This document shows, in pieces, positions 1 to 64,000 of a DNA stretch of 64,000 nucleotides. Where the stretch lies: NCBI RefSeq assembly GCF_017726655.1, contig NZ_CP072308.1:2849791-2913790 (forward strand). The letters are read 5' to 3'. The notes under the pieces were generated by a model. That model ran no database searches. It was not told the DNA's origin and saw only the letters and a list, made by a program, of their open reading frames with translations. A program made the translations under genes and the position numbers. Within the stretch, counting starts at the first letter, position 1. Each line of letters starts with the position of its first letter. The stretch is from Agrobacterium tumefaciens (GTDB taxonomy: Bacteria; Pseudomonadota; Alphaproteobacteria; Rhizobiales; Rhizobiaceae).

Positions 1-558
1 ATGATCGTGGGTGCCGATGGGGCTGACGACAGCACCATTCTCTCCACTAGCGCCCGGCTCTATGGCAGCTACGGCTTGCGACGCGTCTATTATTCGGCCT
101 TCAGCCCCATTCCGGACTCATCGAAAAACCTGCCGCTCATCAAGCCGCCGCTGATGCGGGAGCACAGGCTTTACCAGGCCGATTGGCTTTATCGTTTTTA
201 CGGTTTCGATATCGGCGAAATCACGGCGATCGGCGGAGACGGCATGCTGGATCTCGATATTGATCCGAAGCTTGCCTGGGCGTTGAAACATCGTGAGCGG
301 TTTCCCGTGGATATCAACGTTGCAGATCGTGAAATCCTCCTGCGTGTCCCTGGTTTCGGCACGAAGACGGTCGCGTCCATCCTGTCTTCGCGGCGCTTCC
401 GGCGGTTAAGGCTGGAGGATGTCGCCCGCTTTGGCGTTTCTCTCAAGAAGGTGAAGGCTTTTATCGTTGCGGAGGGCTGGACGCCGGGCAAGCTGACCGA
501 GCGGCCGGATCTGCGCGCCATGTTTGCGCCGCAGCCTGAACAATTGTCGCTTCTGTGA
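1..558 (+). CDS. Putative DNA modification/repair radical SAM protein, C-terminal part
   Basis: The reading frame is open from the first base, and the 185 residues look like the C-terminal part of the radical SAM family that travels with UdgX-type glycosylases (usually about 400 residues), so the start and the CxxxCxxC cluster motif should lie left of the window. Near residues 103-130 a helix-hairpin-helix is visible (DINVADREILLRVPGFGTKT), a non-specific DNA-binding element that supports a role on DNA. The stop TGA overlaps the ATG of the next gene by one base, so the two are translationally coupled. The exact reaction is not known. Family assignment rests on the tail and on the neighbour. 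Confidence 0.8.
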   Translation: MIVGADGADDSTILSTSARLYGSYGLRRVYYSAFSPIPDSSKNLPLIKPPLMREHRLYQADWLYRFYGFDIGEITAIGGDGMLDLDIDPKLAWALKHRERFPVDINVADREILLRVPGFGTKTVASILSSRRFRRLRLEDVARFGVSLKKVKAFIVAEGWTPGKLTERPDLRAMFAPQPEQLSLL

Positions 559-2006
559 TGTATGGGCCGATCCTTGAAGGGCGGGGCGAGTTTGGCGAGT
601 GGCGGGACGCTGCCCGGGCGGCACTTGCCGGGGATATCCCACCCGAGCGGATCGACTGGCGGTTACGCGGGGACATGGCCGGGTTGCTGGACTTTGCCGG
701 CGATCCTCTCCCTCCGTTCAAGCCGGGCACTGCCGAGATTTCCGTGCCGGCTTCGTTTGTTGCGCTTGCGCAGGCGGTCATCTGCCACAGCGATCCCGGG
801 CGGTTTGCTCTGCTTTACAGGCTGTTGTGGCGGCTGAGGCAGGATCGCGCCCTGTTGCAGTTCAAGTCGGACCCAGATGTCGCCGAGGCGCGGCTACTGG
901 AGAAATCGGTGCGCCGCGACTGTCACAAGATGACGGCTTTCGTTCGTTTCAAGGAGTTGCCTCTGCCGCAAGGGCAGGGTGGGCGGCGGCGGTTTATAGC
1001 CTGGTTTGAGCCGGACCATTTCATCGTGGAGCGGACAGCGCCGTTTTTTCAGCGCCGATTTACCGACATGGACTGGCTGATCGCCACGCCGCACGGGTCT
1101 GCGCGTTGGGATGGGACCGCGCTTCAGACGTCGCGGCAGCCAGCCGAGAAGCCCGATCTCACCGATGAGACGGATGAACTATGGCGGACCTATTACGCCA
1201 ATATATTCAATCCGGCGCGTCTCAAAATCAAAGCCATGACGGCGGAAATGCCGAAAAAATACTGGAAGAACCTGCCCGAGGCCGATCTCATTCCCGACCT
1301 TATTCTCGGCGCGGAGGCGCGGGTGCTGGAGATGGCTGCCAAGGCGGCAAGCCAGCCACAGCCGTTTCACCATAGGCTGCAGGCGGCAGCGGCTGCGCGT
1401 GAGATGCCGCAACCGATGCCTGATGGCACGCTCACCTCGCTGGCGCGGGAGGCAAGTCATTGCACGCGCTGCCCGTTGCATTGCAATGCCACTCAGACGG
1501 TATTCGGCGCCGGTCCTGAAAACGCAAAGATCATGATCGTTGGCGAGCAACCCGGTGATCACGAGGATCTTGCAGGCAAACCCTTTGTCGGTCCCGCTGG
1601 CCAGCTTTTTGATCGCACGCTTGCCGAGGTCGGCATCGAGCGCAACAGCCTTTACGTCACCAATGCCGTCAAACACTTCAAATATGAATCCCGCGGCAAA
1701 CGGCGCATTCACCAGCGGCCGAATGCCGGTGAAGTTGAGCAGTGCCGTTGGTGGCTCAATCAGGAAATCGCGCTCGTGCGGCCGAAGCTCATCGTCGCCA
1801 TGGGTGCGACGGCGCATTACGCACTGACCGGCAGCAAGGAGAAAGTCACGGAGTTGCGCGGTCGTCCGCTGCCGATGGACGAGGGCAGGACGCTTTTTAT
1901 CACCGTGCACCCTTCCTATCTTCTTCGCATCCCCGATGCACAGCGAAAAGATATGGAAATGACGAAATTCAAGAATGATATGCGTTATGTAAGTAAATTC
2001 GAATAA
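558..2006 (+). CDS. UdgX-family uracil-DNA glycosylase fused to an N-terminal DNA-metabolism domain
   Basis: About 480 residues in two parts. Residues 1-270 match the DUF4130-like DNA-metabolism domain that pairs with radical SAM repair proteins. Residues 290-480 are a family 4-like uracil-DNA glycosylase: Cys pairs near 302 and 305 for the iron-sulfur cluster, GEQPGDHED near 330, GKPFVGPAGQ near 341, and a C-terminal HPSYLLR motif. The loop KRRIHQRP near residue 385 is the UdgX signature; in studied UdgX proteins its histidine makes a covalent bond with the uracil-derived abasic site, so the protein probably excises uracil and stays crosslinked. ATG at 558 is preferred because it overlaps the previous stop; GTG at 555 is in frame. 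Confidence 0.9.
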   Translation: MYGPILEGRGEFGEWRDAARAALAGDIPPERIDWRLRGDMAGLLDFAGDPLPPFKPGTAEISVPASFVALAQAVICHSDPGRFALLYRLLWRLRQDRALLQFKSDPDVAEARLLEKSVRRDCHKMTAFVRFKELPLPQGQGGRRRFIAWFEPDHFIVERTAPFFQRRFTDMDWLIATPHGSARWDGTALQTSRQPAEKPDLTDETDELWRTYYANIFNPARLKIKAMTAEMPKKYWKNLPEADLIPDLILGAEARVLEMAAKAASQPQPFHHRLQAAAAAREMPQPMPDGTLTSLAREASHCTRCPLHCNATQTVFGAGPENAKIMIVGEQPGDHEDLAGKPFVGPAGQLFDRTLAEVGIERNSLYVTNAVKHFKYESRGKRRIHQRPNAGEVEQCRWWLNQEIALVRPKLIVAMGATAHYALTGSKEKVTELRGRPLPMDEGRTLFITVHPSYLLRIPDAQRKDMEMTKFKNDMRYVSKFE

Positions 2007-2143
2007 ATTTACGTTCTGGATTGCCTTTATTCATGACAGAACCCGCGGCGCGTGTTTTTACGTGTCGTTAAGTTTTCGTTTTAATTGAAACTTATGCGAT
2101 TCATTTTATATGTCCCGTCAAAATATTTACAGATGGACATATT

Positions 2144-3283
2144 ATGCTTGGCGAACTTGACCTTGCAACAGTCATTTTGATGCAGAAATGCTCCTATATC
2201 GTGGGCCTGTTGAGTTTCATCTATTTGATGCTGACCAACAGGGGGCTGCGTGGCCCCATTACGCTGGCGGCGGGTTTTGCGGCAATGACGGTGGGCTCCA
2301 CGCTTGCCGGCTATGGCGAGTGGAAAATCGTGCCGCCCGCCGTGTGGCAGCTCGGCAGCGTCATCTTCGGCATCGCGGGTTACATGCTGATCTGGCTCGG
2401 CCTGAAGACACTGAGCGATGGGCGAAGGGTGACGCGCAAGACCTTGATGATGACCTGTCTCGTCGCCGTGATCGGCATCATCATTGCCTTCCAGGTGGCG
2501 GAGAACAATGCGTTGCGCGCGATGCTCTTCAACGCATGCGCGGCGCTGGCCTATCTTAGTGCAGCATGGGTGCTGCTTATCGGTTGGCAGAAGGAGCCGC
2601 TGCTTTCGCGTGTTGCTCTTGGTGTCATCACCGGTCTTTCCGGGCTGATTTCGCTTTCAGTGGTCAAAGGCCTGCTTTCGCCCTCCCTCGCCTCCATCAA
2701 CATCGTCAATGCGTTTTTCCTCATCATCATGCTGAATTTTGCGATCGCTCTCTTCGTGATGATGCTGGTTGCGGAACGCTCCGAACGAAAACTCCTGGTG
2801 CTTGCCAATACCGATCCGCTCACGGGCGTGAAGAACAGGCGCTATTTCTTCCAGACGATGCCGGCAAAGCCTGAACCGACAGACGCGGCGATGCTGCTGG
2901 ATATCGATCACTTCAAGTCCATCAACGATCGTTTCGGCCATGCGGTCGGAGATAGCGTGCTGCAGGAAGTGGCGAAGCGCATTGGCGGCAGTATCAGGGG
3001 AGGGGACGTGCTCGCCCGATATGGCGGCGAAGAGTTTATCATTTTTCTTCCCAGCGCAGGCAGCGAACGGGCCACGATGATCGGAGAGCGCATTCGCAAC
3101 GCGGTCGCTTTAAACGAAGTGGATTGTGGCGGGTTGCGGATCGCCGTGACCATCAGCATCGGCGTCGCCACGGGCGGCGAGACGGATTGCGATCTCCAGG
3201 CACTGGCCGAGATGGCTGACCGCGCGCTCTATCGGGCCAAGAGCGAAGGCCGAAACTGTGTGCGCGAAGCGCTGGCCGCCTGA
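2144..3283 (+). CDS. Membrane-bound GGDEF diguanylate cyclase
   Basis: 379 residues. The first 215 hold about six hydrophobic segments and form a membrane sensor part of no named family that I recognise. A GGDEF domain follows: ANTDPLTGVKNRR at 221-233, DIDHFKSIND at 263-272, and the active site GGEEF at 294-298. An RxxD inhibitory site (RGGD, 285-288) lies five residues before it. The enzyme should therefore make cyclic di-GMP from two GTP and be product-inhibited. No EAL domain is present. The gene stands alone, 137 bases after the glycosylase gene, with AT-rich promoter-like sequence in between. Confidence 0.93.
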   Translation: MLGELDLATVILMQKCSYIVGLLSFIYLMLTNRGLRGPITLAAGFAAMTVGSTLAGYGEWKIVPPAVWQLGSVIFGIAGYMLIWLGLKTLSDGRRVTRKTLMMTCLVAVIGIIIAFQVAENNALRAMLFNACAALAYLSAAWVLLIGWQKEPLLSRVALGVITGLSGLISLSVVKGLLSPSLASINIVNAFFLIIMLNFAIALFVMMLVAERSERKLLVLANTDPLTGVKNRRYFFQTMPAKPEPTDAAMLLDIDHFKSINDRFGHAVGDSVLQEVAKRIGGSIRGGDVLARYGGEEFIIFLPSAGSERATMIGERIRNAVALNEVDCGGLRIAVTISIGVATGGETDCDLQALAEMADRALYRAKSEGRNCVREALAA

Positions 3284-3334
3284 AGAACTCCAGTGCAGAC
3301 ATGGTCATGCATCAGTATGTTCTCGTCGCGGCGG

Positions 3335-3523
3335 CTACGACCCGTCGTCGCTCTTGCCCAGCACGCCCCGCCGGGAGAGCGCTTCGCGCAGCAGGATTTC
3401 GATCTGAGCGTTGACGCTCCGCAAGTCTGAACTTGCAGAGCGTTTGACCGCTTCGAGAATTTTAGGTTCGATCCGGAGCGGAAATGCTGTTCGCTCGGGA
3501 CCGGGCGGGCGCCCTGCCATCAT
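3335..3523 (-). CDS. Small ribbon-helix-helix (Arc-like) DNA-binding protein
   Basis: 62 residues. The core (TAFPLRIEPKILEAVKRSA, then SVNAQIEILLREAL) has the pattern of an Arc-type ribbon-helix-helix: a short strand followed by two helices. Such dimers bind palindromes. It is the second gene after the SPFH protein with only two bases between the SPFH stop and the tandem ATGs (3523 and 3520), so the two are almost certainly made from one mRNA. The perfect palindrome 4467..4484 ahead of the SPFH gene is the obvious candidate operator for autoregulation. Whether it serves only as repressor or also binds the SPFH protein is unknown. Confidence 0.8.
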   Translation of the reverse strand: MMAGRPPGPERTAFPLRIEPKILEAVKRSASSDLRSVNAQIEILLREALSRRGVLGKSDDGS

Positions 3524-3525
3524 TT

Positions 3526-4443
3526 TTATCCGTACAATGTTCCGGCGTTGATAACCGGCGTTGCGTCCTTTTCGCCGACGAGGACGACAAGCATGTTGGA
3601 GACCATGGCGGCCTGACGTTCGTGGTCGATTTCGATGTTCTTCTCTTTCAAGCCCATAAGCGCTTCCTTTACAAGCTCAACGGCACCCTTGACGATCGTG
3701 CGTCGCGCCGCGATGACCGCCGCCGCCTGCTGGCGTCGCAGCATGGAGCTTGCGATTTCCGGTGCGTAGGCAAGGTGCGTGATGCGCGCGTCGGTGACCT
3801 CGATGCCCGCGGCGGCGACCCGATTGCGCAGTTCAGCAACGAGGTTGACGGTTATATCTTCCCCGCCATCGCGCAGCGAAACGATAGCCTGAGCGCCAGA
3901 TCCCTCGTCACCTCCTGACCAGTTGTCATAAGGGTGCTGGCTGGCGATTTTGCGAAGGGCGGTTTCTGCCTGCATGGCGACGAAATTCTTGAAATCGTCG
4001 ACTTCCAGAAGCGCCTTTGCGCAATCTCCGACATGCCAAACAAGCGCGGCTCCGATCTCGATGGGATTGCCCGCCGCATCATTGACCTTGATCGATTCAA
4101 TGTGGTGGGTCTGGAGACGACGGGAGATACGCTGAATGCTGAAGAAGGGATTCATCCAGCGAAGCCCGGCCGACTGATCGGTGCCCTGATATTTGCCGAA
4201 GAGGGTAAAGACCGCGCTTTCGTTCGGCTGGATCATGAAGACGCCGAAGCCGATGAAGACCGCGACGCCAATCAGCAGGGCCGAGACCAGCAGTGGCAGG
4301 AAGGAAAACGCGCCGAACGACTGCCAGATATGGATCTGATAAGCGAGCATGCCGATGGCAATGGCGATCGCCGCAATGATGAGACTGACGGCAACATAGC
4401 CGTGGTGGGTGGAAACCGGTTTATCTGTAATAGAAGACGACAT
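3526..4443 (-). CDS. SPFH/Band 7 domain membrane protein
   Basis: 305 residues. Two hydrophobic segments (about 17-35 and 47-70) are followed by an SPFH/Band 7 domain starting near 70 (FMIQPNESAVFTLFGKYQGT) and running to about 265, with an Ala/Arg-rich helical stretch (RRQQAAAVIAARRTIVKGA) near 235-255 typical of stomatin/prohibitin-like proteins. These proteins oligomerise in the inner membrane and organise membrane microdomains. No NfeD-type partner gene is adjacent; instead the partner is a ribbon-helix-helix protein directly downstream. The precise role is not evident from sequence. Confidence 0.88.
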   Translation of the reverse strand: MSSSITDKPVSTHHGYVAVSLIIAAIAIAIGMLAYQIHIWQSFGAFSFLPLLVSALLIGVAVFIGFGVFMIQPNESAVFTLFGKYQGTDQSAGLRWMNPFFSIQRISRRLQTHHIESIKVNDAAGNPIEIGAALVWHVGDCAKALLEVDDFKNFVAMQAETALRKIASQHPYDNWSGGDEGSGAQAIVSLRDGGEDITVNLVAELRNRVAAAGIEVTDARITHLAYAPEIASSMLRRQQAAAVIAARRTIVKGAVELVKEALMGLKEKNIEIDHERQAAMVSNMLVVLVGEKDATPVINAGTLYG

Positions 4444-4466
4444 GAAAACCTCATAAAAAATGATGT

Positions 4467-4484
4467 ATTTATGATATCATAAAT
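4467..4484. promoter_or_regulatory. Perfect 18-bp palindrome in the SPFH-RHH promoter
   Basis: ATTTATGATATCATAAAT reads the same on both strands and lies 24 bases before the SPFH start codon. A further half-site TCATAAA occurs at 4451..4457, so three TCATAAA half-sites lie within about 35 bases. The size and symmetry suit a dimeric ribbon-helix-helix repressor; the linkage to the adjacent RHH protein is inference. Confidence 0.65.
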
Positions 4485-4674
4485 TGGTGTCGTATCAAGA
4501 CGGTTGTTGAGGCTGATTGCTTTTGAAGGGCCTAGCGCGTCAACATTGCCGCTGACGCATGGTCGGTTCATTTAAAGGAACCGCGTTATCCGGTCTTGCA
4601 GACCTCACTGCCGGCGATGCGCGGGGATCGCGGTCTTGATACCGCTGCCGGATGACCGCTGGATTACGCAATGG

Positions 4675-4708
4675 AAAACGCCGCGAGCCCGGTGGCTCGC
4701 GGCGTTTT
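4675..4708 (-). terminator. Rho-independent terminator of carB
   Basis: A 10-bp perfect stem CGCCGCGAGC / GCTCGCGGCG with a six-base loop is flanked by AAAA and TTTT. Read on the minus strand it lies just after the carB stop and ends in a short U run. Confidence 0.85.
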
Positions 4709-4731
4709 ATAGAGGGCTGAACTCTGACTAC

Positions 4732-8220
<3,489 letters not shown>

Positions 8221-8598
8221 GGGCTCTCTCGTTCCGCTTTTCGGTTGCGCAAAACACCGGCCAGGGTGGAAGATCACCGGCCGGGGAGCGCAATTCAAAT
8301 GTTTTCAGGCTAGAAGCGGCTTATAGGCAAATGTTTTTGAGAACGGAACCCCATAAATTCCGGAATCGACAGAAACTCTTAACGGGCAGGGGCAAGCGCG
8401 GCAAAACGGGCCTGTACCGCCGAGGTGTAAGGGCGACTGACGATGACACTTCTCGTGTTCCTGGTGTTGCCCAGCCAAAGAAAACGACGGCCGGGCCTTT
8501 AACCAATCCGCTTCCGCATCGACCATGTTCTTCCGGAACAAACTTGATTAGACTGCTGTTATACGGTGTCTTTTGAGGCAATTTTCGGGGAGACTATC
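8221..8598. other. Divergent promoter region between carB and the metallopeptidase gene
   Basis: 378 bases without a credible gene. It must hold both promoters. The only clear structure is a direct repeat, CACCGGCCAGGG (8255..) and CACCGGCCGGGG (8275..), with starts exactly 20 bases apart in the carB 5' region, possibly a tandem regulator site. Short open frames here lack start signals and homology. Confidence 0.4.
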
Positions 8599-9507
8599 AT
8601 GGAATGGAGAGGGCGCCGCCAGTCGGACAATATCGAGGATCGTCGTGGAATGTCCGCGGGTCCCGGTGGGGATCCGTTTTCGCGTGGCGGCATGCGTATA
8701 CCCATCGGCCGTCGTGGCGGCGGCATCGGCATCGGCGGCCTTCTGGTCATCCTTCTGATCAGCTGGGTTCTCGGCATCAACCCGCTGACACTGCTGACCG
8801 GCGGTGATCTTTCCATGGATGGTGGTGGTACCACGCAGCAGTCCGGCACCCGTCCGCAGGGCCAATCGTCAGATGAGACGACAGCTTTCGTACGCACGGT
8901 GCTCGCTGAGACGGAAGACACCTGGAGCGGCATCTTCCAGTCTGCTGGCGAGACCTACCAGAAACCCACGCTCGTGCTCTTTTCAGGCCGGGTCGCTTCG
9001 GCTTGCGGCTCTGCGTCGGCGGCGAGCGGCCCGTTCTATTGCCCGAACGACCGCAAGGTCTATCTCGACACCAGCTTCTTTAATGAACTGGACAAGCGTT
9101 TCGGCGCCTCAGGCGATTTTGCGCAGGCCTACGTCATCGCCCATGAGGTTGGCCACCATGTCCAGAACCTGACGGGCGTCCTGCCGGAGTTCAACCGCCG
9201 CCGCCAGTCGATGAGCGAGACGGATGCGAACAAGATGTCGGTGCGCGTGGAGCTTCAGGCAGATTGCTACGCCGGCATCTGGGGCAAGTTCACCGAGCAA
9301 AAAGGCATTCTTGAAACCGGCGATCTCGAAGAGGCCCTGAACGCCGCTCACCAGATCGGCGACGACACGTTGCAGAAGCAGACGCAGGGTTACGTGGTGC
9401 CGGACAGTTTCAACCACGGCACCTCGGCGCAGCGCGTTGAATGGTTCAAGCGCGGTTTCCAGAGCGGTCGTGTCGAGGACTGCGATACGTTCTCGGCTAA
9501 TATCTGA
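8599..9507 (+). CDS. Neutral zinc metallopeptidase (YpfJ family)
   Basis: 302 residues from ATG 8599, which is preceded by a GGGGAGA ribosome site; the frame is open further upstream but lacks such a site. The N-terminus is rich in Gly and Arg, a single membrane segment follows near residues 46-66 (IGGLLVILLISWVLGIN), and the rest is the YpfJ-type putative neutral zinc metallopeptidase domain with the zinc-binding motif HEVGH at about 182-186 and a downstream ELQADCYAGIWG motif that supplies the third ligand. It is probably anchored in the inner membrane with the catalytic part outside. Substrates are unknown. Confidence 0.9.
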   Translation: MEWRGRRQSDNIEDRRGMSAGPGGDPFSRGGMRIPIGRRGGGIGIGGLLVILLISWVLGINPLTLLTGGDLSMDGGGTTQQSGTRPQGQSSDETTAFVRTVLAETEDTWSGIFQSAGETYQKPTLVLFSGRVASACGSASAASGPFYCPNDRKVYLDTSFFNELDKRFGASGDFAQAYVIAHEVGHHVQNLTGVLPEFNRRRQSMSETDANKMSVRVELQADCYAGIWGKFTEQKGILETGDLEEALNAAHQIGDDTLQKQTQGYVVPDSFNHGTSAQRVEWFKRGFQSGRVEDCDTFSANI

Positions 9508-9518
9508 GAATAGCACTG

Positions 9519-9547
9519 AAAAAGGGGGGCGATGAGCCCCCTTTTTT
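9519..9547. terminator. Bidirectional terminator
   Basis: AAAAA-GGGGGGC-GATGA-GCCCCC-TTTTTT lies between the convergent metallopeptidase and DUF2938 genes and can serve both strands. Confidence 0.9.
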
Positions 9548-9549
9548 CA

Positions 9550-10029
9550 TCAACGCATCAGGAGTGCGACGGCATACATGCCGAGCGCAAAAACCGTGTG
9601 GGCGACAAGGTTCATGATGCGAACCTTTGTGGGGTTCGGCGTCTTCGCTGCCGCCCAGCCGATACCCAGCCCCGGTTGCAGCAGAAACCAGCCCGCGCCG
9701 ACGGTAACGATGCCGACGATCCACGGCTCGATGAAGGACGGATTGGCAAACCATGCGGTTGGGACGACCAGCGCGAGAACGATGCCGTAAAGGATGCCGA
9801 CCGCGTAGTGCGAGATCCAGCCGAGCGCCAGTTCGTGCTCATAAGGTTCCGCCGTGGCGATGCTGTCGTGAAATATCCGGCCCTTCGGCACATGCCAGAA
9901 CCAGCGGCCAACCGGTGCCCAGTTGGGCGCGGACTGGCCAAAGAACCGGTGCAATACGATTGCCCATATATCCATAAATACGGTGCCGCCAATACCCATG
10001 GCAATGCCGCGCCACATCAGTTCCAGCAT
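9550..10029 (-). CDS. DUF2938 family membrane protein
   Basis: 159 residues from ATG 10029, chosen because GGGGAGGAATCT precedes it; the longer frame from 10059 has no such site. Four hydrophobic segments are seen, with the motif GIGGTVFMDIWAIVLHR near the N-terminus, an HVPKG loop and a C-terminal MNLVAHTVFALGMYAVAL segment typical of DUF2938. It should be an inner-membrane protein; no biochemical role is known. It converges on the metallopeptidase gene and shares its terminator. Confidence 0.8.
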   Translation of the reverse strand: MLELMWRGIAMGIGGTVFMDIWAIVLHRFFGQSAPNWAPVGRWFWHVPKGRIFHDSIATAEPYEHELALGWISHYAVGILYGIVLALVVPTAWFANPSFIEPWIVGIVTVGAGWFLLQPGLGIGWAAAKTPNPTKVRIMNLVAHTVFALGMYAVALLMR

Positions 10030-10171
10030 AGATTCCTCCCCATGATGATGATCGATCAAGCTCTAGCGGATCGGGTCGATGGCGGAAATGGTCTATTGCC
10101 GGAGGTGGCGAAGAAAAATGGCCGGATTGTCCCGGCCATGAGATTCGTGAGAAGCAGGCTGGAACCTCTCC

Positions 10172-10261
10172 TCCGTCATGCTCGGGCTTGTCCCGAGCAT
10201 CTGCAACCTATTTTTTATACGAGATGTGGTTGGATCCTCGGGACAAGCCCGAGGATGACGT
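10172..10261. repeat. Mosaic intergenic palindromic element
   Basis: Two inverted modules, each itself a hairpin: CTCGGG-CTTGT-CCCGAG at 10181..10197 and its near mirror image CCTCGGG-ACAAG-CCCGAGG at 10236..10254. The outer ends match as CGTCAT / ATGACG. The design resembles the rhizobial RIME/BIME-like repeats, and the element at 58821..58936 has related modules. It fills much of the gap between the chemoreceptor and DUF2938 genes. Confidence 0.75.
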
Positions 10262-10325
10262 CGAGAGTGGGTGACGGTTGGCCATGATCCGGTGCTATAA
10301 TGACCGGGCCAATATCGTTTTCCCT

Positions 10326-12416
10326 CTAGGCAGCACGCCCATATTCCGCCTGCCGCCGCGAGGCCGTGGCGAGCTGGAACTGCGCAAGCAGCTCGTTGAG
10401 CGCCGCCGCTTCCGAAGCGAGGCCATGGCTTGCTGCCGTCTGCTCCTCGACCATGGCGGCGTTCTGCTGCGTGCCCTGATCGATGGTGTTGATGGCGGTG
10501 TTGATTTCCTGAAGGCCGGTCGACTGTTCGCGCGATGCGGTGACGATCGCATCGATGTGGCGGTTGATCTCCTGCACTTCGCGGACGATGGTTTCCAGCG
10601 CCTTGCCGGCATTGCCGACAAGTTCGACGCCGGACTGCACCTGCGAGGTGGAGGCATTGATCAGCGTCTTGATCTCCTTTGCAGCATTGGCGGAGCGCTG
10701 AGCAAGCTCGCGGACTTCCTGCGCAACAACGGCAAATCCTTTGCCGGCTTCACCGGCGCGGGCGGCTTCGACACCGGCGTTGAGCGCGAGCAGGTTCGTC
10801 TGGAACGCGATTTCATCGATGACGCCGATGATGTTGCTGATCTCGGACGATGATTTCTCGATGCCTTCCATGGCGCGGACGGCATCTTCCACGATGACGC
10901 CCGACTGCTCGGCATTGCTGCGCGCGCGATCAACCAGACGGCCGACTTCTTCGGCGCGGCGCGCGGAATCCTTGACCGTGGTCGTGATCTCCTCAAGAGC
11001 CGCCGCTGTTTCCTCAACTGAAGCCGCCTGCTGTTCGGTGCGGCGGGCCAGATCGTCGGCCGACTGGCGGATTTCACCGGCGCCGGCATCGATCGCAAGC
11101 GCATTCTGCCCGACGGTGCTGAGCGCAGCGTTCAGCTTGGCGACGGAATTGTTGAAATCGTCGCGCAGGCGGTCGATGCGGGACACGAACGGCGTATCGA
11201 TACGGTAATTGAGATCGCCGTTAGAGAGATGAGCAAGGCCCTTCGCCAGCGAATCGACGGCGAACTGAATATCGGCCGCGTCCTTGGCTGCCAGTCGTTC
11301 CCGCTCATTGCGCTCCTGTTCTGAAAGCGTGCGGTTTTCTTCGGCATCTCCTTCAAGCCGCAGGCGCTCCATGGCGTTCGAGCGGAACACGGCAACGGCC
11401 GCAGCCATGGAGCCGATCTGGTCGGTGCGTTCCTGGCCGGGAATGGCGACAGCGAGGTTGCCGGCAGCCAGGCCTTCCATGGCAGATGTCATCTGCGTCA
11501 CCGGGCGAACGATGAAGCGAGACAGAACTGTGGCGAGAAGGCCGATCATGATAGCTGCCGCGAGAATAGTGGCGATGGTCGCGGCCATGCGGAACTGTCC
11601 GATGGCGCCATAGGCAACATCCGAATCGACGACGAAGCCGAGATACCAGTCGACCGAAGGCAGGCCCGCAACCGGAATGAAGCTCGTGATCTTGCCCTTG
11701 CCGTCGATTTCGGTCTGCGAAATGGCGGAGGAAATTGCCGGCGTATTAACCTTGAAGAGATCGGTCAGCGGCTTGTCGACGAATTTTGCATCGGGGTGGA
11801 TGAGGATCTTGCCGTCCTTGCTGACGAGGAAGGCATATCCGTCCTTGCCGGCATCCACGGACGTGATCATCTTGACCAGGGAGTCGAGCGAGAAATCGCT
11901 GCCTGTCACCCCGGCGAGCTTGCCGTTGACGGAGACCGGAATAGCGGCCGTGATGATGAGCCCGCCGGTCGAGGCGTCATTATAGGGCTCGGTGAGAACA
12001 GTTTTGCCAGCCTTCACAGCATCCAGATACCATGGGCGTTTGCGCGGATCGTAACCCTCCGGCAGCGGTGTCTTGGGGAAGGTGGTGAAGGTGCCGGTCT
12101 CGGCATTGCCGAAATAGGTCGACATGAACTGCGCTGTCAGCACGTCGTTTTCCAGGAACGCCAGCTTGGCACCGTCTTCCGGAAGCTTGGCAAGGGTCTT
12201 TGCCACTGTCTCCGTCAGCATGATGCGGCCGTTCAACCAGTTGGCGATGCTTTGCGCTGCCTGCTTGCCGGAGGAATCAATATTGTCCGCCACGGCTTCG
12301 GTTGTTACCCGATGCTGCAGACTGTCGATATAATATGAGAAGCCCGCAAAGGCAGCGACGACGAGAGATGACGCGGCAACAAGAATGCGCGTCATGAGAT
12401 TTGTTTTCTTCGGCAA
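10326..12416 (-). CDS. Methyl-accepting chemotaxis protein with dCache sensor domain
   Basis: 696 residues from a TTG codon at 12416 that has AAGGAT seven bases upstream; ATG 12395 and the longer frame to 12479 have weaker signals. Order: a membrane segment (about 10-28), a periplasmic dCache-type ligand-binding region to about 280 (with [20 protein letters not shown] and [12 protein letters not shown] motifs), a second membrane segment near 285-310, a HAMP domain, and a cytoplasmic signalling domain with the hairpin tip [20 protein letters not shown]. It should relay ligand binding to CheA/CheW. The C-terminus does not end in a CheR-binding pentapeptide. Ligand unknown; CACHE domains often bind amino acids or carboxylates. 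Confidence 0.92.
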
Positions 12417-12745
12417 GCTACAGATCCTTGAAGCCGGATGTACCGATAAGGTCATCATGAACAGTGGTTGGGAAAACATGCCTCAAAGGCGGGAATATTC
12501 TGCGTCATGCAGCTTATGATTTTAAAAGCACTCTCAGATGTTCTCACGAATAATGATGAATGGTAAAATTCGACTAAACTTATGTTTAGATGGTGCGTCT
12601 TTTCCGACCTTGCGGTAACGCGTCGTTGCTGCTTAATTTTTAACCATCCACTGCTGCCGGTTGCGTGGAGGCAGCGATTATTTTATTCATCTCGAGCTGC
12701 CGTTGCGCAAATCGCGGGCAACGGCCAATGTTCGGGTGAAATACA
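12417..12745. other. Divergent intergenic region, chemoreceptor and MATE genes
   Basis: 329 bases, with an AT-rich centre near 12520..12590, carrying the promoters of both divergent genes. I see no RNA gene, repeat or convincing small ORF. Short frames through here are shadows. Confidence 0.4.
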
Positions 12746-14143
12746 ATGTCTTCGTCGGTTGTTGCTGGAACCGTTCCGTCCGGATCGGGGTCGTGGTTTT
12801 CGCATTTCAAGGCTACGCTTGTTCTCGGAATTCCTCTTATTGGCGCGCAGCTCGCGCAACTTGGCATCCATACCACCGATATGGTGATCGTCGGTCAGCT
12901 GGGGGCTGAGAAGCTCGCGGCGATGGTGCTGGCCGGGCAGTTCTTTTTTGTCGTCTTTATTTTTGGTACGGGCTTCTCTGTCGCCGTTGTGCCCATGGTG
13001 GCGCAGGCTTACGGACAAGGCGATGCAACATCTGCGCGCCGCTCGCTGCGCATGGGCATGTGGGTGGCGATCGCATACTGGCTTCTGACGCTGCCGATCT
13101 TCATGAATGCCGAGCGGATTCTGGTTGCGCTCGGGCAGAACCCGGCTGTGGCGTCGCTGACGGGCCATTATCTTGCCATCGCCAAGTTCGGCCTGCTGCC
13201 GGGACTGCTGTTTTATGTGCTGCGCGGCCTTGTCAGCGCCATCGGCCGGGCAGGCATTATTCTTTATGCCACCATCATTATGCTGGTGATGAATGGTATA
13301 CTGGCTTATGCGCTGGTTTTTGGCCATTTCGGCCTACCCGCCATGGGCATGAATGGCGCGGCCGTCGTTGCTGTCATCGTCAACGCCTTCAGCTTCATCT
13401 TCATCGTCGCTTATGTGCAGACGCGGGAGGAAACGAAGAAATACGAGCTCTTCGTGCGCTTCTGGCGGCCGGACTGGCATGCGCTGTTTGAAGTGCTCCG
13501 TCTCGGCCTGCCGATCAGCATCACCATTCTTGCGGAGGTGACCCTGTTTGCGGCTGCCTCGATCCTGATGGGGCAGATCGGCACGGTGCAGCTTGCGGCC
13601 CACGGTATTGCCCTGCAGCTCGCCTCCATCGCCTTCATGATTCCGCTCGGTCTGTCTCAGGCGGCAACGGTTCGTGTGGGCGTAGCGCGGGGGCAGGGGG
13701 ATTTCAGGAATCTCATCCGTGCCTCGATCATGATCTACGCCATTGCCTGCGGCATCGCCATCTGCGGCGGCATCCTGTTTGCGGCGGTGCCGGAATTCCT
13801 GGCGAAGTGGTTCCTCGATCCGAAATTGCCGGAAGCCGCGGAAGTTCTCGCTTATGCCAGCAGCCTCGTGGTGATTGCCGGCATCTTCCAGCTCGTCGAT
13901 GGCATTCAGGCGGTCACGGCAGGCTTGCTGCGCGGGTTGAAGGATGCGCGCATACCAGCAATGCTGGCGCTCATTTCCTATTGGCCGATCGGGCTGGCGC
14001 TTGCCTGGACCATGGCCTTTCCGCTCGGCTTTGGCGGACGCGGCGTATGGTTCGGCTTCGTGATCGGTCTTTCGACAGCCGCGGTTCTTCTCACCATCCG
14101 CTTTGTGCTCTTGGTGAAGCGTGAAATGAAAACGGCCCGCTGA
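12746..14143 (+). CDS. MATE family multidrug efflux transporter (NorM-like)
   Basis: 465 residues with about twelve hydrophobic segments and the two-fold repeat of MATE exporters. The first half begins with FKATLVLGIPLIGAQLAQLG and carries the DMVIVGQLGAEKLAA motif; the second half starts near residue 235 with VLRLGLPISITILAEV. Such NorM-like proteins export cationic drugs or metabolites in exchange for protons or sodium. The gene stands alone, divergent from the chemoreceptor and convergent with carA. The substrate cannot be read from sequence. Confidence 0.92.
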   Translation: MSSSVVAGTVPSGSGSWFSHFKATLVLGIPLIGAQLAQLGIHTTDMVIVGQLGAEKLAAMVLAGQFFFVVFIFGTGFSVAVVPMVAQAYGQGDATSARRSLRMGMWVAIAYWLLTLPIFMNAERILVALGQNPAVASLTGHYLAIAKFGLLPGLLFYVLRGLVSAIGRAGIILYATIIMLVMNGILAYALVFGHFGLPAMGMNGAAVVAVIVNAFSFIFIVAYVQTREETKKYELFVRFWRPDWHALFEVLRLGLPISITILAEVTLFAAASILMGQIGTVQLAAHGIALQLASIAFMIPLGLSQAATVRVGVARGQGDFRNLIRASIMIYAIACGIAICGGILFAAVPEFLAKWFLDPKLPEAAEVLAYASSLVVIAGIFQLVDGIQAVTAGLLRGLKDARIPAMLALISYWPIGLALAWTMAFPLGFGGRGVWFGFVIGLSTAAVLLTIRFVLLVKREMKTAR

Positions 14144-14154
14144 GAAGCGGGCCG
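14133..14154. terminator. Hairpin at the MATE/carA convergent junction
   Basis: A perfect 8-bp stem CGGCCCGC-TGAGAA-GCGGGCCG overlaps the MATE stop codon. There is no clear U run on either strand, so it may only slow transcription or protect the 3' ends. Confidence 0.45.
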
Positions 14155-14180
14155 CATGTAATGTCTGGATTGGAAAAGTA

Positions 14181-15386
14181 TCAGCGTTCGGCGAGCGCTG
14201 CCTCACCCTTCTTTTCACGCAGCAGGTTGACGAAGCGGCGGAAGAGATAGTGGCTGTCCTGCGGACCCGGCGATGCTTCCGGGTGATGCTGGACGGAGAA
14301 GACCGGCTTGCCGGTGATGCGCAGCCCGCAATTGGTGCCGTCGAACAGCGAGATATGGGTCTCTTCGACGCCTTCGGGCAACGACTTGGTGTCGACCGCA
14401 AAGCCGTGGTTCATCGAGACGATTTCAACCTTGCCGGTCGTGAAGTCTTTGACCGGATGGTTCGCGCCGTGATGGCCCTGATGCATCTTTTCGGTCTTGG
14501 CGCCGACCGCAAGGCCGAGCATCTGGTGTCCGAGGCAGATGCCGAAGATCGGCAGGTCGGTCTTGATGAGGTTCTGGATGACGGGAACGGCATACTCGCC
14601 CGTTGCGGCCGGGTCTCCGGGGCCGTTGGACAGGAACACGCCATCCGGCTTCAGCGCCATGATGTCTTCAGCCGAGGTCTGTGCCGGAACGACCGTGACC
14701 TTGCAATCGAGACCGGTAAACAGGCGCAGGATGTTGCGCTTGACGCCGAAATCGACGCAGACAACATGATATTTCGCATCGGCTTCGCCGAGCGTGCCAT
14801 AGCCCTTGTTCCAGACCCACGGCGTTTCGGCCCAGGTGGAGGACTGGCCGGAGGTGGCTTCGATGGCGAGATCAAGGCCCACAAGGCCGCTCCACGCCTT
14901 GGCTTCCGCTTTCAGCGCTTCGACATCGAAGACACCGTTCGGATCATGGGCGATAACGGCGTTCGGCGCACCGTTTTCGCGGATCCATGCCGTCAGGGCG
15001 CGGGTGTCGATGCCGCAGAGGCCGATGACGCCGCGGGCCTTCAGCCAGGCATCCAGATGCTTGACGGCACGGAAGTTCGAGGGGTCGGTGATGTCAGCCT
15101 TGAAGATGACGCCGACAGCACCACGGCGGGCGGCGGGCGTCAGGTCTTCAATGTCTTCCTCATTGGTGCCGACATTTCCGATATGCGGAAAGGTGAAGGT
15201 GACGATCTGGCCGAGATAGGAGGGGTCGGTCAGGATTTCCTCGTAACCTGTCAGCGCCGTGTTGAAGCAGACCTCGGCCTGAACCTTGCCGGTTGCGCCG
15301 ATGCCCGTTCCTTCAATCACCGTGCCATCGGCAAGAACAAGCATTGCAGTCGGTTTGCGGGTAGTCCAGGGCGCTGTCTCGGTCAT
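14181..15386 (-). CDS. carA: Carbamoyl-phosphate synthase small subunit
   Basis: 401 residues from ATG 15386 (MTETAPWTTRKPTAMLVLAD), with GGAACGAG just upstream; the frame is open for 55 more codons but these look non-coding. The N-terminal half is the CPSase small-chain domain (GYEEILTDPSYLGQIVTFT). The C-terminal half is a class I glutamine amidotransferase with the nucleophile in FGICLGHQML and the His/Glu pair in QHHPEASPG. It supplies ammonia from glutamine to CarB. A hairpin (CCCCGCC / GGCAGGGG, 15412..15434) lies in its 5' leader. carB is about 6 kb downstream on the same strand with other genes between, an arrangement known in Rhizobiales. Confidence 0.98.
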   Translation of the reverse strand: MTETAPWTTRKPTAMLVLADGTVIEGTGIGATGKVQAEVCFNTALTGYEEILTDPSYLGQIVTFTFPHIGNVGTNEEDIEDLTPAARRGAVGVIFKADITDPSNFRAVKHLDAWLKARGVIGLCGIDTRALTAWIRENGAPNAVIAHDPNGVFDVEALKAEAKAWSGLVGLDLAIEATSGQSSTWAETPWVWNKGYGTLGEADAKYHVVCVDFGVKRNILRLFTGLDCKVTVVPAQTSAEDIMALKPDGVFLSNGPGDPAATGEYAVPVIQNLIKTDLPIFGICLGHQMLGLAVGAKTEKMHQGHHGANHPVKDFTTGKVEIVSMNHGFAVDTKSLPEGVEETHISLFDGTNCGLRITGKPVFSVQHHPEASPGPQDSHYLFRRFVNLLREKKGEAALAER

Positions 15387-15721
15387 CTCGTTCCGTTTCT
15401 GCCGCTTCGCACCCCGCCTCTTGAAAGGCAGGGGGTAAGGGGCCATTTTTGTCGCAGGCTTCGTGACATAAAGGGGCGCGCGATAAAGCTCGCGTTCCGA
15501 CCCTTCGTTAAAATCTCGTGCAGGTGCCGGAAAATAACGAAAGCAGCCCAAGCGGTCAACCGCAGGGCCAAGATTTACGCGGATTTAAGCTGCCGTAGAT
15601 TCAAGGGCTTATGCAATTGATTTGCTTGAGCGTGTTTGCTCGTTTATGTCGTTGCGAAAAATAAGGCGGAAAGTTTCCGTATCAGGAAGCTTGATAGCGG
15701 GCTTTCCCAAGGAGAAGAAAA
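15387..15721. other. Divergent promoter region between carA and the YqeY-like gene
   Basis: 335 bases without a gene. It contains the short carA leader hairpin (15412..15434) and, just before 15722, an AAGGAGAAGAAA ribosome site for the YqeY-like gene. No recognisable riboswitch was seen. Confidence 0.4.
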
Positions 15722-16174
15722 ATGCTGCGCGACGTGTTCGCTAATAGTTTGAAGGATGCGCTGAAGGCTCGTGACGCCAGACGCACATCGACCGTGCGTC
15801 TCATCCAGACGGCCATCAAGGATCGCGATATCGCCAATCGCGGCGTGGGCAAGGACCCCGTCAGCGACGAGGACATCATGCAGATCCTGACAAAGATGGT
15901 CAAACAGCGCGAGGAATCCGCTGCCATCTACGAGGGCGCCGGCCGTCCCGAGCTTGCCGCTCAGGAGCGCGAGGAAATCGTCATCATCAAGGAATTCATG
16001 CCGGAAGAAATCCCGGCCGAAAAGGTGCGCGAACTCTGCCAGGCAGTCATTACTGAGACCGGTGCTTCCGGCCTGCGTGACATGGGCAAGTGCATGAACA
16101 CGCTGAAAGAGCGCTATCCCGGCCAGATCGACTTTGCGAAAGCCTCGGGCGTCGTGAAGGAACTGCTGAAGTAA
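15722..16174 (+). CDS. GatB/YqeY domain-containing protein
   Basis: 150 residues covering the whole YqeY domain (LRDVFANSLKDALKARDARR; EEIVIIKEFMPEEIPAEKVR; SGLRDMGKCMNTLKERYPGQ). The domain resembles the tRNA-binding tail of GatB, and free-standing copies are suspected to act in tRNA-related metabolism, but no reaction is known. A strong ribosome site (AAGGAGAAG) precedes the start. It lies directly before dnaG and rpoD, as in many alphaproteobacteria, but a terminator separates them. Confidence 0.92.
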   Translation: MLRDVFANSLKDALKARDARRTSTVRLIQTAIKDRDIANRGVGKDPVSDEDIMQILTKMVKQREESAAIYEGAGRPELAAQEREEIVIIKEFMPEEIPAEKVRELCQAVITETGASGLRDMGKCMNTLKERYPGQIDFAKASGVVKELLK

Positions 16175-16197
16175 GTTCGGCATTGGCGGAAAATGTA

Positions 16198-16232
16198 AAG
16201 GCAGGGCAGATGTGGGCTGCCCTGCCTTTTTT
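16198..16232 (+). terminator. Rho-independent terminator after the YqeY-like gene
   Basis: AAGGCAGGGCAG / CTGCCCTGCCTT, a 12-bp stem with loop ATGTGGG, followed by TTTT. It ends the YqeY-like transcript 23 bases after its stop. Confidence 0.93.
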
Positions 16233-16570
16233 CTGTCGACGAAAATGCACTCCGGCGGATCAGAATGCTGACAAGCGCAGGCTTTTTCGGGGGGGGGGAC
16301 GTGCCTGCGGTGCGTCGGCAGATTTCTGTGAAATCGTTGCTTCGACTGTGATTATGGTTGTACACCGCCCAGACGCACCGCTCAAATTACAAAAACATAA
16401 TTTTTAGTGATGCTGCAGCGCCACAAATTTGCCAGAAGCGGGCGCAAAGGCGTTGCCATCTTTCGTGCCGCCCTGTGAATAACGGGTATAGTGGCTGTTA
16501 GCCTGTTCCAAGGGTTGGTACTGGCGCCATTCCGCGCTTATATGGAAGACTGGCCTCGAACAGGTAACCC
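16233..16570. other. Intergenic region upstream of dnaG
   Basis: 338 bases without a gene. It includes a run of ten G at 16289..16298 and an AT-rich patch near 16386..16408. The dnaG promoter must lie here, but no consensus elements were convincing. Confidence 0.35.
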
Positions 16571-18556
16571 ATGCGCTTTTCCAATTCTTTCCTCGATGAG
16601 ATACGCGACCGCGTGCACATCTCCGATGTGATCGGTCGACGTGTGTCATGGGATAAGAAGAAGACCAACACGTCGCGTGGAGATTATTGGGCCTGCTGCC
16701 CGTTCCACGGCGAGAAAAGCCCGAGTTTTCACTGCGAGGACCGCAAGGGCCGCTATCATTGCTTCGGCTGTGGCGTATCGGGCGATCATTTCCGCTTTCT
16801 GACGGAGCTCGAGGGTTTGAGTTTCCCCGAGGCCGTGCAGCAGGTTGCCGACATGGCAGGCATCCCCATGCCGCAGCCTGATCCCCAGGCGGAAAAGCGG
16901 GAGCGCGAGCGTACCTCGCTCCAGGACGTCATGGAAATGGCGACGCTGTTCTTTCAGGATCAGCTGCAAACGGCGCTTGGCGCGCGAGCGCGGGCCTATC
17001 TGCGTGATCGCGGGCTGACGGGGCGCACCATCGAGACCTTTCGGCTGGGTTATGCGCCCGACAGTCGCAACGCACTGAAGGAACATCTGGCAAGCAAGGG
17101 CGTCCCGAAGGAGCAGATGGAAGCCTGCGGGCTGGTGGTGCATGAAAACGTGCCGGTCTCTTACGACCGGTTTCGTGACCGCATCATGTTTCCGATCCTG
17201 TCATCGCGGGAAAAGGTGATCGCCTTTGGCGGTCGCGCGATGGCCGCGGATGCGGTGGCAAAGTATCTCAATTCCAATGAGACCGAGCTGTTTCACAAGG
17301 GCAATGTTCTCTACAATTTTTCGCGGGCGCGCCGTGCATCGCAGGCGGCCGGCGGTACGGTCATCGCCGTCGAAGGGTATATGGATGTCATCGCGCTTTA
17401 CCAGGCCGGTGTCGAAAATGCCGTTGCCCCGCTCGGCACTGCGCTGACCGAAAGCCAGCTCGACCTGCTCTGGAAGATGTCGCCGCAGCCAATCCTCTGC
17501 TTCGATGGCGATGGTGCGGGCATTCGCGCCGCCAACCGTGCGGCCGACCTCGCCTTGCCGCATATCAAGCCGGATCGCTCCGTCAGCTTCGCGCTGCTGC
17601 CTGACGGCAAGGACCCGGACGATCTCGTGCGGCTGGAAGGGCGTGCGCCGTTTGACCGGGTGCTGTCGGAAGCAAAGCCGCTCGCCGCGATGATCTGGAG
17701 CCGCGAGACGTCGGGCGTCACTTTCGATACGCCGGAAAAGCGTGCCCAGCTTGAAAGCCGGCTGCGGCAGATCGTTGCCGTCATCGGCGATGAAACGGTG
17801 CGCCGGTTCTATCAGCAGGACATGCGCGACAGGCTGAACGGCTTCTTCCAGCCACGTTTTCAGCAGGGCGGAGCCCAGACCGGCAATTTCCGTCGGAACG
17901 GCGCACAACCGGCGGGCCGCGGTTTCCAGCGCAATGCGCCGGGAAGGGGCGGGGCGATGGCCGCGCCGGCCAGCAGCATTTCGGACCGGCTGGCGCAGTC
18001 CGGCCTCGTCAAGGGATACCAGACCAAGCCGTCCCTGCGGGAAAGCGTTCTCGCCATTACCATTGTCAACCATCCCGAACTGCTGCTCGAGGAATATGAC
18101 GAGATCGCCGCCATCGACTACGAGAACCGCGATCTTCAACGGCTGTGGTCATCGGTGCTTACCTATGCAGCCGAAAACGCAGCGGAAATTTCCCGTGCAT
18201 CGCTCATCGAGCGGCTGTCCCAGCAGGGTTTTGAGCCGCTTCTGAAAGCGATGGACCAGCAGGTGCGCAACGCCCGTCTGTGGACGGCAACCGAGCAGGC
18301 CGCAATGGAAGATGCGCGCGAGGGATATGTGCAGGCACTTTCGTTGCACAAGCGGACGAAGTCGCTGCTGTGGCAGAAGCGTGAACTGGAGCGGGAAATC
18401 GCCGAAGCGACGGACGACGAACGTGGCACGCTTTTGGTGCGGGCGTTGGCTGAGGTGCAACTGGAGATCGGTCGCATGGAAAATCAGGAGGCTATCATCG
18501 ACGGTTTCGGCGTCATGTCCGGCCGGGTGAAGGGACCGGCTTTTGGCCACGGCTGA
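16571..18556 (+). CDS. dnaG: DNA primase
   Basis: 661 residues. It makes RNA primers for replication and acts with DnaB helicase. The N-terminal CHC2 zinc domain is complete (CPFHGEKSPSFHCED from Cys43, YHCFGCGVSGDHFRF at 62-76). The TOPRIM catalytic core follows with VIAVEGYMDVIALY near 262 and CFDGDGAGIRAANRA near 310. A Gly/Arg/Gln-rich linker lies at about 430-475 before the C-terminal helicase-interaction domain. The gene lies ahead of rpoD, the usual primase-sigma pair of the macromolecular synthesis cluster, but 390 bases apart, so rpoD probably also has its own promoter. Confidence 0.98.
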   Translation: MRFSNSFLDEIRDRVHISDVIGRRVSWDKKKTNTSRGDYWACCPFHGEKSPSFHCEDRKGRYHCFGCGVSGDHFRFLTELEGLSFPEAVQQVADMAGIPMPQPDPQAEKRERERTSLQDVMEMATLFFQDQLQTALGARARAYLRDRGLTGRTIETFRLGYAPDSRNALKEHLASKGVPKEQMEACGLVVHENVPVSYDRFRDRIMFPILSSREKVIAFGGRAMAADAVAKYLNSNETELFHKGNVLYNFSRARRASQAAGGTVIAVEGYMDVIALYQAGVENAVAPLGTALTESQLDLLWKMSPQPILCFDGDGAGIRAANRAADLALPHIKPDRSVSFALLPDGKDPDDLVRLEGRAPFDRVLSEAKPLAAMIWSRETSGVTFDTPEKRAQLESRLRQIVAVIGDETVRRFYQQDMRDRLNGFFQPRFQQGGAQTGNFRRNGAQPAGRGFQRNAPGRGGAMAAPASSISDRLAQSGLVKGYQTKPSLRESVLAITIVNHPELLLEEYDEIAAIDYENRDLQRLWSSVLTYAAENAAEISRASLIERLSQQGFEPLLKAMDQQVRNARLWTATEQAAMEDAREGYVQALSLHKRTKSLLWQKRELEREIAEATDDERGTLLVRALAEVQLEIGRMENQEAIIDGFGVMSGRVKGPAFGHG

Positions 18557-18946
18557 CCTGCGCCGAGAATTGAACGGCCAATGGGGTTGCCTTTTGCGGC
18601 CAGCATCCTAAATAGGGGATAGTCTGGTGATAACCCGCAAAATGCGGCTCTTTTTAATAATTCCGCGGCTGTCTCGCCTTCAAAGGCTTGACGGGGCGGG
18701 AAATAGCGGGAATCACCAATTCAGGAAAAGTAAGGTGGAATGAGCCTTGGCGGATAGAAGTTGCATGAGCAAGCATTTCCGGGTGCACCGTCTTTGCATT
18801 CTGCCTGAGGCTGCCGTGGTTAATCGGCAATTAAAGATCACTCCGTTAGGTGTCTGACAGTGATTCGCGGCAAAACGCTGTATGCTCATCGGGCGGACGG
18901 CGATGCGGCGGAACAGGTGTTAGCGTCAGGGAAAGCGACGAGATAG
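18557..18946. other. dnaG-rpoD intergenic region
   Basis: 390 bases without a gene. A small hairpin CCGC-AAAAT-GCGG followed by CTCTTTTT near 18634..18655 could weakly end dnaG transcription. The rpoD promoter(s) should be here; I could not identify a convincing vegetative or heat-shock pair by eye. Confidence 0.4.
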
Positions 18947-21001
18947 ATGGCAACCAAAGTCAAAGAAAACGAAGAAGCAGAAAACGAACGCGACGGTGCG
19001 ACGGATGGCCCGCTTCTCGACCTTTCGGATGACGCAGTCAAAAAAATGATCAAGGCCGCCAAGAAGCGCGGCTATGTGACCATGGACGAATTGAATGAAG
19101 TTCTTCCGTCCGATCAGGTTGATCCTGACCGGATTGAAGACATCATGGCCATGCTGTCGGAAATGGGCATCAACGTCATCGAAGACGAGGACGCAGAAGA
19201 AGCCGCCGCCAGCGACGATGACAGCGATTCCGAAAGTGACGATTCCGAGGGTGGCGAACTTGCGCCCTCCGGCGGCACCGCACTTGCGACCGCCAAGAAG
19301 AAAGAACCGACCGACCGTACCGATGACCCGGTGCGCATGTATCTGCGCGAAATGGGTTCCGTGGAGCTTCTGTCGCGCGAAGGCGAAATCGCCATCGCCA
19401 AGCGCATCGAGGCCGGCCGCGAAACGATGATTTCGGGCCTGTGCGAAAGCCCGCTGACGTTCCAGGCGCTGATCATCTGGCGCGACGAACTCAACGAAGG
19501 CACGACGCTGCTGCGCGAGATCATCGATCTCGAAACGACCTATTCCGGCCCGGAAGCCAAGGCTGCGCCGCAGTTCCAGAGCCCGGAAAAAATCGAGGCT
19601 GACCGCAAGGCTGCCGAAGAGAAGGAAAAGACCCGCAAGCTGCGCGCGCCGACCGGCGACGAGGATGTGACGGACGTGGGTGGCGACGGCCTGCCGCCGG
19701 AAGAGGAAGAAGAGGACGACGACGAGTCCAACCTTTCGCTTGCTGCGATGGAAGCCGAACTGCGCCCGCAGGTCATGGAAACGCTCGATACCATCGCCGA
19801 TACCTACAAGAAGCTGCGCAAGCTTCAGGATCAGCAGGTGGAGGCACGTCTTGCCTGCACGGGCACGCTCTCTTCCGGTCAGGAGCGCCGTTACAAGGAA
19901 CTGAAGGATCAGCTGATCACGGCCGTGAAGTCGCTGTCGCTGAACCAGAACCGCATCGACAGCCTTGTCGAGCAGCTCTATGACATTTCCAAGCGCCTGA
20001 TGCAGAACGAAGGCCGTCTGCTGCGCCTTGCCGAATCCTACGGCGTCAAGCGCGACAGCTTCCTCGAGCAGTATCACGGTGCGGAACTCGATCCGAACTG
20101 GATGAAGTCGATCGCCAATCTGGCCGCTCGTGGCTGGAAAGAATTCGCGCGCGAAGAAAGCAACACAATCCGGGAAATCCGCCAGGAAATCCAGAACCTC
20201 TCCACGGAAACCGGCATCTCCATCGCCGAATTCCGCCGCATCGTTTCGATGGTGCAGAAGGGCGAACGCGAAGCGCGCATCGCCAAGAAGGAGATGGTCG
20301 AGGCCAACCTGCGTCTCGTGATCTCGATTGCGAAGAAGTACACCAACCGCGGCCTGCAGTTCCTCGATCTCATTCAGGAAGGCAATATCGGCCTGATGAA
20401 GGCGGTGGACAAGTTTGAATACCGTCGTGGTTACAAGTTCTCGACCTATGCGACGTGGTGGATCAGGCAGGCAATCACCCGCTCGATTGCCGACCAGGCC
20501 CGCACGATCCGTATTCCGGTGCACATGATCGAAACGATCAACAAGATCGTTCGTACCTCGCGCCAGATGCTGCACGAGATCGGCCGCGAGCCGACCCCGG
20601 AAGAGCTGGCCGAGAAGCTGGCCATGCCGCTGGAAAAGGTTCGCAAGGTTCTGAAGATCGCCAAGGAGCCGATCTCGCTCGAAACCCCGGTGGGTGACGA
20701 AGAGGATTCGCATCTCGGCGACTTCATCGAAGACAAGAATGCGCTGCTGCCGATCGACGCCGCCATTCAGGCGAACCTGCGCGAGACGACGACCCGCGTT
20801 CTGGCGTCGCTGACGCCGCGTGAAGAACGCGTTCTGCGCATGCGCTTCGGCATTGGCATGAACACGGACCACACGCTTGAAGAGGTTGGCCAGCAGTTCT
20901 CGGTTACCCGCGAGCGTATCCGTCAGATCGAGGCGAAGGCGCTGCGCAAGCTGAAGCATCCGAGCCGCTCGAGAAAGCTCCGCAGCTTCCTCGACAGCTA
21001 A
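18947..21001 (+). CDS. rpoD: RNA polymerase primary sigma factor
   Basis: 684 residues. Region 1.1 is at the N-terminus ([20 protein letters not shown]), followed by an acidic stretch, the [16 protein letters not shown] region 1.2, and a long non-conserved region with an acidic run ([11 protein letters not shown] near 250) typical of large sigma-70 factors. Regions 2 to 4 are intact: [26 protein letters not shown] region 2 ([17 protein letters not shown] for -10 recognition) and the C-terminal [20 protein letters not shown] helix-turn-helix for -35 recognition. It directs housekeeping transcription. A strong terminator follows 24 bases after the stop. Confidence 0.98.
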
Positions 21002-21025
21002 GCTTTTGGCTATGTAAAAAAATGG

Positions 21026-21057
21026 AACCCGGTCAGTCGGCTCTGGCCGGGTTTTTT
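21026..21057 (+). terminator. Rho-independent terminator of rpoD
   Basis: AACCCGGTCAG / CTGGCCGGGTT (11 bp with one G-U pair) and then TTTTT. Confidence 0.93.
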
Positions 21058-21152
21058 ATTTCCCGCGCTGGCGAAGTCTGCGACAAGCCTTATGTGTGAA
21101 CGTGAGCACGTCGTTCTGATGGACGTGCTCAGCCTCGATTTGGTTCGATGAG

Positions 21153-22109
21153 ATGCAACAGGTTTCGGCAGGCAGGTGGCGACGCGGAGGATGGGCTGTG
21201 CCCGTCTCGGTATTGCTGCATCTTGCGATTGTCGCGCTGTTCTTTTTTCAATTGCCGGAGCGGATAGCCGAACCGCAGGAGCCTGAGAGCGTCAGCGTCG
21301 AACTGGTGCCGCCGCCGGAGGAAAAAAAGCAGGAGGAACCCCCGCCGCCTGTTGCGCCTGCCGAAGAAGAAAAACCAAAACCGCTGCCACCCCCACCGCC
21401 AAAGGAGGAGGCGAAGCCGACACCGCAACCGCAAGCGACGCTACCGTCGATCGCAATGAGGCCGGAAGAGGCTCAGGCCGATCCCGAGGATAAGCCCGGC
21501 AAGACGGAGGAAACGGAAAAGCCGCAGCCATCATCGGACCCGGCGAGCCAGCCCGAGAAAAGTGCCGAGGAAAAGCCCGCGCCCCCCGCTGCCAACAGCG
21601 ACCTCAAGGCTTCCGCCGAACAGGGGGAGATTGCGGTTTCTCCTGTGAAGGAGGAAACTCCACCGAAGGAGCCGCCTGTGCCGCAGGCAAAACCGGCAGA
21701 GGAAAAACCTTCCGAGGTCAAGGAAGACAAGCCGGCGAAACTTCCGGCCGCCAAGAACCTGCTGTCATCGGCTCTGCTAACACCGGCGCAGAGACGGCAG
21801 ATGTTCGGCGATCTGCCGCCACGCCGCCGCATCGTGCAGCTTTGCAGCACGGAAGCGCTCGCGCAAATTCAGGGCGCTGGTTTTGCCGCTAGGGGCATGA
21901 TTCCATATTCCGATACGGGCGGCAGGATTTCCGGCAATTCTCTCGACGCTTCTGGCGGTGCGTTCAACACAGGCAGCGGCTGGCACGACGTGTCGTTTCA
22001 GTGCGAGGTCGATTTGGAAAATTATGCGGTGACGGAGTTTCGATTCAAGATCGGCGAGGAAATAAGCCGTGAAGACGTGAAGAAGCGAGGCTTTGCGCAG
22101 TTTCAGTGA
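21153..22109 (+). CDS. DUF930 domain protein with TonB-like N-terminus
   Basis: 318 residues. One membrane anchor at about 15-33 (AVPVSVLLHLAIVALFFFQLP) is followed by a long Pro/Glu/Lys-rich spacer (about 40-205) such as TonB proteins use to span the periplasm. The C-terminal 110 residues, beginning RQMFGDLPPRRRIVQLCSTE, match DUF930, with two conserved cysteines (about 229 and 290). This is not a TonB C-terminal domain, and no exbB or exbD is adjacent, so energy transduction should not be assumed. It probably reaches from the inner membrane across the periplasm. Function unknown. Confidence 0.8.
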   Translation: MQQVSAGRWRRGGWAVPVSVLLHLAIVALFFFQLPERIAEPQEPESVSVELVPPPEEKKQEEPPPPVAPAEEEKPKPLPPPPPKEEAKPTPQPQATLPSIAMRPEEAQADPEDKPGKTEETEKPQPSSDPASQPEKSAEEKPAPPAANSDLKASAEQGEIAVSPVKEETPPKEPPVPQAKPAEEKPSEVKEDKPAKLPAAKNLLSSALLTPAQRRQMFGDLPPRRRIVQLCSTEALAQIQGAGFAARGMIPYSDTGGRISGNSLDASGGAFNTGSGWHDVSFQCEVDLENYAVTEFRFKIGEEISREDVKKRGFAQFQ

Positions 22110-22252
22110 AGGCGCATTTTCTCAGCTTTGACCATCGCAGCCTGGTCCTGCGGCTTTCGTGTTGTCTCTTGGCTTCTCCCCAACGCCCTTGACAGAATAA
22201 GACATTCGAAAGGTCGCAAATCCTCGCCGCGAGCTCGGAGAGGACTCCGTTT

Positions 22253-24805
22253 TTATACCCGCTCAATATCTCCGACCAGAACCGCAATACCCGCCATCAG
22301 CGCATCCTCGTCATAGGGCTTCCTGATCACTGGCACGGTCCCAAATTCATCCGGCACCATGCTGCCATCGGCGTAACCGGTGGCGAACATGAACGGGATG
22401 CCTCGGTGGTAAAGTTCGCGGGCAACGGGGATCGAGGTGTCGCTACCGAGATTGATGTCGAGAATGGCGACATCAGGAACATAGGTTTTCAGCTTCTCGA
22501 TCGCCATCGCTGACGAGGTCGCCGTTTCGATCGTCTTGATGCCGTTATCCTCCAGCATGTTCTCGACGTCCATGGCGATCAGCATCTGATCTTCGACAAG
22601 TAAGACTTTCAACGGCTCCTCCCGATTATAGCGCCTGGGCTGCGATGCGGGTTCATTCTCCGCTGGCGTGTCGGCTGTTGTCGTGGCCGACGAGACGTGA
22701 CGGAAAGGCAGGAGAATTTCCGCCTCAAGCCCATCCTGCAGGTAACGCAAGGTGCTGCGCCCGCCGAGATCGTAGGGAATGCTGCGGCTGATGAGCGCCG
22801 TGCCGAAACCGGCGCGGGATGGCGTCGGCAGTTTTCTTGGCAGGATTTCCCGCCACTCAATCTCGCAGTCGCGGTTCTCTGTGATCTGCCAGCGCACATG
22901 CAATTGCCCACCGTTTTGCGACAGCGCGCCATATTTGGCGGCATTCGTCGCCAGTTCGTGCAAGACCAGCGCCATGACGGAGAAAGCGCGGGAATCGAGC
23001 GTGACCTGGGGGCCTTCCAGATTGACCGTGGTTTCGGGAGACCGATGCGGCGAGAGCTCCGCCTCGAGAAGGTCGCGCAGGGCACCGCCACCTTCGCCGC
23101 GAATGATCTGATCGTGTGCAAAGGACAGCGCCTGAATGCGCCCCTTGAGCGCCGTCACATATTCCTGAAGCGTCTTTCCTTCCTGGGAGGGATTGCCGAC
23201 CAGCGATTTGATGATGGCGAGGACGTTCTTGACGCGGTGATTGAGCTCTTCATTCAGCATGCGCTGGCGAACTTCCGCGCGTTCTCTTTCGCCGGCCATG
23301 AGTTCGCTGTGATGAAAGGCAACTTCGACCAGCGCTATTCTGGCTGCCTCGGCGATTTCCCGGTCGTCCTCCGACCAAGGCTGCGCCTGCAAACGCACCG
23401 TCTCTTTCCAGATCGCAAAGCTTTTGCGAGGCGTGAGACGGTCGCCCATCGGGCCGCTTTCATATTGCTTTTCCGGATTGCCTGCCCAGTTCAGGTTCTG
23501 CACGATCTCCTTGCGGAAGAACAGCAGGTAGTCATCCTTGACCTGTGAGAGGGGAATGGCAAGCATGCCTGCAGCCGTGCCAGCATAGAGCTCCGCTTCC
23601 GGTATGGCATGCGACAGCGCATGGGTGGCCCACACCCTGCCTTCGGATGCGGAGGCGGCGAAACGCACCAATCTCGGAATGACGTCCTGGGGTGGCGTAG
23701 CCCCATGGCCGTGCCAGTTGTTTCCCACCCAGAGGCCGACGCCGTCGCATGGCATCAGATCGGCAAAATCCTGGAAACTGTCGATCAGCAGTTCTTCGAT
23801 ATTGGCGTGATGGGCAGCAAGGCGCAGAAACCGATCGAGCGCTGCATGGGCGCGGTTGATGGTATCGAGCCGGCGCTTCTGCTTCAGGACCTGCAGATGC
23901 ATGGAGAAAAATTCCCCGAACATCTCCGCTGCGATCCTGACCGGCATGGAGAGCACGCGCGGCGAATAATGGTGGCACGCGATCAGGCCCCACAGGGCAC
24001 CGTCGACGATCACCGAAATGGACATGGAAGCGCCAACGCCCATATTGCGCAGATATTCGCAATGAATGGGAGAGACGCTGCGCAGATGCGCGTAAGAGAG
24101 ATCGAGCGGCTCACCGGAGGCATCGATGGCAGGCAGAACCGCGACGCGGGCACCGCTTGCATCGGAAATGATGCGCAGTGTGTTTTTCAGATAAAGCGCG
24201 CGTGCCTGTTGGGGTATGTCGCCGGCGGGGAAATATTGCCCGAGGAAGCTTTCCAGCTCCGGCTGCTTTGCCTCCGATACGACTTTGCCGGCGCCATCCT
24301 CTTCAAAACGATAGATCATCACCCGGTCATAACCGAGCGTTGCCTTGATGAGTCGGGTCGTTCGGGAGATCAGGCTTTCGACGCTATCGGCCTCGCGAAT
24401 GCGGTCTACCATCTTGCGCGCGGTGCCAAGCGGCTGCGTCTCACCTCTGGACGGTTCAAACTCAACGATTGTCGTGGATTTATAGCGATGCAGCGTGATG
24501 TCGAAACTGCGGCCATTCTCCAGTTCCGTGGCTGGCAACATGGCGGGGCGTGTTGTCCTGCCGGTGACGGTGAGGGCGTTGCGAAGATCGTGGACGAGTT
24601 TCTTGCCAAGCACCTCTTCGGCGGTTTTGCCGTTTATATCACCCGCGATTCCAAGCACGTCGCGACAGTTCTCGGAGTGTCGCACGACGACGCGCATGCC
24701 ATTATCGCAGGCAATGAGACAGCCGTGCGGTTGGATATAGCCTGGTATGTGGATCGGTTCGCGATCGCAGTTTGTCAGATCTAATCGATAATCACCGGAC
24801 GCCAT
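22253..24805 (-). CDS. bphP2: Bacteriophytochrome (Agp2/BphP2-like) with HWE kinase and receiver
   Basis: 850 residues: PAS, GAF and PHY photosensory core (1-500), an HWE-type histidine kinase (about 517-703) and a receiver domain (about 732-850). Biliverdin attachment Cys13 is present, as are Asp196 in PAGDIP, Arg211, His248 and His278, the residues described for Agrobacterium Agp2, a bathy phytochrome with a Pfr dark state. The PHY tongue motif PRKSF is at 459-463. The kinase has its phosphoacceptor in LNHRVKN (His523) and the ATP box HELATNAAKYG near 616. The receiver aspartate is Asp783 in ILDINLG. No haem oxygenase gene is adjacent, so biliverdin comes from elsewhere. No separate response regulator gene lies next to it. 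Confidence 0.94.
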   Translation of the reverse strand: MASGDYRLDLTNCDREPIHIPGYIQPHGCLIACDNGMRVVVRHSENCRDVLGIAGDINGKTAEEVLGKKLVHDLRNALTVTGRTTRPAMLPATELENGRSFDITLHRYKSTTIVEFEPSRGETQPLGTARKMVDRIREADSVESLISRTTRLIKATLGYDRVMIYRFEEDGAGKVVSEAKQPELESFLGQYFPAGDIPQQARALYLKNTLRIISDASGARVAVLPAIDASGEPLDLSYAHLRSVSPIHCEYLRNMGVGASMSISVIVDGALWGLIACHHYSPRVLSMPVRIAAEMFGEFFSMHLQVLKQKRRLDTINRAHAALDRFLRLAAHHANIEELLIDSFQDFADLMPCDGVGLWVGNNWHGHGATPPQDVIPRLVRFAASASEGRVWATHALSHAIPEAELYAGTAAGMLAIPLSQVKDDYLLFFRKEIVQNLNWAGNPEKQYESGPMGDRLTPRKSFAIWKETVRLQAQPWSEDDREIAEAARIALVEVAFHHSELMAGERERAEVRQRMLNEELNHRVKNVLAIIKSLVGNPSQEGKTLQEYVTALKGRIQALSFAHDQIIRGEGGGALRDLLEAELSPHRSPETTVNLEGPQVTLDSRAFSVMALVLHELATNAAKYGALSQNGGQLHVRWQITENRDCEIEWREILPRKLPTPSRAGFGTALISRSIPYDLGGRSTLRYLQDGLEAEILLPFRHVSSATTTADTPAENEPASQPRRYNREEPLKVLLVEDQMLIAMDVENMLEDNGIKTIETATSSAMAIEKLKTYVPDVAILDINLGSDTSIPVARELYHRGIPFMFATGYADGSMVPDEFGTVPVIRKPYDEDALMAGIAVLVGDIERV

Positions 24806-24970
24806 CTATCAGTCTTTCGCGGCCAGTGCATGTGAGCGGCCAGGGCGTGGCTTTTGCTCGAGGTAAGGGGAGCCGAAGTCATTCATTCTAGTCCGTCTGC
24901 CCTTCCTCATTTGCAACTATTACCGGTCTTCTTTGTTCTCGAATTGGGACGCCGAAGCCGCGTTACTTAT

Positions 24971-24993
24971 GTACCCCTAGCGATACCGGGTAC
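24971..24993. promoter_or_regulatory. Inverted repeat between phytochrome and YjbQ genes
   Basis: GTACCC and GGGTAC separated by 11 bases, in the divergent promoter region, 62 bases before the YjbQ start. It could be an operator; no regulator is evident nearby. Confidence 0.35.
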
Positions 24994-25054
24994 AATTTGA
25001 CATAGCAGAACGTCGGAAATGCCAATTTTGTTCCGACTATAAGAAAGAAAAAAT

Positions 25055-25477
25055 GTGCCGCAGAAGAAAATAACCATCGCGACGCGCGGACAGGGTCTTT
25101 ACGAGTTCACGCGCCAGGCAAACGAGCTGGTGAGGGACGCAGGGCTCGACGAGGGGCTGCTGACGATTTTCCTCAGGCACACTTCCTGCTCGCTGCTCAT
25201 TCAGGAAAATGCCGACCCGGACGTTCAGCGTGATCTCCTTTCGTATTTTTCCCGGCTTGTACCGCCTTCCGATGACCCCTCCATGCGTTGGATCATCCAC
25301 ACGCTCGAAGGCCCGGATGACATGCCCGCCCATATCAAGTCGGCCCTGACCACTGTCTCGATCGGTGTGCCGATCAGCGACGGCAGGCTGGTGCTCGGCA
25401 CCTGGCAGGGGATTTATCTGTTCGAACATCGTGACCAACCGCATCGGCGGGAGATTGTGTTGCATATCTCTGCGTGA
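25055..25477 (+). CDS. YjbQ family (UPF0047) protein
   Basis: 140 residues from GTG 25055. The whole YjbQ fold is present: RGQGLYEFTRQANELV at the N-terminus, FLRHTSCSLLIQENADP in the middle with the conserved His, and GTWQGIYLFEHRD plus R...HIS near the end. Some members show weak thiamine-phosphate synthase activity, which gave the family its annotation, but the physiological role is unsettled. The gene is alone and divergent from the phytochrome gene. Confidence 0.9.
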   Translation: MPQKKITIATRGQGLYEFTRQANELVRDAGLDEGLLTIFLRHTSCSLLIQENADPDVQRDLLSYFSRLVPPSDDPSMRWIIHTLEGPDDMPAHIKSALTTVSIGVPISDGRLVLGTWQGIYLFEHRDQPHRREIVLHISA

Positions 25478-25626
25478 TCTCTGGATCGGATTGAGGCTTT
25501 CGGCGTTAAGCACCCTGAACGCCTGCTGAACATTCGGTTCTGCTGATATTCAGATGGGCGATCCTAATGTCGCATCAATCGCCGGGGAGGTTCTCCTGTC
25601 GGCGTAGAAACAAATGGAGTGAATTC

Positions 25627-25962
25627 ATGTTCAGCACCTTTGCAAAAACCGGCCTGGCTGCTCTGATCGCCCTTGGCGGTATCTCTTTTACCGCTCCGGC
25701 TGCTTCTGCCGCCTCGGATGTCCAGCTGCGCGTTCAGGTTCGTGATGGTTATGGCCATGGTCAGGGCTGGGGTCGCCCGGGTCGCCCGAACCGCGGCTGT
25801 GCGCCGTGGCTCGCTGAAGAAAAGGCAAGCCGCATGGGCATTCGCCGCGCACGTGTTGTCGATGTGTCGCCGCGCCGTGTCGTGGTTGCTGGCTTCGACC
25901 GTCATGGTCGTGACCGCGTCGTCTTTGCGAACGAGCGCGGCTGCCCCGTCATTCGCCGCTAA
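25627..25962 (+). CDS. Small secreted basic protein, conserved in rhizobia
   Basis: 111 residues from ATG 25627, with GGAG nine bases ahead. A signal peptide of about 28 residues (MFSTFAKTGLAALIALGG, cleavage after ASA-A) is followed by a short, Gly/Arg-rich mature protein. It has two cysteines in GCAPWLAEEKA and RGCPVIRR, which could form one disulphide. The tail (VVDVSPRRVVVAGFDRHGRD) looks like a small beta fold. I do not recognise a characterised family; a periplasmic location is likely. Confidence 0.75.
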   Translation: MFSTFAKTGLAALIALGGISFTAPAASAASDVQLRVQVRDGYGHGQGWGRPGRPNRGCAPWLAEEKASRMGIRRARVVDVSPRRVVVAGFDRHGRDRVVFANERGCPVIRR

Positions 25963-26018
25963 CAGCCCTCAGTTTTATCGACCTGCTGATATCCCCGTCG
26001 AGCAGAAAGATTAAAAAT

Positions 26019-26052
26019 GCCCCCCGCTTGTCCTGAAGGACAGGCGGGGGGC
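26019..26052. terminator. Strong terminator between convergent genes
   Basis: A 16-bp stem (GCCCCCCGCTTGTCCT with its near-perfect complement, one G-U pair) and a two-base turn. Read on the minus strand it is followed by ATTTTTAA, so it ends the SIMPL gene and probably the plus-strand gene too. Confidence 0.85.
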
Positions 26053-26130
26053 AATTCATTTTCAGGAAGACGTTGCGCCGACGCGGAGGCAACGACGGGC
26101 GACACGATAGCGTGCCGCCCGCTCGTGCAC

Positions 26131-26874
26131 TTACTGATCGAGAGCGAAGGTCACGTTCACGACGACGCTGTAGTTGTTCTCGCCGGAAGCAACGGGAACG
26201 CTATCGGCTTCCTTCATCATCGAAGCGCGCATCGCGCCTGCGGGCACCGGCATCGGGCGCTGCATGTTTTCGCTGATCTGGATGACACGGCCGAGTTTGA
26301 CGCCTGCGGCTTCCGTCAGGGTTTTCGCCTTCGCCATGGCATCGGCAACCGCCAGTTTGCGGGCTTCCGTCACCGTTGCGTCCGGCTTGTCGTTGGTGAA
26401 GGTAATGTCGCCGCCCTGGTTGATGCCAAGTTTGACTGAGGTGTCAAGGATCGTCCCGAGTTTCTTCAGGTCCCGCACGCGAACCGTGAGCCCATTGGAC
26501 ACCTGATAGCCTGTGATTTCAGGCGCGACGTAAACGCCGTCCTTCGGTTCATAATGTTTGTAGAGCGGCTGCACCGAGAAGTTGCTGGTCTGCAGGTCGC
26601 GGTCTTCAATGGCGGCGTCCTTGAGCGCTTTCAGAACGTCCGCCAGCGCCTTGGAGTTCTCGGTGAGTGCCGCAGCGGCGGTCTCTGCCTGCTTGACGAC
26701 GCTGAATGACAGGATCGCCATATCGGGAGCAATGGCCGCCTGACCTTCGCCGGAAACACTGATCGTGGCTTCGCGCGGGTTGGCCTCCTGCGCAGATACC
26801 TGGGCGGCAAGCGGCATGATGGCTGCTGCTGTCATTGCGGTGAGCGCGAAAAGGCGGGCCGTTTTGGTCTTCAT
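26131..26874 (-). CDS. SIMPL domain (DUF541) periplasmic protein
   Basis: 247 residues from ATG 26874, where GAGGAAACACC gives a good ribosome site; the longer frame to 26979 is unsupported. A signal peptide (about 1-28, ending VSAQEA) is followed by a SIMPL/DUF541 domain: ATISVSGEGQAAIAPDMAIL near 34, DLQTSNFSVQPLY near 98 and GLTVRVRDLKKLGTILD near 127. Family members are periplasmic or outer-surface proteins of uncertain role, linked in some bacteria to oxidative stress (YggE). Confidence 0.88.
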   Translation of the reverse strand: MKTKTARLFALTAMTAAAIMPLAAQVSAQEANPREATISVSGEGQAAIAPDMAILSFSVVKQAETAAAALTENSKALADVLKALKDAAIEDRDLQTSNFSVQPLYKHYEPKDGVYVAPEITGYQVSNGLTVRVRDLKKLGTILDTSVKLGINQGGDITFTNDKPDATVTEARKLAVADAMAKAKTLTEAAGVKLGRVIQISENMQRPMPVPAGAMRASMMKEADSVPVASGENNYSVVVNVTFALDQ

Positions 26875-27054
26875 GGTGTTTCCTCTATGATTGAGTCCCT
26901 GCGACGGGTATTGCCTCAGATTGTGTAGCGAATGCGGCGGGATCGCTCTTGGCAGGCATGATTGGCTTGTCGGGCTCAAAAAATTGCGTTAGAGCGTGAC
27001 CCACCGGATTCGAACCATTGCGGACCGGTGGTTTCGGACGAGTTTTTCCGGAGA

Positions 27055-27130
27055 GGGCCTGTAGCTCAATGGTTAGAGCCGGCGGCTCATAACCGCTTGG
27101 TTGGGGGTTCGAGTCCCTCCGGGCCCACCA
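27055..27130 (+). tRNA. tRNA with CAU anticodon, probably tRNA-Ile2
   Basis: A complete 76-base cloverleaf with encoded CCA. The acceptor stem GGGCCTG pairs with CGGGCCC, the D arm is GCTC...GAGC, the anticodon stem GGCGG/CCGCT holds the loop CTCATAA (anticodon CAT in DNA), and the T loop is TTCGAGT. The first base pairs with its partner, so this is not the initiator. The anticodon arm and variable region resemble isoleucine tRNAs read by lysidine (E. coli ileX-like: TCATAA..CGCTTGGT) more than elongator methionine tRNA; the choice is inference. Confidence 0.9.
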
Positions 27131-27255
27131 TTTCCCTTTGAACACAATCGCTTATGAAGAATGGTCTGACGATTGCGGCTTTGCGACGCGTCGTGTCTCG
27201 CCTGGAGTTCGTCTGGCTTGCGCCGAGGGCAAGCCAGACTGACAGGTGTTTGGGA

Positions 27256-27627
27256 TCAGTCGCAGACCCGCATGCTTTCCGTGTGCCAGCCGCCATCATA
27301 GGAATTGGGCACACGCCGGTCTTCGAACCAGCAGCGCGGCGGGGGCGGCGGTGGCGGTTCATAGTAGCGGGGGCCGCCGTTGCCGTTGGCGATTGCGCCG
27401 CCGATCAGGCCGCCGATGACGCCTGCAGCGAGGCCGCCGGCAATGGCGGCGCCGTCATTGTGGCGGCGATGTTCGCGGTAGGGCGGTGGGGGCGGGCCGC
27501 CGCGGTCATAACCACGGTCGTAGCGCGGACGATAGGGATAATCCTGCGCGGCAGCGGTGCCGTAGGACGCAAAAACACTGCCAGTCGCGATAAGCGCGGC
27601 AATGGTAGAAAGAATGATCTTTTTCAT
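27256..27627 (-). CDS. Small secreted glycine-zipper protein
   Basis: 123 residues. A signal peptide (about 1-27, ending GTAAAQ) leads into an Arg/Tyr/Pro-rich stretch, then a glycine-zipper membrane segment (AAIAGGLAAGVIGGLIGGAI, about 60-80), a proline run (PPPPPPP) and a C-terminal tail with two cysteines (CWFEDRRVPN and MRVCD). Such proteins are common in rhizobial envelopes; function unknown. Confidence 0.75.
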   Translation of the reverse strand: MKKIILSTIAALIATGSVFASYGTAAAQDYPYRPRYDRGYDRGGPPPPPYREHRRHNDGAAIAGGLAAGVIGGLIGGAIANGNGGPRYYEPPPPPPPRCWFEDRRVPNSYDGGWHTESMRVCD

Positions 27628-27786
27628 CGGGGCTACTCCATAAGCCTGCTTGCGGAGATAGAGGCCTATTATGCCCGGATGATGGCACAGTATGGGTGAA
27701 CGGCCTGTGAATGGCGGATTGCCGAATGTTCATGTTGCGTGGGCGAGCAAGCCGAACGGGTGGGGAGGAATTTAGCCCCGATACGC

Positions 27787-27812
27787 AAAAAGCCCGGCTT
27801 GGCCGGGCTTTT
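27787..27812 (-). terminator. Terminator of the Omp25-like gene
   Basis: AAAAGCCCGGC-TTG-GCCGGGCTTTT, a perfect stem flanked by A and T runs, placed 22 bases after the stop of the minus-strand porin gene. Confidence 0.92.
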
Positions 27813-27833
27813 CCTGGTAAATTTGGTCGGTGA

Positions 27834-28463
27834 TCAGAATTTCACACCGAGACCCACTTTGACCGTGTGCTGATCGAAATCGGTATTGATGCCGAAGATG
27901 TCCTTGTCGCCATAATCGTTGTAACGATATTCCAGGCGGCCGAACACGTTGTCGGTAAACGCATAGTCCAGGCCTGCGCCAACGGTATAACCGTTGAAGG
28001 TCGTGGTGTCCTTACCGCCGGGCGTTTCGATGAAGCCGCGGGTCGCGGTCCAGCCGGCAGTACCATAGATCAATGCGCGGTCGAAAGCATATCCAACGCG
28101 TCCGCGAACGGATCCCTGCCAGTCGGTGCCGACGTTGACACCCGCATAGTCGTTGTCGTTCCAGTTGTAATCGACATCACCTTCGATACCGAGGACGAAG
28201 TTGTTATCGAACTGGTAGTTATAGCCTGCGAAGGCACCGAGAACGCCACCATCGAAACTATCCGATACGACGGGTCCGCCGGCTGAAAAATCGCCGTTCG
28301 CCCAGCCTGCACCGCCCTGAATACCGAGGTAAGGTCCAGACCAGGTAAAGACGGGCAGCGTTTCCTGTGCGACTGGCGGTGCCGGGTTTTCATACACTGC
28401 ATCCGCGGCCATCGCCGTGCTGGCCGACAGGGCCAGGAGTGACGTTACGATCAGCGTTTTCAT
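27834..28463 (-). CDS. Outer membrane beta-barrel protein (Omp25/Omp31-like)
   Basis: 209 residues from ATG 28463 (MKTLIVTSLLALSASTAMAA). A signal peptide ending TAMA-A is followed by FTWSGPYLGIQGGAGWANGD, the typical start of rhizobial and Brucella Omp25/Omp31 proteins, then alternating amphipathic strands (GVLGAFAGYNYQFDNNFVLG; SVRGRVGYAFDRALIYGTAG; YTVGAGLDYAFTDNVFGRLE) and a terminal VGLGVKF ending in Phe as needed for BamA-dependent insertion. It is probably a small eight-stranded barrel of the outer membrane. Confidence 0.92.
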   Translation of the reverse strand: MKTLIVTSLLALSASTAMAADAVYENPAPPVAQETLPVFTWSGPYLGIQGGAGWANGDFSAGGPVVSDSFDGGVLGAFAGYNYQFDNNFVLGIEGDVDYNWNDNDYAGVNVGTDWQGSVRGRVGYAFDRALIYGTAGWTATRGFIETPGGKDTTTFNGYTVGAGLDYAFTDNVFGRLEYRYNDYGDKDIFGINTDFDQHTVKVGLGVKF

Positions 28464-28883
28464 CGTTTTCTCCCTGAGCTGACTGACATCCATAGCATAA
28501 ATTAGCTACTTTAAATATGGGGCTGGATTTCGCGGTTCCAAGAGGCTGTGCGTCCTCTTGGCATTGCTTGGCCAACGACCCCGGATCGCGGCTTTTTATC
28601 GCCCCGCATCATTCTACTGTTGCTGCGAACGCCTTTGGCTGCATTTGGTTCCGCGTGTTGTTCCATCGAAGGTGCCAGGGTTGAGATGCAAGGTGTCACG
28701 CTTGGTTGTCTTGACAGGGGGGAAGGCGACCATAAAGTTGTGGCTGTCTGCCGCAGCCCTTGCTTCGACGTCATGGCGCATACGGTCGGTCGGACGGCAT
28801 TGGCCCCTAAAGACAGGCCGAGGGTGATAAGGCATGGGAGGATGAGATTGAATGGAGATTGATTTTAGTGGAGGAGGGGCGAC
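28464..28883. other. Divergent intergenic region
   Basis: 420 bases between the Omp25-like gene and the next rightward gene. Several short frames cross it (for example 28558..28827), but they lack ribosome sites and credible protein sequence. It should hold the porin promoter, near the AT-rich 28490..28520, and that of the next gene. Confidence 0.4.
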
Positions 28884-29336
28884 GTGATTGTCGGAGCCGT
28901 TCTCAGTGCCATCCTTCTCATTTCTCTCATTGCATTTCCACGGCATCTGAAATCCGTCGTCATCGGCCTTCTGCTGATCTGGACCACAACGGCGGCATTC
29001 GTGATTTATGATTGGCAGCGCGGTAGCCAGCGCCTGGAACATATCATTGCCACCGCCAGCTTCGACGCGGCTTGCCCGGACCCGGCACTGCCGATCCGCG
29101 TCAGCTTTCGTAACGACAATGCGGTCGCGGTGCAGCGGCTGACCTATACGCTCGAAGGGTTCGAACCTGCCTTCCGCGCCTCGGTTGCCTTTGATCCCTA
29201 TCAGGTAAGTGAAAGGCGAATAGAGGCGGGCCAGACTTTTTCCGCCTGCCGCTCTTTCCGGCTGCGCAACAATGAGCGGGTAGAGCCGCAACGGCTGGAA
29301 TGGCGCGTCACCGTTATCTCAGCGGAATTTGGCTGA
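28884..29336 (+). CDS. Hypothetical membrane-anchored protein
   Basis: 150 residues from GTG 28884, which has a strong GGAGGAGGGG ribosome site. Two hydrophobic segments (about 1-18 and 24-43) are followed by a soluble domain of about 105 residues with two cysteines (ACPDPALPIRVSFRN and SACRSFRLRN) and beta-rich sequence. I do not recognise the family. The soluble part probably faces the periplasm. Confidence 0.75.
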   Translation: MIVGAVLSAILLISLIAFPRHLKSVVIGLLLIWTTTAAFVIYDWQRGSQRLEHIIATASFDAACPDPALPIRVSFRNDNAVAVQRLTYTLEGFEPAFRASVAFDPYQVSERRIEAGQTFSACRSFRLRNNERVEPQRLEWRVTVISAEFG

Positions 29337-29545
29337 AGACGTCAGGGCCTGCAGCCATCACGGCATTTTGAAAAATCTCGAGCCGGTCAGTGGGTGTCGT
29401 AAAGGCCTTATATCCCAGCGGCTTCAAGTGGCAGTTCGGTGCCCTAACTGCGGCGGGCGGCGGTGTCGTCAGCACCTGCTGACTTGTTTTCGTCCATTTG
29501 CAATGCCACTTCCCCTGCATTCGATCGGCTTCGTGGGTTAATGTT

Positions 29546-30106
29546 TTGCGCCTTGTTCTGAGATTCCTGAAAATCACCGCTGTCTGCGTCGTTGGGCTTC
29601 CGGTTCTGGCCGGCGCGCATATGGGCATCGGTCAGCTGACCGGAAATTTTCATGAGGTCATACCGGGGGAACTGTACCGTTCGGCTCAGCCGAGCGGCAA
29701 GGACATCGCGGCCTATGCCAAAGCTTACGGGATCAAGACCATCATCAATCTTCGCGATGAAAAGCGCGAGGGATGGTATGAGGCTGAGAGCCGCGCGGCG
29801 AAAAACAACGGCATCCGCCTTATCGATTATCCAATGAGTTCGAGCGAAAAGCTTTCGGTCGACGATTCGGAAACGCTTGCAGCCGTGCTGCGAAATGCCG
29901 AAAAGCCTGTCCTGATCCATTGCGAACATGGGGCGAACCGAACAGGTCTTGCCTCCGCGATCTATGTGTCTGCCGTGGCCGGCAAGAGCGAGGCCGCCGC
30001 CGAATTCCAACTCTCGCCCTATTACGGACACGTGCCTATACCCGGCATCGGGCGCTATGAAATGTATCAGTCCTGGGATGATTTCGAGGAAACGATCGGG
30101 TTCTGA
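29546..30106 (+). CDS. Dual-specificity/tyrosine phosphatase family protein
   Basis: About 186 residues if TTG 29546 is used; the frame is open from 29498 and the start is uncertain because no ATG has a good ribosome site. An N-terminal hydrophobic segment (about 3-24) acts as signal or anchor. The catalytic P-loop HCEHGANRTG gives the C-x5-R signature with Cys and Arg in place, and IINLRDEKREGWY supplies a candidate general acid upstream. It resembles secreted DSP-like phosphatases of alphaproteobacteria. Substrate unknown. Confidence 0.85.
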   Translation: MRLVLRFLKITAVCVVGLPVLAGAHMGIGQLTGNFHEVIPGELYRSAQPSGKDIAAYAKAYGIKTIINLRDEKREGWYEAESRAAKNNGIRLIDYPMSSSEKLSVDDSETLAAVLRNAEKPVLIHCEHGANRTGLASAIYVSAVAGKSEAAAEFQLSPYYGHVPIPGIGRYEMYQSWDDFEETIGF

Positions 30107-30129
30107 TGCGCAGCCTCACGCCTCGTGGC

Positions 30130-30156
30130 GTTATGCCGGCCCTGGGCCGGCATAAC
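30130..30156. terminator. Palindromic hairpin between convergent genes
   Basis: An 11-bp perfect stem GTTATGCCGGC / GCCGGCATAAC with loop CCTGG. It sits between the phosphatase and epimerase stops. There is no clean U run, so termination is only likely. Confidence 0.5.
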
Positions 30157-30176
30157 CAACGGTTTTGCAGCGCGCC

Positions 30177-31424
30177 TTAGAAGTCTCCACCGCTGTCGCG
30201 GATGACCTTTGTCAGGCTTCCCGCTGCCGGAAAGAGCGGGATGAGGCAGGCCTGGAGCGCGTGGTAGATATCGCCCTTGCCGGGGAATAGCGTGTGAGCG
30301 GGCACCAGATTCTCCGTCAGCTCCTCATGCCAGCCACCGTTTTCATGATCGATGAAGCTGTTGGCAATCGTGCTCCAGATGCGGCGGTAACTATCCTCGT
30401 AGAAGGGGTCGGCCGGCAGGTTTTCGTTGAGGAAGTGGGCCGCACCCGCCGCCTCGCACATGGGCCACCAGAGTTTCGCCCGCTTGTCGGGAGTATCATT
30501 CCAGTCGAGCGTATAAAAGAAGCCGCCCTTGTCCCGGTCCCAGCCAAGCGCCATGGATTGCACGAACAGGGATTTGGCGGCGACAGGCATCCAGTCGTGC
30601 CGGCGTTCGCCCAGCACCCAGAGCTGGAGAATAAGGCGGGCCCATTCCAGCCAATGGCCGGGTGTGGAGCCGGAGGGGCGGAACATTTCGTTGCCGCGAT
30701 AATCCTTGTCGAGGGTCCAGTTTTCGTCGAAATGCTCCGGCACGCGGAAATCCAGTTCGCCGGCGCGGCGGCGGATGACGAGATCGGCGATGCGTTCGGC
30801 CTTGTCGAGGTAATTATTGTCGCCGGTCACCTCATAGGCCGCCATCAACGCTTCGGTCAGATGCATGTTGGAGTTCTGGCCACGGTAATTGTCGATGGGC
30901 GACCAGTCGCGGTTGAATTCCTCGGCGATAGCGCCGTGCTTCTCCTCCCAGAAACGGGTTTCCAGCACATCGGTGATATCGGCCAGCATCCGGTCGGCGA
31001 GCGGGTGGCCGACGGTTTTGGCGGAAGAGGCGGCCAGAAGCACGAAGGCGTGGCCATAACCCTGCTTGGTGGCGTCCACTGGGCCGGCATCGTTCACCTG
31101 CCAGAAATAACCGCCATGGTCGCTGTCGCGATGTCTGTTCCAGAGATAGGTCATGCCGTGGTCGACGATATCGCCGCAGCCCGGACGGCCAAGCAGGTAG
31201 CCGATGGAGAAGCAGTGGACCATGCGGGCGGAGGCGTGGATGCCGCGCACCGGGTCGTTCGGCTGCAGCGGCGCGCCCTTGGCGTCCAGATCAAAAAAGC
31301 CGCCGGCAGGATTGAGGGCCCGGTACTGGAAGAAGTCGAAAAGCCCCTCGGCCTGTTTTACCAGCCACTGGCGGTGCCAGGGCAGTGTATTCCAGTTGCG
31401 GCTGTTGTGGTCGTCCTCGGCCAT
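30177..31424 (-). CDS. AGE family epimerase/isomerase
   Basis: 415 residues from ATG 31424, chosen over 31436 because GGAGGA lies just before it. The sequence covers the whole (alpha/alpha)6 barrel of N-acylglucosamine 2-epimerase-like enzymes: GGFFDLDAKGAPL near 40, HASARMVHCFSIGYLLG near 62, YGHAFVLLAAS near 125, GSTPGHWLEWARLIL near 255 with the conserved His, and GGWHEEL near 370. Members interconvert sugars at C2 or act as aldose-ketose isomerases; the specific sugar cannot be told. The gene is divergent from metH and has no sugar genes next to it. Confidence 0.9.
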   Translation of the reverse strand: MAEDDHNSRNWNTLPWHRQWLVKQAEGLFDFFQYRALNPAGGFFDLDAKGAPLQPNDPVRGIHASARMVHCFSIGYLLGRPGCGDIVDHGMTYLWNRHRDSDHGGYFWQVNDAGPVDATKQGYGHAFVLLAASSAKTVGHPLADRMLADITDVLETRFWEEKHGAIAEEFNRDWSPIDNYRGQNSNMHLTEALMAAYEVTGDNNYLDKAERIADLVIRRRAGELDFRVPEHFDENWTLDKDYRGNEMFRPSGSTPGHWLEWARLILQLWVLGERRHDWMPVAAKSLFVQSMALGWDRDKGGFFYTLDWNDTPDKRAKLWWPMCEAAGAAHFLNENLPADPFYEDSYRRIWSTIANSFIDHENGGWHEELTENLVPAHTLFPGKGDIYHALQACLIPLFPAAGSLTKVIRDSGGDF

Positions 31425-31547
31425 GTCTTCCTCCATGCGATTTGCTGCTTCGGCTTATATCCTTGCCATAGAGGCCTGTCATCTGGCAGCGATATTTCGT
31501 AACGTGCCCCATGGGCGCAAAGACATTCCTTTGCCTTGAAGATATAT

Positions 31548-31571
31548 TGACATAAACATATCTTTATGTGA
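31548..31571. promoter_or_regulatory. Near-perfect 24-bp palindrome upstream of metH (ArsR/SahR-type operator candidate)
   Basis: The 24 bases from 31548 form TGACATAAA / TTTATGTGA arms around CATATC; only two base pairs break the symmetry. AT-rich palindromes of this kind are bound by ArsR-family regulators, and SahR, an S-adenosylhomocysteine-responsive ArsR protein, is known to control methionine-cycle genes in proteobacteria. The site lies 46 bases before the metH start. Regulator identity is inference. Confidence 0.6.
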
Positions 31572-31616
31572 CTTGACGATTTGTGGTTTTGCGAAGCGGA
31601 AATGGGGAGTGTGCCG

Positions 31617-34600
31617 GTGTTAGACGATCTTTTCGGCCCTGTAGGGGCAAAGCGCGACGGCGCGGAAATCTTCCAGGCGCTGCGCAAAGCTGCAAGCGAA
31701 CGCATCCTCATTCTCGACGGCGCCATGGGTACGCAAATCCAGGGGCTCGGTTTTGACGAAGATCATTTTCGCGGTGATCGCTTCATCGGCTGCGCCTGCC
31801 ACCAGCAGGGCAATAACGATCTTCTGATCCTCACCCAGCCGGACGCCATCGAAGACATCCATTACCGCTACGCCATGGCGGGTGCTGATATTCTGGAAAC
31901 CAACACGTTTTCGTCCACACGCATTGCGCAGGCCGATTACGAGATGGAAAATGCTGTCTACGATCTCAATCGCGAAGGCGCACAGATCGTGCGCCGCGCC
32001 GCCCAGCGCGCGGAGCGGGAAGACGGTCGCCGCCGTTTCGTGGCGGGCGCGATCGGCCCCACCAACCGCACGGCCTCGATTTCCCCTGACGTCAACAATC
32101 CCGGTTACCGTGCCGTCAGTTTCGACGACCTGCGCATTGCCTATGGCGAGCAGATCGATGGCCTGATCGACGGTGGTGCCGACATCATCCTCATCGAGAC
32201 GATTTTCGATACGCTGAACGCCAAGGCGGCGATCTTTGCCTGCGAGGAGCGTTTCGAGGCAAAAGGCATCCGCCTGCCGGTCATGATCTCAGGCACGATC
32301 ACCGATCTCTCCGGCCGCACGCTGTCCGGCCAGACGCCGTCTGCCTTCTGGAATTCGGTGCGCCACGCCAACCCCTTCACCATCGGCCTGAACTGCGCGC
32401 TGGGTGCCGACGCCATGCGTCCGCATCTGCAGGAATTGTCCGATGTCGCCGATACCTTCGTCTGCGCCTATCCCAATGCCGGCCTGCCGAACGAGTTCGG
32501 CCAATATGACGAAACGCCTGAGATGATGGCGCGTCAGGTGCAGGGTTTTGCCCGCGACGGCCTCGTCAACATCGTTGGCGGTTGCTGTGGCTCGACGCCA
32601 GAGCACATCCGGGCGATCGCCGAAGCTGTCAAGGATTACAAGCCGCGCCCGATCCCCGAGCACAAGCCCTTCATGTCGCTTTCGGGCCTTGAGCCCTTCG
32701 TGCTGACCAAGGACATTCCATTCGTCAATGTCGGCGAGCGTACCAACGTCACCGGCTCGGCCAAGTTCCGCAAGCTCATCACCGCCGGTGACTATACGGC
32801 GGCGCTGGCCGTTGCCCGCGATCAGGTGGAAAACGGCGCGCAGATCATCGACATCAACATGGATGAAGGCCTGATCGATTCCGAAAAGGCGATGGTTGAG
32901 TTCCTGAACCTCATCGCCGCCGAGCCTGATATCGCCCGCGTGCCTGTGATGATCGACTCGTCCAAGTTCGAGATCATCGAGGCCGGTCTGAAATGCGTTC
33001 AGGGCAAGTCAATCGTAAACTCGATTTCGCTGAAGGAAGGCGAGGAAAAGTTTCTCCAGCAGGCGCGGCTCGTCCACAATTACGGTGCGGCGGTTGTCGT
33101 CATGGCGTTTGACGAGGTCGGGCAGGCGGACACCTATCAGCGGAAGGTGGAAATCTGCGCGCGTGCCTACAAGCTGCTGACCGAAAAAGCCGGCCTGGCG
33201 CCCGAGGACATTATCTTCGATCCGAACGTCTTTGCTGTCGCGACCGGTATTGAGGAGCACAATAATTACGGCGTTGATTTCATCGAGGCCACCAAGACCA
33301 TCCGCGAAACCATGCCGCTTACGCATATTTCCGGTGGCGTTTCCAATCTGTCCTTCTCCTTCCGCGGCAACGAACCGGTGCGTGAGGCGATGCATGCCGT
33401 GTTCCTCTACCACGCCATCCAGGTTGGCATGGATATGGGCATCGTCAATGCCGGTCAGCTTGCGGTTTACGACAATATCGATCCGGAGCTGCGCGAGGCC
33501 TGCGAGGACGTGGTGCTGAACCGCCGCGATGACGCGACCGAACGCCTGCTGGAGGTCGCGGAGCGTTTCCGTGGCACAGGCGCCAAGGATACCAAAGTTC
33601 AAGACCTGTCCTGGCGTGAACTTCCCGTCGAGAAAAGGCTGGAGCACGCGCTGGTCAACGGCATCACCGACTATATCGAGGCCGATACGGAAGAGGCGCG
33701 CCAGAAAGCGGAGCGTCCGCTGCACGTCATTGAAGGGCCGCTGATGGCCGGCATGAACGTGGTGGGTGACCTCTTCGGTTCGGGCAAGATGTTCCTGCCG
33801 CAGGTGGTGAAATCCGCTCGTGTGATGAAACAGGCGGTCGCCGTTCTGCTTCCCTACATGGAAGAGGAAAAGCGCCTGAATGGTGGCGAAGAGAAGAAGG
33901 CCGCCGGCAAGGTGCTGATGGCGACCGTCAAGGGAGACGTGCACGATATCGGCAAGAACATTGTCGGCGTCGTTCTCGCCTGCAACAATTACGAGATCAT
34001 CGACCTCGGCGTGATGGTGCCCGCGACCAAGATCCTCGAGACCGCCATTGCGGAAAAGGTCGATGTGATCGGCCTCTCCGGCCTCATCACCCCGTCGCTG
34101 GACGAGATGGTGCATGTGGCCGCCGAAATGGAACGGCAGGGTTTCGACATTCCGCTGCTGATCGGCGGCGCAACCACCAGCCGTGTGCATACAGCGGTGA
34201 AAATCCATCCGCGCTACGAGGCAGGGCAAGCGATCTACGTCACCGATGCCTCGCGCGCCGTGGGTGTCGTTTCCGCGCTTCTCTCCGATGAGCAGAAGCC
34301 TGCCTATATCGATGGCATCCGCGCCGAATACGCCAAGGTGGCGGAGGCTCATGCCCGTAACGAGCGTGAGAAGGAGCGCCTGCCGCTTTCCCGCGCCCGG
34401 GAGAATGCGCATAAGATCGATTGGTCTAGCTATGAGCCCGTCAAGCCGCAGTTCTTCGGCACCAAGGTGTTCGAGACCTATGACCTCGAGGAGCTTTCGC
34501 GTTACATCGACTGGACGCCTTTCTTCCAGACATGGGAGTTAAAGGGCCGTTTCCCGGCGATCCTCGATGACGAGAAGCAGGGCGAGGCGGCGCGGCAGCT

Positions 34601-35390
34601 TTATGCCGATGCGCAGGCGATGCTTGCGAAGATTATCGAGGAGAAGTGGTTCCGGCCGCGCGCGGTGATCGGCTTCTGGCCGGCCAATGCCGTGGGCGAC
34701 GATATCAGGCTGTTTACGGACGAAAGCCGTAAAGAAGAACTGGCGACCTTCTTCACGTTGCGCCAGCAGCTTTCCAAGCGGGACGGCCGTCCGAATGTAG
34801 CGCTTTCCGATTTCGTCGCCCCTGCCGATAGCGGCGTTGCCGATTATGTCGGCGGCTTCGTGGTGACGGCGGGTATCGAGGAAGTGGCGATTGCCGAGCG
34901 TTTCGAGCGCGCGAATGACGACTACTCGTCCATCCTCGTCAAGGCGCTGGCAGACCGTTTCGCCGAGGCTTTTGCCGAGCGCATGCATGAACGGGTGCGC
35001 ACGGAGTTCTGGGGCTACGCGCCGCAGGAAAACTTCAATGGCGACGAACTGATCTCGGAAGCCTATGCGGGCATTCGCCCCGCGCCCGGCTATCCGGCCC
35101 AGCCCGACCACACCGAAAAGAAGACGCTGTTCGCCCTGCTCGACGCCACCAATGCAGCGGGTGTGGAATTGACGGAGAGCTATGCCATGTGGCCGGGTTC
35201 TTCCGTGTCGGGCATCTATGTCGGCCATCCCGAAAGCTATTACTTCGGCGTTGCCAAGGTGGAGCGCGACCAGGTTCTGGATTATGCGCGCCGCAAGGAT
35301 ATGCCGGTGGAAGAGGTGGAGCGTTGGCTTGGCCCGGTGCTAAACTATGTGCCGACGAATGCGGCAGAAGAGATCGACAGCGCGGCGTGA
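31617..35390 (+). CDS. metH: Cobalamin-dependent methionine synthase
   Basis: 1257 residues from GTG 31617, seven bases after GGGGAG; ATG 31602 in frame lacks a proper site. It transfers the methyl group of methyltetrahydrofolate to homocysteine through cobalamin. All modules are intact: the homocysteine domain ([14 protein letters not shown] near 26; zinc cysteines in [13 protein letters not shown] near 320), the pterin domain ([16 protein letters not shown] near 365), the B12 cap and Rossmann domain with the lower-ligand His in [13 protein letters not shown] near 776, and the C-terminal AdoMet reactivation domain (from about 900; [20 protein letters not shown] near 1190). The gene is transcribed alone, with its own terminator and a palindrome in the promoter. 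Confidence 0.98.
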
Positions 35391-35415
35391 GGCTCGACGC
35401 ATTGCCTCCTCAATA

Positions 35416-35447
35416 AAAATGCGCGGGGCCTGCCCGCGCTTTTTTTT
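35416..35447 (+). terminator. Rho-independent terminator of metH
   Basis: GCGCGGG-GCCTG-CCCGCGC followed by eight T and preceded by AAAAA, so it may also serve the convergent transporter gene. Confidence 0.95.
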
Positions 35448-35455
35448 ACGTCAAC

Positions 35456-36787
35456 CTACGAACGCAACGCCGCCAATTCTTCAATGCCGACATGACTTTC
35501 GATCTCGCTGCCGCGCAGATAGAGATATACGCCGAGCGCGAAGGCGAGGATGGCGATGAACACCAGATACCAGGCATGCGCCATCGGGTTGATCGCAAGC
35601 GCCGTTGTTACACCAATCGGCGTCAGCCCGCCGAAGACCGCGTAGGAGACATTGTAGGCGAAGGAGAGGCCGGAGAAGCGGACCGAGGCCGGGAAGGCGC
35701 GGACCATGACATAGGGCACCGCACCCGCCATGCCGACCGAAAGGCCCATGACGCCGTAGAGCAGGAACATGGTCTGAAGCGAGGTTCCGGCATAGCTATA
35801 GAAGGTGAAAGTGGCGACGCCGAAGAAGATGCTGGCGCCCATGAAGAAGATGCCCGAGCCGACGCGGTCGATCAGGGCGCCGGCGATGATGACGCCGAAG
35901 ATCAGGAAGAGCGTGCCGAAACTGGTACCGGCGAGTGCCTGCGTTGGCGTATAGCCGTAGAGCTTTTGCAGGAAGGTGGCGGTCATCAGCGTGGTGACGA
36001 CGATGGCTGCCGACAGAACCCATGTCAGCAGGGCGGAGATGATCACGCCGCGCATATGATGCTTCAGCACCAGGCCAAGCGGCAGCTTGTCGGTGAGCGA
36101 CTTGGACTTTTTCATTTCCATGAAGATTGGCGTTTCCTCAAGCCAGCGGCGCAGATAGACCGCGATGAGGCCGAAGACGCCGCCGAGCAGGAAAGGGATG
36201 CGCCAGGCGTAACCGGCCACATCTTCCGGTGTGAAGAGCGAGTTGATGGCAAAGGCGATCAGTGAGCCCAGCATGATGCCGAACGAAAGACCGGACGTGA
36301 GGAAACCGCAGGCAAGGCCGACGCGGCGGAAAGGCACATGTTCGGCAACGAAGGTCCAGGCGCCCGGTACTTCACCGCCGATGGCCGCACCCTGCAGCAT
36401 GCGCAGGATGATGAGCAGGATGGGAGCGGCCACGCCGATGGTGGCATAGGTCGGCATCAGCGCCATGCCGAGAGTCGACAGCGCCATCAGGAGGATCGAG
36501 AAGGCGAACACGCGCTTTCGGCCATACCGGTCACCATAATGCGCCAGCACAATGCCGCCGAGCGGACGGACCAGATAACCGGCGGCAAAGATGCCGAAAG
36601 TCTGGATCATCACCAGCCAGTCCGGCATTTCAGGCGGAAAGAACAGATGTCCGATAACGGTCGCGAAGAATACGAAAATGATGAAGTCGTAAAATTCGAG
36701 CGCACCGCCCAGTGCCGAAAGGCCTAGCGTTTTGTAATCCTGGCTGTTGAGTTGCCGGGCTGCTGCCGGGGTGGTGGTGGGAGACAT
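35456..36787 (-). CDS. MFS transporter of the metabolite:H+ symporter (MHS) family
   Basis: 443 residues with twelve hydrophobic segments. Family marks are GGALEFYDFIIFVFF near 32 (first helix with the acidic residue typical of ProP/ShiA/KgtP-type symporters), the loop 2-3 motif GDRYGRKRVF near 103 and GGEVPGAWTFVAEH near 145. Such proteins import organic acids, osmolytes or aromatic acids with protons. The substrate is not evident from sequence. The gene lies downstream of the AAA ATPase gene on the same strand, 78 bases away, with no obvious functional link. Confidence 0.92.
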   Translation of the reverse strand: MSPTTTPAAARQLNSQDYKTLGLSALGGALEFYDFIIFVFFATVIGHLFFPPEMPDWLVMIQTFGIFAAGYLVRPLGGIVLAHYGDRYGRKRVFAFSILLMALSTLGMALMPTYATIGVAAPILLIILRMLQGAAIGGEVPGAWTFVAEHVPFRRVGLACGFLTSGLSFGIMLGSLIAFAINSLFTPEDVAGYAWRIPFLLGGVFGLIAVYLRRWLEETPIFMEMKKSKSLTDKLPLGLVLKHHMRGVIISALLTWVLSAAIVVTTLMTATFLQKLYGYTPTQALAGTSFGTLFLIFGVIIAGALIDRVGSGIFFMGASIFFGVATFTFYSYAGTSLQTMFLLYGVMGLSVGMAGAVPYVMVRAFPASVRFSGLSFAYNVSYAVFGGLTPIGVTTALAINPMAHAWYLVFIAILAFALGVYLYLRGSEIESHVGIEELAALRS

Positions 36788-36865
36788 GACGCCGCTTCTC
36801 TTCTAAATTATGTATTACTTATGGGAATGCGACATGCGCGCTGCGATTTCAAGCCTTATCGATGC

Positions 36866-37642
36866 TCAATCGCTCAGGTATTTTGACGGACGGTCGAGGA
36901 AACGCCGCAGAAAGCTGATGTTGTCCAGTTCATCGTACAGACGCTCGCTAATTCCATCGTCATCGAAGGAGTAGATCGTCGCTTCGGGAATGGCCAGCAG
37001 CACAGGTGAGTGGGTGGCGATGATCAGCTGCGCGCCATGGTCGGCCGCGCTGCGGATCAGTTCGGCCAGTTCAAGTTGCTTCTGCATGGAAAGCGGACTC
37101 TCGGGTTCGTCGAGAAAATAGATGCCTGCGCCATGGACCCGGCGGTGGAGGATGTCGAGAAATCCCTCACCGTGCGATCTCGAATCCAGAATATTGTGGC
37201 GGACAATCCTGCGAAAAGTTTCCGGGGTTTCTTCGGGGAAGTCTTCGCCTTTTTTCAGAGCTTTCTCGCGTTCCCACCGAAAATCGTCCAGCGCCTCCTC
37301 ATTCTGGCGGCGAATGTAGCCCAGCACGTCCTCAGCGCGCAGGAACATGCGGATTTTCGGGTATTTCTTGCGGGCGAAATAAAACGCCTTTGCGACCGTT
37401 TCGGCGTGCTGGAGGTAAAGATCGCCCGCCACCTGGCCGTGATTACCGATCGCATAGGACGTCATGCCTGCCGCCAACCCCTCCAGCAAGGTGGACTTGC
37501 CTGAGCCGTTATTGCCAGCGAACAAGGTGATCGGCGTCTTGAAGTCCAGACGCTCCAGATGCCGCAGCGCCGGAACGGAGAAGGGATAGTCGTTCCTGTC
37601 AGTCTGCATTTCCTTCATCGTAACGCTGTCGAGAAACAGCAT
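36866..37642 (-). CDS. AAA family ATPase (ABC/SMC-like)
   Basis: 258 residues from ATG 37642, which has AAGGA seven bases ahead; frames up to 37678 are alternatives. Walker A is LFAGNNGSGKSTLLEG near 41, the Walker B is GIYFLDEPESPLS near 190, and a switch histidine is in LIIATHSPVLLAIP near 220. A helical insert lies at about 80-150. The design matches stand-alone ATPases related to RecF/SMC heads, close to DUF2813/OLD-type ATPases but without a TOPRIM or nuclease domain. Role unknown; some relatives act in defence or repair systems, but no partner gene is adjacent. Confidence 0.85.
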   Translation of the reverse strand: MLFLDSVTMKEMQTDRNDYPFSVPALRHLERLDFKTPITLFAGNNGSGKSTLLEGLAAGMTSYAIGNHGQVAGDLYLQHAETVAKAFYFARKKYPKIRMFLRAEDVLGYIRRQNEEALDDFRWEREKALKKGEDFPEETPETFRRIVRHNILDSRSHGEGFLDILHRRVHGAGIYFLDEPESPLSMQKQLELAELIRSAADHGAQLIIATHSPVLLAIPEATIYSFDDDGISERLYDELDNISFLRRFLDRPSKYLSD

Positions 37643-37961
37643 GTCGCGGTCCTTCATCCAGTTTTCCGATCGCCACACACCGATGCACGATCAAGGAGAT
37701 GGTGCAAATCGATTGCGCTTCATTGCAGTCTATCGTCGCGCGCCGGCTGCGCCAATGGCTGCTGCGCCAACCGGGGTCGGTTATGACGCTCTGGAATTTT
37801 TGATTTTATTTAAATTACTAAAATATAAAATCCTATATTTCATGTATTGTTCGTCGATTTTCTCTAATATAAATAAAATGTAGACTTATATAAACAGTAT
37901 AAACTCCAAATTAATGGAAAATGTTTAATTGTTATCCATATTTTATATTCGAGAGATGTGA
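37643..37961. other. Strongly AT-rich intergenic stretch
   Basis: 319 bases between the divergent ATPase and hypothetical genes. From about 37797 to 37950 the DNA is nearly all A and T, far below the GC content around it, with many TATA-like tracts. No gene is seen; it holds the promoter of the gene at 37962 and may bind nucleoid proteins such as Ros/MucR or H-NS-like silencers (inference). Confidence 0.5.
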
Positions 37962-38618
37962 ATGATGCATCTTGCACTCTTTTCGGTCGCATTTCTGTTT
38001 TTTGCGATATTTGCAAGTGAATCCGAGGCGGGTCGGTTCCGGTTTTCTGTCTTGCCCTCATTTGGCGGCGGCGAGACGATCGATCTTGTTTACGACCTGC
38101 CGGACACAGAGCCGTTTCTCCGCAACGGGGAGGCCTATGATCTCGGTTATCTCAATAGCGAAAAGAACAGCGGCTACGTTCTATATCGTGGCGAGTGGTA
38201 CAGCAAACTCACCGATGCGGATATCGCCAGGTTGAAAGCGAAGCTTGGATTCGATCCGACGACGAAGGACCGCATGGAGCGGGCGGCAAGGGGCAACAAC
38301 GCATCCTGGACGCTTGCGATCGTGCTCGCCGTCGTCGTCGTCGGCATCTTCGTGCTGGTTCACAAGACGATGCAGATCGTGCGTTGGCTTGGCCGCTTGT
38401 CCACAACGTCTTTTGTCAAGGCCAGCAAGGCGCAGGATGAGGAGGAGCCGCTCGCGCCGCTTGAGGCTCGCAGGGCGCGGCTGGCGAAACGAAACCAGAG
38501 CGACGCGCCTGCCGAGCCGGTATCGCGCGGTCTGAAGGATCGTGGTCCGGCACCGGAAGAGCCGTTACCGGCCCGGACCGGCACCCCCGCCAGAGCTTTC
38601 GGTCGGCGGAACGCGTGA
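37962..38618 (+). CDS. Hypothetical protein with signal peptide and membrane anchor
   Basis: 218 residues; ATGATG allows a start at 37962 or 37965. A signal sequence (about 1-22, LALFSVAFLFFAIFASESEA) is followed by a periplasmic part of about 80 residues containing GGGETIDLVYDLPDTEPF, then a membrane segment at about 112-131 (TLAIVLAVVVVGIFVLVH) and an Arg/Pro-rich cytoplasmic tail. I do not recognise the family. It sits behind an AT-rich promoter region unlike its surroundings, which may mark an acquired or silenced gene. Confidence 0.72.
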   Translation: MMHLALFSVAFLFFAIFASESEAGRFRFSVLPSFGGGETIDLVYDLPDTEPFLRNGEAYDLGYLNSEKNSGYVLYRGEWYSKLTDADIARLKAKLGFDPTTKDRMERAARGNNASWTLAIVLAVVVVGIFVLVHKTMQIVRWLGRLSTTSFVKASKAQDEEEPLAPLEARRARLAKRNQSDAPAEPVSRGLKDRGPAPEEPLPARTGTPARAFGRRNA

Positions 38619-38632
38619 GGCTGGCTTGAGCG

Positions 38633-39676
<1,044 letters not shown>

Positions 39677-39749
39677 AGCAGCCTCATATCTTCATTCGCG
39701 ATCGATATGAGGCCTGCTTTAACGATTTCCCTCGACAGAGGAAAGCGAT

Positions 39750-40808
39750 TTAATCTTTGATCACCATCAGATCGTTGGCGGCAAATTTCAGCGTTACTTG
39801 CTCGCCAACGGCCGGGGGCGCCGTGCCGGGATCGTTGAACATGTCGAAAGACAGGGTCGACCCGCCGAGATCAAGACGGGTACGGATGACGGAGCCAAGG
39901 AACTGACTGGAGGTGACGATGCCTGATATCGCGACATCACCCTTGGCGTCCGCGCCAAGCGCGCCGGCTTCCGGCCGCAAGGCCAGCGTGATTTTTTCGC
40001 CATTGGCCGCTTCCACCGGTCGCGGCAGGGTGATCTGCTGATCGCCGACGCGTATGACGTTCGCCGCGGCATCCACGACGATCGCGTCGATAAGGTTGAG
40101 CGTACCGACGAAGGAGGCGACGAAACGGGTGGCAGGCTTGTTGTAAATATCGAAAGGCGAGCCGATCTGGTCGGCGCGGCCGCCGTTCATGACAACGATG
40201 CGGTCGGAAATCGACAGCGCCTCTTCCTGATCGTGGGTCACAAAAATGGTGGTGATGCCGAGCTTCTGCTGGATCTGGCGGATTTCTTCGCGCAGCGACA
40301 CGCGGATCTTGGCGTCGAGGGCAGAAAGCGGTTCGTCCAGCAGAAGCACTTCCGGTTTCGGTGCGAGCGCGCGGGCAAGCGCCACGCGCTGCTGCTGGCC
40401 GCCCGACATCTGGTAGGGGTAACGGTCCGCCAGATGCTCCAGATGGATGAGCTGGAGCATTTCCTTCACGCGGGCTTCGATCTCGGCTTTCGGCCTGCCG
40501 GCGACTTTCAGGCCAAAGGCGACGTTTTCAAAGACGTTCATGTTCGGAAACAGGGCGTAGGCCTGGAAAACCATGCCGATGTTGCGCTGGTTCGGTCTGA
40601 GCGCCGTCTGGTCCTTGCCATTGATGACGATGGAGCCGCCGGTCGGCGTTTCAAAACCGGCGATCATGCGCAGCACGGTTGTCTTGCCGCAGCCCGATGG
40701 TCCAAGGAAAGAGACGAACTCACCCTTCTCGATGGCCATGTTGAAATCATGCACGACCTGCACGGAGCCGAAGGATTTCTTGATGTTGCTAAGTGTCAAA
40801 AATCTCAT
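39750..40808 (-). CDS. ABC transporter ATP-binding protein (PotA/FbpC-like)
   Basis: 352 residues from ATG 40808 (MRFLTLSNIKKSFGSVQVVH). Walker A is GPSGCGKTTVLRMI near 38, the Q loop MVFQAYALFPNM near 82, signature MSGGQQQRVALARAL near 134, Walker B VLLLDEPLSALD near 153 and the His loop VTHDQEEAL near 190. A C-terminal TOBE/OB regulatory domain from about 240 (RPEAGALGADAKGDVAISGI) is typical of importers for polyamines, iron, phosphonates or sulfate. It energises the two permeases directly upstream in the operon. Confidence 0.95.
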   Translation of the reverse strand: MRFLTLSNIKKSFGSVQVVHDFNMAIEKGEFVSFLGPSGCGKTTVLRMIAGFETPTGGSIVINGKDQTALRPNQRNIGMVFQAYALFPNMNVFENVAFGLKVAGRPKAEIEARVKEMLQLIHLEHLADRYPYQMSGGQQQRVALARALAPKPEVLLLDEPLSALDAKIRVSLREEIRQIQQKLGITTIFVTHDQEEALSISDRIVVMNGGRADQIGSPFDIYNKPATRFVASFVGTLNLIDAIVVDAAANVIRVGDQQITLPRPVEAANGEKITLALRPEAGALGADAKGDVAISGIVTSSQFLGSVIRTRLDLGGSTLSFDMFNDPGTAPPAVGEQVTLKFAANDLMVIKD

Positions 40809-40821
40809 GAAAATCTTGTCC

Positions 40822-41604
40822 TCAGGCCTTGGGAGGCGCGCCCTTCTGATAACGGGAAACGAGTTGGATGAGACCGAGGCAACCCCAGGTGATGCCAAAC
40901 GAAATCACGGCAAGTGCTGCCGGTTCATAAGCGCGGTTGGCGCCGAGCAGCTGCATGTAGGGGCCGAAGGCCGGGCGGTTCAAAAGGGCCGCCATGGTGA
41001 ATTCACCGATGACGATGGCGAAGGTCAGAAATGCGCCCGACAGCACGGCGACCAGGACATTGGGCAGGATGATGCGCGACAGGATGGTGGTCCATCCCGC
41101 GCCGAGGCTCTGCGCCGCTTCGGTTAGTGTGGCCACGTCGATGGTTCGAAGACCGGTATCGACGGCGCGGTACATATAGGGCAGGGCAAGCGTGGCGTAA
41201 CCGAACATCAACAGCAGGTTGGTGCCGAAGCTTGTTCCCGTCAGCGGCAGCCAGCTCGAGGTATTGTAAAGCCTGATATAACCGAAGACGATGACGATGG
41301 CGGGGATGACCAACGGCAGAAGCGTGATGAATTCGATATAGGGGCGCAGGCCCGGCAGTTTCAGGCGCACCCAATAGGCGGTTGGCACAACAAGCAGAAC
41401 ACCGAAAACGATGGTGAAAAGCGCCATCACGACGGAATAGCTGAAGGTTTCCTGAAAGCGTGGATCGGTCAGCACCCTTGCATAGGCGTCGAAGGAATAT
41501 TCGCCGCGCCGCATCTTCAGGGAGAAATTGGTCATGCCGATCAGCGGCAGGGCGAAATAGAGCAGGCCGAAAATCAGCGCGCCCCAGGCGAAGAAACGCT
41601 TCAT
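40822..41604 (-). CDS. ABC transporter permease (second, PotC-like)
   Basis: 260 residues from ATG 41604, which overlaps the previous permease stop in ATGA; the longer frame to 41922 is an artefact of the overlap. Six hydrophobic segments and the EAA loop (TLTEAAQSLGAGWTTILSRIILP near 160-183) mark a BPD-type inner-membrane permease. It pairs with the product of the next upstream gene as the heterodimeric membrane part of the importer. Confidence 0.93.
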   Translation of the reverse strand: MKRFFAWGALIFGLLYFALPLIGMTNFSLKMRRGEYSFDAYARVLTDPRFQETFSYSVVMALFTIVFGVLLVVPTAYWVRLKLPGLRPYIEFITLLPLVIPAIVIVFGYIRLYNTSSWLPLTGTSFGTNLLLMFGYATLALPYMYRAVDTGLRTIDVATLTEAAQSLGAGWTTILSRIILPNVLVAVLSGAFLTFAIVIGEFTMAALLNRPAFGPYMQLLGANRAYEPAALAVISFGITWGCLGLIQLVSRYQKGAPPKA

Positions 41605-42485
41605 TTCAGCCACCTTTCGCTGCGGGCGCGCAGCCAGATATAAAGTGCGTTGGCGATGCCGGTCACGACGATCATGCCGAAGGCGAGCGCGTAACCGAGA
41701 TGCGGATTGCCAAGAACGTCGCCGCGGATCTGCGCAAAAAGCAGGATCGGCACGATATTGAGAGAGGAGCCGGTCAGCGCGATAGCGGTCGCGACGGCGC
41801 CGAAGGCGTTGGCGAAAAGCAGCGACATGGTTCCGAGCAGCGAGGGCAGCAGGATCGGGAAGGCCACCATGCGCCAATATTGAAAACCGGTCGCGCCGAG
41901 AATTTCCGCAGCCTCGCGCCATTCGCGTTTCAGGCCGTCAAGCGCCGGGGTGATGATGAGGATCATCAGCGGAATCTGGAAGAACAGATAGGTGACCGTC
42001 AGGCCCCAGAAAGACAGGATGTTGAAGCCAAGGAGCCTCAGGTCAATGCCGACCTGCGTCTTCAGAAAGACTGTCAGCAGACCGACCGGGCCGAGCGTTG
42101 CGATGAACGCAAAGGCAAGCGGCACGCCGGCAAATTGCGAGGCGACGCCGGAAAAAGTGAGAAGTGGGCCGCGAATGCGCTGCGGCAGACCGCCGAGCAC
42201 CACGGCTGCGGCCACGGCAAAGCCGATCAGACAACCGAGTGCGGCAGAGGCGAGACTGATCTTTATCGAGATCCAGTAGGCCGAAAGGATGGAGGCGGTA
42301 AAAAGTCCCTGGATGTTTTCCAGCGTGAAAGTGCCGTCTGTCCGCTGAAATGCGCCAATGACGATCTTCATCGTCGGCATGATCAGAAACAGCAGCACAA
42401 AAACGGCAAAAGGTACGACGCCTATCCAATGCAGCGGCAGCTTTCTGCCCGCGTCGGATGGTCCGGCGGTGTTGGTTGATGGCAT
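41601..42485 (-). CDS. ABC transporter permease (first, PotB-like)
   Basis: 294 residues from ATG 42485 behind GGGGACAAGG; an in-frame TTG at 42497 is an alternative. About six membrane segments and the EAA loop (EAAEILGATGFQYWRMVAFPILLP near 190-212). It belongs to the polyamine/iron/phosphonate-type import permeases. The stop codon overlaps the start of the second permease by four bases, so both subunits should be made together. Confidence 0.93.
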   Translation of the reverse strand: MPSTNTAGPSDAGRKLPLHWIGVVPFAVFVLLFLIMPTMKIVIGAFQRTDGTFTLENIQGLFTASILSAYWISIKISLASAALGCLIGFAVAAAVVLGGLPQRIRGPLLTFSGVASQFAGVPLAFAFIATLGPVGLLTVFLKTQVGIDLRLLGFNILSFWGLTVTYLFFQIPLMILIITPALDGLKREWREAAEILGATGFQYWRMVAFPILLPSLLGTMSLLFANAFGAVATAIALTGSSLNIVPILLFAQIRGDVLGNPHLGYALAFGMIVVTGIANALYIWLRARSERWLK

Positions 42486-42545
42486 CCTTGTCCCCAAACG
42501 CCGTTTTAAAACGGTCTGTCTATGAAGGTCTAGATCATAAAAGAA

Positions 42546-42574
42546 GCACCCCGGACTTCGAGGGTCCGGGGTGC
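42546..42574 (-). terminator. Hairpin between binding-protein and permease genes
   Basis: An 11-bp perfect stem (GCACCCCGGAC / GTCCGGGGTGC) with a seven-base loop, followed on the minus strand by TTCTTTT. Such hairpins after binding-protein genes cause partial termination or protect the upstream mRNA, giving more binding protein than permease. Confidence 0.75.
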
Positions 42575-42585
42575 GTTTTCAACAG

Positions 42586-43692
42586 TTACTTCACGTTTGC
42601 GCCAACGACGCTGTCCCAGCCGCCGGTCACGGCAGCCTTGTTGGCATCAACTTCCTCGAGTGTCGGGAAGATTGCCTTTTCGTAGGCAGCTGCCGGCGGC
42701 AGGCTGTCGATGAGTTCCTGCGGAACCTTGCCGGCCTTGACCATCGCGTTGAAGCGGATCGGGTGGCAATAACCCTTCAGCCAGCCAAGCTGGCCGTCGT
42801 CCGAATAGAGGTGTTCCATCCACAGCTTTGCAGCGTTCGGATGCGGTGCGTAAGCGGAGATGCCCTGAACGTAGACACCAGCGAGAACGCCCTTCTCGGG
42901 AACAACGACTTCTGTCGGCGGGTTGTCGTTCAGCGTCTTCCTCCAGGAAAGCGCGTTATAGTCCCAGGCAACGATGATCGGCGTTGCGCCCTGTGCGAGC
43001 GTGCCGGCCTTGCCGATGGTCGGCAGGAAGTTGCCCGCCTTGTTGAGATCGGCGAAGTATTTCAGGCCCGCTTCACCGGCTTCCTTACCGGATTTCGCAC
43101 CGGTTGCGAGACCGGCGGCGAGAACACCGAGAATCGCCTGGTTGGAGGCGCGCGGGTCACCCGCAAGTGCGACCTGGCCGGAATAGTCAGCCTTCAGAAG
43201 GTCTGCCCAGTCCTTCGGCGTTTCCTTGACCAGATCCTTGTTCACGAAGAAGGACATGACGCCGTAATAGTCGCCGTACCAGTAACCTTCGGGATCCTTG
43301 ACGTTGTCAGGAATTTCGTCCCAGGTGGAAACCTTGTAAGGCTGCAGCAGGCCTTCGGCCTTCATCTGCGGGCCGAAAGCGAGACCCACGTCGATGACGT
43401 CAGGCGCCTGCGGACCCTTATTGTCCTTGTTCGCCTTCACTGCTTCCACTTCGTCGGCAGAGCCGGCGTCCGGGTTCAGTTCGTTGACGGTGATCTCCGG
43501 GTACTTTGCCTTGAAGGAAGCGATGACGTCGCCATAACCGCACCAGTCGTGCGGCAGCGCGATCGTTGTGAGCATGCCTTCCTTCTTGGCAGCGGCGATC
43601 AGTTCGGCGCTCGGTTCAGCGGCAGCAATGGCGGTGGATGCAATGACCAGCGCGGTGGTTGTAGCAAGCAGTCGGCGGCAGTGAGAGATCAC
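42586..43692 (-). CDS. ABC transporter periplasmic substrate-binding protein (family 1, AfuA-like)
   Basis: 368 residues from GTG 43692 with GAGGAG upstream. A signal peptide (about 1-25, TTTALVIASTAIAAAEP) leads to a mature protein starting ELIAAAKKEGMLTTIALPHD. The fold belongs to the family 1 solute-binding proteins that include iron, thiosulfate, polyamine and 2-aminoethylphosphonate binders; motifs APDVIDVGLAFGPQM and GVMSFFVNKDLVKE are seen. The ligand is not known from sequence. It is the first structural gene of the importer operon, downstream of the RpiR gene. Confidence 0.92.
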   Translation of the reverse strand: MISHCRRLLATTTALVIASTAIAAAEPSAELIAAAKKEGMLTTIALPHDWCGYGDVIASFKAKYPEITVNELNPDAGSADEVEAVKANKDNKGPQAPDVIDVGLAFGPQMKAEGLLQPYKVSTWDEIPDNVKDPEGYWYGDYYGVMSFFVNKDLVKETPKDWADLLKADYSGQVALAGDPRASNQAILGVLAAGLATGAKSGKEAGEAGLKYFADLNKAGNFLPTIGKAGTLAQGATPIIVAWDYNALSWRKTLNDNPPTEVVVPEKGVLAGVYVQGISAYAPHPNAAKLWMEHLYSDDGQLGWLKGYCHPIRFNAMVKAGKVPQELIDSLPPAAAYEKAIFPTLEEVDANKAAVTGGWDSVVGANVK

Positions 43693-43798
43693 TTTTTTCT
43701 CCTCTTCGTGTTCTCATATTGCGGACGCTGATACGGAGTCTCGATGAAGCTAATGTGACGGCTGGATTGCAACTTATTTATCCGGATTCCGCCACTTT

Positions 43799-43826
43799 AA
43801 GCCTGTTTTCCGCCATTATCAGGCTT
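43799..43826. promoter_or_regulatory. Inverted repeat upstream of the binding-protein gene
   Basis: AAGCCTG and CAGGCTT separated by 14 bases, in the 289-base gap between the RpiR gene and the binding-protein gene. It could be an operator or the end of the RpiR transcript; no U run is present. Confidence 0.35.
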
Positions 43827-43981
43827 TCTAGCCTGCAATTGCGGGAGTTGTCCGTTCTCGTCCGTTAGACCAGATGTGTTCCCCAGCTTGGTTTTTCCCC
43901 TGCTTTATCGTGCTGGTAGCGATAGCAGGTATCCAATCAGCGAGCAGCATCGGCGTCAAGTCGTATGCCGGCTACGCATAT

Positions 43982-44860
43982 TCACGTTCTGTCCGGACGC
44001 CGGAAAAGGCGTGTCTGTTCAAACAGGCCCTCCAGTGCGTTCATGCGTTCCTTGGTTTCATCCCATGTCCCGCTCTGCACCGCTTCGATCAGCGCCTCGA
44101 CGACGAACAGGGTTACGACAGACGAATCCCACGCGGACGGGGCCTCGATCTTCACCCGGAAAATATGCAGTGCATGGCGCGCCACCGGCGATGTCCACTG
44201 GTCTGTAAAGAGGATGATCTGCACCCCATTTGCCTTCGCCACCTCGGCAAGCGTGGTCATATCGTGCTCGTAGCGGCGAATGTCGAAGATGACGAGCACG
44301 TCACCAGCGCTCATGTTCAGCATATATTGCGGCCAGGCGCTGGAATTGGACGACATCAGAGCCGTCTTCGGCCGGATCACCTGCATGTGGGTGAAGAAAT
44401 ATTCGGCAATCGCACCGGTAATACGACCGCCGACGAAATAGATGCTGCGCTTGCGGTCTGACAAAAGTGCTGCGGCATTGTCGAAGACGGCGGTGTCGAG
44501 ATCACCAAGCGTATCGCGCAGATTGCCGGTAATGGCGTCGGCGAAGCGGTTGAGAATGTGCAGGCCGGGCGCATTGGTTGCCCAGCGGTCATGTTTGGCG
44601 ACGGGGCCGGAGATCGTCGCTTCCAGTTCCTGATGTAAGTGCGCCTGAAACTCGGGGTAGCCCCTGTAGCCCAGCTTTTGAACCATGCGCGCCACTGTCG
44701 GCGTGGAAACGCCTGCATTTTCAGCGATGGTGGTGATGCTGCCGAGACCGGACATGGGATAGTTGCCGAGCAGGCTCTCCGCCAACCGTTTTTCCGAACG
44801 GGTCAACGCGTCGTAATGGGCATGAATGACATCCGAGACGGTCGCCGTCGTGCTGCGCAA
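43982..44860 (-). CDS. RpiR/MurR family transcriptional regulator
   Basis: About 292 residues from TTG 44860, which lies six bases after AAGGGG; ATG 44908 is in frame but has no ribosome site, and the frame continues to 45052. An N-terminal HTH_6 domain is clear (LTRSEKRLAESLLGNYPMSG, then ITTIAENAGVSTPTVARMVQ) and a SIS sugar-phosphate-type effector domain follows (IYFVGGRITGAIAEYFFTHM; SAGDVLVIFDIRRYEHDM). It lies between the ABC operon on its own strand and the divergent amidohydrolase operon, so it could control both. Its effector need not be a sugar phosphate. Confidence 0.9.
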   Translation of the reverse strand: MRSTTATVSDVIHAHYDALTRSEKRLAESLLGNYPMSGLGSITTIAENAGVSTPTVARMVQKLGYRGYPEFQAHLHQELEATISGPVAKHDRWATNAPGLHILNRFADAITGNLRDTLGDLDTAVFDNAAALLSDRKRSIYFVGGRITGAIAEYFFTHMQVIRPKTALMSSNSSAWPQYMLNMSAGDVLVIFDIRRYEHDMTTLAEVAKANGVQIILFTDQWTSPVARHALHIFRVKIEAPSAWDSSVVTLFVVEALIEAVQSGTWDETKERMNALEGLFEQTRLFRRPDRT

Positions 44861-44938
44861 ACTTTTCCCCTTCCGGTCTTCTGCCGGTGTGATTGCTAAA
44901 ATAAACATCTGTGCGCGCTGCCGAGTCAATGGGAAAAA

Positions 44939-44954
44939 TGAAGAGAAAATTTCA
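44939..44954. promoter_or_regulatory. Candidate RpiR operator
   Basis: TGAAGAGAAAATTTCA contains the inverted pair TGAA-N8-TTCA, a spacing seen in RpiR-family sites. It lies just upstream of the putative -35 element of the rightward operon, in the divergent region next to the RpiR gene. Assignment is inference. Confidence 0.4.
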
Positions 44955-44963
44955 AAATTCCAT

Positions 44964-44992
44964 TTGACACTGGCTGCAATGTGAAGAATTCT
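44964..44992 (+). promoter_or_regulatory. Putative sigma-70 promoter of the amidohydrolase operon
   Basis: TTGACA at 44964..44969, a 17-base spacer and AATTCT at 44987..44992, about 45 bases before the start of the amidohydrolase gene. The -35 is perfect, the -10 is weak, as expected for a regulated promoter. Confidence 0.5.
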
Positions 44993-45036
44993 TTTCGGCG
45001 TTAACGGAACGCGGGGGTTCCGGGTGGGGTGCGTGC

Positions 45037-45810
45037 ATGTCGCTGCGGTCACGGTTTTTCACAGAAGCGGAAGGGCAGGCCGTCGGCGTCGAGAACGCTG
45101 AGGGCAAAGGTGATATCCTTCTCGTCTGCGAGCATGCCTCTGCCGCCATTCCACAGAAATACGGCACGTTAGGTCTTTCGCCCGATGTGCTTTCCAGCCA
45201 TGCCGCATGGGATCCCGGTGCTCTTGCCGTTGCCCGGCTGCTATCGCAGAAATTCGATGCGACGCTGGTTTATCAACGCTTTTCGCGTCTCGTCTATGAT
45301 TGCAACCGCCCGCCCGAATCGCCTTCCGCCATGCCGGTGAAGAGCGAGATTTACGATATTCCCGGCAATTTCGATCTCGATGAAGCGGAGCGTTTTGCCC
45401 GCACCTCGGCGCTTTACGTGCCGTTTCATGATCAGGTGAGCGAGATCATCGCCTCGCGGCAGGCTGCCGGCCGCAAGGTGGTGGTGGTGACGATCCATAG
45501 TTTCACGCCGGTTTATCATGGTCAGTTCCGCGAGGTGGAGATCGGCATCCTGCACGATAGCGACAGCCGGCTTGCGGACGCGATGCTGGCCGGTTCCGAG
45601 GGGGCATCGCTCACCGTCAATCGCAACGATCCATACGGACCGGAAGACGGTGTGACCCACACGCTGCGGCTGCATGCGCTGCCTAACGGGCTTTTGAACG
45701 TCATGATCGAAATCCGCAACGATCTTATCACTGATGGGGGAGAGCAGGCGGAGATCGCCGCTTTTCTTTACGAGCTTATGGGGAAAGCACTCGCATCGAT
45801 AGACGAGTGA
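45037..45810 (+). CDS. N-formylglutamate amidohydrolase family protein
   Basis: 257 residues. The fold marks of the family are present: ILLVCEHASAAIPQKYGTLG near 27-46, WDPGALAVARLL near 59, RLVYDCNRPPESPSAM near 85 and VVVTIHSFTPVYHG near 150-163, with histidines suited to bind zinc. The founding member HutG hydrolyses N-formylglutamate in histidine degradation, but there is no other hut gene here. Being the first gene before an amine permease, a glutamine-synthetase-like ligase and two dehydrogenases, it more likely cleaves a gamma-glutamyl amide to free glutamate (inference). Confidence 0.85.
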   Translation: MSLRSRFFTEAEGQAVGVENAEGKGDILLVCEHASAAIPQKYGTLGLSPDVLSSHAAWDPGALAVARLLSQKFDATLVYQRFSRLVYDCNRPPESPSAMPVKSEIYDIPGNFDLDEAERFARTSALYVPFHDQVSEIIASRQAAGRKVVVVTIHSFTPVYHGQFREVEIGILHDSDSRLADAMLAGSEGASLTVNRNDPYGPEDGVTHTLRLHALPNGLLNVMIEIRNDLITDGGEQAEIAAFLYELMGKALASIDE

Positions 45811-46031
45811 GGGAGCAGGGGCGGCCGACGGTGAACACATCGGGGCCTGCCATCAAAAGGAGACTGCCGCCATCCGATCAATCCGGTCAAAGAAGCCGGG
45901 AAAAGAAGCGGCACGGGAACAGCAGATGCGTGCGGCGCGATCCGGGAATTCCCTGACGGCGTCGAAGACTGGGGCACAATCGGCCAATCCTGGCTGACTG
46001 GCTTGTTTTTTTCTTATCAGGAGAGAAGGGC

Positions 46032-47546
46032 ATGGACAGTTCATCATCAGGCGTCAGCTACAAGAAGGCTGATGCATCCTATTTCGAAAAACGCGGACTA
46101 TCCCGTTATGCGGGCGTTTGGTCGCTCTGGGCGCTTGGCGTCGGAGCGGTCATCTCAGGGCATTTTTCTGGATGGAATTTTGGCTTTTCCACCGGCGGCT
46201 GGGGCGGCATGCTGGTGGCGGGCATCATCATCGCCGTCATGTATATCGGGCTGACATTTTCGATCGCTGAAATGAGCCCGGCGCTGCCGCATACGGGTGC
46301 AGCCTATTCCTTCGCCCGCACGGCCATGGGGCCATGGGGCGGCTTCATTACCGGACTTTGCGAGAATGTCGAATATGTGCTGACGCCGGCGGTCATCGTC
46401 ACGTTCATCACGGCTTATATGAACTCCATTCTGGGGCTCGATCCTGCCTATTCACCCTTTGTGTGGATAGGTTTCTATGTGATCTTCCTTGCTCTCAACG
46501 TTTTCGGGCTGGAGCTTTCCTTCAAGGTGACGCTGGTCATCACGCTGATTTCGCTCGGCGTTCTGGTGTTCTTCTGGATCAGCGCCATTCCGAACATGGA
46601 TTTCTCCCGATATGCGCTGAACATCGGCGTCGGCCCGGATGGCAAGGCGGTGGAGTTGCCGGAGGGCGGCGGATCCTTCTTCCCCTTCGGTTTTTCGGGC
46701 GTTCTCGCCACGCTGCCCTTTGCGGTCTGGCTGTTCCTCGCCATCGAACAATTGCCGCTGGCGGCCGAGGAATCCGTCGATCCGAAGCGCGATATGCCGA
46801 AGGGCATCATCCTCGGCGTGATTACTCTGATGGTTTCGGCCTTCATGATCGTGCTGCTCAATCCGTCCCTGCCGGGCGTCGGCGCCTTCCATCTCAGCTC
46901 CTCGCTTGAGCCGCTGCTGGATGGCTTCAAGGCGATTTACGGCGATGGCGGCGTGGTGCTGCTTGGCATCGTCGCGCTCACCGGCCTGATCGCGAGCTTC
47001 CATACGATCCTTTATGCGCAGGGCCGGCAGATCTATTCGCTATCGCGGGCCGGGTACTTCCCGACCGTGCTTTCCATCACCCACTCGAAATACCGCACTC
47101 CCTTCGTGGCCAATATCGCCGGCGCTCTCGTTGGTCTTGCAGTCATGCTGGTCATCTGGTTCGCACTGGGCGCGGAACAGGGCGGCAGCATCATCGGCAG
47201 CGTGCTTCTGAACATGGCCGTGTTTGGCGCGATGTTCTCCTATATCCTGCAGGCGATTTCCTTCATCCTGCTCCGGAAAAACCTGCCGCATATAGAGCGG
47301 CCGTTCCGCTCGCCCTTCGGCATTCCGGGTGCGGTGCTGACTGTTATCATCGCCATCGTTACACTGCTTTACCAGATCCAGGATCCGAACTTCAGCAAGG
47401 GCGTGCTGTGGGTAGCGGTCTGGTTTGCCGTGGCGATCGCCTATTTCGCCTTCATCGGGCGCCATCGCCTCATCCTGTCGCCGGAAGAGGAATTCGCGCT
47501 GGAGCATAAGCAGGCGGCTATGGCCGCGGCAGCTGCAAAAGCCTGA
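46032..47546 (+). CDS. APC family permease, ethanolamine-permease-like
   Basis: 504 residues, about twelve membrane segments. The N-terminal part (LWALGVGAVISGHFSGWNFG near 33-52) and the following FSIAEMSPALPHTGAAYSFA near 78 are characteristic of the ethanolamine permease (2A0305) branch of amino acid-polyamine-organocation carriers. A GGAGAGAAGG ribosome site fixes the start. It should import an amine or amino alcohol across the inner membrane for the enzymes encoded downstream. The 221-base gap from the amidohydrolase gene has no terminator-like hairpin. Confidence 0.88.
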   Translation: MDSSSSGVSYKKADASYFEKRGLSRYAGVWSLWALGVGAVISGHFSGWNFGFSTGGWGGMLVAGIIIAVMYIGLTFSIAEMSPALPHTGAAYSFARTAMGPWGGFITGLCENVEYVLTPAVIVTFITAYMNSILGLDPAYSPFVWIGFYVIFLALNVFGLELSFKVTLVITLISLGVLVFFWISAIPNMDFSRYALNIGVGPDGKAVELPEGGGSFFPFGFSGVLATLPFAVWLFLAIEQLPLAAEESVDPKRDMPKGIILGVITLMVSAFMIVLLNPSLPGVGAFHLSSSLEPLLDGFKAIYGDGGVVLLGIVALTGLIASFHTILYAQGRQIYSLSRAGYFPTVLSITHSKYRTPFVANIAGALVGLAVMLVIWFALGAEQGGSIIGSVLLNMAVFGAMFSYILQAISFILLRKNLPHIERPFRSPFGIPGAVLTVIIAIVTLLYQIQDPNFSKGVLWVAVWFAVAIAYFAFIGRHRLILSPEEEFALEHKQAAMAAAAAKA

Positions 47547-47559
47547 TGCTCACAAACAC

Positions 47560-47582
47560 GGGCGGCCGGATCCCGGCCGCCC
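47560..47582. repeat. Intercistronic hairpin between permease and ligase genes
   Basis: A perfect 10-bp stem GGGCGGCCGG-ATC-CCGGCCGCCC without a U run, 13 bases after the permease stop. It may stabilise mRNA ends or shift the expression ratio within the operon. Confidence 0.6.
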
Positions 47583-47610
47583 GGTCACGACAATAAAGGG
47601 AACGGACAAT

Positions 47611-48978
47611 ATGACGAGCTACACATTCGACGCGCTTAAGATGGATGTCGCCGAGGGCCGCATCGACACGGTTCTGGCCTGCCTTGTGGACATGCAGGGG
47701 CGTCTGATGGGCAAGCGGTTCCAGGCCGAATTCTTCGTCGAAAGTGCCTATGAGGAAACCCATAGCTGCAACTACGTGCTTGCCACCGACATGGAGATGG
47801 AAACCGTTCCTGGGTACAAGTCCTCCAGCTGGGAAAAGGGTTACGGCGATTATGTGCTGAAGCCGGACCTTTCGACGCTGCGGCGTGTGCCGTGGCTGGA
47901 AGGCACGGCGCTGGTGCTCTGCGACGTGCTCGATCATCACACACACGAGGAGGTGCCGCATTCCCCGCGCGCGATGCTCAAGAAGCAGGTGGCGCGGCTG
48001 GAGGCCATGGGACTGAAAGCTTTTATGGCGACCGAGCTGGAGTTCTTCCTGTTCGACCAGACCTTCGATGCGGCGCGCGCCAATGGTTACAAGGGTCTGA
48101 ACCTTGCTAGCGGCTATAATGAGGACTACCATATCTTCCAGACGACCAAGGAAGAGGACGTCATGCGCACGCTGCGCAAGGGCTTGCAGGGCGCCGGCAT
48201 TCCCGTTGAAAATTCCAAGGGCGAGGCGTCTCCCGGTCAGGCGGAAATCAACGTGCGTTATGCCGAGGCGCTGACCATGGCCGACCGGCACGCCATCATC
48301 AAGAATGCCACCAAAGAGATCGCCTGGTCGAAGGGTAAGGCGGTGACGTTCCTCGCCAAGTGGAACTACAATGCCGCCGGCAGTTCTTCCCACATCCACC
48401 AGTCGCTGTGGAGCCTCGACGGCAAGACCCCGGCGTTTCTGGACAAGAACGCCGAGCATGGCATGTCGCAGCTGATGCGGCATTATGTTGCCGGGCTTCT
48501 GGCCCATGCCAGCGAGATCACCTATTTTCTGGCACCCTACATCAATTCCTACAAGCGGTTCATGGCCGGCACGTTTGCGCCGACCAAGGCGATCTGGAGC
48601 CTCGACAACCGCACGGCGGGATATCGTCTGTGCGGGGAGGGCACAAAGGGCATCCGCATCGAGTGCCGTGTCGGTGGCTCCGATCTCAATCCCTATCTCG
48701 CCATGGCCGCCCTTCTTGCGGCGGGCATTGACGGCATCGAAAATAAACTCGAACTTGAGCCCGCTTTTGTCGGTGACGCCTATGGCGGCAAGGACGTGCG
48801 CGAGATACCCAAGACATTGCGTGACGCCACCGCCTTTTTGGACGGATCGACAATGTTGCGCGACGCATTCGGCGACGATGTGATCGATCATTACGTCCAT
48901 GCCGGACGGTGGGAACAGGAAGAATACGACCGCCGCGTGACCGACTGGGAAGTGGCGCGCGGTTTCGAACGAGCGTGA
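47611..48978 (+). CDS. Glutamine-synthetase-like gamma-glutamyl-amine ligase
   Basis: 455 residues from ATG 47611 behind AAGGGAACGG. It carries the GS beta-grasp and catalytic domains: FMATELEFFLFDQTF near 140, SPGQAEINVRYAEAL near 209, GSSSHIHQSLW near 258 and RFMAGTFAPTKAIWSLDNRT near 313. Sequence style and length match the GlnA-like ligases PuuA, IpuC and GlnA4, which join glutamate to putrescine, isopropylamine or ethanolamine, rather than true GlnA (no conserved NRSA-x-R adenylylation context). With an ethanolamine-type permease upstream, an amino alcohol is the likely acceptor (inference). Confidence 0.88.
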   Translation: MTSYTFDALKMDVAEGRIDTVLACLVDMQGRLMGKRFQAEFFVESAYEETHSCNYVLATDMEMETVPGYKSSSWEKGYGDYVLKPDLSTLRRVPWLEGTALVLCDVLDHHTHEEVPHSPRAMLKKQVARLEAMGLKAFMATELEFFLFDQTFDAARANGYKGLNLASGYNEDYHIFQTTKEEDVMRTLRKGLQGAGIPVENSKGEASPGQAEINVRYAEALTMADRHAIIKNATKEIAWSKGKAVTFLAKWNYNAAGSSSHIHQSLWSLDGKTPAFLDKNAEHGMSQLMRHYVAGLLAHASEITYFLAPYINSYKRFMAGTFAPTKAIWSLDNRTAGYRLCGEGTKGIRIECRVGGSDLNPYLAMAALLAAGIDGIENKLELEPAFVGDAYGGKDVREIPKTLRDATAFLDGSTMLRDAFGDDVIDHYVHAGRWEQEEYDRRVTDWEVARGFERA

Positions 48979-49008
48979 GATCATGGCGTTGTTGAAATCT
49001 CAATTTTA

Positions 49009-49031
49009 GAGGATATTGTTGCTATTACCTC
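49009..49031. promoter_or_regulatory. Imperfect palindrome upstream of the toxin-antitoxin pair
   Basis: GAGG...CCTC arms around an AT-rich centre within the 68-base gap between the ligase and antitoxin genes. A site for autoregulation by the XRE antitoxin is possible; symmetry is only partial. Confidence 0.3.
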
Positions 49032-49046
49032 AATGGAGGCGCGACA

Positions 49047-49469
49047 ATGATTAATGATCGGATTGATAAGGCGTGGTTTTCGCAACAGTTAAAGAAAAGG
49101 GGCGGGAGTCAAGCTGACTTGGCTCGCTTCCTGAGGCTGGACCGAAGCGCGGTGACACGCATGTTAAATGGGGAACGGAATATGAGCGTGGAGGAGCAAG
49201 ACCGGATTGCCGAATATCTCGACGTTCCCGTCGGCGACGTCGCTCTTCATCGTCGGGGTGGTGCCGCCGGTTTTTCCGAAAACAGCCAGGCGACCTATGC
49301 CGGGCCTGCTTCGTCCCGAGGACAAGGTCGCGACGTGCGTAACGTCGGTGCGGCGGAACGTCGACATCCGATTTTCGGTTGTATGAAAGGCACTATTACT
49401 GTCATGCCAGATGTGGACCTCACCGAACCCGTAGATTTTGAATGGGGAGAAAAGCTCTACAATGAGTGA
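49047..49469 (+). CDS. XRE-type antitoxin
   Basis: 140 residues from ATG 49047, with GGAGG seven bases ahead. Residues 18-62 form a Cro/C1-type helix-turn-helix (GSQADLARFLRLDRSAVTRM). A flexible middle is followed by a tail (MKGTITVMPDVDLTEPVDFE near 114) of the sort that small antitoxins use to fill the groove of PIN toxins. The stop overlaps the PIN gene by eight bases (ATGAGTGA), the usual coupling of antitoxin and toxin. It probably represses its own promoter as well. Confidence 0.85.
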   Translation: MINDRIDKAWFSQQLKKRGGSQADLARFLRLDRSAVTRMLNGERNMSVEEQDRIAEYLDVPVGDVALHRRGGAAGFSENSQATYAGPASSRGQGRDVRNVGAAERRHPIFGCMKGTITVMPDVDLTEPVDFEWGEKLYNE

Positions 49470-49878
49470 CGGCATCCTTCTCGATACATGTGCGGTGATC
49501 TGGATGTCACAGGGTGAGCCTGTTTCGGACGAGGCGGTCAATGTCTTGAACCAGTCCTATCAGGCGGGCAATCCTGTTTGCGTCTCTGCCGTCACCGCAT
49601 GGGAGATGGGTATGCTGGTTGCGAAGGGACGCCTCAGTGAGACCAAAAGTCCCCAGCGTTGGTACGACGATTTTAAAAGGGAGGCCGAAGTCATCGAGCA
49701 GCCGGTGACTGCGGATATTTTTATCGCATCCTGTTTTCTTCCTCAGCTTGCTCATAAAGACCCGATCGATCGTATTTTGATTACGACGGCGCGAGAACAC
49801 GACCTCACCATCATCACACGCGACCGCGTCATCCTGGCCTATGGCGAAGCCGGCCACGTGAAGACTTTAGCCTGTTAG
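49462..49878 (+). CDS. PIN domain toxin (VapC-like)
   Basis: 138 residues from ATG 49462. The PIN nuclease acids are in place: the first Asp in GILLDTCAVIWM near 8, Glu in VSAVTAWEMGML near 46, Asp in LAHKDPIDRILI near 99 and Asp in LTIITRDRVI near 118. VapC-type toxins cut tRNA or rRNA when freed from their antitoxin. The stop is only 17 bases before the aldehyde dehydrogenase start, and no terminator intervenes, so the pair is embedded in the amine operon. Confidence 0.9.
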   Translation: MSDGILLDTCAVIWMSQGEPVSDEAVNVLNQSYQAGNPVCVSAVTAWEMGMLVAKGRLSETKSPQRWYDDFKREAEVIEQPVTADIFIASCFLPQLAHKDPIDRILITTAREHDLTIITRDRVILAYGEAGHVKTLAC

Positions 49879-49895
49879 AACCGGAGTTACTTGGC

Positions 49896-51284
49896 ATGAC
49901 CATGATCCAGAATATCTCGCCCATCGACGGCTCGGTTTATGCCGAGCGGGAGGCGATGTCGCTGGAGGCGGCGCGGGCCGCCGTTTCGAAGGCGCGCAAG
50001 GCGCAGAAGGACTGGGCGCGTCGTCCGCTCGAGGACCGCGTTCAGCTGGTTCTGAAGGGCGTCGCACGCCTCAATGAAATGGTGGATGAGGTCGTGCCGG
50101 AACTCGCCCACATGATGGGCCGTCCGGTGCGTTATGGCGGTGAGTTCAAGGGTTTCAACGAGCGCTCCAACTATGTCGCCTCCATTGCCGCCGATGCGCT
50201 GGCGCCGCTCGTCATCGAGGAAAGCGGCAATTTCGAACGTCGCATCGAGCGTGAGGCGCATGGCGTCGTCTTCGTTATCGCGCCGTGGAACTATCCTTAC
50301 ATGACGGCGATCAACACCGTCGCGCCCGCCTTGATGGCCGGCAACACAGTCGTCATCAAGCATGCGGCGCAGACGCTGCTGGTGGGTGAGCGCATGGTGC
50401 GGGCTTTCGTCGAAGCCGGTGTGCCTGACGATGTCTTTATCAATGTCTTCCTCGACCACGGCACGACGTCGGCACTGATTTCCGAGGGCCTTTTCAACTT
50501 CGTCAACTTCACCGGTTCGGTGGAAGGCGGACGTGCCATCGAGCGCGCCGCGGCCGGCACCTTCACTGGCCTCGGGCTCGAACTCGGCGGCAAGGACCCC
50601 GGCTACGTGATGGAGGATGCCGATCTGGACGCCGCCGTCGATACGCTGATGGATGGTGCGACCTATAATTCGGGGCAATGCTGCTGCGGCATCGAGCGTA
50701 TTTACGTCAACGAAAACCTCTATGACGCCTTCGTCGAGAAGTCCGTGGCGTGGGTTTCCAATTACAAGCTCGGCAATCCGCTGGAACAGGAGACCACGCT
50801 TGGGCCGATGGCCAACAAGCGTTTCGCAAAAGTCGTTCGCGCGCAGATTGCCGATGCCGTCGCGAAGGGGGCCAAAGCACTGGTCGATCCAAAGCTGTTT
50901 CCCGCCGATGATGGCGAGAGCGCCTATGTCGCGCCGCAAGTCCTCGTCAATGTCGATCATTCCATGGAATTCATGACCGAGGAGACCTTCGGCCCGGCTG
51001 TCGGCATCATGAAGGTGAAGAACGATGACGAAGCCATCGCGCTGATGAACGACAGCAAATACGGCCTGACCGCTTCGCTGTGGACGCAGGATGCCGCCCG
51101 CGCCGGGCGCATCGGCCGCGAGATCGAAACCGGTACCGTGTTCATGAACCGCGCTGATTATCTCGACCCGGCGCTTTGCTGGACCGGTGTGAAGGAAACG
51201 GGCCGTGGCGGTTCGCTCTCTGTCCTCGGTTTCCAGAACCTGACCCGCCCGAAATCCTACCATCTGAAGAAAGTCACGAAATGA
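49896..51284 (+). CDS. Aldehyde dehydrogenase (NAD(P)-dependent)
   Basis: 462 residues, on the short side for the family but complete. It begins with IQNISPIDGSVYAEREAMSL, has WNYPYMTAINTVAPALMAGN near 132 for cofactor binding, FTGSVEGGRAIERAAAG near 205, the general base Glu in LELGGKDPGYV near 228, and the catalytic Cys in NSGQCCCGIERIYV near 262. The TGA stop overlaps the ATG of the iron dehydrogenase gene, so both oxidations are coupled in expression. In the proposed pathway it would oxidise gamma-glutamyl-aminoaldehyde to the acid (inference). Confidence 0.93.
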   Translation: MTMIQNISPIDGSVYAEREAMSLEAARAAVSKARKAQKDWARRPLEDRVQLVLKGVARLNEMVDEVVPELAHMMGRPVRYGGEFKGFNERSNYVASIAADALAPLVIEESGNFERRIEREAHGVVFVIAPWNYPYMTAINTVAPALMAGNTVVIKHAAQTLLVGERMVRAFVEAGVPDDVFINVFLDHGTTSALISEGLFNFVNFTGSVEGGRAIERAAAGTFTGLGLELGGKDPGYVMEDADLDAAVDTLMDGATYNSGQCCCGIERIYVNENLYDAFVEKSVAWVSNYKLGNPLEQETTLGPMANKRFAKVVRAQIADAVAKGAKALVDPKLFPADDGESAYVAPQVLVNVDHSMEFMTEETFGPAVGIMKVKNDDEAIALMNDSKYGLTASLWTQDAARAGRIGREIETGTVFMNRADYLDPALCWTGVKETGRGGSLSVLGFQNLTRPKSYHLKKVTK

Positions 51285-52426
51285 ATATCGTCGCCAACTG
51301 GAGTTATCCCACCGCCGTCAAGCTTGGCCGTGGCCGGATCAAGGAACTGGCGGAAGCCTGCAAGACGCTCGGCATCAAAAAGCCGCTTCTCGTTACGGAT
51401 CGCGGCCTTGCCAATATGGCGATTACCGCGCATGCGCTCGATGTGCTGGAGGAGGCGGGTCTCGGCCGGGCGATCTTCGCCGAGGTCGATCCGAACCCCA
51501 ACGAAATCAACATGGAAGCGGGTGTGAAGGTCTATCGCGATGGCGGCCATGATGGCGTCGTGGCATTCGGCGGCGGCTCGGGGCTCGATCTCGGCAAGAC
51601 CATTGCCTTCATGGCCGGGCAAACGCGCCCGGTCTGGGATTTCGAAGATATCGGCGACTGGTGGACCCGCGCGGACGCTTCCAAGATCGCGCCTATCGTT
51701 GCCGTTCCGACGACGGCCGGCACCGGTTCGGAAGTTGGCCGCGCCAGCGTCATCACCAATTCGCAGACGCATGTGAAGAAGATCATCTTCCATCCGAAGC
51801 TTCTGCCAGGCGTCGTCATCTGCGATCCCGAACTGACGGTGGGCATGCCGAAGGTCATCACGGCCGGCACGGGCATGGACGCCTTTGCACATTGCCTCGA
51901 AGCCTATTCGTCGCCGTTCTTCCACCCGATGAGCGCCGGCGTGGCGCTGGAGGGTTTGCGGCTCGTCAAGGAATTCCTGCCGCGGGCCTATAAGGACGGC
52001 ACGGATATCGAGGCGCGCACCAACATGATGGCTGCGGCGGCCATGGGGGCGGTTGCCTTCCAGAAGGGGCTTGGCGCCATCCACTCGCTCTCGCATCCGA
52101 TCGGCGCTGTCTACAACACCCATCACGGCATGACAAATGCCGTCGTCATGCCGGCAGTGCTGCGCTTCAACCGTCCGGCAATCGAGGACAAGATTGCCCG
52201 CGCCGCTGCCTATCTTGGCATTTCCGGCGGTTTCGACGGCTTTTATGACTATGTGCTGAAGCTTCGCAAGGAACTCGGCGTGCCGGAGAATCTCACCGCC
52301 ATGGGCATCAAGCCGGATCGCATCGACGAACTGGCGGCGGAAGCGATCAAAGACCCCAGCTGCGGTGGCAATCCGGTGCCGATGACGCTGGAAAATACCA
52401 AGGCGCTTTTTGAGGCTTGCTTTTAA
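51281..52426 (+). CDS. Iron-containing alcohol dehydrogenase
   Basis: 381 residues from ATG 51281, overlapping the previous stop by four bases. Family III motifs are present: VVAFGGGSGLDLGKTIAFMA near 90 for NAD binding, PTTAGTGSEVGRASV near 143, GTGMDAFAHCLEAYSS near 195 and HSLSHPIGAVYNTHHGMTNA near 266; the Asp and three His residues for iron are in place. It would oxidise a primary alcohol such as the hydroxyl of a gamma-glutamylated amino alcohol (inference). It is the last gene of the operon. Confidence 0.93.
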   Translation: MNIVANWSYPTAVKLGRGRIKELAEACKTLGIKKPLLVTDRGLANMAITAHALDVLEEAGLGRAIFAEVDPNPNEINMEAGVKVYRDGGHDGVVAFGGGSGLDLGKTIAFMAGQTRPVWDFEDIGDWWTRADASKIAPIVAVPTTAGTGSEVGRASVITNSQTHVKKIIFHPKLLPGVVICDPELTVGMPKVITAGTGMDAFAHCLEAYSSPFFHPMSAGVALEGLRLVKEFLPRAYKDGTDIEARTNMMAAAAMGAVAFQKGLGAIHSLSHPIGAVYNTHHGMTNAVVMPAVLRFNRPAIEDKIARAAAYLGISGGFDGFYDYVLKLRKELGVPENLTAMGIKPDRIDELAAEAIKDPSCGGNPVPMTLENTKALFEACF

Positions 52427-52472
52427 AGGGCATCTTTTATTCGTCAGGCTTGTTTGAGATCGAGGGCGTGCT

Positions 52473-52508
52473 GCTGGTTTCTTCTCCCGACGGGGAGAAG
52501 AAACCAGC
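52473..52508. repeat. Perfect 16-bp inverted repeat
   Basis: GCTGGTTTCTTCTCCC and its exact complement around the four bases GACG. The CTTCTCCC...GGGAGAAG core is a common intergenic palindrome in Rhizobiales. It lies 46 bases after the iron dehydrogenase stop and may end or protect that transcript, though no U run follows. Confidence 0.75.
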
Positions 52509-52707
52509 GGCAACGTCGCGCCGGAACGAGCTAGGATACGATCTCCAGCCCATGAAGCCCACGATGAGCCCATCGCCGGCGTTTCTCATAGCGCTTCGTC
52601 CCGGCGTTAGCGTTTTATTAACCCTGTTCGTTAAGATTGTAGAAAGCACCATGAAGTGCGTCGGTGCGAGAATGAGCATGAAACGGCTCTGACGAACAGG
52701 GGGTATC

Positions 52708-53424
52708 ATGTCAGTCATCACTTTCGCCAATACCAAGGGCGGCGCGGGGAAAACCACGGCCGTGCTGCTTCTGGCAACCGAATTGGCCCGTAGCGGCCAT
52801 CGCGTGACGGTCCTCGATGCCGATCCGCAATTGTGGATTTCCCGCTGGCACGAACTCTCGGGCGAGATCGAAAATCTCTCGGTGATTTCGCATGTGACGA
52901 TGGCCTCGCTTGAGGGACACATTCGCGAGAACCGGGCCAACACTGACTGCTTCATCATCGATCTTCCGGGCGCAAAGACGCCCCTTCTGACCATGGCGCT
53001 CGGAATTTCCGATCATGTTCTGATCCCGGTTCAGGGCTCAGCCATGGATGCGCGCGGTGCTGCCGAAGTTCTTGATCACATCGAATTCCTGAACCGCAAG
53101 ATGGGCAAGGAGATCGCCCATTCCATCGTGCTAACGCGGGTCAATGCCATGGTCGCGACGCGTTCGCTGTTGCTCGTGAAGATGCTGCTTTCGGAAAAGA
53201 ACGTGTCGATGCTGAACACGGCGATTGTCGAGCGGGCGGCTTATCGCGATATTTTCGACCATGGCGGAACGCTTCTCTGTCTGGATGGCAAGAAGGTCAG
53301 CAATATCGACAAGGCGGTCGAAAACGCGGCGGCTTTCGCCGAGGAAATCATCAACCTCCTGCCGAAAAGACTTCCGAGGCGCGTTGCTCATCTGGCGCGT
53401 TTGGTGACACGCAGGGCTGCCTGA
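52708..53424 (+). CDS. ParA/VirC1-like ATPase, orphan
   Basis: 238 residues. The deviant Walker A motif is KGGAGKTTAVLLLA at 10-23, followed by VTVLDADPQLWISRWHEL near 33 and the IIDLPGA motif near 87 (Walker A-prime and B). The tryptophan-rich RW-containing stretch after DADP is as in VirC1, the Ti-plasmid protein that helps move the T-DNA complex, and other short ParA proteins. There is no parB, parS-like repeat or conjugation gene nearby. It is made as a single gene with a CAGGGGG ribosome site. Its cargo is unknown. Confidence 0.88.
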   Translation: MSVITFANTKGGAGKTTAVLLLATELARSGHRVTVLDADPQLWISRWHELSGEIENLSVISHVTMASLEGHIRENRANTDCFIIDLPGAKTPLLTMALGISDHVLIPVQGSAMDARGAAEVLDHIEFLNRKMGKEIAHSIVLTRVNAMVATRSLLLVKMLLSEKNVSMLNTAIVERAAYRDIFDHGGTLLCLDGKKVSNIDKAVENAAAFAEEIINLLPKRLPRRVAHLARLVTRRAA

Positions 53425-53562
53425 TCCATCATTTCTATCCCAGCTGGTTGCAGGCAAATTGCGACTTAGGATGAAATTGGCTTCCCACAAAATGCGTAGC
53501 AGGGCGCCGTTACGAGGCGCTTCCTAATGGCTCTTCGTGGGGCGAAAATTTTCGCTTGATTT

Positions 53563-53578
53563 GGAAACGATCGTTTCC
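53563..53578. promoter_or_regulatory. TetR operator, site 1
   Basis: GGAAACGATCGTTTCC, a perfect 16-bp palindrome 12 bases before the TetR-family start codon. A copy with one change precedes the MFS gene, so it is the probable operator for autoregulation. Confidence 0.85.
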
Positions 53579-53590
53579 TATATTCCGTTC

Positions 53591-54214
53591 ATGAGCAATT
53601 TGAGCCACTCCAATTCTCCGGAACAACGCCATCGCGGCCGCCCGCGCGAGTTCGATCTCGATCGCGCGCTGGACGGTGCGGTCAAGGTGTTCTCGCGGCG
53701 CGGTTTCCACGCTACTTCGGTCGGTGATCTCACCGATGCGATGGAACTGGCGCAGGGCAGTCTCTACAAGGCTTTCAAGGATAAGAAAGCCATATTCATC
53801 GCGACGATGGAGCGCTACAGGATCATACAGACCGAGCGCTTCGAGGCGGCGGTGGCCGGTTTCGATACCGGCTATGAGCGCCTTAAGGCGGGCCTGATGT
53901 TTTATGCCGAACGTTCTCACGGCGGGGTCGGCTCGGATGGATGTCTCGTGGTTGGTGCCGCCGCCGACTTGGCTGCGCTGGATGAAGACATTGCCGTCGT
54001 GGTCGAGCGGGCAGTGAAGATGAGGGAGCGGATTGTTGCCCGGATTATCGCGGAAGGGCAGAAGGATGGTTCCGTGGCCTCGAAAGCCGATCCCGATGAT
54101 CTTGCTCGGGCGATGCTGTGCATGATGTACGGCATGCGCGTGGTTGGAAAAACCGGGCGTAGCCTCAAAGACATGGTGGCAGTGGTGGATCTCGCCATGA
54201 AGCTTTCCGATTAA
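53591..54214 (+). CDS. TetR family transcriptional regulator
   Basis: 207 residues from ATG 53591; the frame is open from 53537 but that would include the operator. The helix-turn-helix is FSRRGFHATSVGDLTDAMEL near 36-55 followed by AQGSLYKAFKDKKAIFIATM. The C-terminal ligand domain is of the type found in many efflux regulators, with GSDGCLVVGAAADL near 115. The gene is directly followed by an MFS exporter gene with the same operator, so it most likely represses both until a toxic compound binds. Confidence 0.93.
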   Translation: MSNLSHSNSPEQRHRGRPREFDLDRALDGAVKVFSRRGFHATSVGDLTDAMELAQGSLYKAFKDKKAIFIATMERYRIIQTERFEAAVAGFDTGYERLKAGLMFYAERSHGGVGSDGCLVVGAAADLAALDEDIAVVVERAVKMRERIVARIIAEGQKDGSVASKADPDDLARAMLCMMYGMRVVGKTGRSLKDMVAVVDLAMKLSD

Positions 54215-54229
54215 TTTAGTGACTATTTA

Positions 54230-54245
54230 GGAAACGATTGTTTCC
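54230..54245. promoter_or_regulatory. TetR operator, site 2
   Basis: GGAAACGATTGTTTCC differs from site 1 in one base and lies 15 bases before the MFS start. The short gap after the TetR gene therefore holds a second regulated promoter or a roadblock site. Confidence 0.85.
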
Positions 54246-54260
54246 ATATTGGAGAAAATG

Positions 54261-55466
54261 ATGACAACGCGTGTGATTGATGGGGATGATGTCGAGACGA
54301 CATCGATTTCCCCGGCCTTGACCTTCCTGCTTGCAACAGCCTGCGGATTGATCGCGGCCAATCTCTATTATGGCCAGCCGCTTGCCGGCATTATCGGCGC
54401 GGAGCTTGGCCTGTCTGCCGGCGCGACCGGGCTGATCGTCACCCTGACGCAGATCGGCTACGGTGTCGGCCTCCTGTTCGTCGTGCCGCTCGGTGACCTC
54501 ATCGAAAACCGCAAGCTTGTGGTCAGTTCCGTCTCGATGGCCGTGCTATCGCTCGTTGCTGCAGCGTTTGCCCCGCACGCCGCGCCGTTTTTGATTGCCG
54601 CCTTTCTTGTCGGTGTCAGTTCGGTGGCGGTACAGGTCATCGTCCCCTATGCCGCACACATGGCGCCGCACGCCGTTCGCGGGCGCGTCGTCGGTAACGT
54701 CATGAGCGGCCTGATGGCCGGCATCATGCTGGCGCGGCCGGTTTCCAGCCTCTTGTCGGAAGTCGTTTCCTGGCGTGGGGTCTTCCTCACCTCTGCCGCC
54801 GTCATGGCCCTTCTCGCTGTCGTCCTCTTCCGGCTGCTGCCGGTTCGTGTGCCCGAAGCGAGACTGGGATATGGCGCCCTGATGGCATCCATGGGCCGGC
54901 TGGCGCTCCACACGCCGCTCCTGCGCCGGCGGGCGATCTACCATGCCTTCATGTTTGCGGCCTTCAGCCTGTTCTGGACGACCACGCCCCTTTATCTGAG
55001 CGGTCCGCATTTCAATCTGAGTCAGGGTGAGATCGCGCTGTTTGCCTTGGCGGGTGCTGCGGGCACCGTGGCCGCTCCGATCGCCGGGCGGATGGCGGAT
55101 CGTGGCTGGACGCGGGCAGCCACGCTGTTTGCACTGCTGGCAGTCGCACTTTCTTTCGCCATCACGCATCTGGCTCCGGAAGGTTCACATCTGGCGCTTG
55201 GCATTCTGGTCGTCGCAGCCATCGTTCTGGACTTCGGCGTCACCACCAACCTAGTCCTCGGCCAGCGGGCGATCTTCACGCTCGGAGCGGAATTCCGCAG
55301 CCGCCTGAACGGCATCTATATGGCGACGTTCTTCATGGGTGGGGCGATTGGCTCGGCAGTGGGAGGATGGGCCTATGCCGCTGGTGGATGGCAAGCCGCG
55401 TCATGGCTGGGGTTTGCGCTCCCGGTTGCAGCGCTGCTCTATTTCCTGACGGAAAAGCAAGACTGA
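54261..55466 (+). CDS. MFS transporter, drug exporter-like
   Basis: 401 residues from ATG 54261, six bases after GGAG; ATG 54258 and TTG 54249 are alternatives. Twelve hydrophobic segments; the first (LTFLLATACGLIAANLYYGQ) and the loop LGDLIENRKLVVSSVSMAV resemble the DHA1/YgaY-like branch of exporters. Linked to a TetR regulator through a shared operator, it is likely an inducible efflux pump. Substrate unknown. A strong terminator follows. Confidence 0.92.
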   Translation: MTTRVIDGDDVETTSISPALTFLLATACGLIAANLYYGQPLAGIIGAELGLSAGATGLIVTLTQIGYGVGLLFVVPLGDLIENRKLVVSSVSMAVLSLVAAAFAPHAAPFLIAAFLVGVSSVAVQVIVPYAAHMAPHAVRGRVVGNVMSGLMAGIMLARPVSSLLSEVVSWRGVFLTSAAVMALLAVVLFRLLPVRVPEARLGYGALMASMGRLALHTPLLRRRAIYHAFMFAAFSLFWTTTPLYLSGPHFNLSQGEIALFALAGAAGTVAAPIAGRMADRGWTRAATLFALLAVALSFAITHLAPEGSHLALGILVVAAIVLDFGVTTNLVLGQRAIFTLGAEFRSRLNGIYMATFFMGGAIGSAVGGWAYAAGGWQAASWLGFALPVAALLYFLTEKQD

Positions 55467-55483
55467 GATGCCACACATACAAG

Positions 55484-55516
55484 AAAGCCCGGCGGACCAA
55501 ACCGCCGGGCTTTTTT
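55484..55516. terminator. Bidirectional terminator
   Basis: AAAGCCCGGCGG-ACCAAA-CCGCCGGGCTTT plus TTT, between the convergent MFS and L,D-transpeptidase genes. Confidence 0.93.
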
Positions 55517-55535
55517 CGGTTTCGTGTCGTCAGTC

Positions 55536-56927
55536 CTATTCCGCGAATTCAACGACCACGCCGGGGCGGACCATCTTTGCCAATTCGGTCGCATCCCAGT
55601 TCGTCAGGCGGATACAGCCGTGGCTGTTGGTCTTGCCGATCTTGGAAGGTTCCGGCGTGCCGTGAATGCCGTATGTGGGTTTCGACAGGGCAATCCACAC
55701 CGTACCGACCGGGCCGTTTGGACCTGGCGGAATCTGCAGGATCTTGTCGTTCTGGCCCTGCTTGAAGTTGATCTTCGGATTGTAGGTATAGCCGGGATTG
55801 AGCGCGATGCGCTCCACCGTATGCGTGCCGCTGGGTGAGGGCGTATCCGTAGAACCGATCGTAGCGGGATATGCGGCGATAAGATTGCCATCCTGGCCAT
55901 AGGCGAAGACCTGCTTGATACCCTTATGGGCGACGATGCGGGCGACCTGGCCCTTCTTCGGCTCGCCGGGGTTCACGACCTTGATGATCGTGCTGGGCAC
56001 GGAGAAATCGATCCCGGGGTTCAATTCCTTCAGGTAGTTCTCATCCATGTGGAACCGTTCCGCCAGGGCTTCCGTCGTTGACGTGAAGGAGAGCGCAGGC
56101 AGTTGCGATTTTTCGGCATAGTCGTCCGGAATTGAAGCGACGTAGGGACCGGCCGCATCGGCCGCCGTGATCGTGTAGTCCACGATCGGCATGCCGCCGG
56201 AAGCACGCAGCCGCTCGAGAATGTCGTCGGAATTGTTCGGGTCCAGCTTTTCGCCGGTCATGTCCTGCCAGGCGGCAATTGCCTTGTTGACGTTGTCGCC
56301 CATTTTGCCGTCGATCACACCGGGGGAAATACCCTCGCGGTCGAGGAAGGTTTGGAGTGCAACGATTTCCTGGCGCGACCGGTTGACGGGCGTCGTAACC
56401 GGCGTGTGTCGCTCGATCAGATGCTCCGGCTGTGGAACGGCGGCCGTTGTACTTTCGCCCGGCACAGGCTGACCCAGGGGGCCGCTCTCGACGGCGCCCG
56501 GCGCGGGAACGGAGCCGGTGTAGAAATTTTCGTCGAAGCCGTCGCCGCGATATTCGCGGTAGTCGCGTACGCTGCCATTGTCCTGATAGCCGTAGTCACG
56601 CTGTGGCTCGCGATACTGGCCGCCTGGGGCAGGGGGATAATAGGTTGTGTCGCGCTGCTGCCGTGCCTGCTGGCGCTGCTGCGGGTAACCGGATGGCATT
56701 TCCGTGGCGAGCAGGTTGCCATACTGGTCGTAAAACACGGTGCGGCCCATCGCATCCCGGCTGATGACGATATCGCTGCGTTCAGGCATGAAATCGAGAA
56801 CCCGGCCATCCGGCGTCACAAGCATGGATTGCTCGCCATAACGCTGCTGCGCGCCAGCCTGTAGCGGGGCGAAAACTGACGCCAGTGCGACCGTCAGACC
56901 CAGAGCGGCGTTAAGAAAATGTTTCAC
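55536..56927 (-). CDS. L,D-transpeptidase (YkuD family) with peptidoglycan-binding domain
   Basis: 463 residues from GTG 56927 (KHFLNAALGLTVALASVFAP), which has AAGGGA upstream and gives a clean signal peptide ending QAGAQQ; the frame begins at 56963. An N-terminal Gln/Tyr/Arg-rich region is followed by a peptidoglycan-binding domain (IVALQTFLDREGISPGVIDG near 203) and a YkuD catalytic domain with YGIHGTPEPSKIG and the active-site SHGCIRLTNWD near the C-terminus, Cys included. It should form 3-3 crosslinks in peptidoglycan or attach outer-membrane proteins, a prominent activity in unipolar-growing Rhizobiales. Confidence 0.93.
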   Translation of the reverse strand: MKHFLNAALGLTVALASVFAPLQAGAQQRYGEQSMLVTPDGRVLDFMPERSDIVISRDAMGRTVFYDQYGNLLATEMPSGYPQQRQQARQQRDTTYYPPAPGGQYREPQRDYGYQDNGSVRDYREYRGDGFDENFYTGSVPAPGAVESGPLGQPVPGESTTAAVPQPEHLIERHTPVTTPVNRSRQEIVALQTFLDREGISPGVIDGKMGDNVNKAIAAWQDMTGEKLDPNNSDDILERLRASGGMPIVDYTITAADAAGPYVASIPDDYAEKSQLPALSFTSTTEALAERFHMDENYLKELNPGIDFSVPSTIIKVVNPGEPKKGQVARIVAHKGIKQVFAYGQDGNLIAAYPATIGSTDTPSPSGTHTVERIALNPGYTYNPKINFKQGQNDKILQIPPGPNGPVGTVWIALSKPTYGIHGTPEPSKIGKTNSHGCIRLTNWDATELAKMVRPGVVVEFAE

Positions 56928-57082
56928 GATTCTGCTATCCCTTGCTTCGTCACCGATAAACACACGCTAATCTTGACCCTATTGTGAAAAAGGTGAATTC
57001 GCGGTTAATGCAATCTTAATTTTCCTTACAGTTAGTAGCGTTTCCGTGATTTCTGCGTTTTTACTGCCACAGGGAGGCTGTC

Positions 57083-57916
57083 TTGCATTCTTTTCAGGCG
57101 GGCAAATCGCCGCGCATTTTCCTTGATGAAACCTCCGTCTTCGATATCGGGCCGTGCATCGTCGATGGCATCGACATCGCTCCCGGTCGCGCCATTCCCG
57201 ATGATGGCGATCCGCGGATCGACCATTCGCTGGAAGGCTTCCTCTTTACCTGCGGTCCTGATCATATCCGCCATCCCGTGGTGATCGATGACGGTGGCGA
57301 TGGGCGCCGATATCCGCTGCATGGCTCCTTTTCCTCGCATCCGGCAAAGATCATCACCTTCAACACTCACGAAACCAATGCGCTGGCGCGTGTAGAGGTT
57401 CCCGTAAAGCTGGCGGATGGTGGGACTGCGCTTCTTAATCGCACCTGGCGCATCGATGGTGAAAGCGGTGAAATCAGCCTCGACGACCGCATCGTCAACA
57501 CATCGGAGCGGCCGATGCCGGTCTTCCTGATGTATCATATGAATGTCGGTGCGCGGCTGTTCGACGACGCCGTGCGGCTTGAAGGCGCGATGTTCGAGAA
57601 TGGCGGCCATGGCTGGCGGTTTGGCGAAGAGCCGGGCAGCGTTTTCTGCGTTTCTGCCGGTAATGATGAATGGGCGGAACTGAAGCTCGGGCCGATTGCG
57701 GCCATCGGCGGCAAGACGTTGAGCGTCCGGTTCCGGACGGAGACACTGCCCTACCTCCAGATGTGGCGCAATCAGAAGGCACCCGCCAATGTGCTGGGTA
57801 TCGAGCCCGTATCCCACCGTTGGGTGGAGCGCAGGGAGCTTGAGGCGGCCGGCGAGTTCAACATCCTCCAGCCGGGCGAAAGCCGCTCCTTCGGCCTGCG
57901 CTTTTCCATTCTTTGA
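57083..57916 (+). CDS. Galactose mutarotase-like (DUF4432 family) protein
   Basis: 277 residues from TTG 57083, five bases after GGGAGG. The sequence has the beta-sandwich pattern of aldose-1-epimerase-like proteins of the DUF4432 group: CIVDGIDIAPGRAIPDDGDP near 25, GRRYPLHGSFSSHPAKI near 75 and LMYHMNVGARLFDD near 150, with candidate catalytic His and Glu residues (IEPVSHRWVERREL near 240). It may act on a sugar or sugar derivative. No sugar genes are adjacent, and the substrate is unknown. Confidence 0.82.
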   Translation: MHSFQAGKSPRIFLDETSVFDIGPCIVDGIDIAPGRAIPDDGDPRIDHSLEGFLFTCGPDHIRHPVVIDDGGDGRRYPLHGSFSSHPAKIITFNTHETNALARVEVPVKLADGGTALLNRTWRIDGESGEISLDDRIVNTSERPMPVFLMYHMNVGARLFDDAVRLEGAMFENGGHGWRFGEEPGSVFCVSAGNDEWAELKLGPIAAIGGKTLSVRFRTETLPYLQMWRNQKAPANVLGIEPVSHRWVERRELEAAGEFNILQPGESRSFGLRFSIL

Positions 57917-58013
57917 GCCGTACCGAATGGAGATCGCCCGTCATTGACGCCGCGGTTTTGACCGCTTACATCGGATGCGGATTTCAAGGGTGACGGCCAG
58001 CGGAGGCACGAAG

Positions 58014-58352
58014 ATGGATATCAGGCGCATAGACGACGAGTATTCGGTAACCGGACAGATCAGCGTCGCCGATCTCGACCAGATCAAGGCACTCGGCTTC
58101 AGGTCGATCGTGTGCCACCGCCCTGACGGCGAGGAAGAGGGGCAGCCGCTTTTCGCCGATATCGCAGAGCGCGCCGAGCAGCTTGGGCTGACGATCATGC
58201 ATGTCCCGGTCGGTCGCTACGGTGTCGACGCCGATGCCGTTGCCGGCATGGTGGATGCGCTGGATGAATTGCAGCGCCCGATGCTCGGTTATTGCCGGTC
58301 TGGCGCGCGCTCCACCGCGATCTATGAAAAGACCCACCATCTGCGCGGCTGA
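58014..58352 (+). CDS. TIGR01244 family (beta-lactamase hydrolase-like) phosphatase
   Basis: 112 residues from ATG 58014 behind GGAGGCACG. It begins MDIRRIDDEYSVTGQISVAD and includes the P-loop-like GYCRSGARS near 96, a C-x5-R motif of cysteine phosphatases or sulfur transferases. The same domain is often fused to a metallo-beta-lactamase persulfide dioxygenase (Blh) in Agrobacterium; here it stands alone. A role in sulfide or persulfide metabolism is possible but not shown. Confidence 0.88.
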   Translation: MDIRRIDDEYSVTGQISVADLDQIKALGFRSIVCHRPDGEEEGQPLFADIAERAEQLGLTIMHVPVGRYGVDADAVAGMVDALDELQRPMLGYCRSGARSTAIYEKTHHLRG

Positions 58353-58398
58353 TCTTTCGAGCAGCTTCATTTCCAATGCCAATCAACAGGAGTTTTTC

Positions 58399-58740
58399 AT
58401 GACCATCAAGCGTATCGAGCCGGGCAAGCGCATGAGCGGCGCCGTCGTTCACGGCAACACCGTTTATCTGGCCGGCCAGGTTGGCGAAGGCACGAGCGTG
58501 ACGGAACAGAGCAAGTCGGCTCTTGCTGAAGTCGACCGTCTGCTGGCGGCTGCCGGTTCCGACAAGTCGAAGATCCTGCAGACCATCATCTACCTGTCCG
58601 ACATGTCCACCTTCGGGGAGATGAACGCTGTGTGGGAAGGCTGGATCGACCCGGCAAACCCGCCGGCCCGCGCCACCAGCGAAGCAGCGCTTGCTACGCC
58701 GGACTACAAGGTTGAGTTCATCGTGACGGCGGCTCTCTGA
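58399..58740 (+). CDS. RidA family protein
   Basis: 113 residues, the length of a small RidA/YjgF-like deaminase or sensor protein. GKRMSGAVVHGNTVYLAGQV near 9-28 and the C-terminal PDYKVEFIVTAAL are family motifs. The arginine needed by the enamine/imine deaminases is at ARATSEAAL (PPARAT near 88-93), so the activity could be retained. It is read 46 bases after the phosphatase-like gene, with an AGGAG site, probably in one transcript. Confidence 0.9.
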   Translation: MTIKRIEPGKRMSGAVVHGNTVYLAGQVGEGTSVTEQSKSALAEVDRLLAAAGSDKSKILQTIIYLSDMSTFGEMNAVWEGWIDPANPPARATSEAALATPDYKVEFIVTAAL

Positions 58741-58760
58741 GCCACGGTTTGATTGATGGG

Positions 58761-58797
58761 AAAGGCCGGGTCGCTGAAGGCGGCCCGGCCTTTTTTT
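58761..58797 (+). terminator. Rho-independent terminator of the RidA gene
   Basis: AAAGGCCGGGTCGC / GCGGCCCGGCCTTT (14 bp, one G-U pair) followed by TTTT. Confidence 0.93.
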
Positions 58798-58820
58798 ATG
58801 GGATGGGGTCAAGAACTCTC

Positions 58821-58936
58821 CCCGCCATGCCGGGCTTGACCCGGCATCCAGCCACGGCGCGTTTGCGCCGTGAAAAGAGTCTTTTGCGATCAAGGACTTG
58901 ATCGCGCTGGCCCCCGGATCCAGCCCGGGGTGACGG
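58821..58936. repeat. Mosaic of four tandem hairpins
   Basis: Four adjacent palindromes: ATGCCGGG-CTTGA-CCCGGCAT (58827..58847), CACGGCGC-GTTT-GCGCCGTG (58853..58872), GCGATCAAG-GA-CTTGATCGC (58886..58905) and CCCCGG...CCGGGG (58912..58930), ending in TGACG. The first and last modules resemble those at 10172..10261. It looks like a rhizobial RIME-like intergenic mosaic element. Confidence 0.8.
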
Positions 58937-59008
58937 CGCGGCGTGGCGACATGGCCACAAAATGCCAAGTAGAAGCATTTTTCATGTTTTTTGAATCGCT
59001 TACGTCCG

Positions 59009-59773
59009 TCACCTCACCGGCGAAGCAAGCGCCTTCTCAAACTGTTTCAACGTCTCAACCCGCTCCGCAAACCATAGTCGCGCCAGATCATTTGCCGAAG
59101 CGAGATCGATGCCATCAGGGTCGATTGAGGTGATCGTCCAGCGCCCGGCCTTGGCGCCTGCGAGAACGGCAAGCCGGCCCGCTTCGCCCTTGATGGCGTT
59201 GAGGCGGGCCGCTTCGTTTTCCGCCGTCGCCATCAGTTCTTCTGCGCCTGACAGATCGGTGCGCAGATCGGTCGGGGTGATGTTGCTGGCGTTGCGGGCC
59301 GGTCCGCCATTAATCTGCACGCCTTGCGTCCGCAGCCGGTAAAGCCTGGTGTCGGGAAGGGAGAGATAGAGTTTGGCCTTGGGGTATCGGGCAATGTAGC
59401 GCGCGATGGCGAGCGGCACGTCATCCGGGCCGATCTGTTCCGCCCTGCCAACAAGTGTCAGTCGCGGCAGCGTCAGCGCATCGCCCTTGCCGAAGGGGGC
59501 GAGCGTGAGCGAGATACGCGGATCGCTTTCCATGTTGCGAGCATGCAGCGTCAGCCCGGCCGCAAAGAAGAACGGCGTGCCGTCAGGCTCAATGCCGATA
59601 TTGGTAGCGGTCGTATAGGGATAGCCGCTGACGGGATCGAGCGTGGCGAGTGCTGCCGTGCGGGAGGTGTGCAGTACATCGCGGGCAACGCGCACGGCCT
59701 CAAAAGGCGCGCCGGCCGAGGGCTCGATCTTTGCGCCGCGTGGGGTGATGACGGGAGGGGCAACATCCGGCAT
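59009..59773 (-). CDS. HugZ family pyridoxamine 5'-phosphate oxidase-like protein
   Basis: 254 residues. The split-barrel flavin-type domain is at about 25-150 (RDVLHTSRTAALATLDPVSG; MESDPRISLTLAPFGKGD near 80) and a C-terminal DUF2470-like part contains the tail with DPDGIDL (near 218-224). Family members with a haem ligand act in haem use (HugZ, HutZ); others bind flavin or have no known activity. No haem uptake genes are near, so the function is open. AGGAAAC precedes the start. Confidence 0.87.
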   Translation of the reverse strand: MPDVAPPVITPRGAKIEPSAGAPFEAVRVARDVLHTSRTAALATLDPVSGYPYTTATNIGIEPDGTPFFFAAGLTLHARNMESDPRISLTLAPFGKGDALTLPRLTLVGRAEQIGPDDVPLAIARYIARYPKAKLYLSLPDTRLYRLRTQGVQINGGPARNASNITPTDLRTDLSGAEELMATAENEAARLNAIKGEAGRLAVLAGAKAGRWTITSIDPDGIDLASANDLARLWFAERVETLKQFEKALASPVR

Positions 59774-59853
59774 GTTGTTTCCTAAGCTGTGAGTTTTACT
59801 CAGGATTTACACCATGCCGGGGCCATGTCCATCATCAATATCGGTGGGCAATA

Positions 59854-61506
59854 TCAGGCCCGGGTTCTGATCTGTGTCAGCGTGCGCGTCGGCGTGATCG
59901 CTTCCGCATCCAGCTTCACCTCAATGATGGCAGGTTTTCCGCTGGCTCGCGCGCGCTTGAAGGCGGCGGCGAAGTCTTCGGTCTTTTCCACCGTTTCGCC
60001 GTGCCCGCCATAGGCTTTGGCGAAGGCTGCGAAATCGGGATTGACGAGATCGGTGCCGCTGACACGGCCGGGATATTCCCGCTCCTGATGCATGCGGATC
60101 GTGCCATAGGTGCCGTTATTGACCAGCACGGTGATGATCGGCAGGCCGTAGCGTACGGCAGTGATGAATTCCTGACCGTGCATCATGAAGCAGCCGTCGC
60201 CGGCAAAGCAGATGACCTCGCGCTCCGGGAACAGGTGCTTGGCGGCAACCGCCGCCGGCAGGCCATAACCCATCGAGCCTGATGTCGGTGCGGACTGTGT
60301 GCTGAAACGGCGGAAACGATGGAAGCGGTGCACCCAGGTGGCGTAGTTTCCAGCGCCATTGGTGAAGATGGCATCTTCAGGCACATTCGTCTCGATCCAG
60401 TCCATGATCGGACCCATCTGCACGGCGCCGGGTCCCGTCTGGGGCGGCGTCGACCAGTTGAGATAGGCCTCATGCATCGTTGCCGTGCGCGACGCCCACG
60501 CGTCGTTATGCGGCAGATCGACGGAGGCCAGCGCGGCAACGAAGTCATCCGGCGAAGCGCAGATGGCGAGATCGGGCCGGTAGACGCGCCCGAGTTCTTC
60601 GGCTTCCGGATAGATGTGGACCAGTTTCTGCGACGGGTAAGGGATGTTGAGCAGCGTATATCCTGACGACGGCATCTCGGAGAGGCGGCCGCCAAGGAGG
60701 ACCACCAGATCGGCGCCCTTGATCTCCTTCGAAAGCGCAGGGTTGATGCCGATGCCGACGTCACCGGCATAGGAGGGGCTTAGATGATCGAACAGCATCT
60801 GGCGGCGGAACGAGCAGCCGACGGGCAGCTTGTATTTTTCGGCAAATGCCTTGAAGTCTGCGACGCTTTCCTCGGACCAGCGTGTGCCGCCGATGATGAA
60901 GACCGGGCGTTTCGCCTCAGCAAGCATTTTAGTAAAGGTCGCGATCTGGGACGGGCCAGGATGGGCCTCGACCGGAGTATAGGGCTTTGCCTCTGGCGCT
61001 TCGACCTCTTCAACCAGCATGTCTTCAGGCAGGGTCAGCACAACAGGGCCGGGCCGGCCGGAGGTGGCGACGGCAAAGGCCCGGGTGACGAATTCGGGAA
61101 TGCGGCGGGCGTCATCGATTTCGCCCACCCATTTGGCAAATTCGGTGAAGGCGCGGCGATATTCCACTTCCTGAAAGGCCTCGCGCTCGCGAGCCTCGCG
61201 CTGCACCTGGCCGATGAAGAGGATCATCGGAATGGAATCCTGTCGGGCAATGTGCAGACCCGCAGAGGCGTTCGTCGCGCCCGGCCCGCGGGTGACCATG
61301 CAGATGCCGGGTTCGCCCGTCAGCCGGCCCCAGGTATCGGCCATCATGGCAGCGCCGCCTTCCTGACGGCAGACCAGTGTTTCAATGCCGCTCTCATAGA
61401 GGGCGTCGAGGACCGCGAGATAGCTCTCGCCCGGCACGCAGGAGACGCGGCTGACGCCATTGGCCTTCAACGCTTCGACAATCAATTGTCCGCCGGTTCT
61501 CTTCAT
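59854..61506 (-). CDS. ThDP-dependent enzyme, acetolactate synthase/decarboxylase-like
   Basis: 550 residues with the three domains of the family: a Pyr domain with the activating Glu in ETLVCRQEGGAAMMADTWGR near 38-57, a central nucleotide-binding-like domain (from about 190), and a PP domain with the magnesium/ThDP motif CFAGDGCFMMHGQEF near 437 ending in NNGTYGT near 466. It resembles acetolactate synthase-like, oxalyl-CoA decarboxylase-like and 2-hydroxyacyl-CoA lyase-like proteins; specificity cannot be read. Its ATG overlaps the stop of the CaiB gene in ATGA, so it works with the CoA transferase, perhaps on a CoA-bound 2-oxo or oxalyl-type acid (inference). Confidence 0.9.
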   Translation of the reverse strand: MKRTGGQLIVEALKANGVSRVSCVPGESYLAVLDALYESGIETLVCRQEGGAAMMADTWGRLTGEPGICMVTRGPGATNASAGLHIARQDSIPMILFIGQVQREAREREAFQEVEYRRAFTEFAKWVGEIDDARRIPEFVTRAFAVATSGRPGPVVLTLPEDMLVEEVEAPEAKPYTPVEAHPGPSQIATFTKMLAEAKRPVFIIGGTRWSEESVADFKAFAEKYKLPVGCSFRRQMLFDHLSPSYAGDVGIGINPALSKEIKGADLVVLLGGRLSEMPSSGYTLLNIPYPSQKLVHIYPEAEELGRVYRPDLAICASPDDFVAALASVDLPHNDAWASRTATMHEAYLNWSTPPQTGPGAVQMGPIMDWIETNVPEDAIFTNGAGNYATWVHRFHRFRRFSTQSAPTSGSMGYGLPAAVAAKHLFPEREVICFAGDGCFMMHGQEFITAVRYGLPIITVLVNNGTYGTIRMHQEREYPGRVSGTDLVNPDFAAFAKAYGGHGETVEKTEDFAAAFKRARASGKPAIIEVKLDAEAITPTRTLTQIRTRA

Positions 61507-62705
61507 GGCGCGGTGTTCCTTTCAATCGTTTCCAGTTCGGCCAGCACCTGCGCCTGATGTTCCCCGAGCTTCGGGCTCGGGCGTTCGTAACGCAGCGGTG
61601 TTTGCGACATTATAATCGGTGTGCGGACGCCGGGGATGACAGTGCCGTCTTCGCTCGCAAGATCGACGCGCAGGGCGCGGGCCTTGATCTGCGGATCGGC
61701 GAACATTTCCTCGATCGAGTTGATCGGTCCCGCAGGCACGGCATTCTTTTCGCAGGCGGTGAGAAGATCGCGCTTCTGCCATTTCAGCGTTTCGGCGGAA
61801 ACGATCCTGCGCACCTCGGCCTTGTGGGCGACGCGGGCCCTGTTGGTCGCATATCGCTCGTCATCGGCAATGGCGTCGATGCCGAGAATCCCGCAGAGAC
61901 GGCGGAACTGGCCGTCATTGCCGACGGCGAGGATGAGAAAGCCATCAGCCGTCGGCACCACCTCATAGGGCGAAATATTGGGGTGGGCGTTGCCAAGCCG
62001 CACCGGCGGCTTGCCGGAAACGAGATAGTTCATGTTCTGGTTTGCAAGAACGGCCGATTGCACATCCAGAAGCGCCATGTCGATATGCTGACCCTCGCCG
62101 GATCGCATGGCATGGATCAATGCCGCCTGAATGGCCGTGACGGAATAGATGCCGGTGAAGATATCCGCGACCGCAACGCCCGCCTTCATTGGCTGGCCGT
62201 CCGCTTCGCCCGTGATCGACATGAAGCCGGACATGCCCTGCACGATATAATCGTATCCGGCGAGATCGGCGTAGGGCCCTGTCTGGCCGAAGCCGGTGAT
62301 GGAACAATAGATGAGCTTGGGGTTGAGAACCCTCAGGCTCTCGTAATCGAGGCCATATTTCGCAAGGCCGCCGCGCTTGAAATTTTCGATGACCACATCG
62401 GCAGTACGTACCAGCCGGCGCACCAGTTCGCAGCCATCAGGGGTCTTCAGGTCGGCGACGACCGACCGCTTTCCGCGATTGGTGGCGTGGTAGTAGGCGG
62501 CGGAAAGGTTCTCGCCATCATCGCTTTCCACGAAGGGCGGTCCCCAGGCGCGGGTGTCATCGCCACCCTCGGGGTTTTCAACCTTGATGACATCGGCACC
62601 CATATCGGCCAGCATCTGCCCCGCCCAGGGGCCGGCCAGAACACGCGCCAGTTCTATGACGCGAATGCCTGCGAGCGGCGCTTTCCTGTTCGGCATGTCG
62701 GTCAT
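61503..62705 (-). CDS. CaiB/BaiF family CoA transferase
   Basis: 400 residues. Family III CoA-transferase features: LAGIRVIELARVLAGPWAGQ near 10-29, VENPEGGDDTRAWGPPF near 42, the catalytic Asp region (ENFKRGGLAKYGLDYESLR near 110 and DIFTGIYSVTAIQAAL near 178), and the C-terminal GVRTPIIMSQTPLRYERPSP. These enzymes move CoA between carboxylic acids (formyl-, carnitine-, succinyl-type). Coupled by ATGA to the ThDP enzyme downstream, it may activate the acid on which that enzyme acts, as Frc and Oxc do for oxalate. The acid is unknown. Confidence 0.93.
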   Translation of the reverse strand: MTDMPNRKAPLAGIRVIELARVLAGPWAGQMLADMGADVIKVENPEGGDDTRAWGPPFVESDDGENLSAAYYHATNRGKRSVVADLKTPDGCELVRRLVRTADVVIENFKRGGLAKYGLDYESLRVLNPKLIYCSITGFGQTGPYADLAGYDYIVQGMSGFMSITGEADGQPMKAGVAVADIFTGIYSVTAIQAALIHAMRSGEGQHIDMALLDVQSAVLANQNMNYLVSGKPPVRLGNAHPNISPYEVVPTADGFLILAVGNDGQFRRLCGILGIDAIADDERYATNRARVAHKAEVRRIVSAETLKWQKRDLLTACEKNAVPAGPINSIEEMFADPQIKARALRVDLASEDGTVIPGVRTPIIMSQTPLRYERPSPKLGEHQAQVLAELETIERNTAP

Positions 62706-62859
62706 CTGTCCCCCGGTATTTGTGTCTGCCGGTTTATAGACCGCTGCTTGCCGCGTCGCATGTGATTTTATCTCATGGACTTATTCCGTTTTGGAACGGC
62801 ACTAAACTGGGGCTGACACGGCAGCTTCGACATTCGTTGTGTTTGAGAGTCCCCTAATT

Positions 62860-62890
62860 CCGTCATTCCGGCTCAAGGCCGAAATGACGG
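62860..62890. repeat. Palindrome overlapping the 3' end of the lipase gene
   Basis: CCGTCATT-C-CGGC with its complement around TCAAG, 12 bp with one mismatch. Its CGTCAT/ATGACG ends recall the mosaic repeats at 10172 and 58821. It overlaps the stop codon of the hydrolase gene and probably shapes its mRNA end. Confidence 0.65.
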
Positions 62891-63865
62891 GGAGGGCGTT
62901 TTACTGCCACCCACCACCCGGTCGCACCAGGCAGCGAAATCCGCAGCCGGGGCCTGCCAGCCGATTTCGTTCAGTGTCTCGTGCCGCATGCCCTTGTAGA
63001 TAGTGTGTTCGACATGGCTGAAGCCCGCCTGGCGGAAACGCTCGGCCAGCCAGACGATCTCCCTGCCATCATTGGTGGCAGCATCCTGATCGCCGCTGAC
63101 CAGCAAGAGCGGCAGCGTTTTCGGCAGGCGCTCGATGAGTTTTGGCGCTCGATAGGAGAGTTCGAAGACATCCTGCCAAAGGGAAACGCTTGCTTCGAAC
63201 TGGCAGAGCGGGTCTTCCACGTAAGCGTCCACCGCAGCCTTGTCATGGCTCAGCCAGTCGGCATGGGTGCGCTTTTCTGGCATTTTTGCATTCCAGGCGC
63301 GGAAGGTGGCTTTGGGCAGGATCGCGCTCGGCACATCGGAGCCTTTCAGCATTTTCTCAAGCCGCAATACCACCTGTGCTAACCGACCCATAAAGCCGGG
63401 ATTGAGATTGGAATTCCAGATCGACAGGCCATCGAAGGCATCGGGATGGCTGACAGCGGTGTTCAGCGCCACAAGCCCGCCCATCGACTGGCCGAACAGG
63501 ATGACGGGCAGGCCGGGATGTCTTTCTGCCGCCATGCGCCGCATCGCCATGACATCGGCCACCACCTTTTCCACGCCATCCTTCCAGGCGAAGCGGCCGA
63601 GAGGCGCATCCGCCGCTCTCGTTCGGCCGTGGCCGCGATGGTCATGGGCATAGACCTCGAAACCCTGTTTCGCGAGCTTATCGGCAAACCGGCGATAACG
63701 CCCGGCATGTTCTACGAGACCATGGCAGATCATCAGAACGCCACGGGCGGGGGCGAGGGCGGAGGGCTGATGGCGGAAGGCGATGGATGCGCCGGAGGGG
63801 GCTTCCAGCCTCTCAATCCGGGTGAAAGCGAAGTTATCCGTCGTTTCATTCATTGTCACACCCAT
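62873..63865 (-). CDS. Alpha/beta hydrolase, monoacylglycerol lipase-like (Hydrolase_4)
   Basis: 330 residues; ATG 63853 with GGGTG upstream is an alternative start. The sequence matches serine aminopeptidase S33/Hydrolase_4 lysophospholipases: GVLMICHGLVEHAGRYRRFA near 42 (oxyanion region), AHDHRGHGRT near 73, the nucleophile elbow FGQSMGG with Ser127, Asp in LLLVSGDQDAATND near 258 and His in GMRHETLNE near 292. It should hydrolyse monoacylglycerols or lysophospholipids in the cytosol. Upstream genes are outside the window. It is not obviously linked to the CoA transferase operon. Confidence 0.9.
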   Translation of the reverse strand: MGVTMNETTDNFAFTRIERLEAPSGASIAFRHQPSALAPARGVLMICHGLVEHAGRYRRFADKLAKQGFEVYAHDHRGHGRTRAADAPLGRFAWKDGVEKVVADVMAMRRMAAERHPGLPVILFGQSMGGLVALNTAVSHPDAFDGLSIWNSNLNPGFMGRLAQVVLRLEKMLKGSDVPSAILPKATFRAWNAKMPEKRTHADWLSHDKAAVDAYVEDPLCQFEASVSLWQDVFELSYRAPKLIERLPKTLPLLLVSGDQDAATNDGREIVWLAERFRQAGFSHVEHTIYKGMRHETLNEIGWQAPAADFAAWCDRVVGGSKTPSPSFRP

Positions 63866-64000
63866 CGCGTGCTCACACAGCTTCTCATAATCATGGGGTC
63901 ATAATCGTGCCAGAGGTTGCCCCAAGGTCCTATTTACCCTACATAGCGGCAAATTTCCCGATACGTACTCTTAAAAATCCGATGTGGAGCATTCGCTACA

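Follow-up and report, generated by a model that had tools for sequence, protein, structure and literature searches.

The gene cluster at positions 45037–52426 of the window (the whole 64,000-nucleotide stretch of Agrobacterium tumefaciens DNA analysed here) is probably an operon for the known γ-glutamylation pathway of ethanolamine in which a VapBC-like XRE–PIN cassette is embedded as a persisting passenger. The enzymes belong to an already described ethanolamine route; what is new is the cassette embedded among them. Among the papers listed in searches of the open-licence PMC literature, no report of a toxin–antitoxin pair inside an ethanolamine operon came up.

Gene content of the operon

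Seven genes lie on the plus strand of this region, each with an open reading frame and a domain match (Pfam/NCBIfam). A divergent gene for an RpiR-type protein, the likely regulator of the operon, is located upstream. The earlier note had described five enzyme and carrier genes; all five are present, but two more genes on the same strand (XRE and PIN) had been overlooked.

43982..44908, minus strand: RpiR/MurR-type regulator (HTH_6 and SIS; PF01418, 59.5 bits; PF01380, 102 bits)
45037..45810, plus strand: FGase-family hydrolase, probable γ-glutamylglycine amidohydrolase (GGAH; PF05013, 147 bits)
46032..47546, plus strand: APC-family permease, probable ethanolamine importer (PF13520; TIGR00908, 358.5 bits)
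47611..48978, plus strand: glutamine synthetase (GS)-type ligase, probable ethanolamine γ-glutamylase (PF00120, 339 bits)
48979..49046, plus strand: ligase–antitoxin gap, possible promoter/operator of the toxin–antitoxin pair (AATCTCAA at 48996–49003)
49047..49469, plus strand: XRE/HTH_3 antitoxin-like protein (PF01381, 34.8 bits)
49462..49878, plus strand: PIN-domain VapC-like predicted toxin (PF01850, 48.4 bits)
49896..51284, plus strand: aldehyde dehydrogenase (ALDH), probable γ-glutamylacetaldehyde-amide dehydrogenase (PF00171, 388 bits)
51281..52426, plus strand: iron alcohol dehydrogenase (ADH), probable γ-glutamylethanolamide dehydrogenase (PF00465 and PF25137)

The overlap of the two dehydrogenase genes in ATGA, seen earlier, was borne out (49896–51284 and 51281–52426). 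A gene-order comparison among relatives, which the earlier note had suggested, shows that the set is kept: among the best 80 of the 592 ligase loci found, genes for ALDH and ADH follow the ligase gene in all 80, and genes for the hydrolase and RpiR precede it in 78, with RpiR ahead of the hydrolase. In the two loci without them (L038 and L063) the DNA upstream of the ligase gene extends for just 1.5 and 3.1 kb. Chance falls far short of explaining this co-occurrence.

A gap of 221 nt follows the hydrolase gene, and the earlier picture of five genes read from one promoter is incomplete and, as to the promoter, conjectural. In a consensus scan of positions 44850–52750, promoter-like sites were not above chance (2 versus 2.9 in shuffled sequences), and 14 terminator-like sites were counted versus 7.6 in shuffles (sd 2.8). 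The permease–ligase gap contains an 11-pair G+C hairpin at 47559–47583, with a T-rich tail on the minus strand. Given these terminator-like sites, the hairpin included, some transcripts may end within the operon.

Assignment of the enzymes and the carrier

The hydrolase matches PDB entry 2odf, ‘Hypothetical protein Atu2144’, over its full length (515 bits); by sequence it is an orthologue of Atu2144, not HutG. Its earlier placement in the N-formylglutamate amidohydrolase family is right at the level of PF05013, while the label ‘HutG family’ was loose. The HutG reading was rejected, as model TIGR02017 gives 21.3 bits against a cut-off of 278.75 and a separate paralogue in the same genome (L002) scores 402 bits. 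Further FGase paralogues occur in this genome (stretches L006–L009). A γ-glutamyl hydrolase from this family had been thought to be new; the proposal of an FGase-family γ-glutamylglycine hydrolase has been in print since 2019.

The nearest solved structures to the ligase are 11zs (686 bits) and 5dm3 (661 bits), followed by a next best match at 183 bits. It had been called PuuA/IpuC/GlnA4-like; the GS type holds, but its identity as PuuA was rejected, since the γ-glutamylputrescine synthetase model NF045547 gives 205.8 bits against a cut-off of 650. Membership of the hydrolase in PF05013 and of the ligase in PF00120 would suit an operon for breakdown of N-formylglutamate (histidine) or putrescine. 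With both specific models far below their cut-offs, HutG encoded elsewhere in the genome, and polyamine oxidase and aminotransferase absent among the seven genes, such an operon is very hard to credit.

For the permease, the ethanolamine permease model TIGR00908 is the best among NCBIfam models, which agrees with the earlier description of the carrier, although its score stays below the cut-off of 381.75. Three transporter types account for the carrier slot in all 78 related operons; one of them (TRAP) is akin to the ethanolamine-bound protein Csal_0678. Its structure 4uab contains ethanolamine, and the same protein sequence has a second PDB entry, 4xf5, which we take to be a 2-amino-1-propanol complex. 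This second entry, together with the variation of carrier families among operons, with which specificity may vary too, could indicate that the pathway naturally acts on a different amino alcohol of this kind (alaninol, serinol or isopropanolamine), which the same chemistry would turn into glutamate plus alanine or some other amino acid. We regard this as quite unlikely, given the ethanolamine in 4uab and the binding (Kd 7.9 μM) and induction data available for the syntenic Phaeobacter operon, which concern ethanolamine and phosphoethanolamine.

Proposed pathway

Ethanolamine would enter through the permease and would be coupled to glutamate by the ATP-dependent ligase, yielding γ-glutamylethanolamide. 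The iron dehydrogenase would convert this product to an aldehyde and the aldehyde dehydrogenase would turn the aldehyde into γ-glutamylglycine, from which the FGase-family hydrolase would release glycine and glutamate. The XRE–PIN cassette is no enzyme of the pathway. Synteny, carrier swaps and the literature on orthologous operons lend good support to the earlier proposal of this route, with each enzymatic step in this strain predicted from sequence; as a proposal it is not new. It also fits the apparent absence of the eut route: a profile search of the genome (G000) did not find EutB (PF06751), with a positive E. coli control.

The ethanolamine set described for C. salexigens (PF00120, PF00465, PF00171 and PF05013; PMC9397018) unites a ligase, two dehydrogenases and a hydrolase whose joint presence defines the operon, and all four are present here; according to the text of PMC6529630 available to us, the C. 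salexigens pathway is an in silico prediction. The order RpiR–FGase–carrier–ligase–ALDH–FeADH matches the order given for Phaeobacter sp. MED193, RpiR-GGAH-EtoVWX-ETAGA-GAADDH-GETADH, in the part of PMC10132767 that describes this operon. The same source reports induction of the operon by phosphoethanolamine and, for A. tumefaciens C58, refers to Vetting 2015. The present locus adds one more genome to the known ethanolamine route, with a hydrolase argued to be non-HutG.

A VapBC-like cassette between ligase and aldehyde dehydrogenase

The XRE and PIN genes (49047–49878) are situated between the ligase and ALDH genes and overlap by 8 nt. Among 57 in-operon copies the overlap is 4–26 nt in 56, with a 5-nt gap in the remaining one; median spacing to both neighbours is tight, and the PIN–ALDH gap reaches 116–117 nt in three. 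The XRE protein has a conserved N-terminal HTH followed by a C-terminal tail (13 aligned copies). The catalytic acidic residues of the PIN protein (D8, E48, D103 and D121) are conserved in 57/57 copies.

A PIN profile had no match among PDB sequences at E 0.01, and a fold search was therefore made. The AlphaFold model (pLDDT 91.4) has VapC, FitAB and VapBC among its best Foldseek matches. With PADLOC the antitoxin had no more than weak HTH matches and the toxin had no match. By predicted fold and by its four acidic residues the PIN protein is VapC-type, and the gene pair appears to be a VapBC-like toxin–antitoxin cassette with a presumed toxic function.

Distribution of the cassette

Among the best 50 PIN matches in 346 genomes of the family, 47 (from 26 genera) sit 446–573 nt after a ligase gene; the other three (in G057, G119 and G151) are off this junction. 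Counted by these 50 matches, which more diverged cassettes may escape, the junction is occupied in 47 of 264 ligase-bearing genomes. Within the genus a close PIN was found in 2 of 39 genomes. Species of the family differ in whether this one junction contains the cassette, and since most operons lack it an essential role is disfavoured. Related XRE–PIN pairs located elsewhere adjoin unrelated genes.

Of the 80 loci, 68 have a gap free of the cassette; tblastn gave weak matches to the cassette in 25 of these gaps (best E 0.031), none of them convincing as a remnant. The sole clear remnant seen is a leftover PIN C-terminal end beside the ligase gene in G181.

Discordant cassette alleles

Cassettes clearly differ in 11 of 17 distinct pairs of close operons and match in six. 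Third-position identity declines to roughly 0.51 within the cassette, down from 0.79. Variation is concentrated in the antitoxin tail and the N-terminal half of the toxin, with a more conserved toxin C-terminal end. In the PIN tree, four of five pairs, picked after their discordance was seen, were rejected as sisters; the fifth (L063/L086) was not rejected (p 0.14). The cassettes of the window and of G007 are sisters, in agreement with their operons. Descent also plays a part, as PIN distances rise with ligase distances (Mantel r 0.48, a value reached in 0 of 999 permutations).

In comparison with cassette-free loci of the Agrobacterium group, 100-nt bins show no tract of donor DNA beside the cassette of the window; identity is roughly 80–99% up to the junction. 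Loci L013, L015 and L016 fell out of alignment over a portion of the ligase gene and were left unused there.

The Mantel correlation, the remnant in G181 as a sign of loss, and the established place of XRE–PIN among type II combinations (a table of PMC2701414 counts 67 such pairs) would suit an ordinary toxin–antitoxin insertion with no particular tie to the operon, shaped by common descent, fast divergence and frequent loss. We find this improbable: 47 of the best 50 matches at one junction are no pattern of random insertion, four chosen close-operon pairs are rejected as sisters, and the fall in third-position identity does not readily follow from faster protein change alone.

A word, AATCnCAA, occurs upstream of the antitoxin gene in 26 of 54 distinct cassette gaps versus 0 of 54 cassette-free gaps (at least 40 nt long). 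Cassette-free gaps hold a common word of their own (32/54), so kinship alone can yield such counts and the motif may be a mere signal of relatedness. This word, along with the single junction and the tight median spacing, would favour a local regulator, with XRE as repressor at a promoter inside the operon and PIN as an RNase trimming the mRNA, balancing ALDH/ADH against the ligase and avoiding aldehyde build-up. Such a role is unlikely in view of the small share of operons with a cassette in the family and the genus, the variable antitoxin tail and toxin N-terminal half, the alleles that differ between close operons, and the related pairs beside unrelated genes.

We read the junction, from these comparisons, as a putative exchangeable toxin–antitoxin slot. 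In the passenger explanation that we prefer, recombination within the neighbouring operon genes would be the simplest way for different alleles to be swapped. The PIN ribonuclease would be held by its XRE antitoxin and would penalize loss or replacement of the cassette, which would thus persist in the operon as a passenger, whether selfish or protective. A bolder and more tentative reading, possible though short of probable, takes the junction as a polymorphic, family-wide toxin–antitoxin locus with incompatible XRE–PIN alleles, a killer-allele system that would police operon exchange. Homology between the metabolic genes on either side would then let alleles replace each other, and specificity would reside in the swappable middle segment.

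A fixed chromosomal address, occupied by many different alleles while the metabolic genes around it stay conserved, offers a direct route to the purpose of chromosomal toxin–antitoxin pairs, for which addiction, a barrier to allele replacement, defence and operon tuning are candidates. Closely related operons that differ in having the cassette, or in the allele they carry, amount to natural experiments already at hand.

Comparison with known systems

The Phaeobacter sp. MED193 operon, as described in the source cited above, shares regulator family, enzyme roles and gene order with the present one; it has a TRAP carrier instead of the APC permease, and its gene list does not include an XRE–PIN pair, which here separates ligase and ALDH. 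The GlnA4 pathway of Streptomyces coelicolor (SCO1611–1615), in the portion of PMC6529630 available to us, likewise begins with a γ-glutamylethanolamide synthetase and has a proposed FGase-family γ-Glu-Gly hydrolase. Its gene order is different, and a figure legend there names a short-chain dehydrogenase, where the later review PMC9397018 assigns PF00465.

The XRE–PIN pairs of PMC2701414 have the same domain combination, and the accessible text of that paper mentions neither an operon slot nor allele exchange. With type II systems such as VapBC and FitAB the cassette shares the PIN fold, the acidic tetrad and a small overlapping upstream gene for a DNA-binding protein; it differs from them in its XRE-type antitoxin and in its fixed slot in a catabolic operon, filled by differing alleles.

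Gene content of the operon

The earlier note described window 45037-52426 as a five-gene operon. All five are confirmed, and so is the ATGA overlap between the aldehyde and iron alcohol dehydrogenase genes, but two further genes, one XRE antitoxin-like and one PIN toxin-like (together, the cassette), were missing from its list. Pfam domains along the operon are FGase, APC permease, glutamine-synthetase C domain, HTH_3, PIN, Aldedh and Fe-ADH; the regulator upstream was also identified with Pfam.

Regulator and cassette genes
43982-44908, divergent from the operon, RpiR regulator
49047-49469, same strand as the operon, XRE/HTH_3 gene between ligase and aldehyde dehydrogenase (ALDH)
49462-49878, same strand as the operon, PIN gene between ligase and ALDH

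Beyond RpiR lies a divergent ABC transporter (39750-43692, minus strand; binding protein, two permeases, ATPase), whose binding protein is weakly similar to 2-aminoethylphosphonate-binding models. Since the binding protein and one permease are present in 73/73 full-length related loci, the transporter may belong to the operon's regulon. Downstream of the operon, a ParA/VirC1-like ATPase (52708-53424) has relatives in 58 of the 73 loci (median identity 59%). The same genome holds a second non-HutG FGase-family gene (L004, G000:C2:1357632-1358249; 28% identity to that of the window) and a further divergent one (L005, G000:C2:468675-469310; 96.8 bits).

The published ethanolamine pathway

The proposed conversion of ethanolamine to glycine and glutamate is, from the accessible text of PMC10132767, PMC6529630 and PMC9397018, a pathway already published. 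The first source gives the Phaeobacter operon order RpiR-GGAH-EtoV-EtoW-EtoX-ETAGA-GAADDH-GETADH, an increase of the operon proteins on phosphoethanolamine and binding of ethanolamine by EtoX at 7.9 uM, and refers to Vetting et al. 2015 for C. salexigens and A. tumefaciens C58. In the available part of PMC6529630, GlnA4 is characterised, the C. salexigens pathway is termed predicted in silico and cleavage of gamma-glutamylglycine is proposed for an FGase-family enzyme. A table in PMC9397018 lists PF00120, PF00465, PF00171 and PF05013. The operon as first noted is a previously described pathway in a related genome.

Gene order was compared, as had been suggested, across the best 80 of at least 592 ligase relatives in genome contigs: ALDH and alcohol dehydrogenase accompany the ligase in 80/80 loci, FGase and RpiR in 78/80. 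The six closest of these ligase loci are 96-98% identical; five carry the name Agrobacterium and the closest Rhizobium rhizogenes, which makes an Agrobacterium-group chromosome the probable source of the window. Three carrier types occupy the slot that separates FGase from ligase in the 78 loci: APC permeases like that of locus L029 (43 loci), APC permeases of the type found in the window (20) and TRAP systems (15). One TRAP binding protein (L026) matches 4uab at 552 bits; 4uab is Csal_0678, its structure solved with ethanolamine (PMC12410723, accessible part). Because three distant or unrelated carriers share one slot, one of them with a known ligand, the comparison is good evidence for ethanolamine or a close analogue as substrate.

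Distribution of the cassette

The cassette occurs in 12 of the best 80 loci (Neorhizobium, several Rhizobium, one Rhizobiales isolate), always between ligase and ALDH. Among 39 genomes of the genus, a close PIN was found only in the window's own and in G007 (95% identity); three others have relatives at 29%. In 346 family genomes, the ligase was detected in 264 (E <= 1e-150) and some PIN in 124 (E <= 1e-10). The 50 best family PINs, ranked by score with one per genome, reach 131 bits or more; 47 of them, from 26 genera, lie 446-573 nt downstream of the ligase on the same strand. The exceptions are two genomes without a ligase at E <= 1e-100 (G057, with a primase downstream of the pair, and G119) and one with the PIN on another contig (G151). 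The next-ranked match (118 bits) also lies on a contig different from that of the ligase.

A PIN at E <= 1e-25 was present in 21 of 385 class genomes, the window counted; around the PIN loci fetched for 11 of the 20 other genomes, no ligase was found within flanks of 1.5 kb or less. Unrelated neighbours of some such pairs include coproporphyrinogen oxidase and cytochrome b (L148), and DprA and zinc alcohol dehydrogenase (L149). The same zinc alcohol dehydrogenase adjoins the pair in L151, L149 and L151 coming from two genomes of a single genus within the class; dprA lies on the other side in L149, the one locus scanned for this frame. This context hints at other fixed addresses for the XRE-PIN type. 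In L125 (G181:C9), the PIN is reduced to its last 50 residues, ~100 nt past the ligase, and is a decayed cassette.

Mapped onto an 82-row ligase tree, cassette presence must change 13 times to account for the 14 carriers (maximum 14).

Conserved and variable parts of the cassette

The predicted fold of the PIN protein (pLDDT 91.4) resembles VapC/FitB-type toxins by Foldseek, and D8, E48, D103 and D121 are unchanged in all 57 in-operon copies (54 distinct). The pair would consist of a toxic PIN neutralised by its partner. Median spacing in the 57 copies is 54 nt from ligase to XRE, an 8-nt XRE-PIN overlap and 18 nt from PIN to ALDH; the last gap is 116-117 nt in three related copies, the overlap is replaced by a 5-nt gap in one copy, and one PIN gene runs 10 nt into ALDH.

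The commonest upstream word, AATCnCAA, is present in 26/54 cassette gaps and 0/54 gaps that lack the cassette, and shuffles gave no more than 6; this is what an operator of its own would predict. However, cassette-free gaps have a different common word in 32/54, so kinship alone can produce such counts. The pair may have a regulatory role, but its sporadic occurrence and its variability count against that role being a necessary one.

Discordant alleles between close operons

Sequence comparison establishes the gene content, the slot, the conservation and the discordance of alleles. Close pairs had ligase DNA identity of 0.88-0.975 (n=18, 17 distinct, several with a shared row). At third positions, ligase and ALDH have a mean identity of 0.79 in these pairs; the mean drops to 0.54 for the HTH and to 0.51-0.52 between the antitoxin middle and the toxin middle, and is 0.68 for the toxin C-end. 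Of the 17 distinct pairs, 11 have clearly different cassettes, with identities of 0.34-0.66 over the antitoxin tail and the toxin N-half, and six have cassettes that agree (0.80 or more). In L063/L086, L066/L104 and L074/L107, DNA profiles in 75-nt bins show 33-80% identity inside the cassette and a recovery (77-100%) that begins at the toxin C-end and continues into ALDH; in L121/L128 and L115/L131 identity is low through to the cassette end, as if the cassettes had been replaced whole.

The PIN tree rejects sisterhood for L066/L104, L074/L107, L046/L103 and L121/L128 (p 1.8e-4 or less) and does not for L063/L086 (p 0.14), p values that are descriptive since pairs were picked once discordance was known. 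The window and G007 are sisters, and PIN and ligase distances are still correlated (r 0.48). Recombination in the genes on either side may have moved cassette alleles, and the cassette might police or stabilise the operon.

Comparison with known toxin-antitoxin pairs

The toxin N-half is far more variable than its C-end (mean pairwise identity 0.39 vs 0.69). Because the toxin is gripped by the antitoxin tail in VapBC complexes, the variable middle of the cassette is, by analogy, plausibly the toxin-antitoxin recognition interface. XRE-PIN pairs are already known as such, 67 being counted in the accessible text of PMC2701414; among the open-licence papers listed, we found no report of one within an ethanolamine operon. 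Compared with these known systems, the new part, worth following, is an embedded and apparently exchangeable toxin-antitoxin slot.
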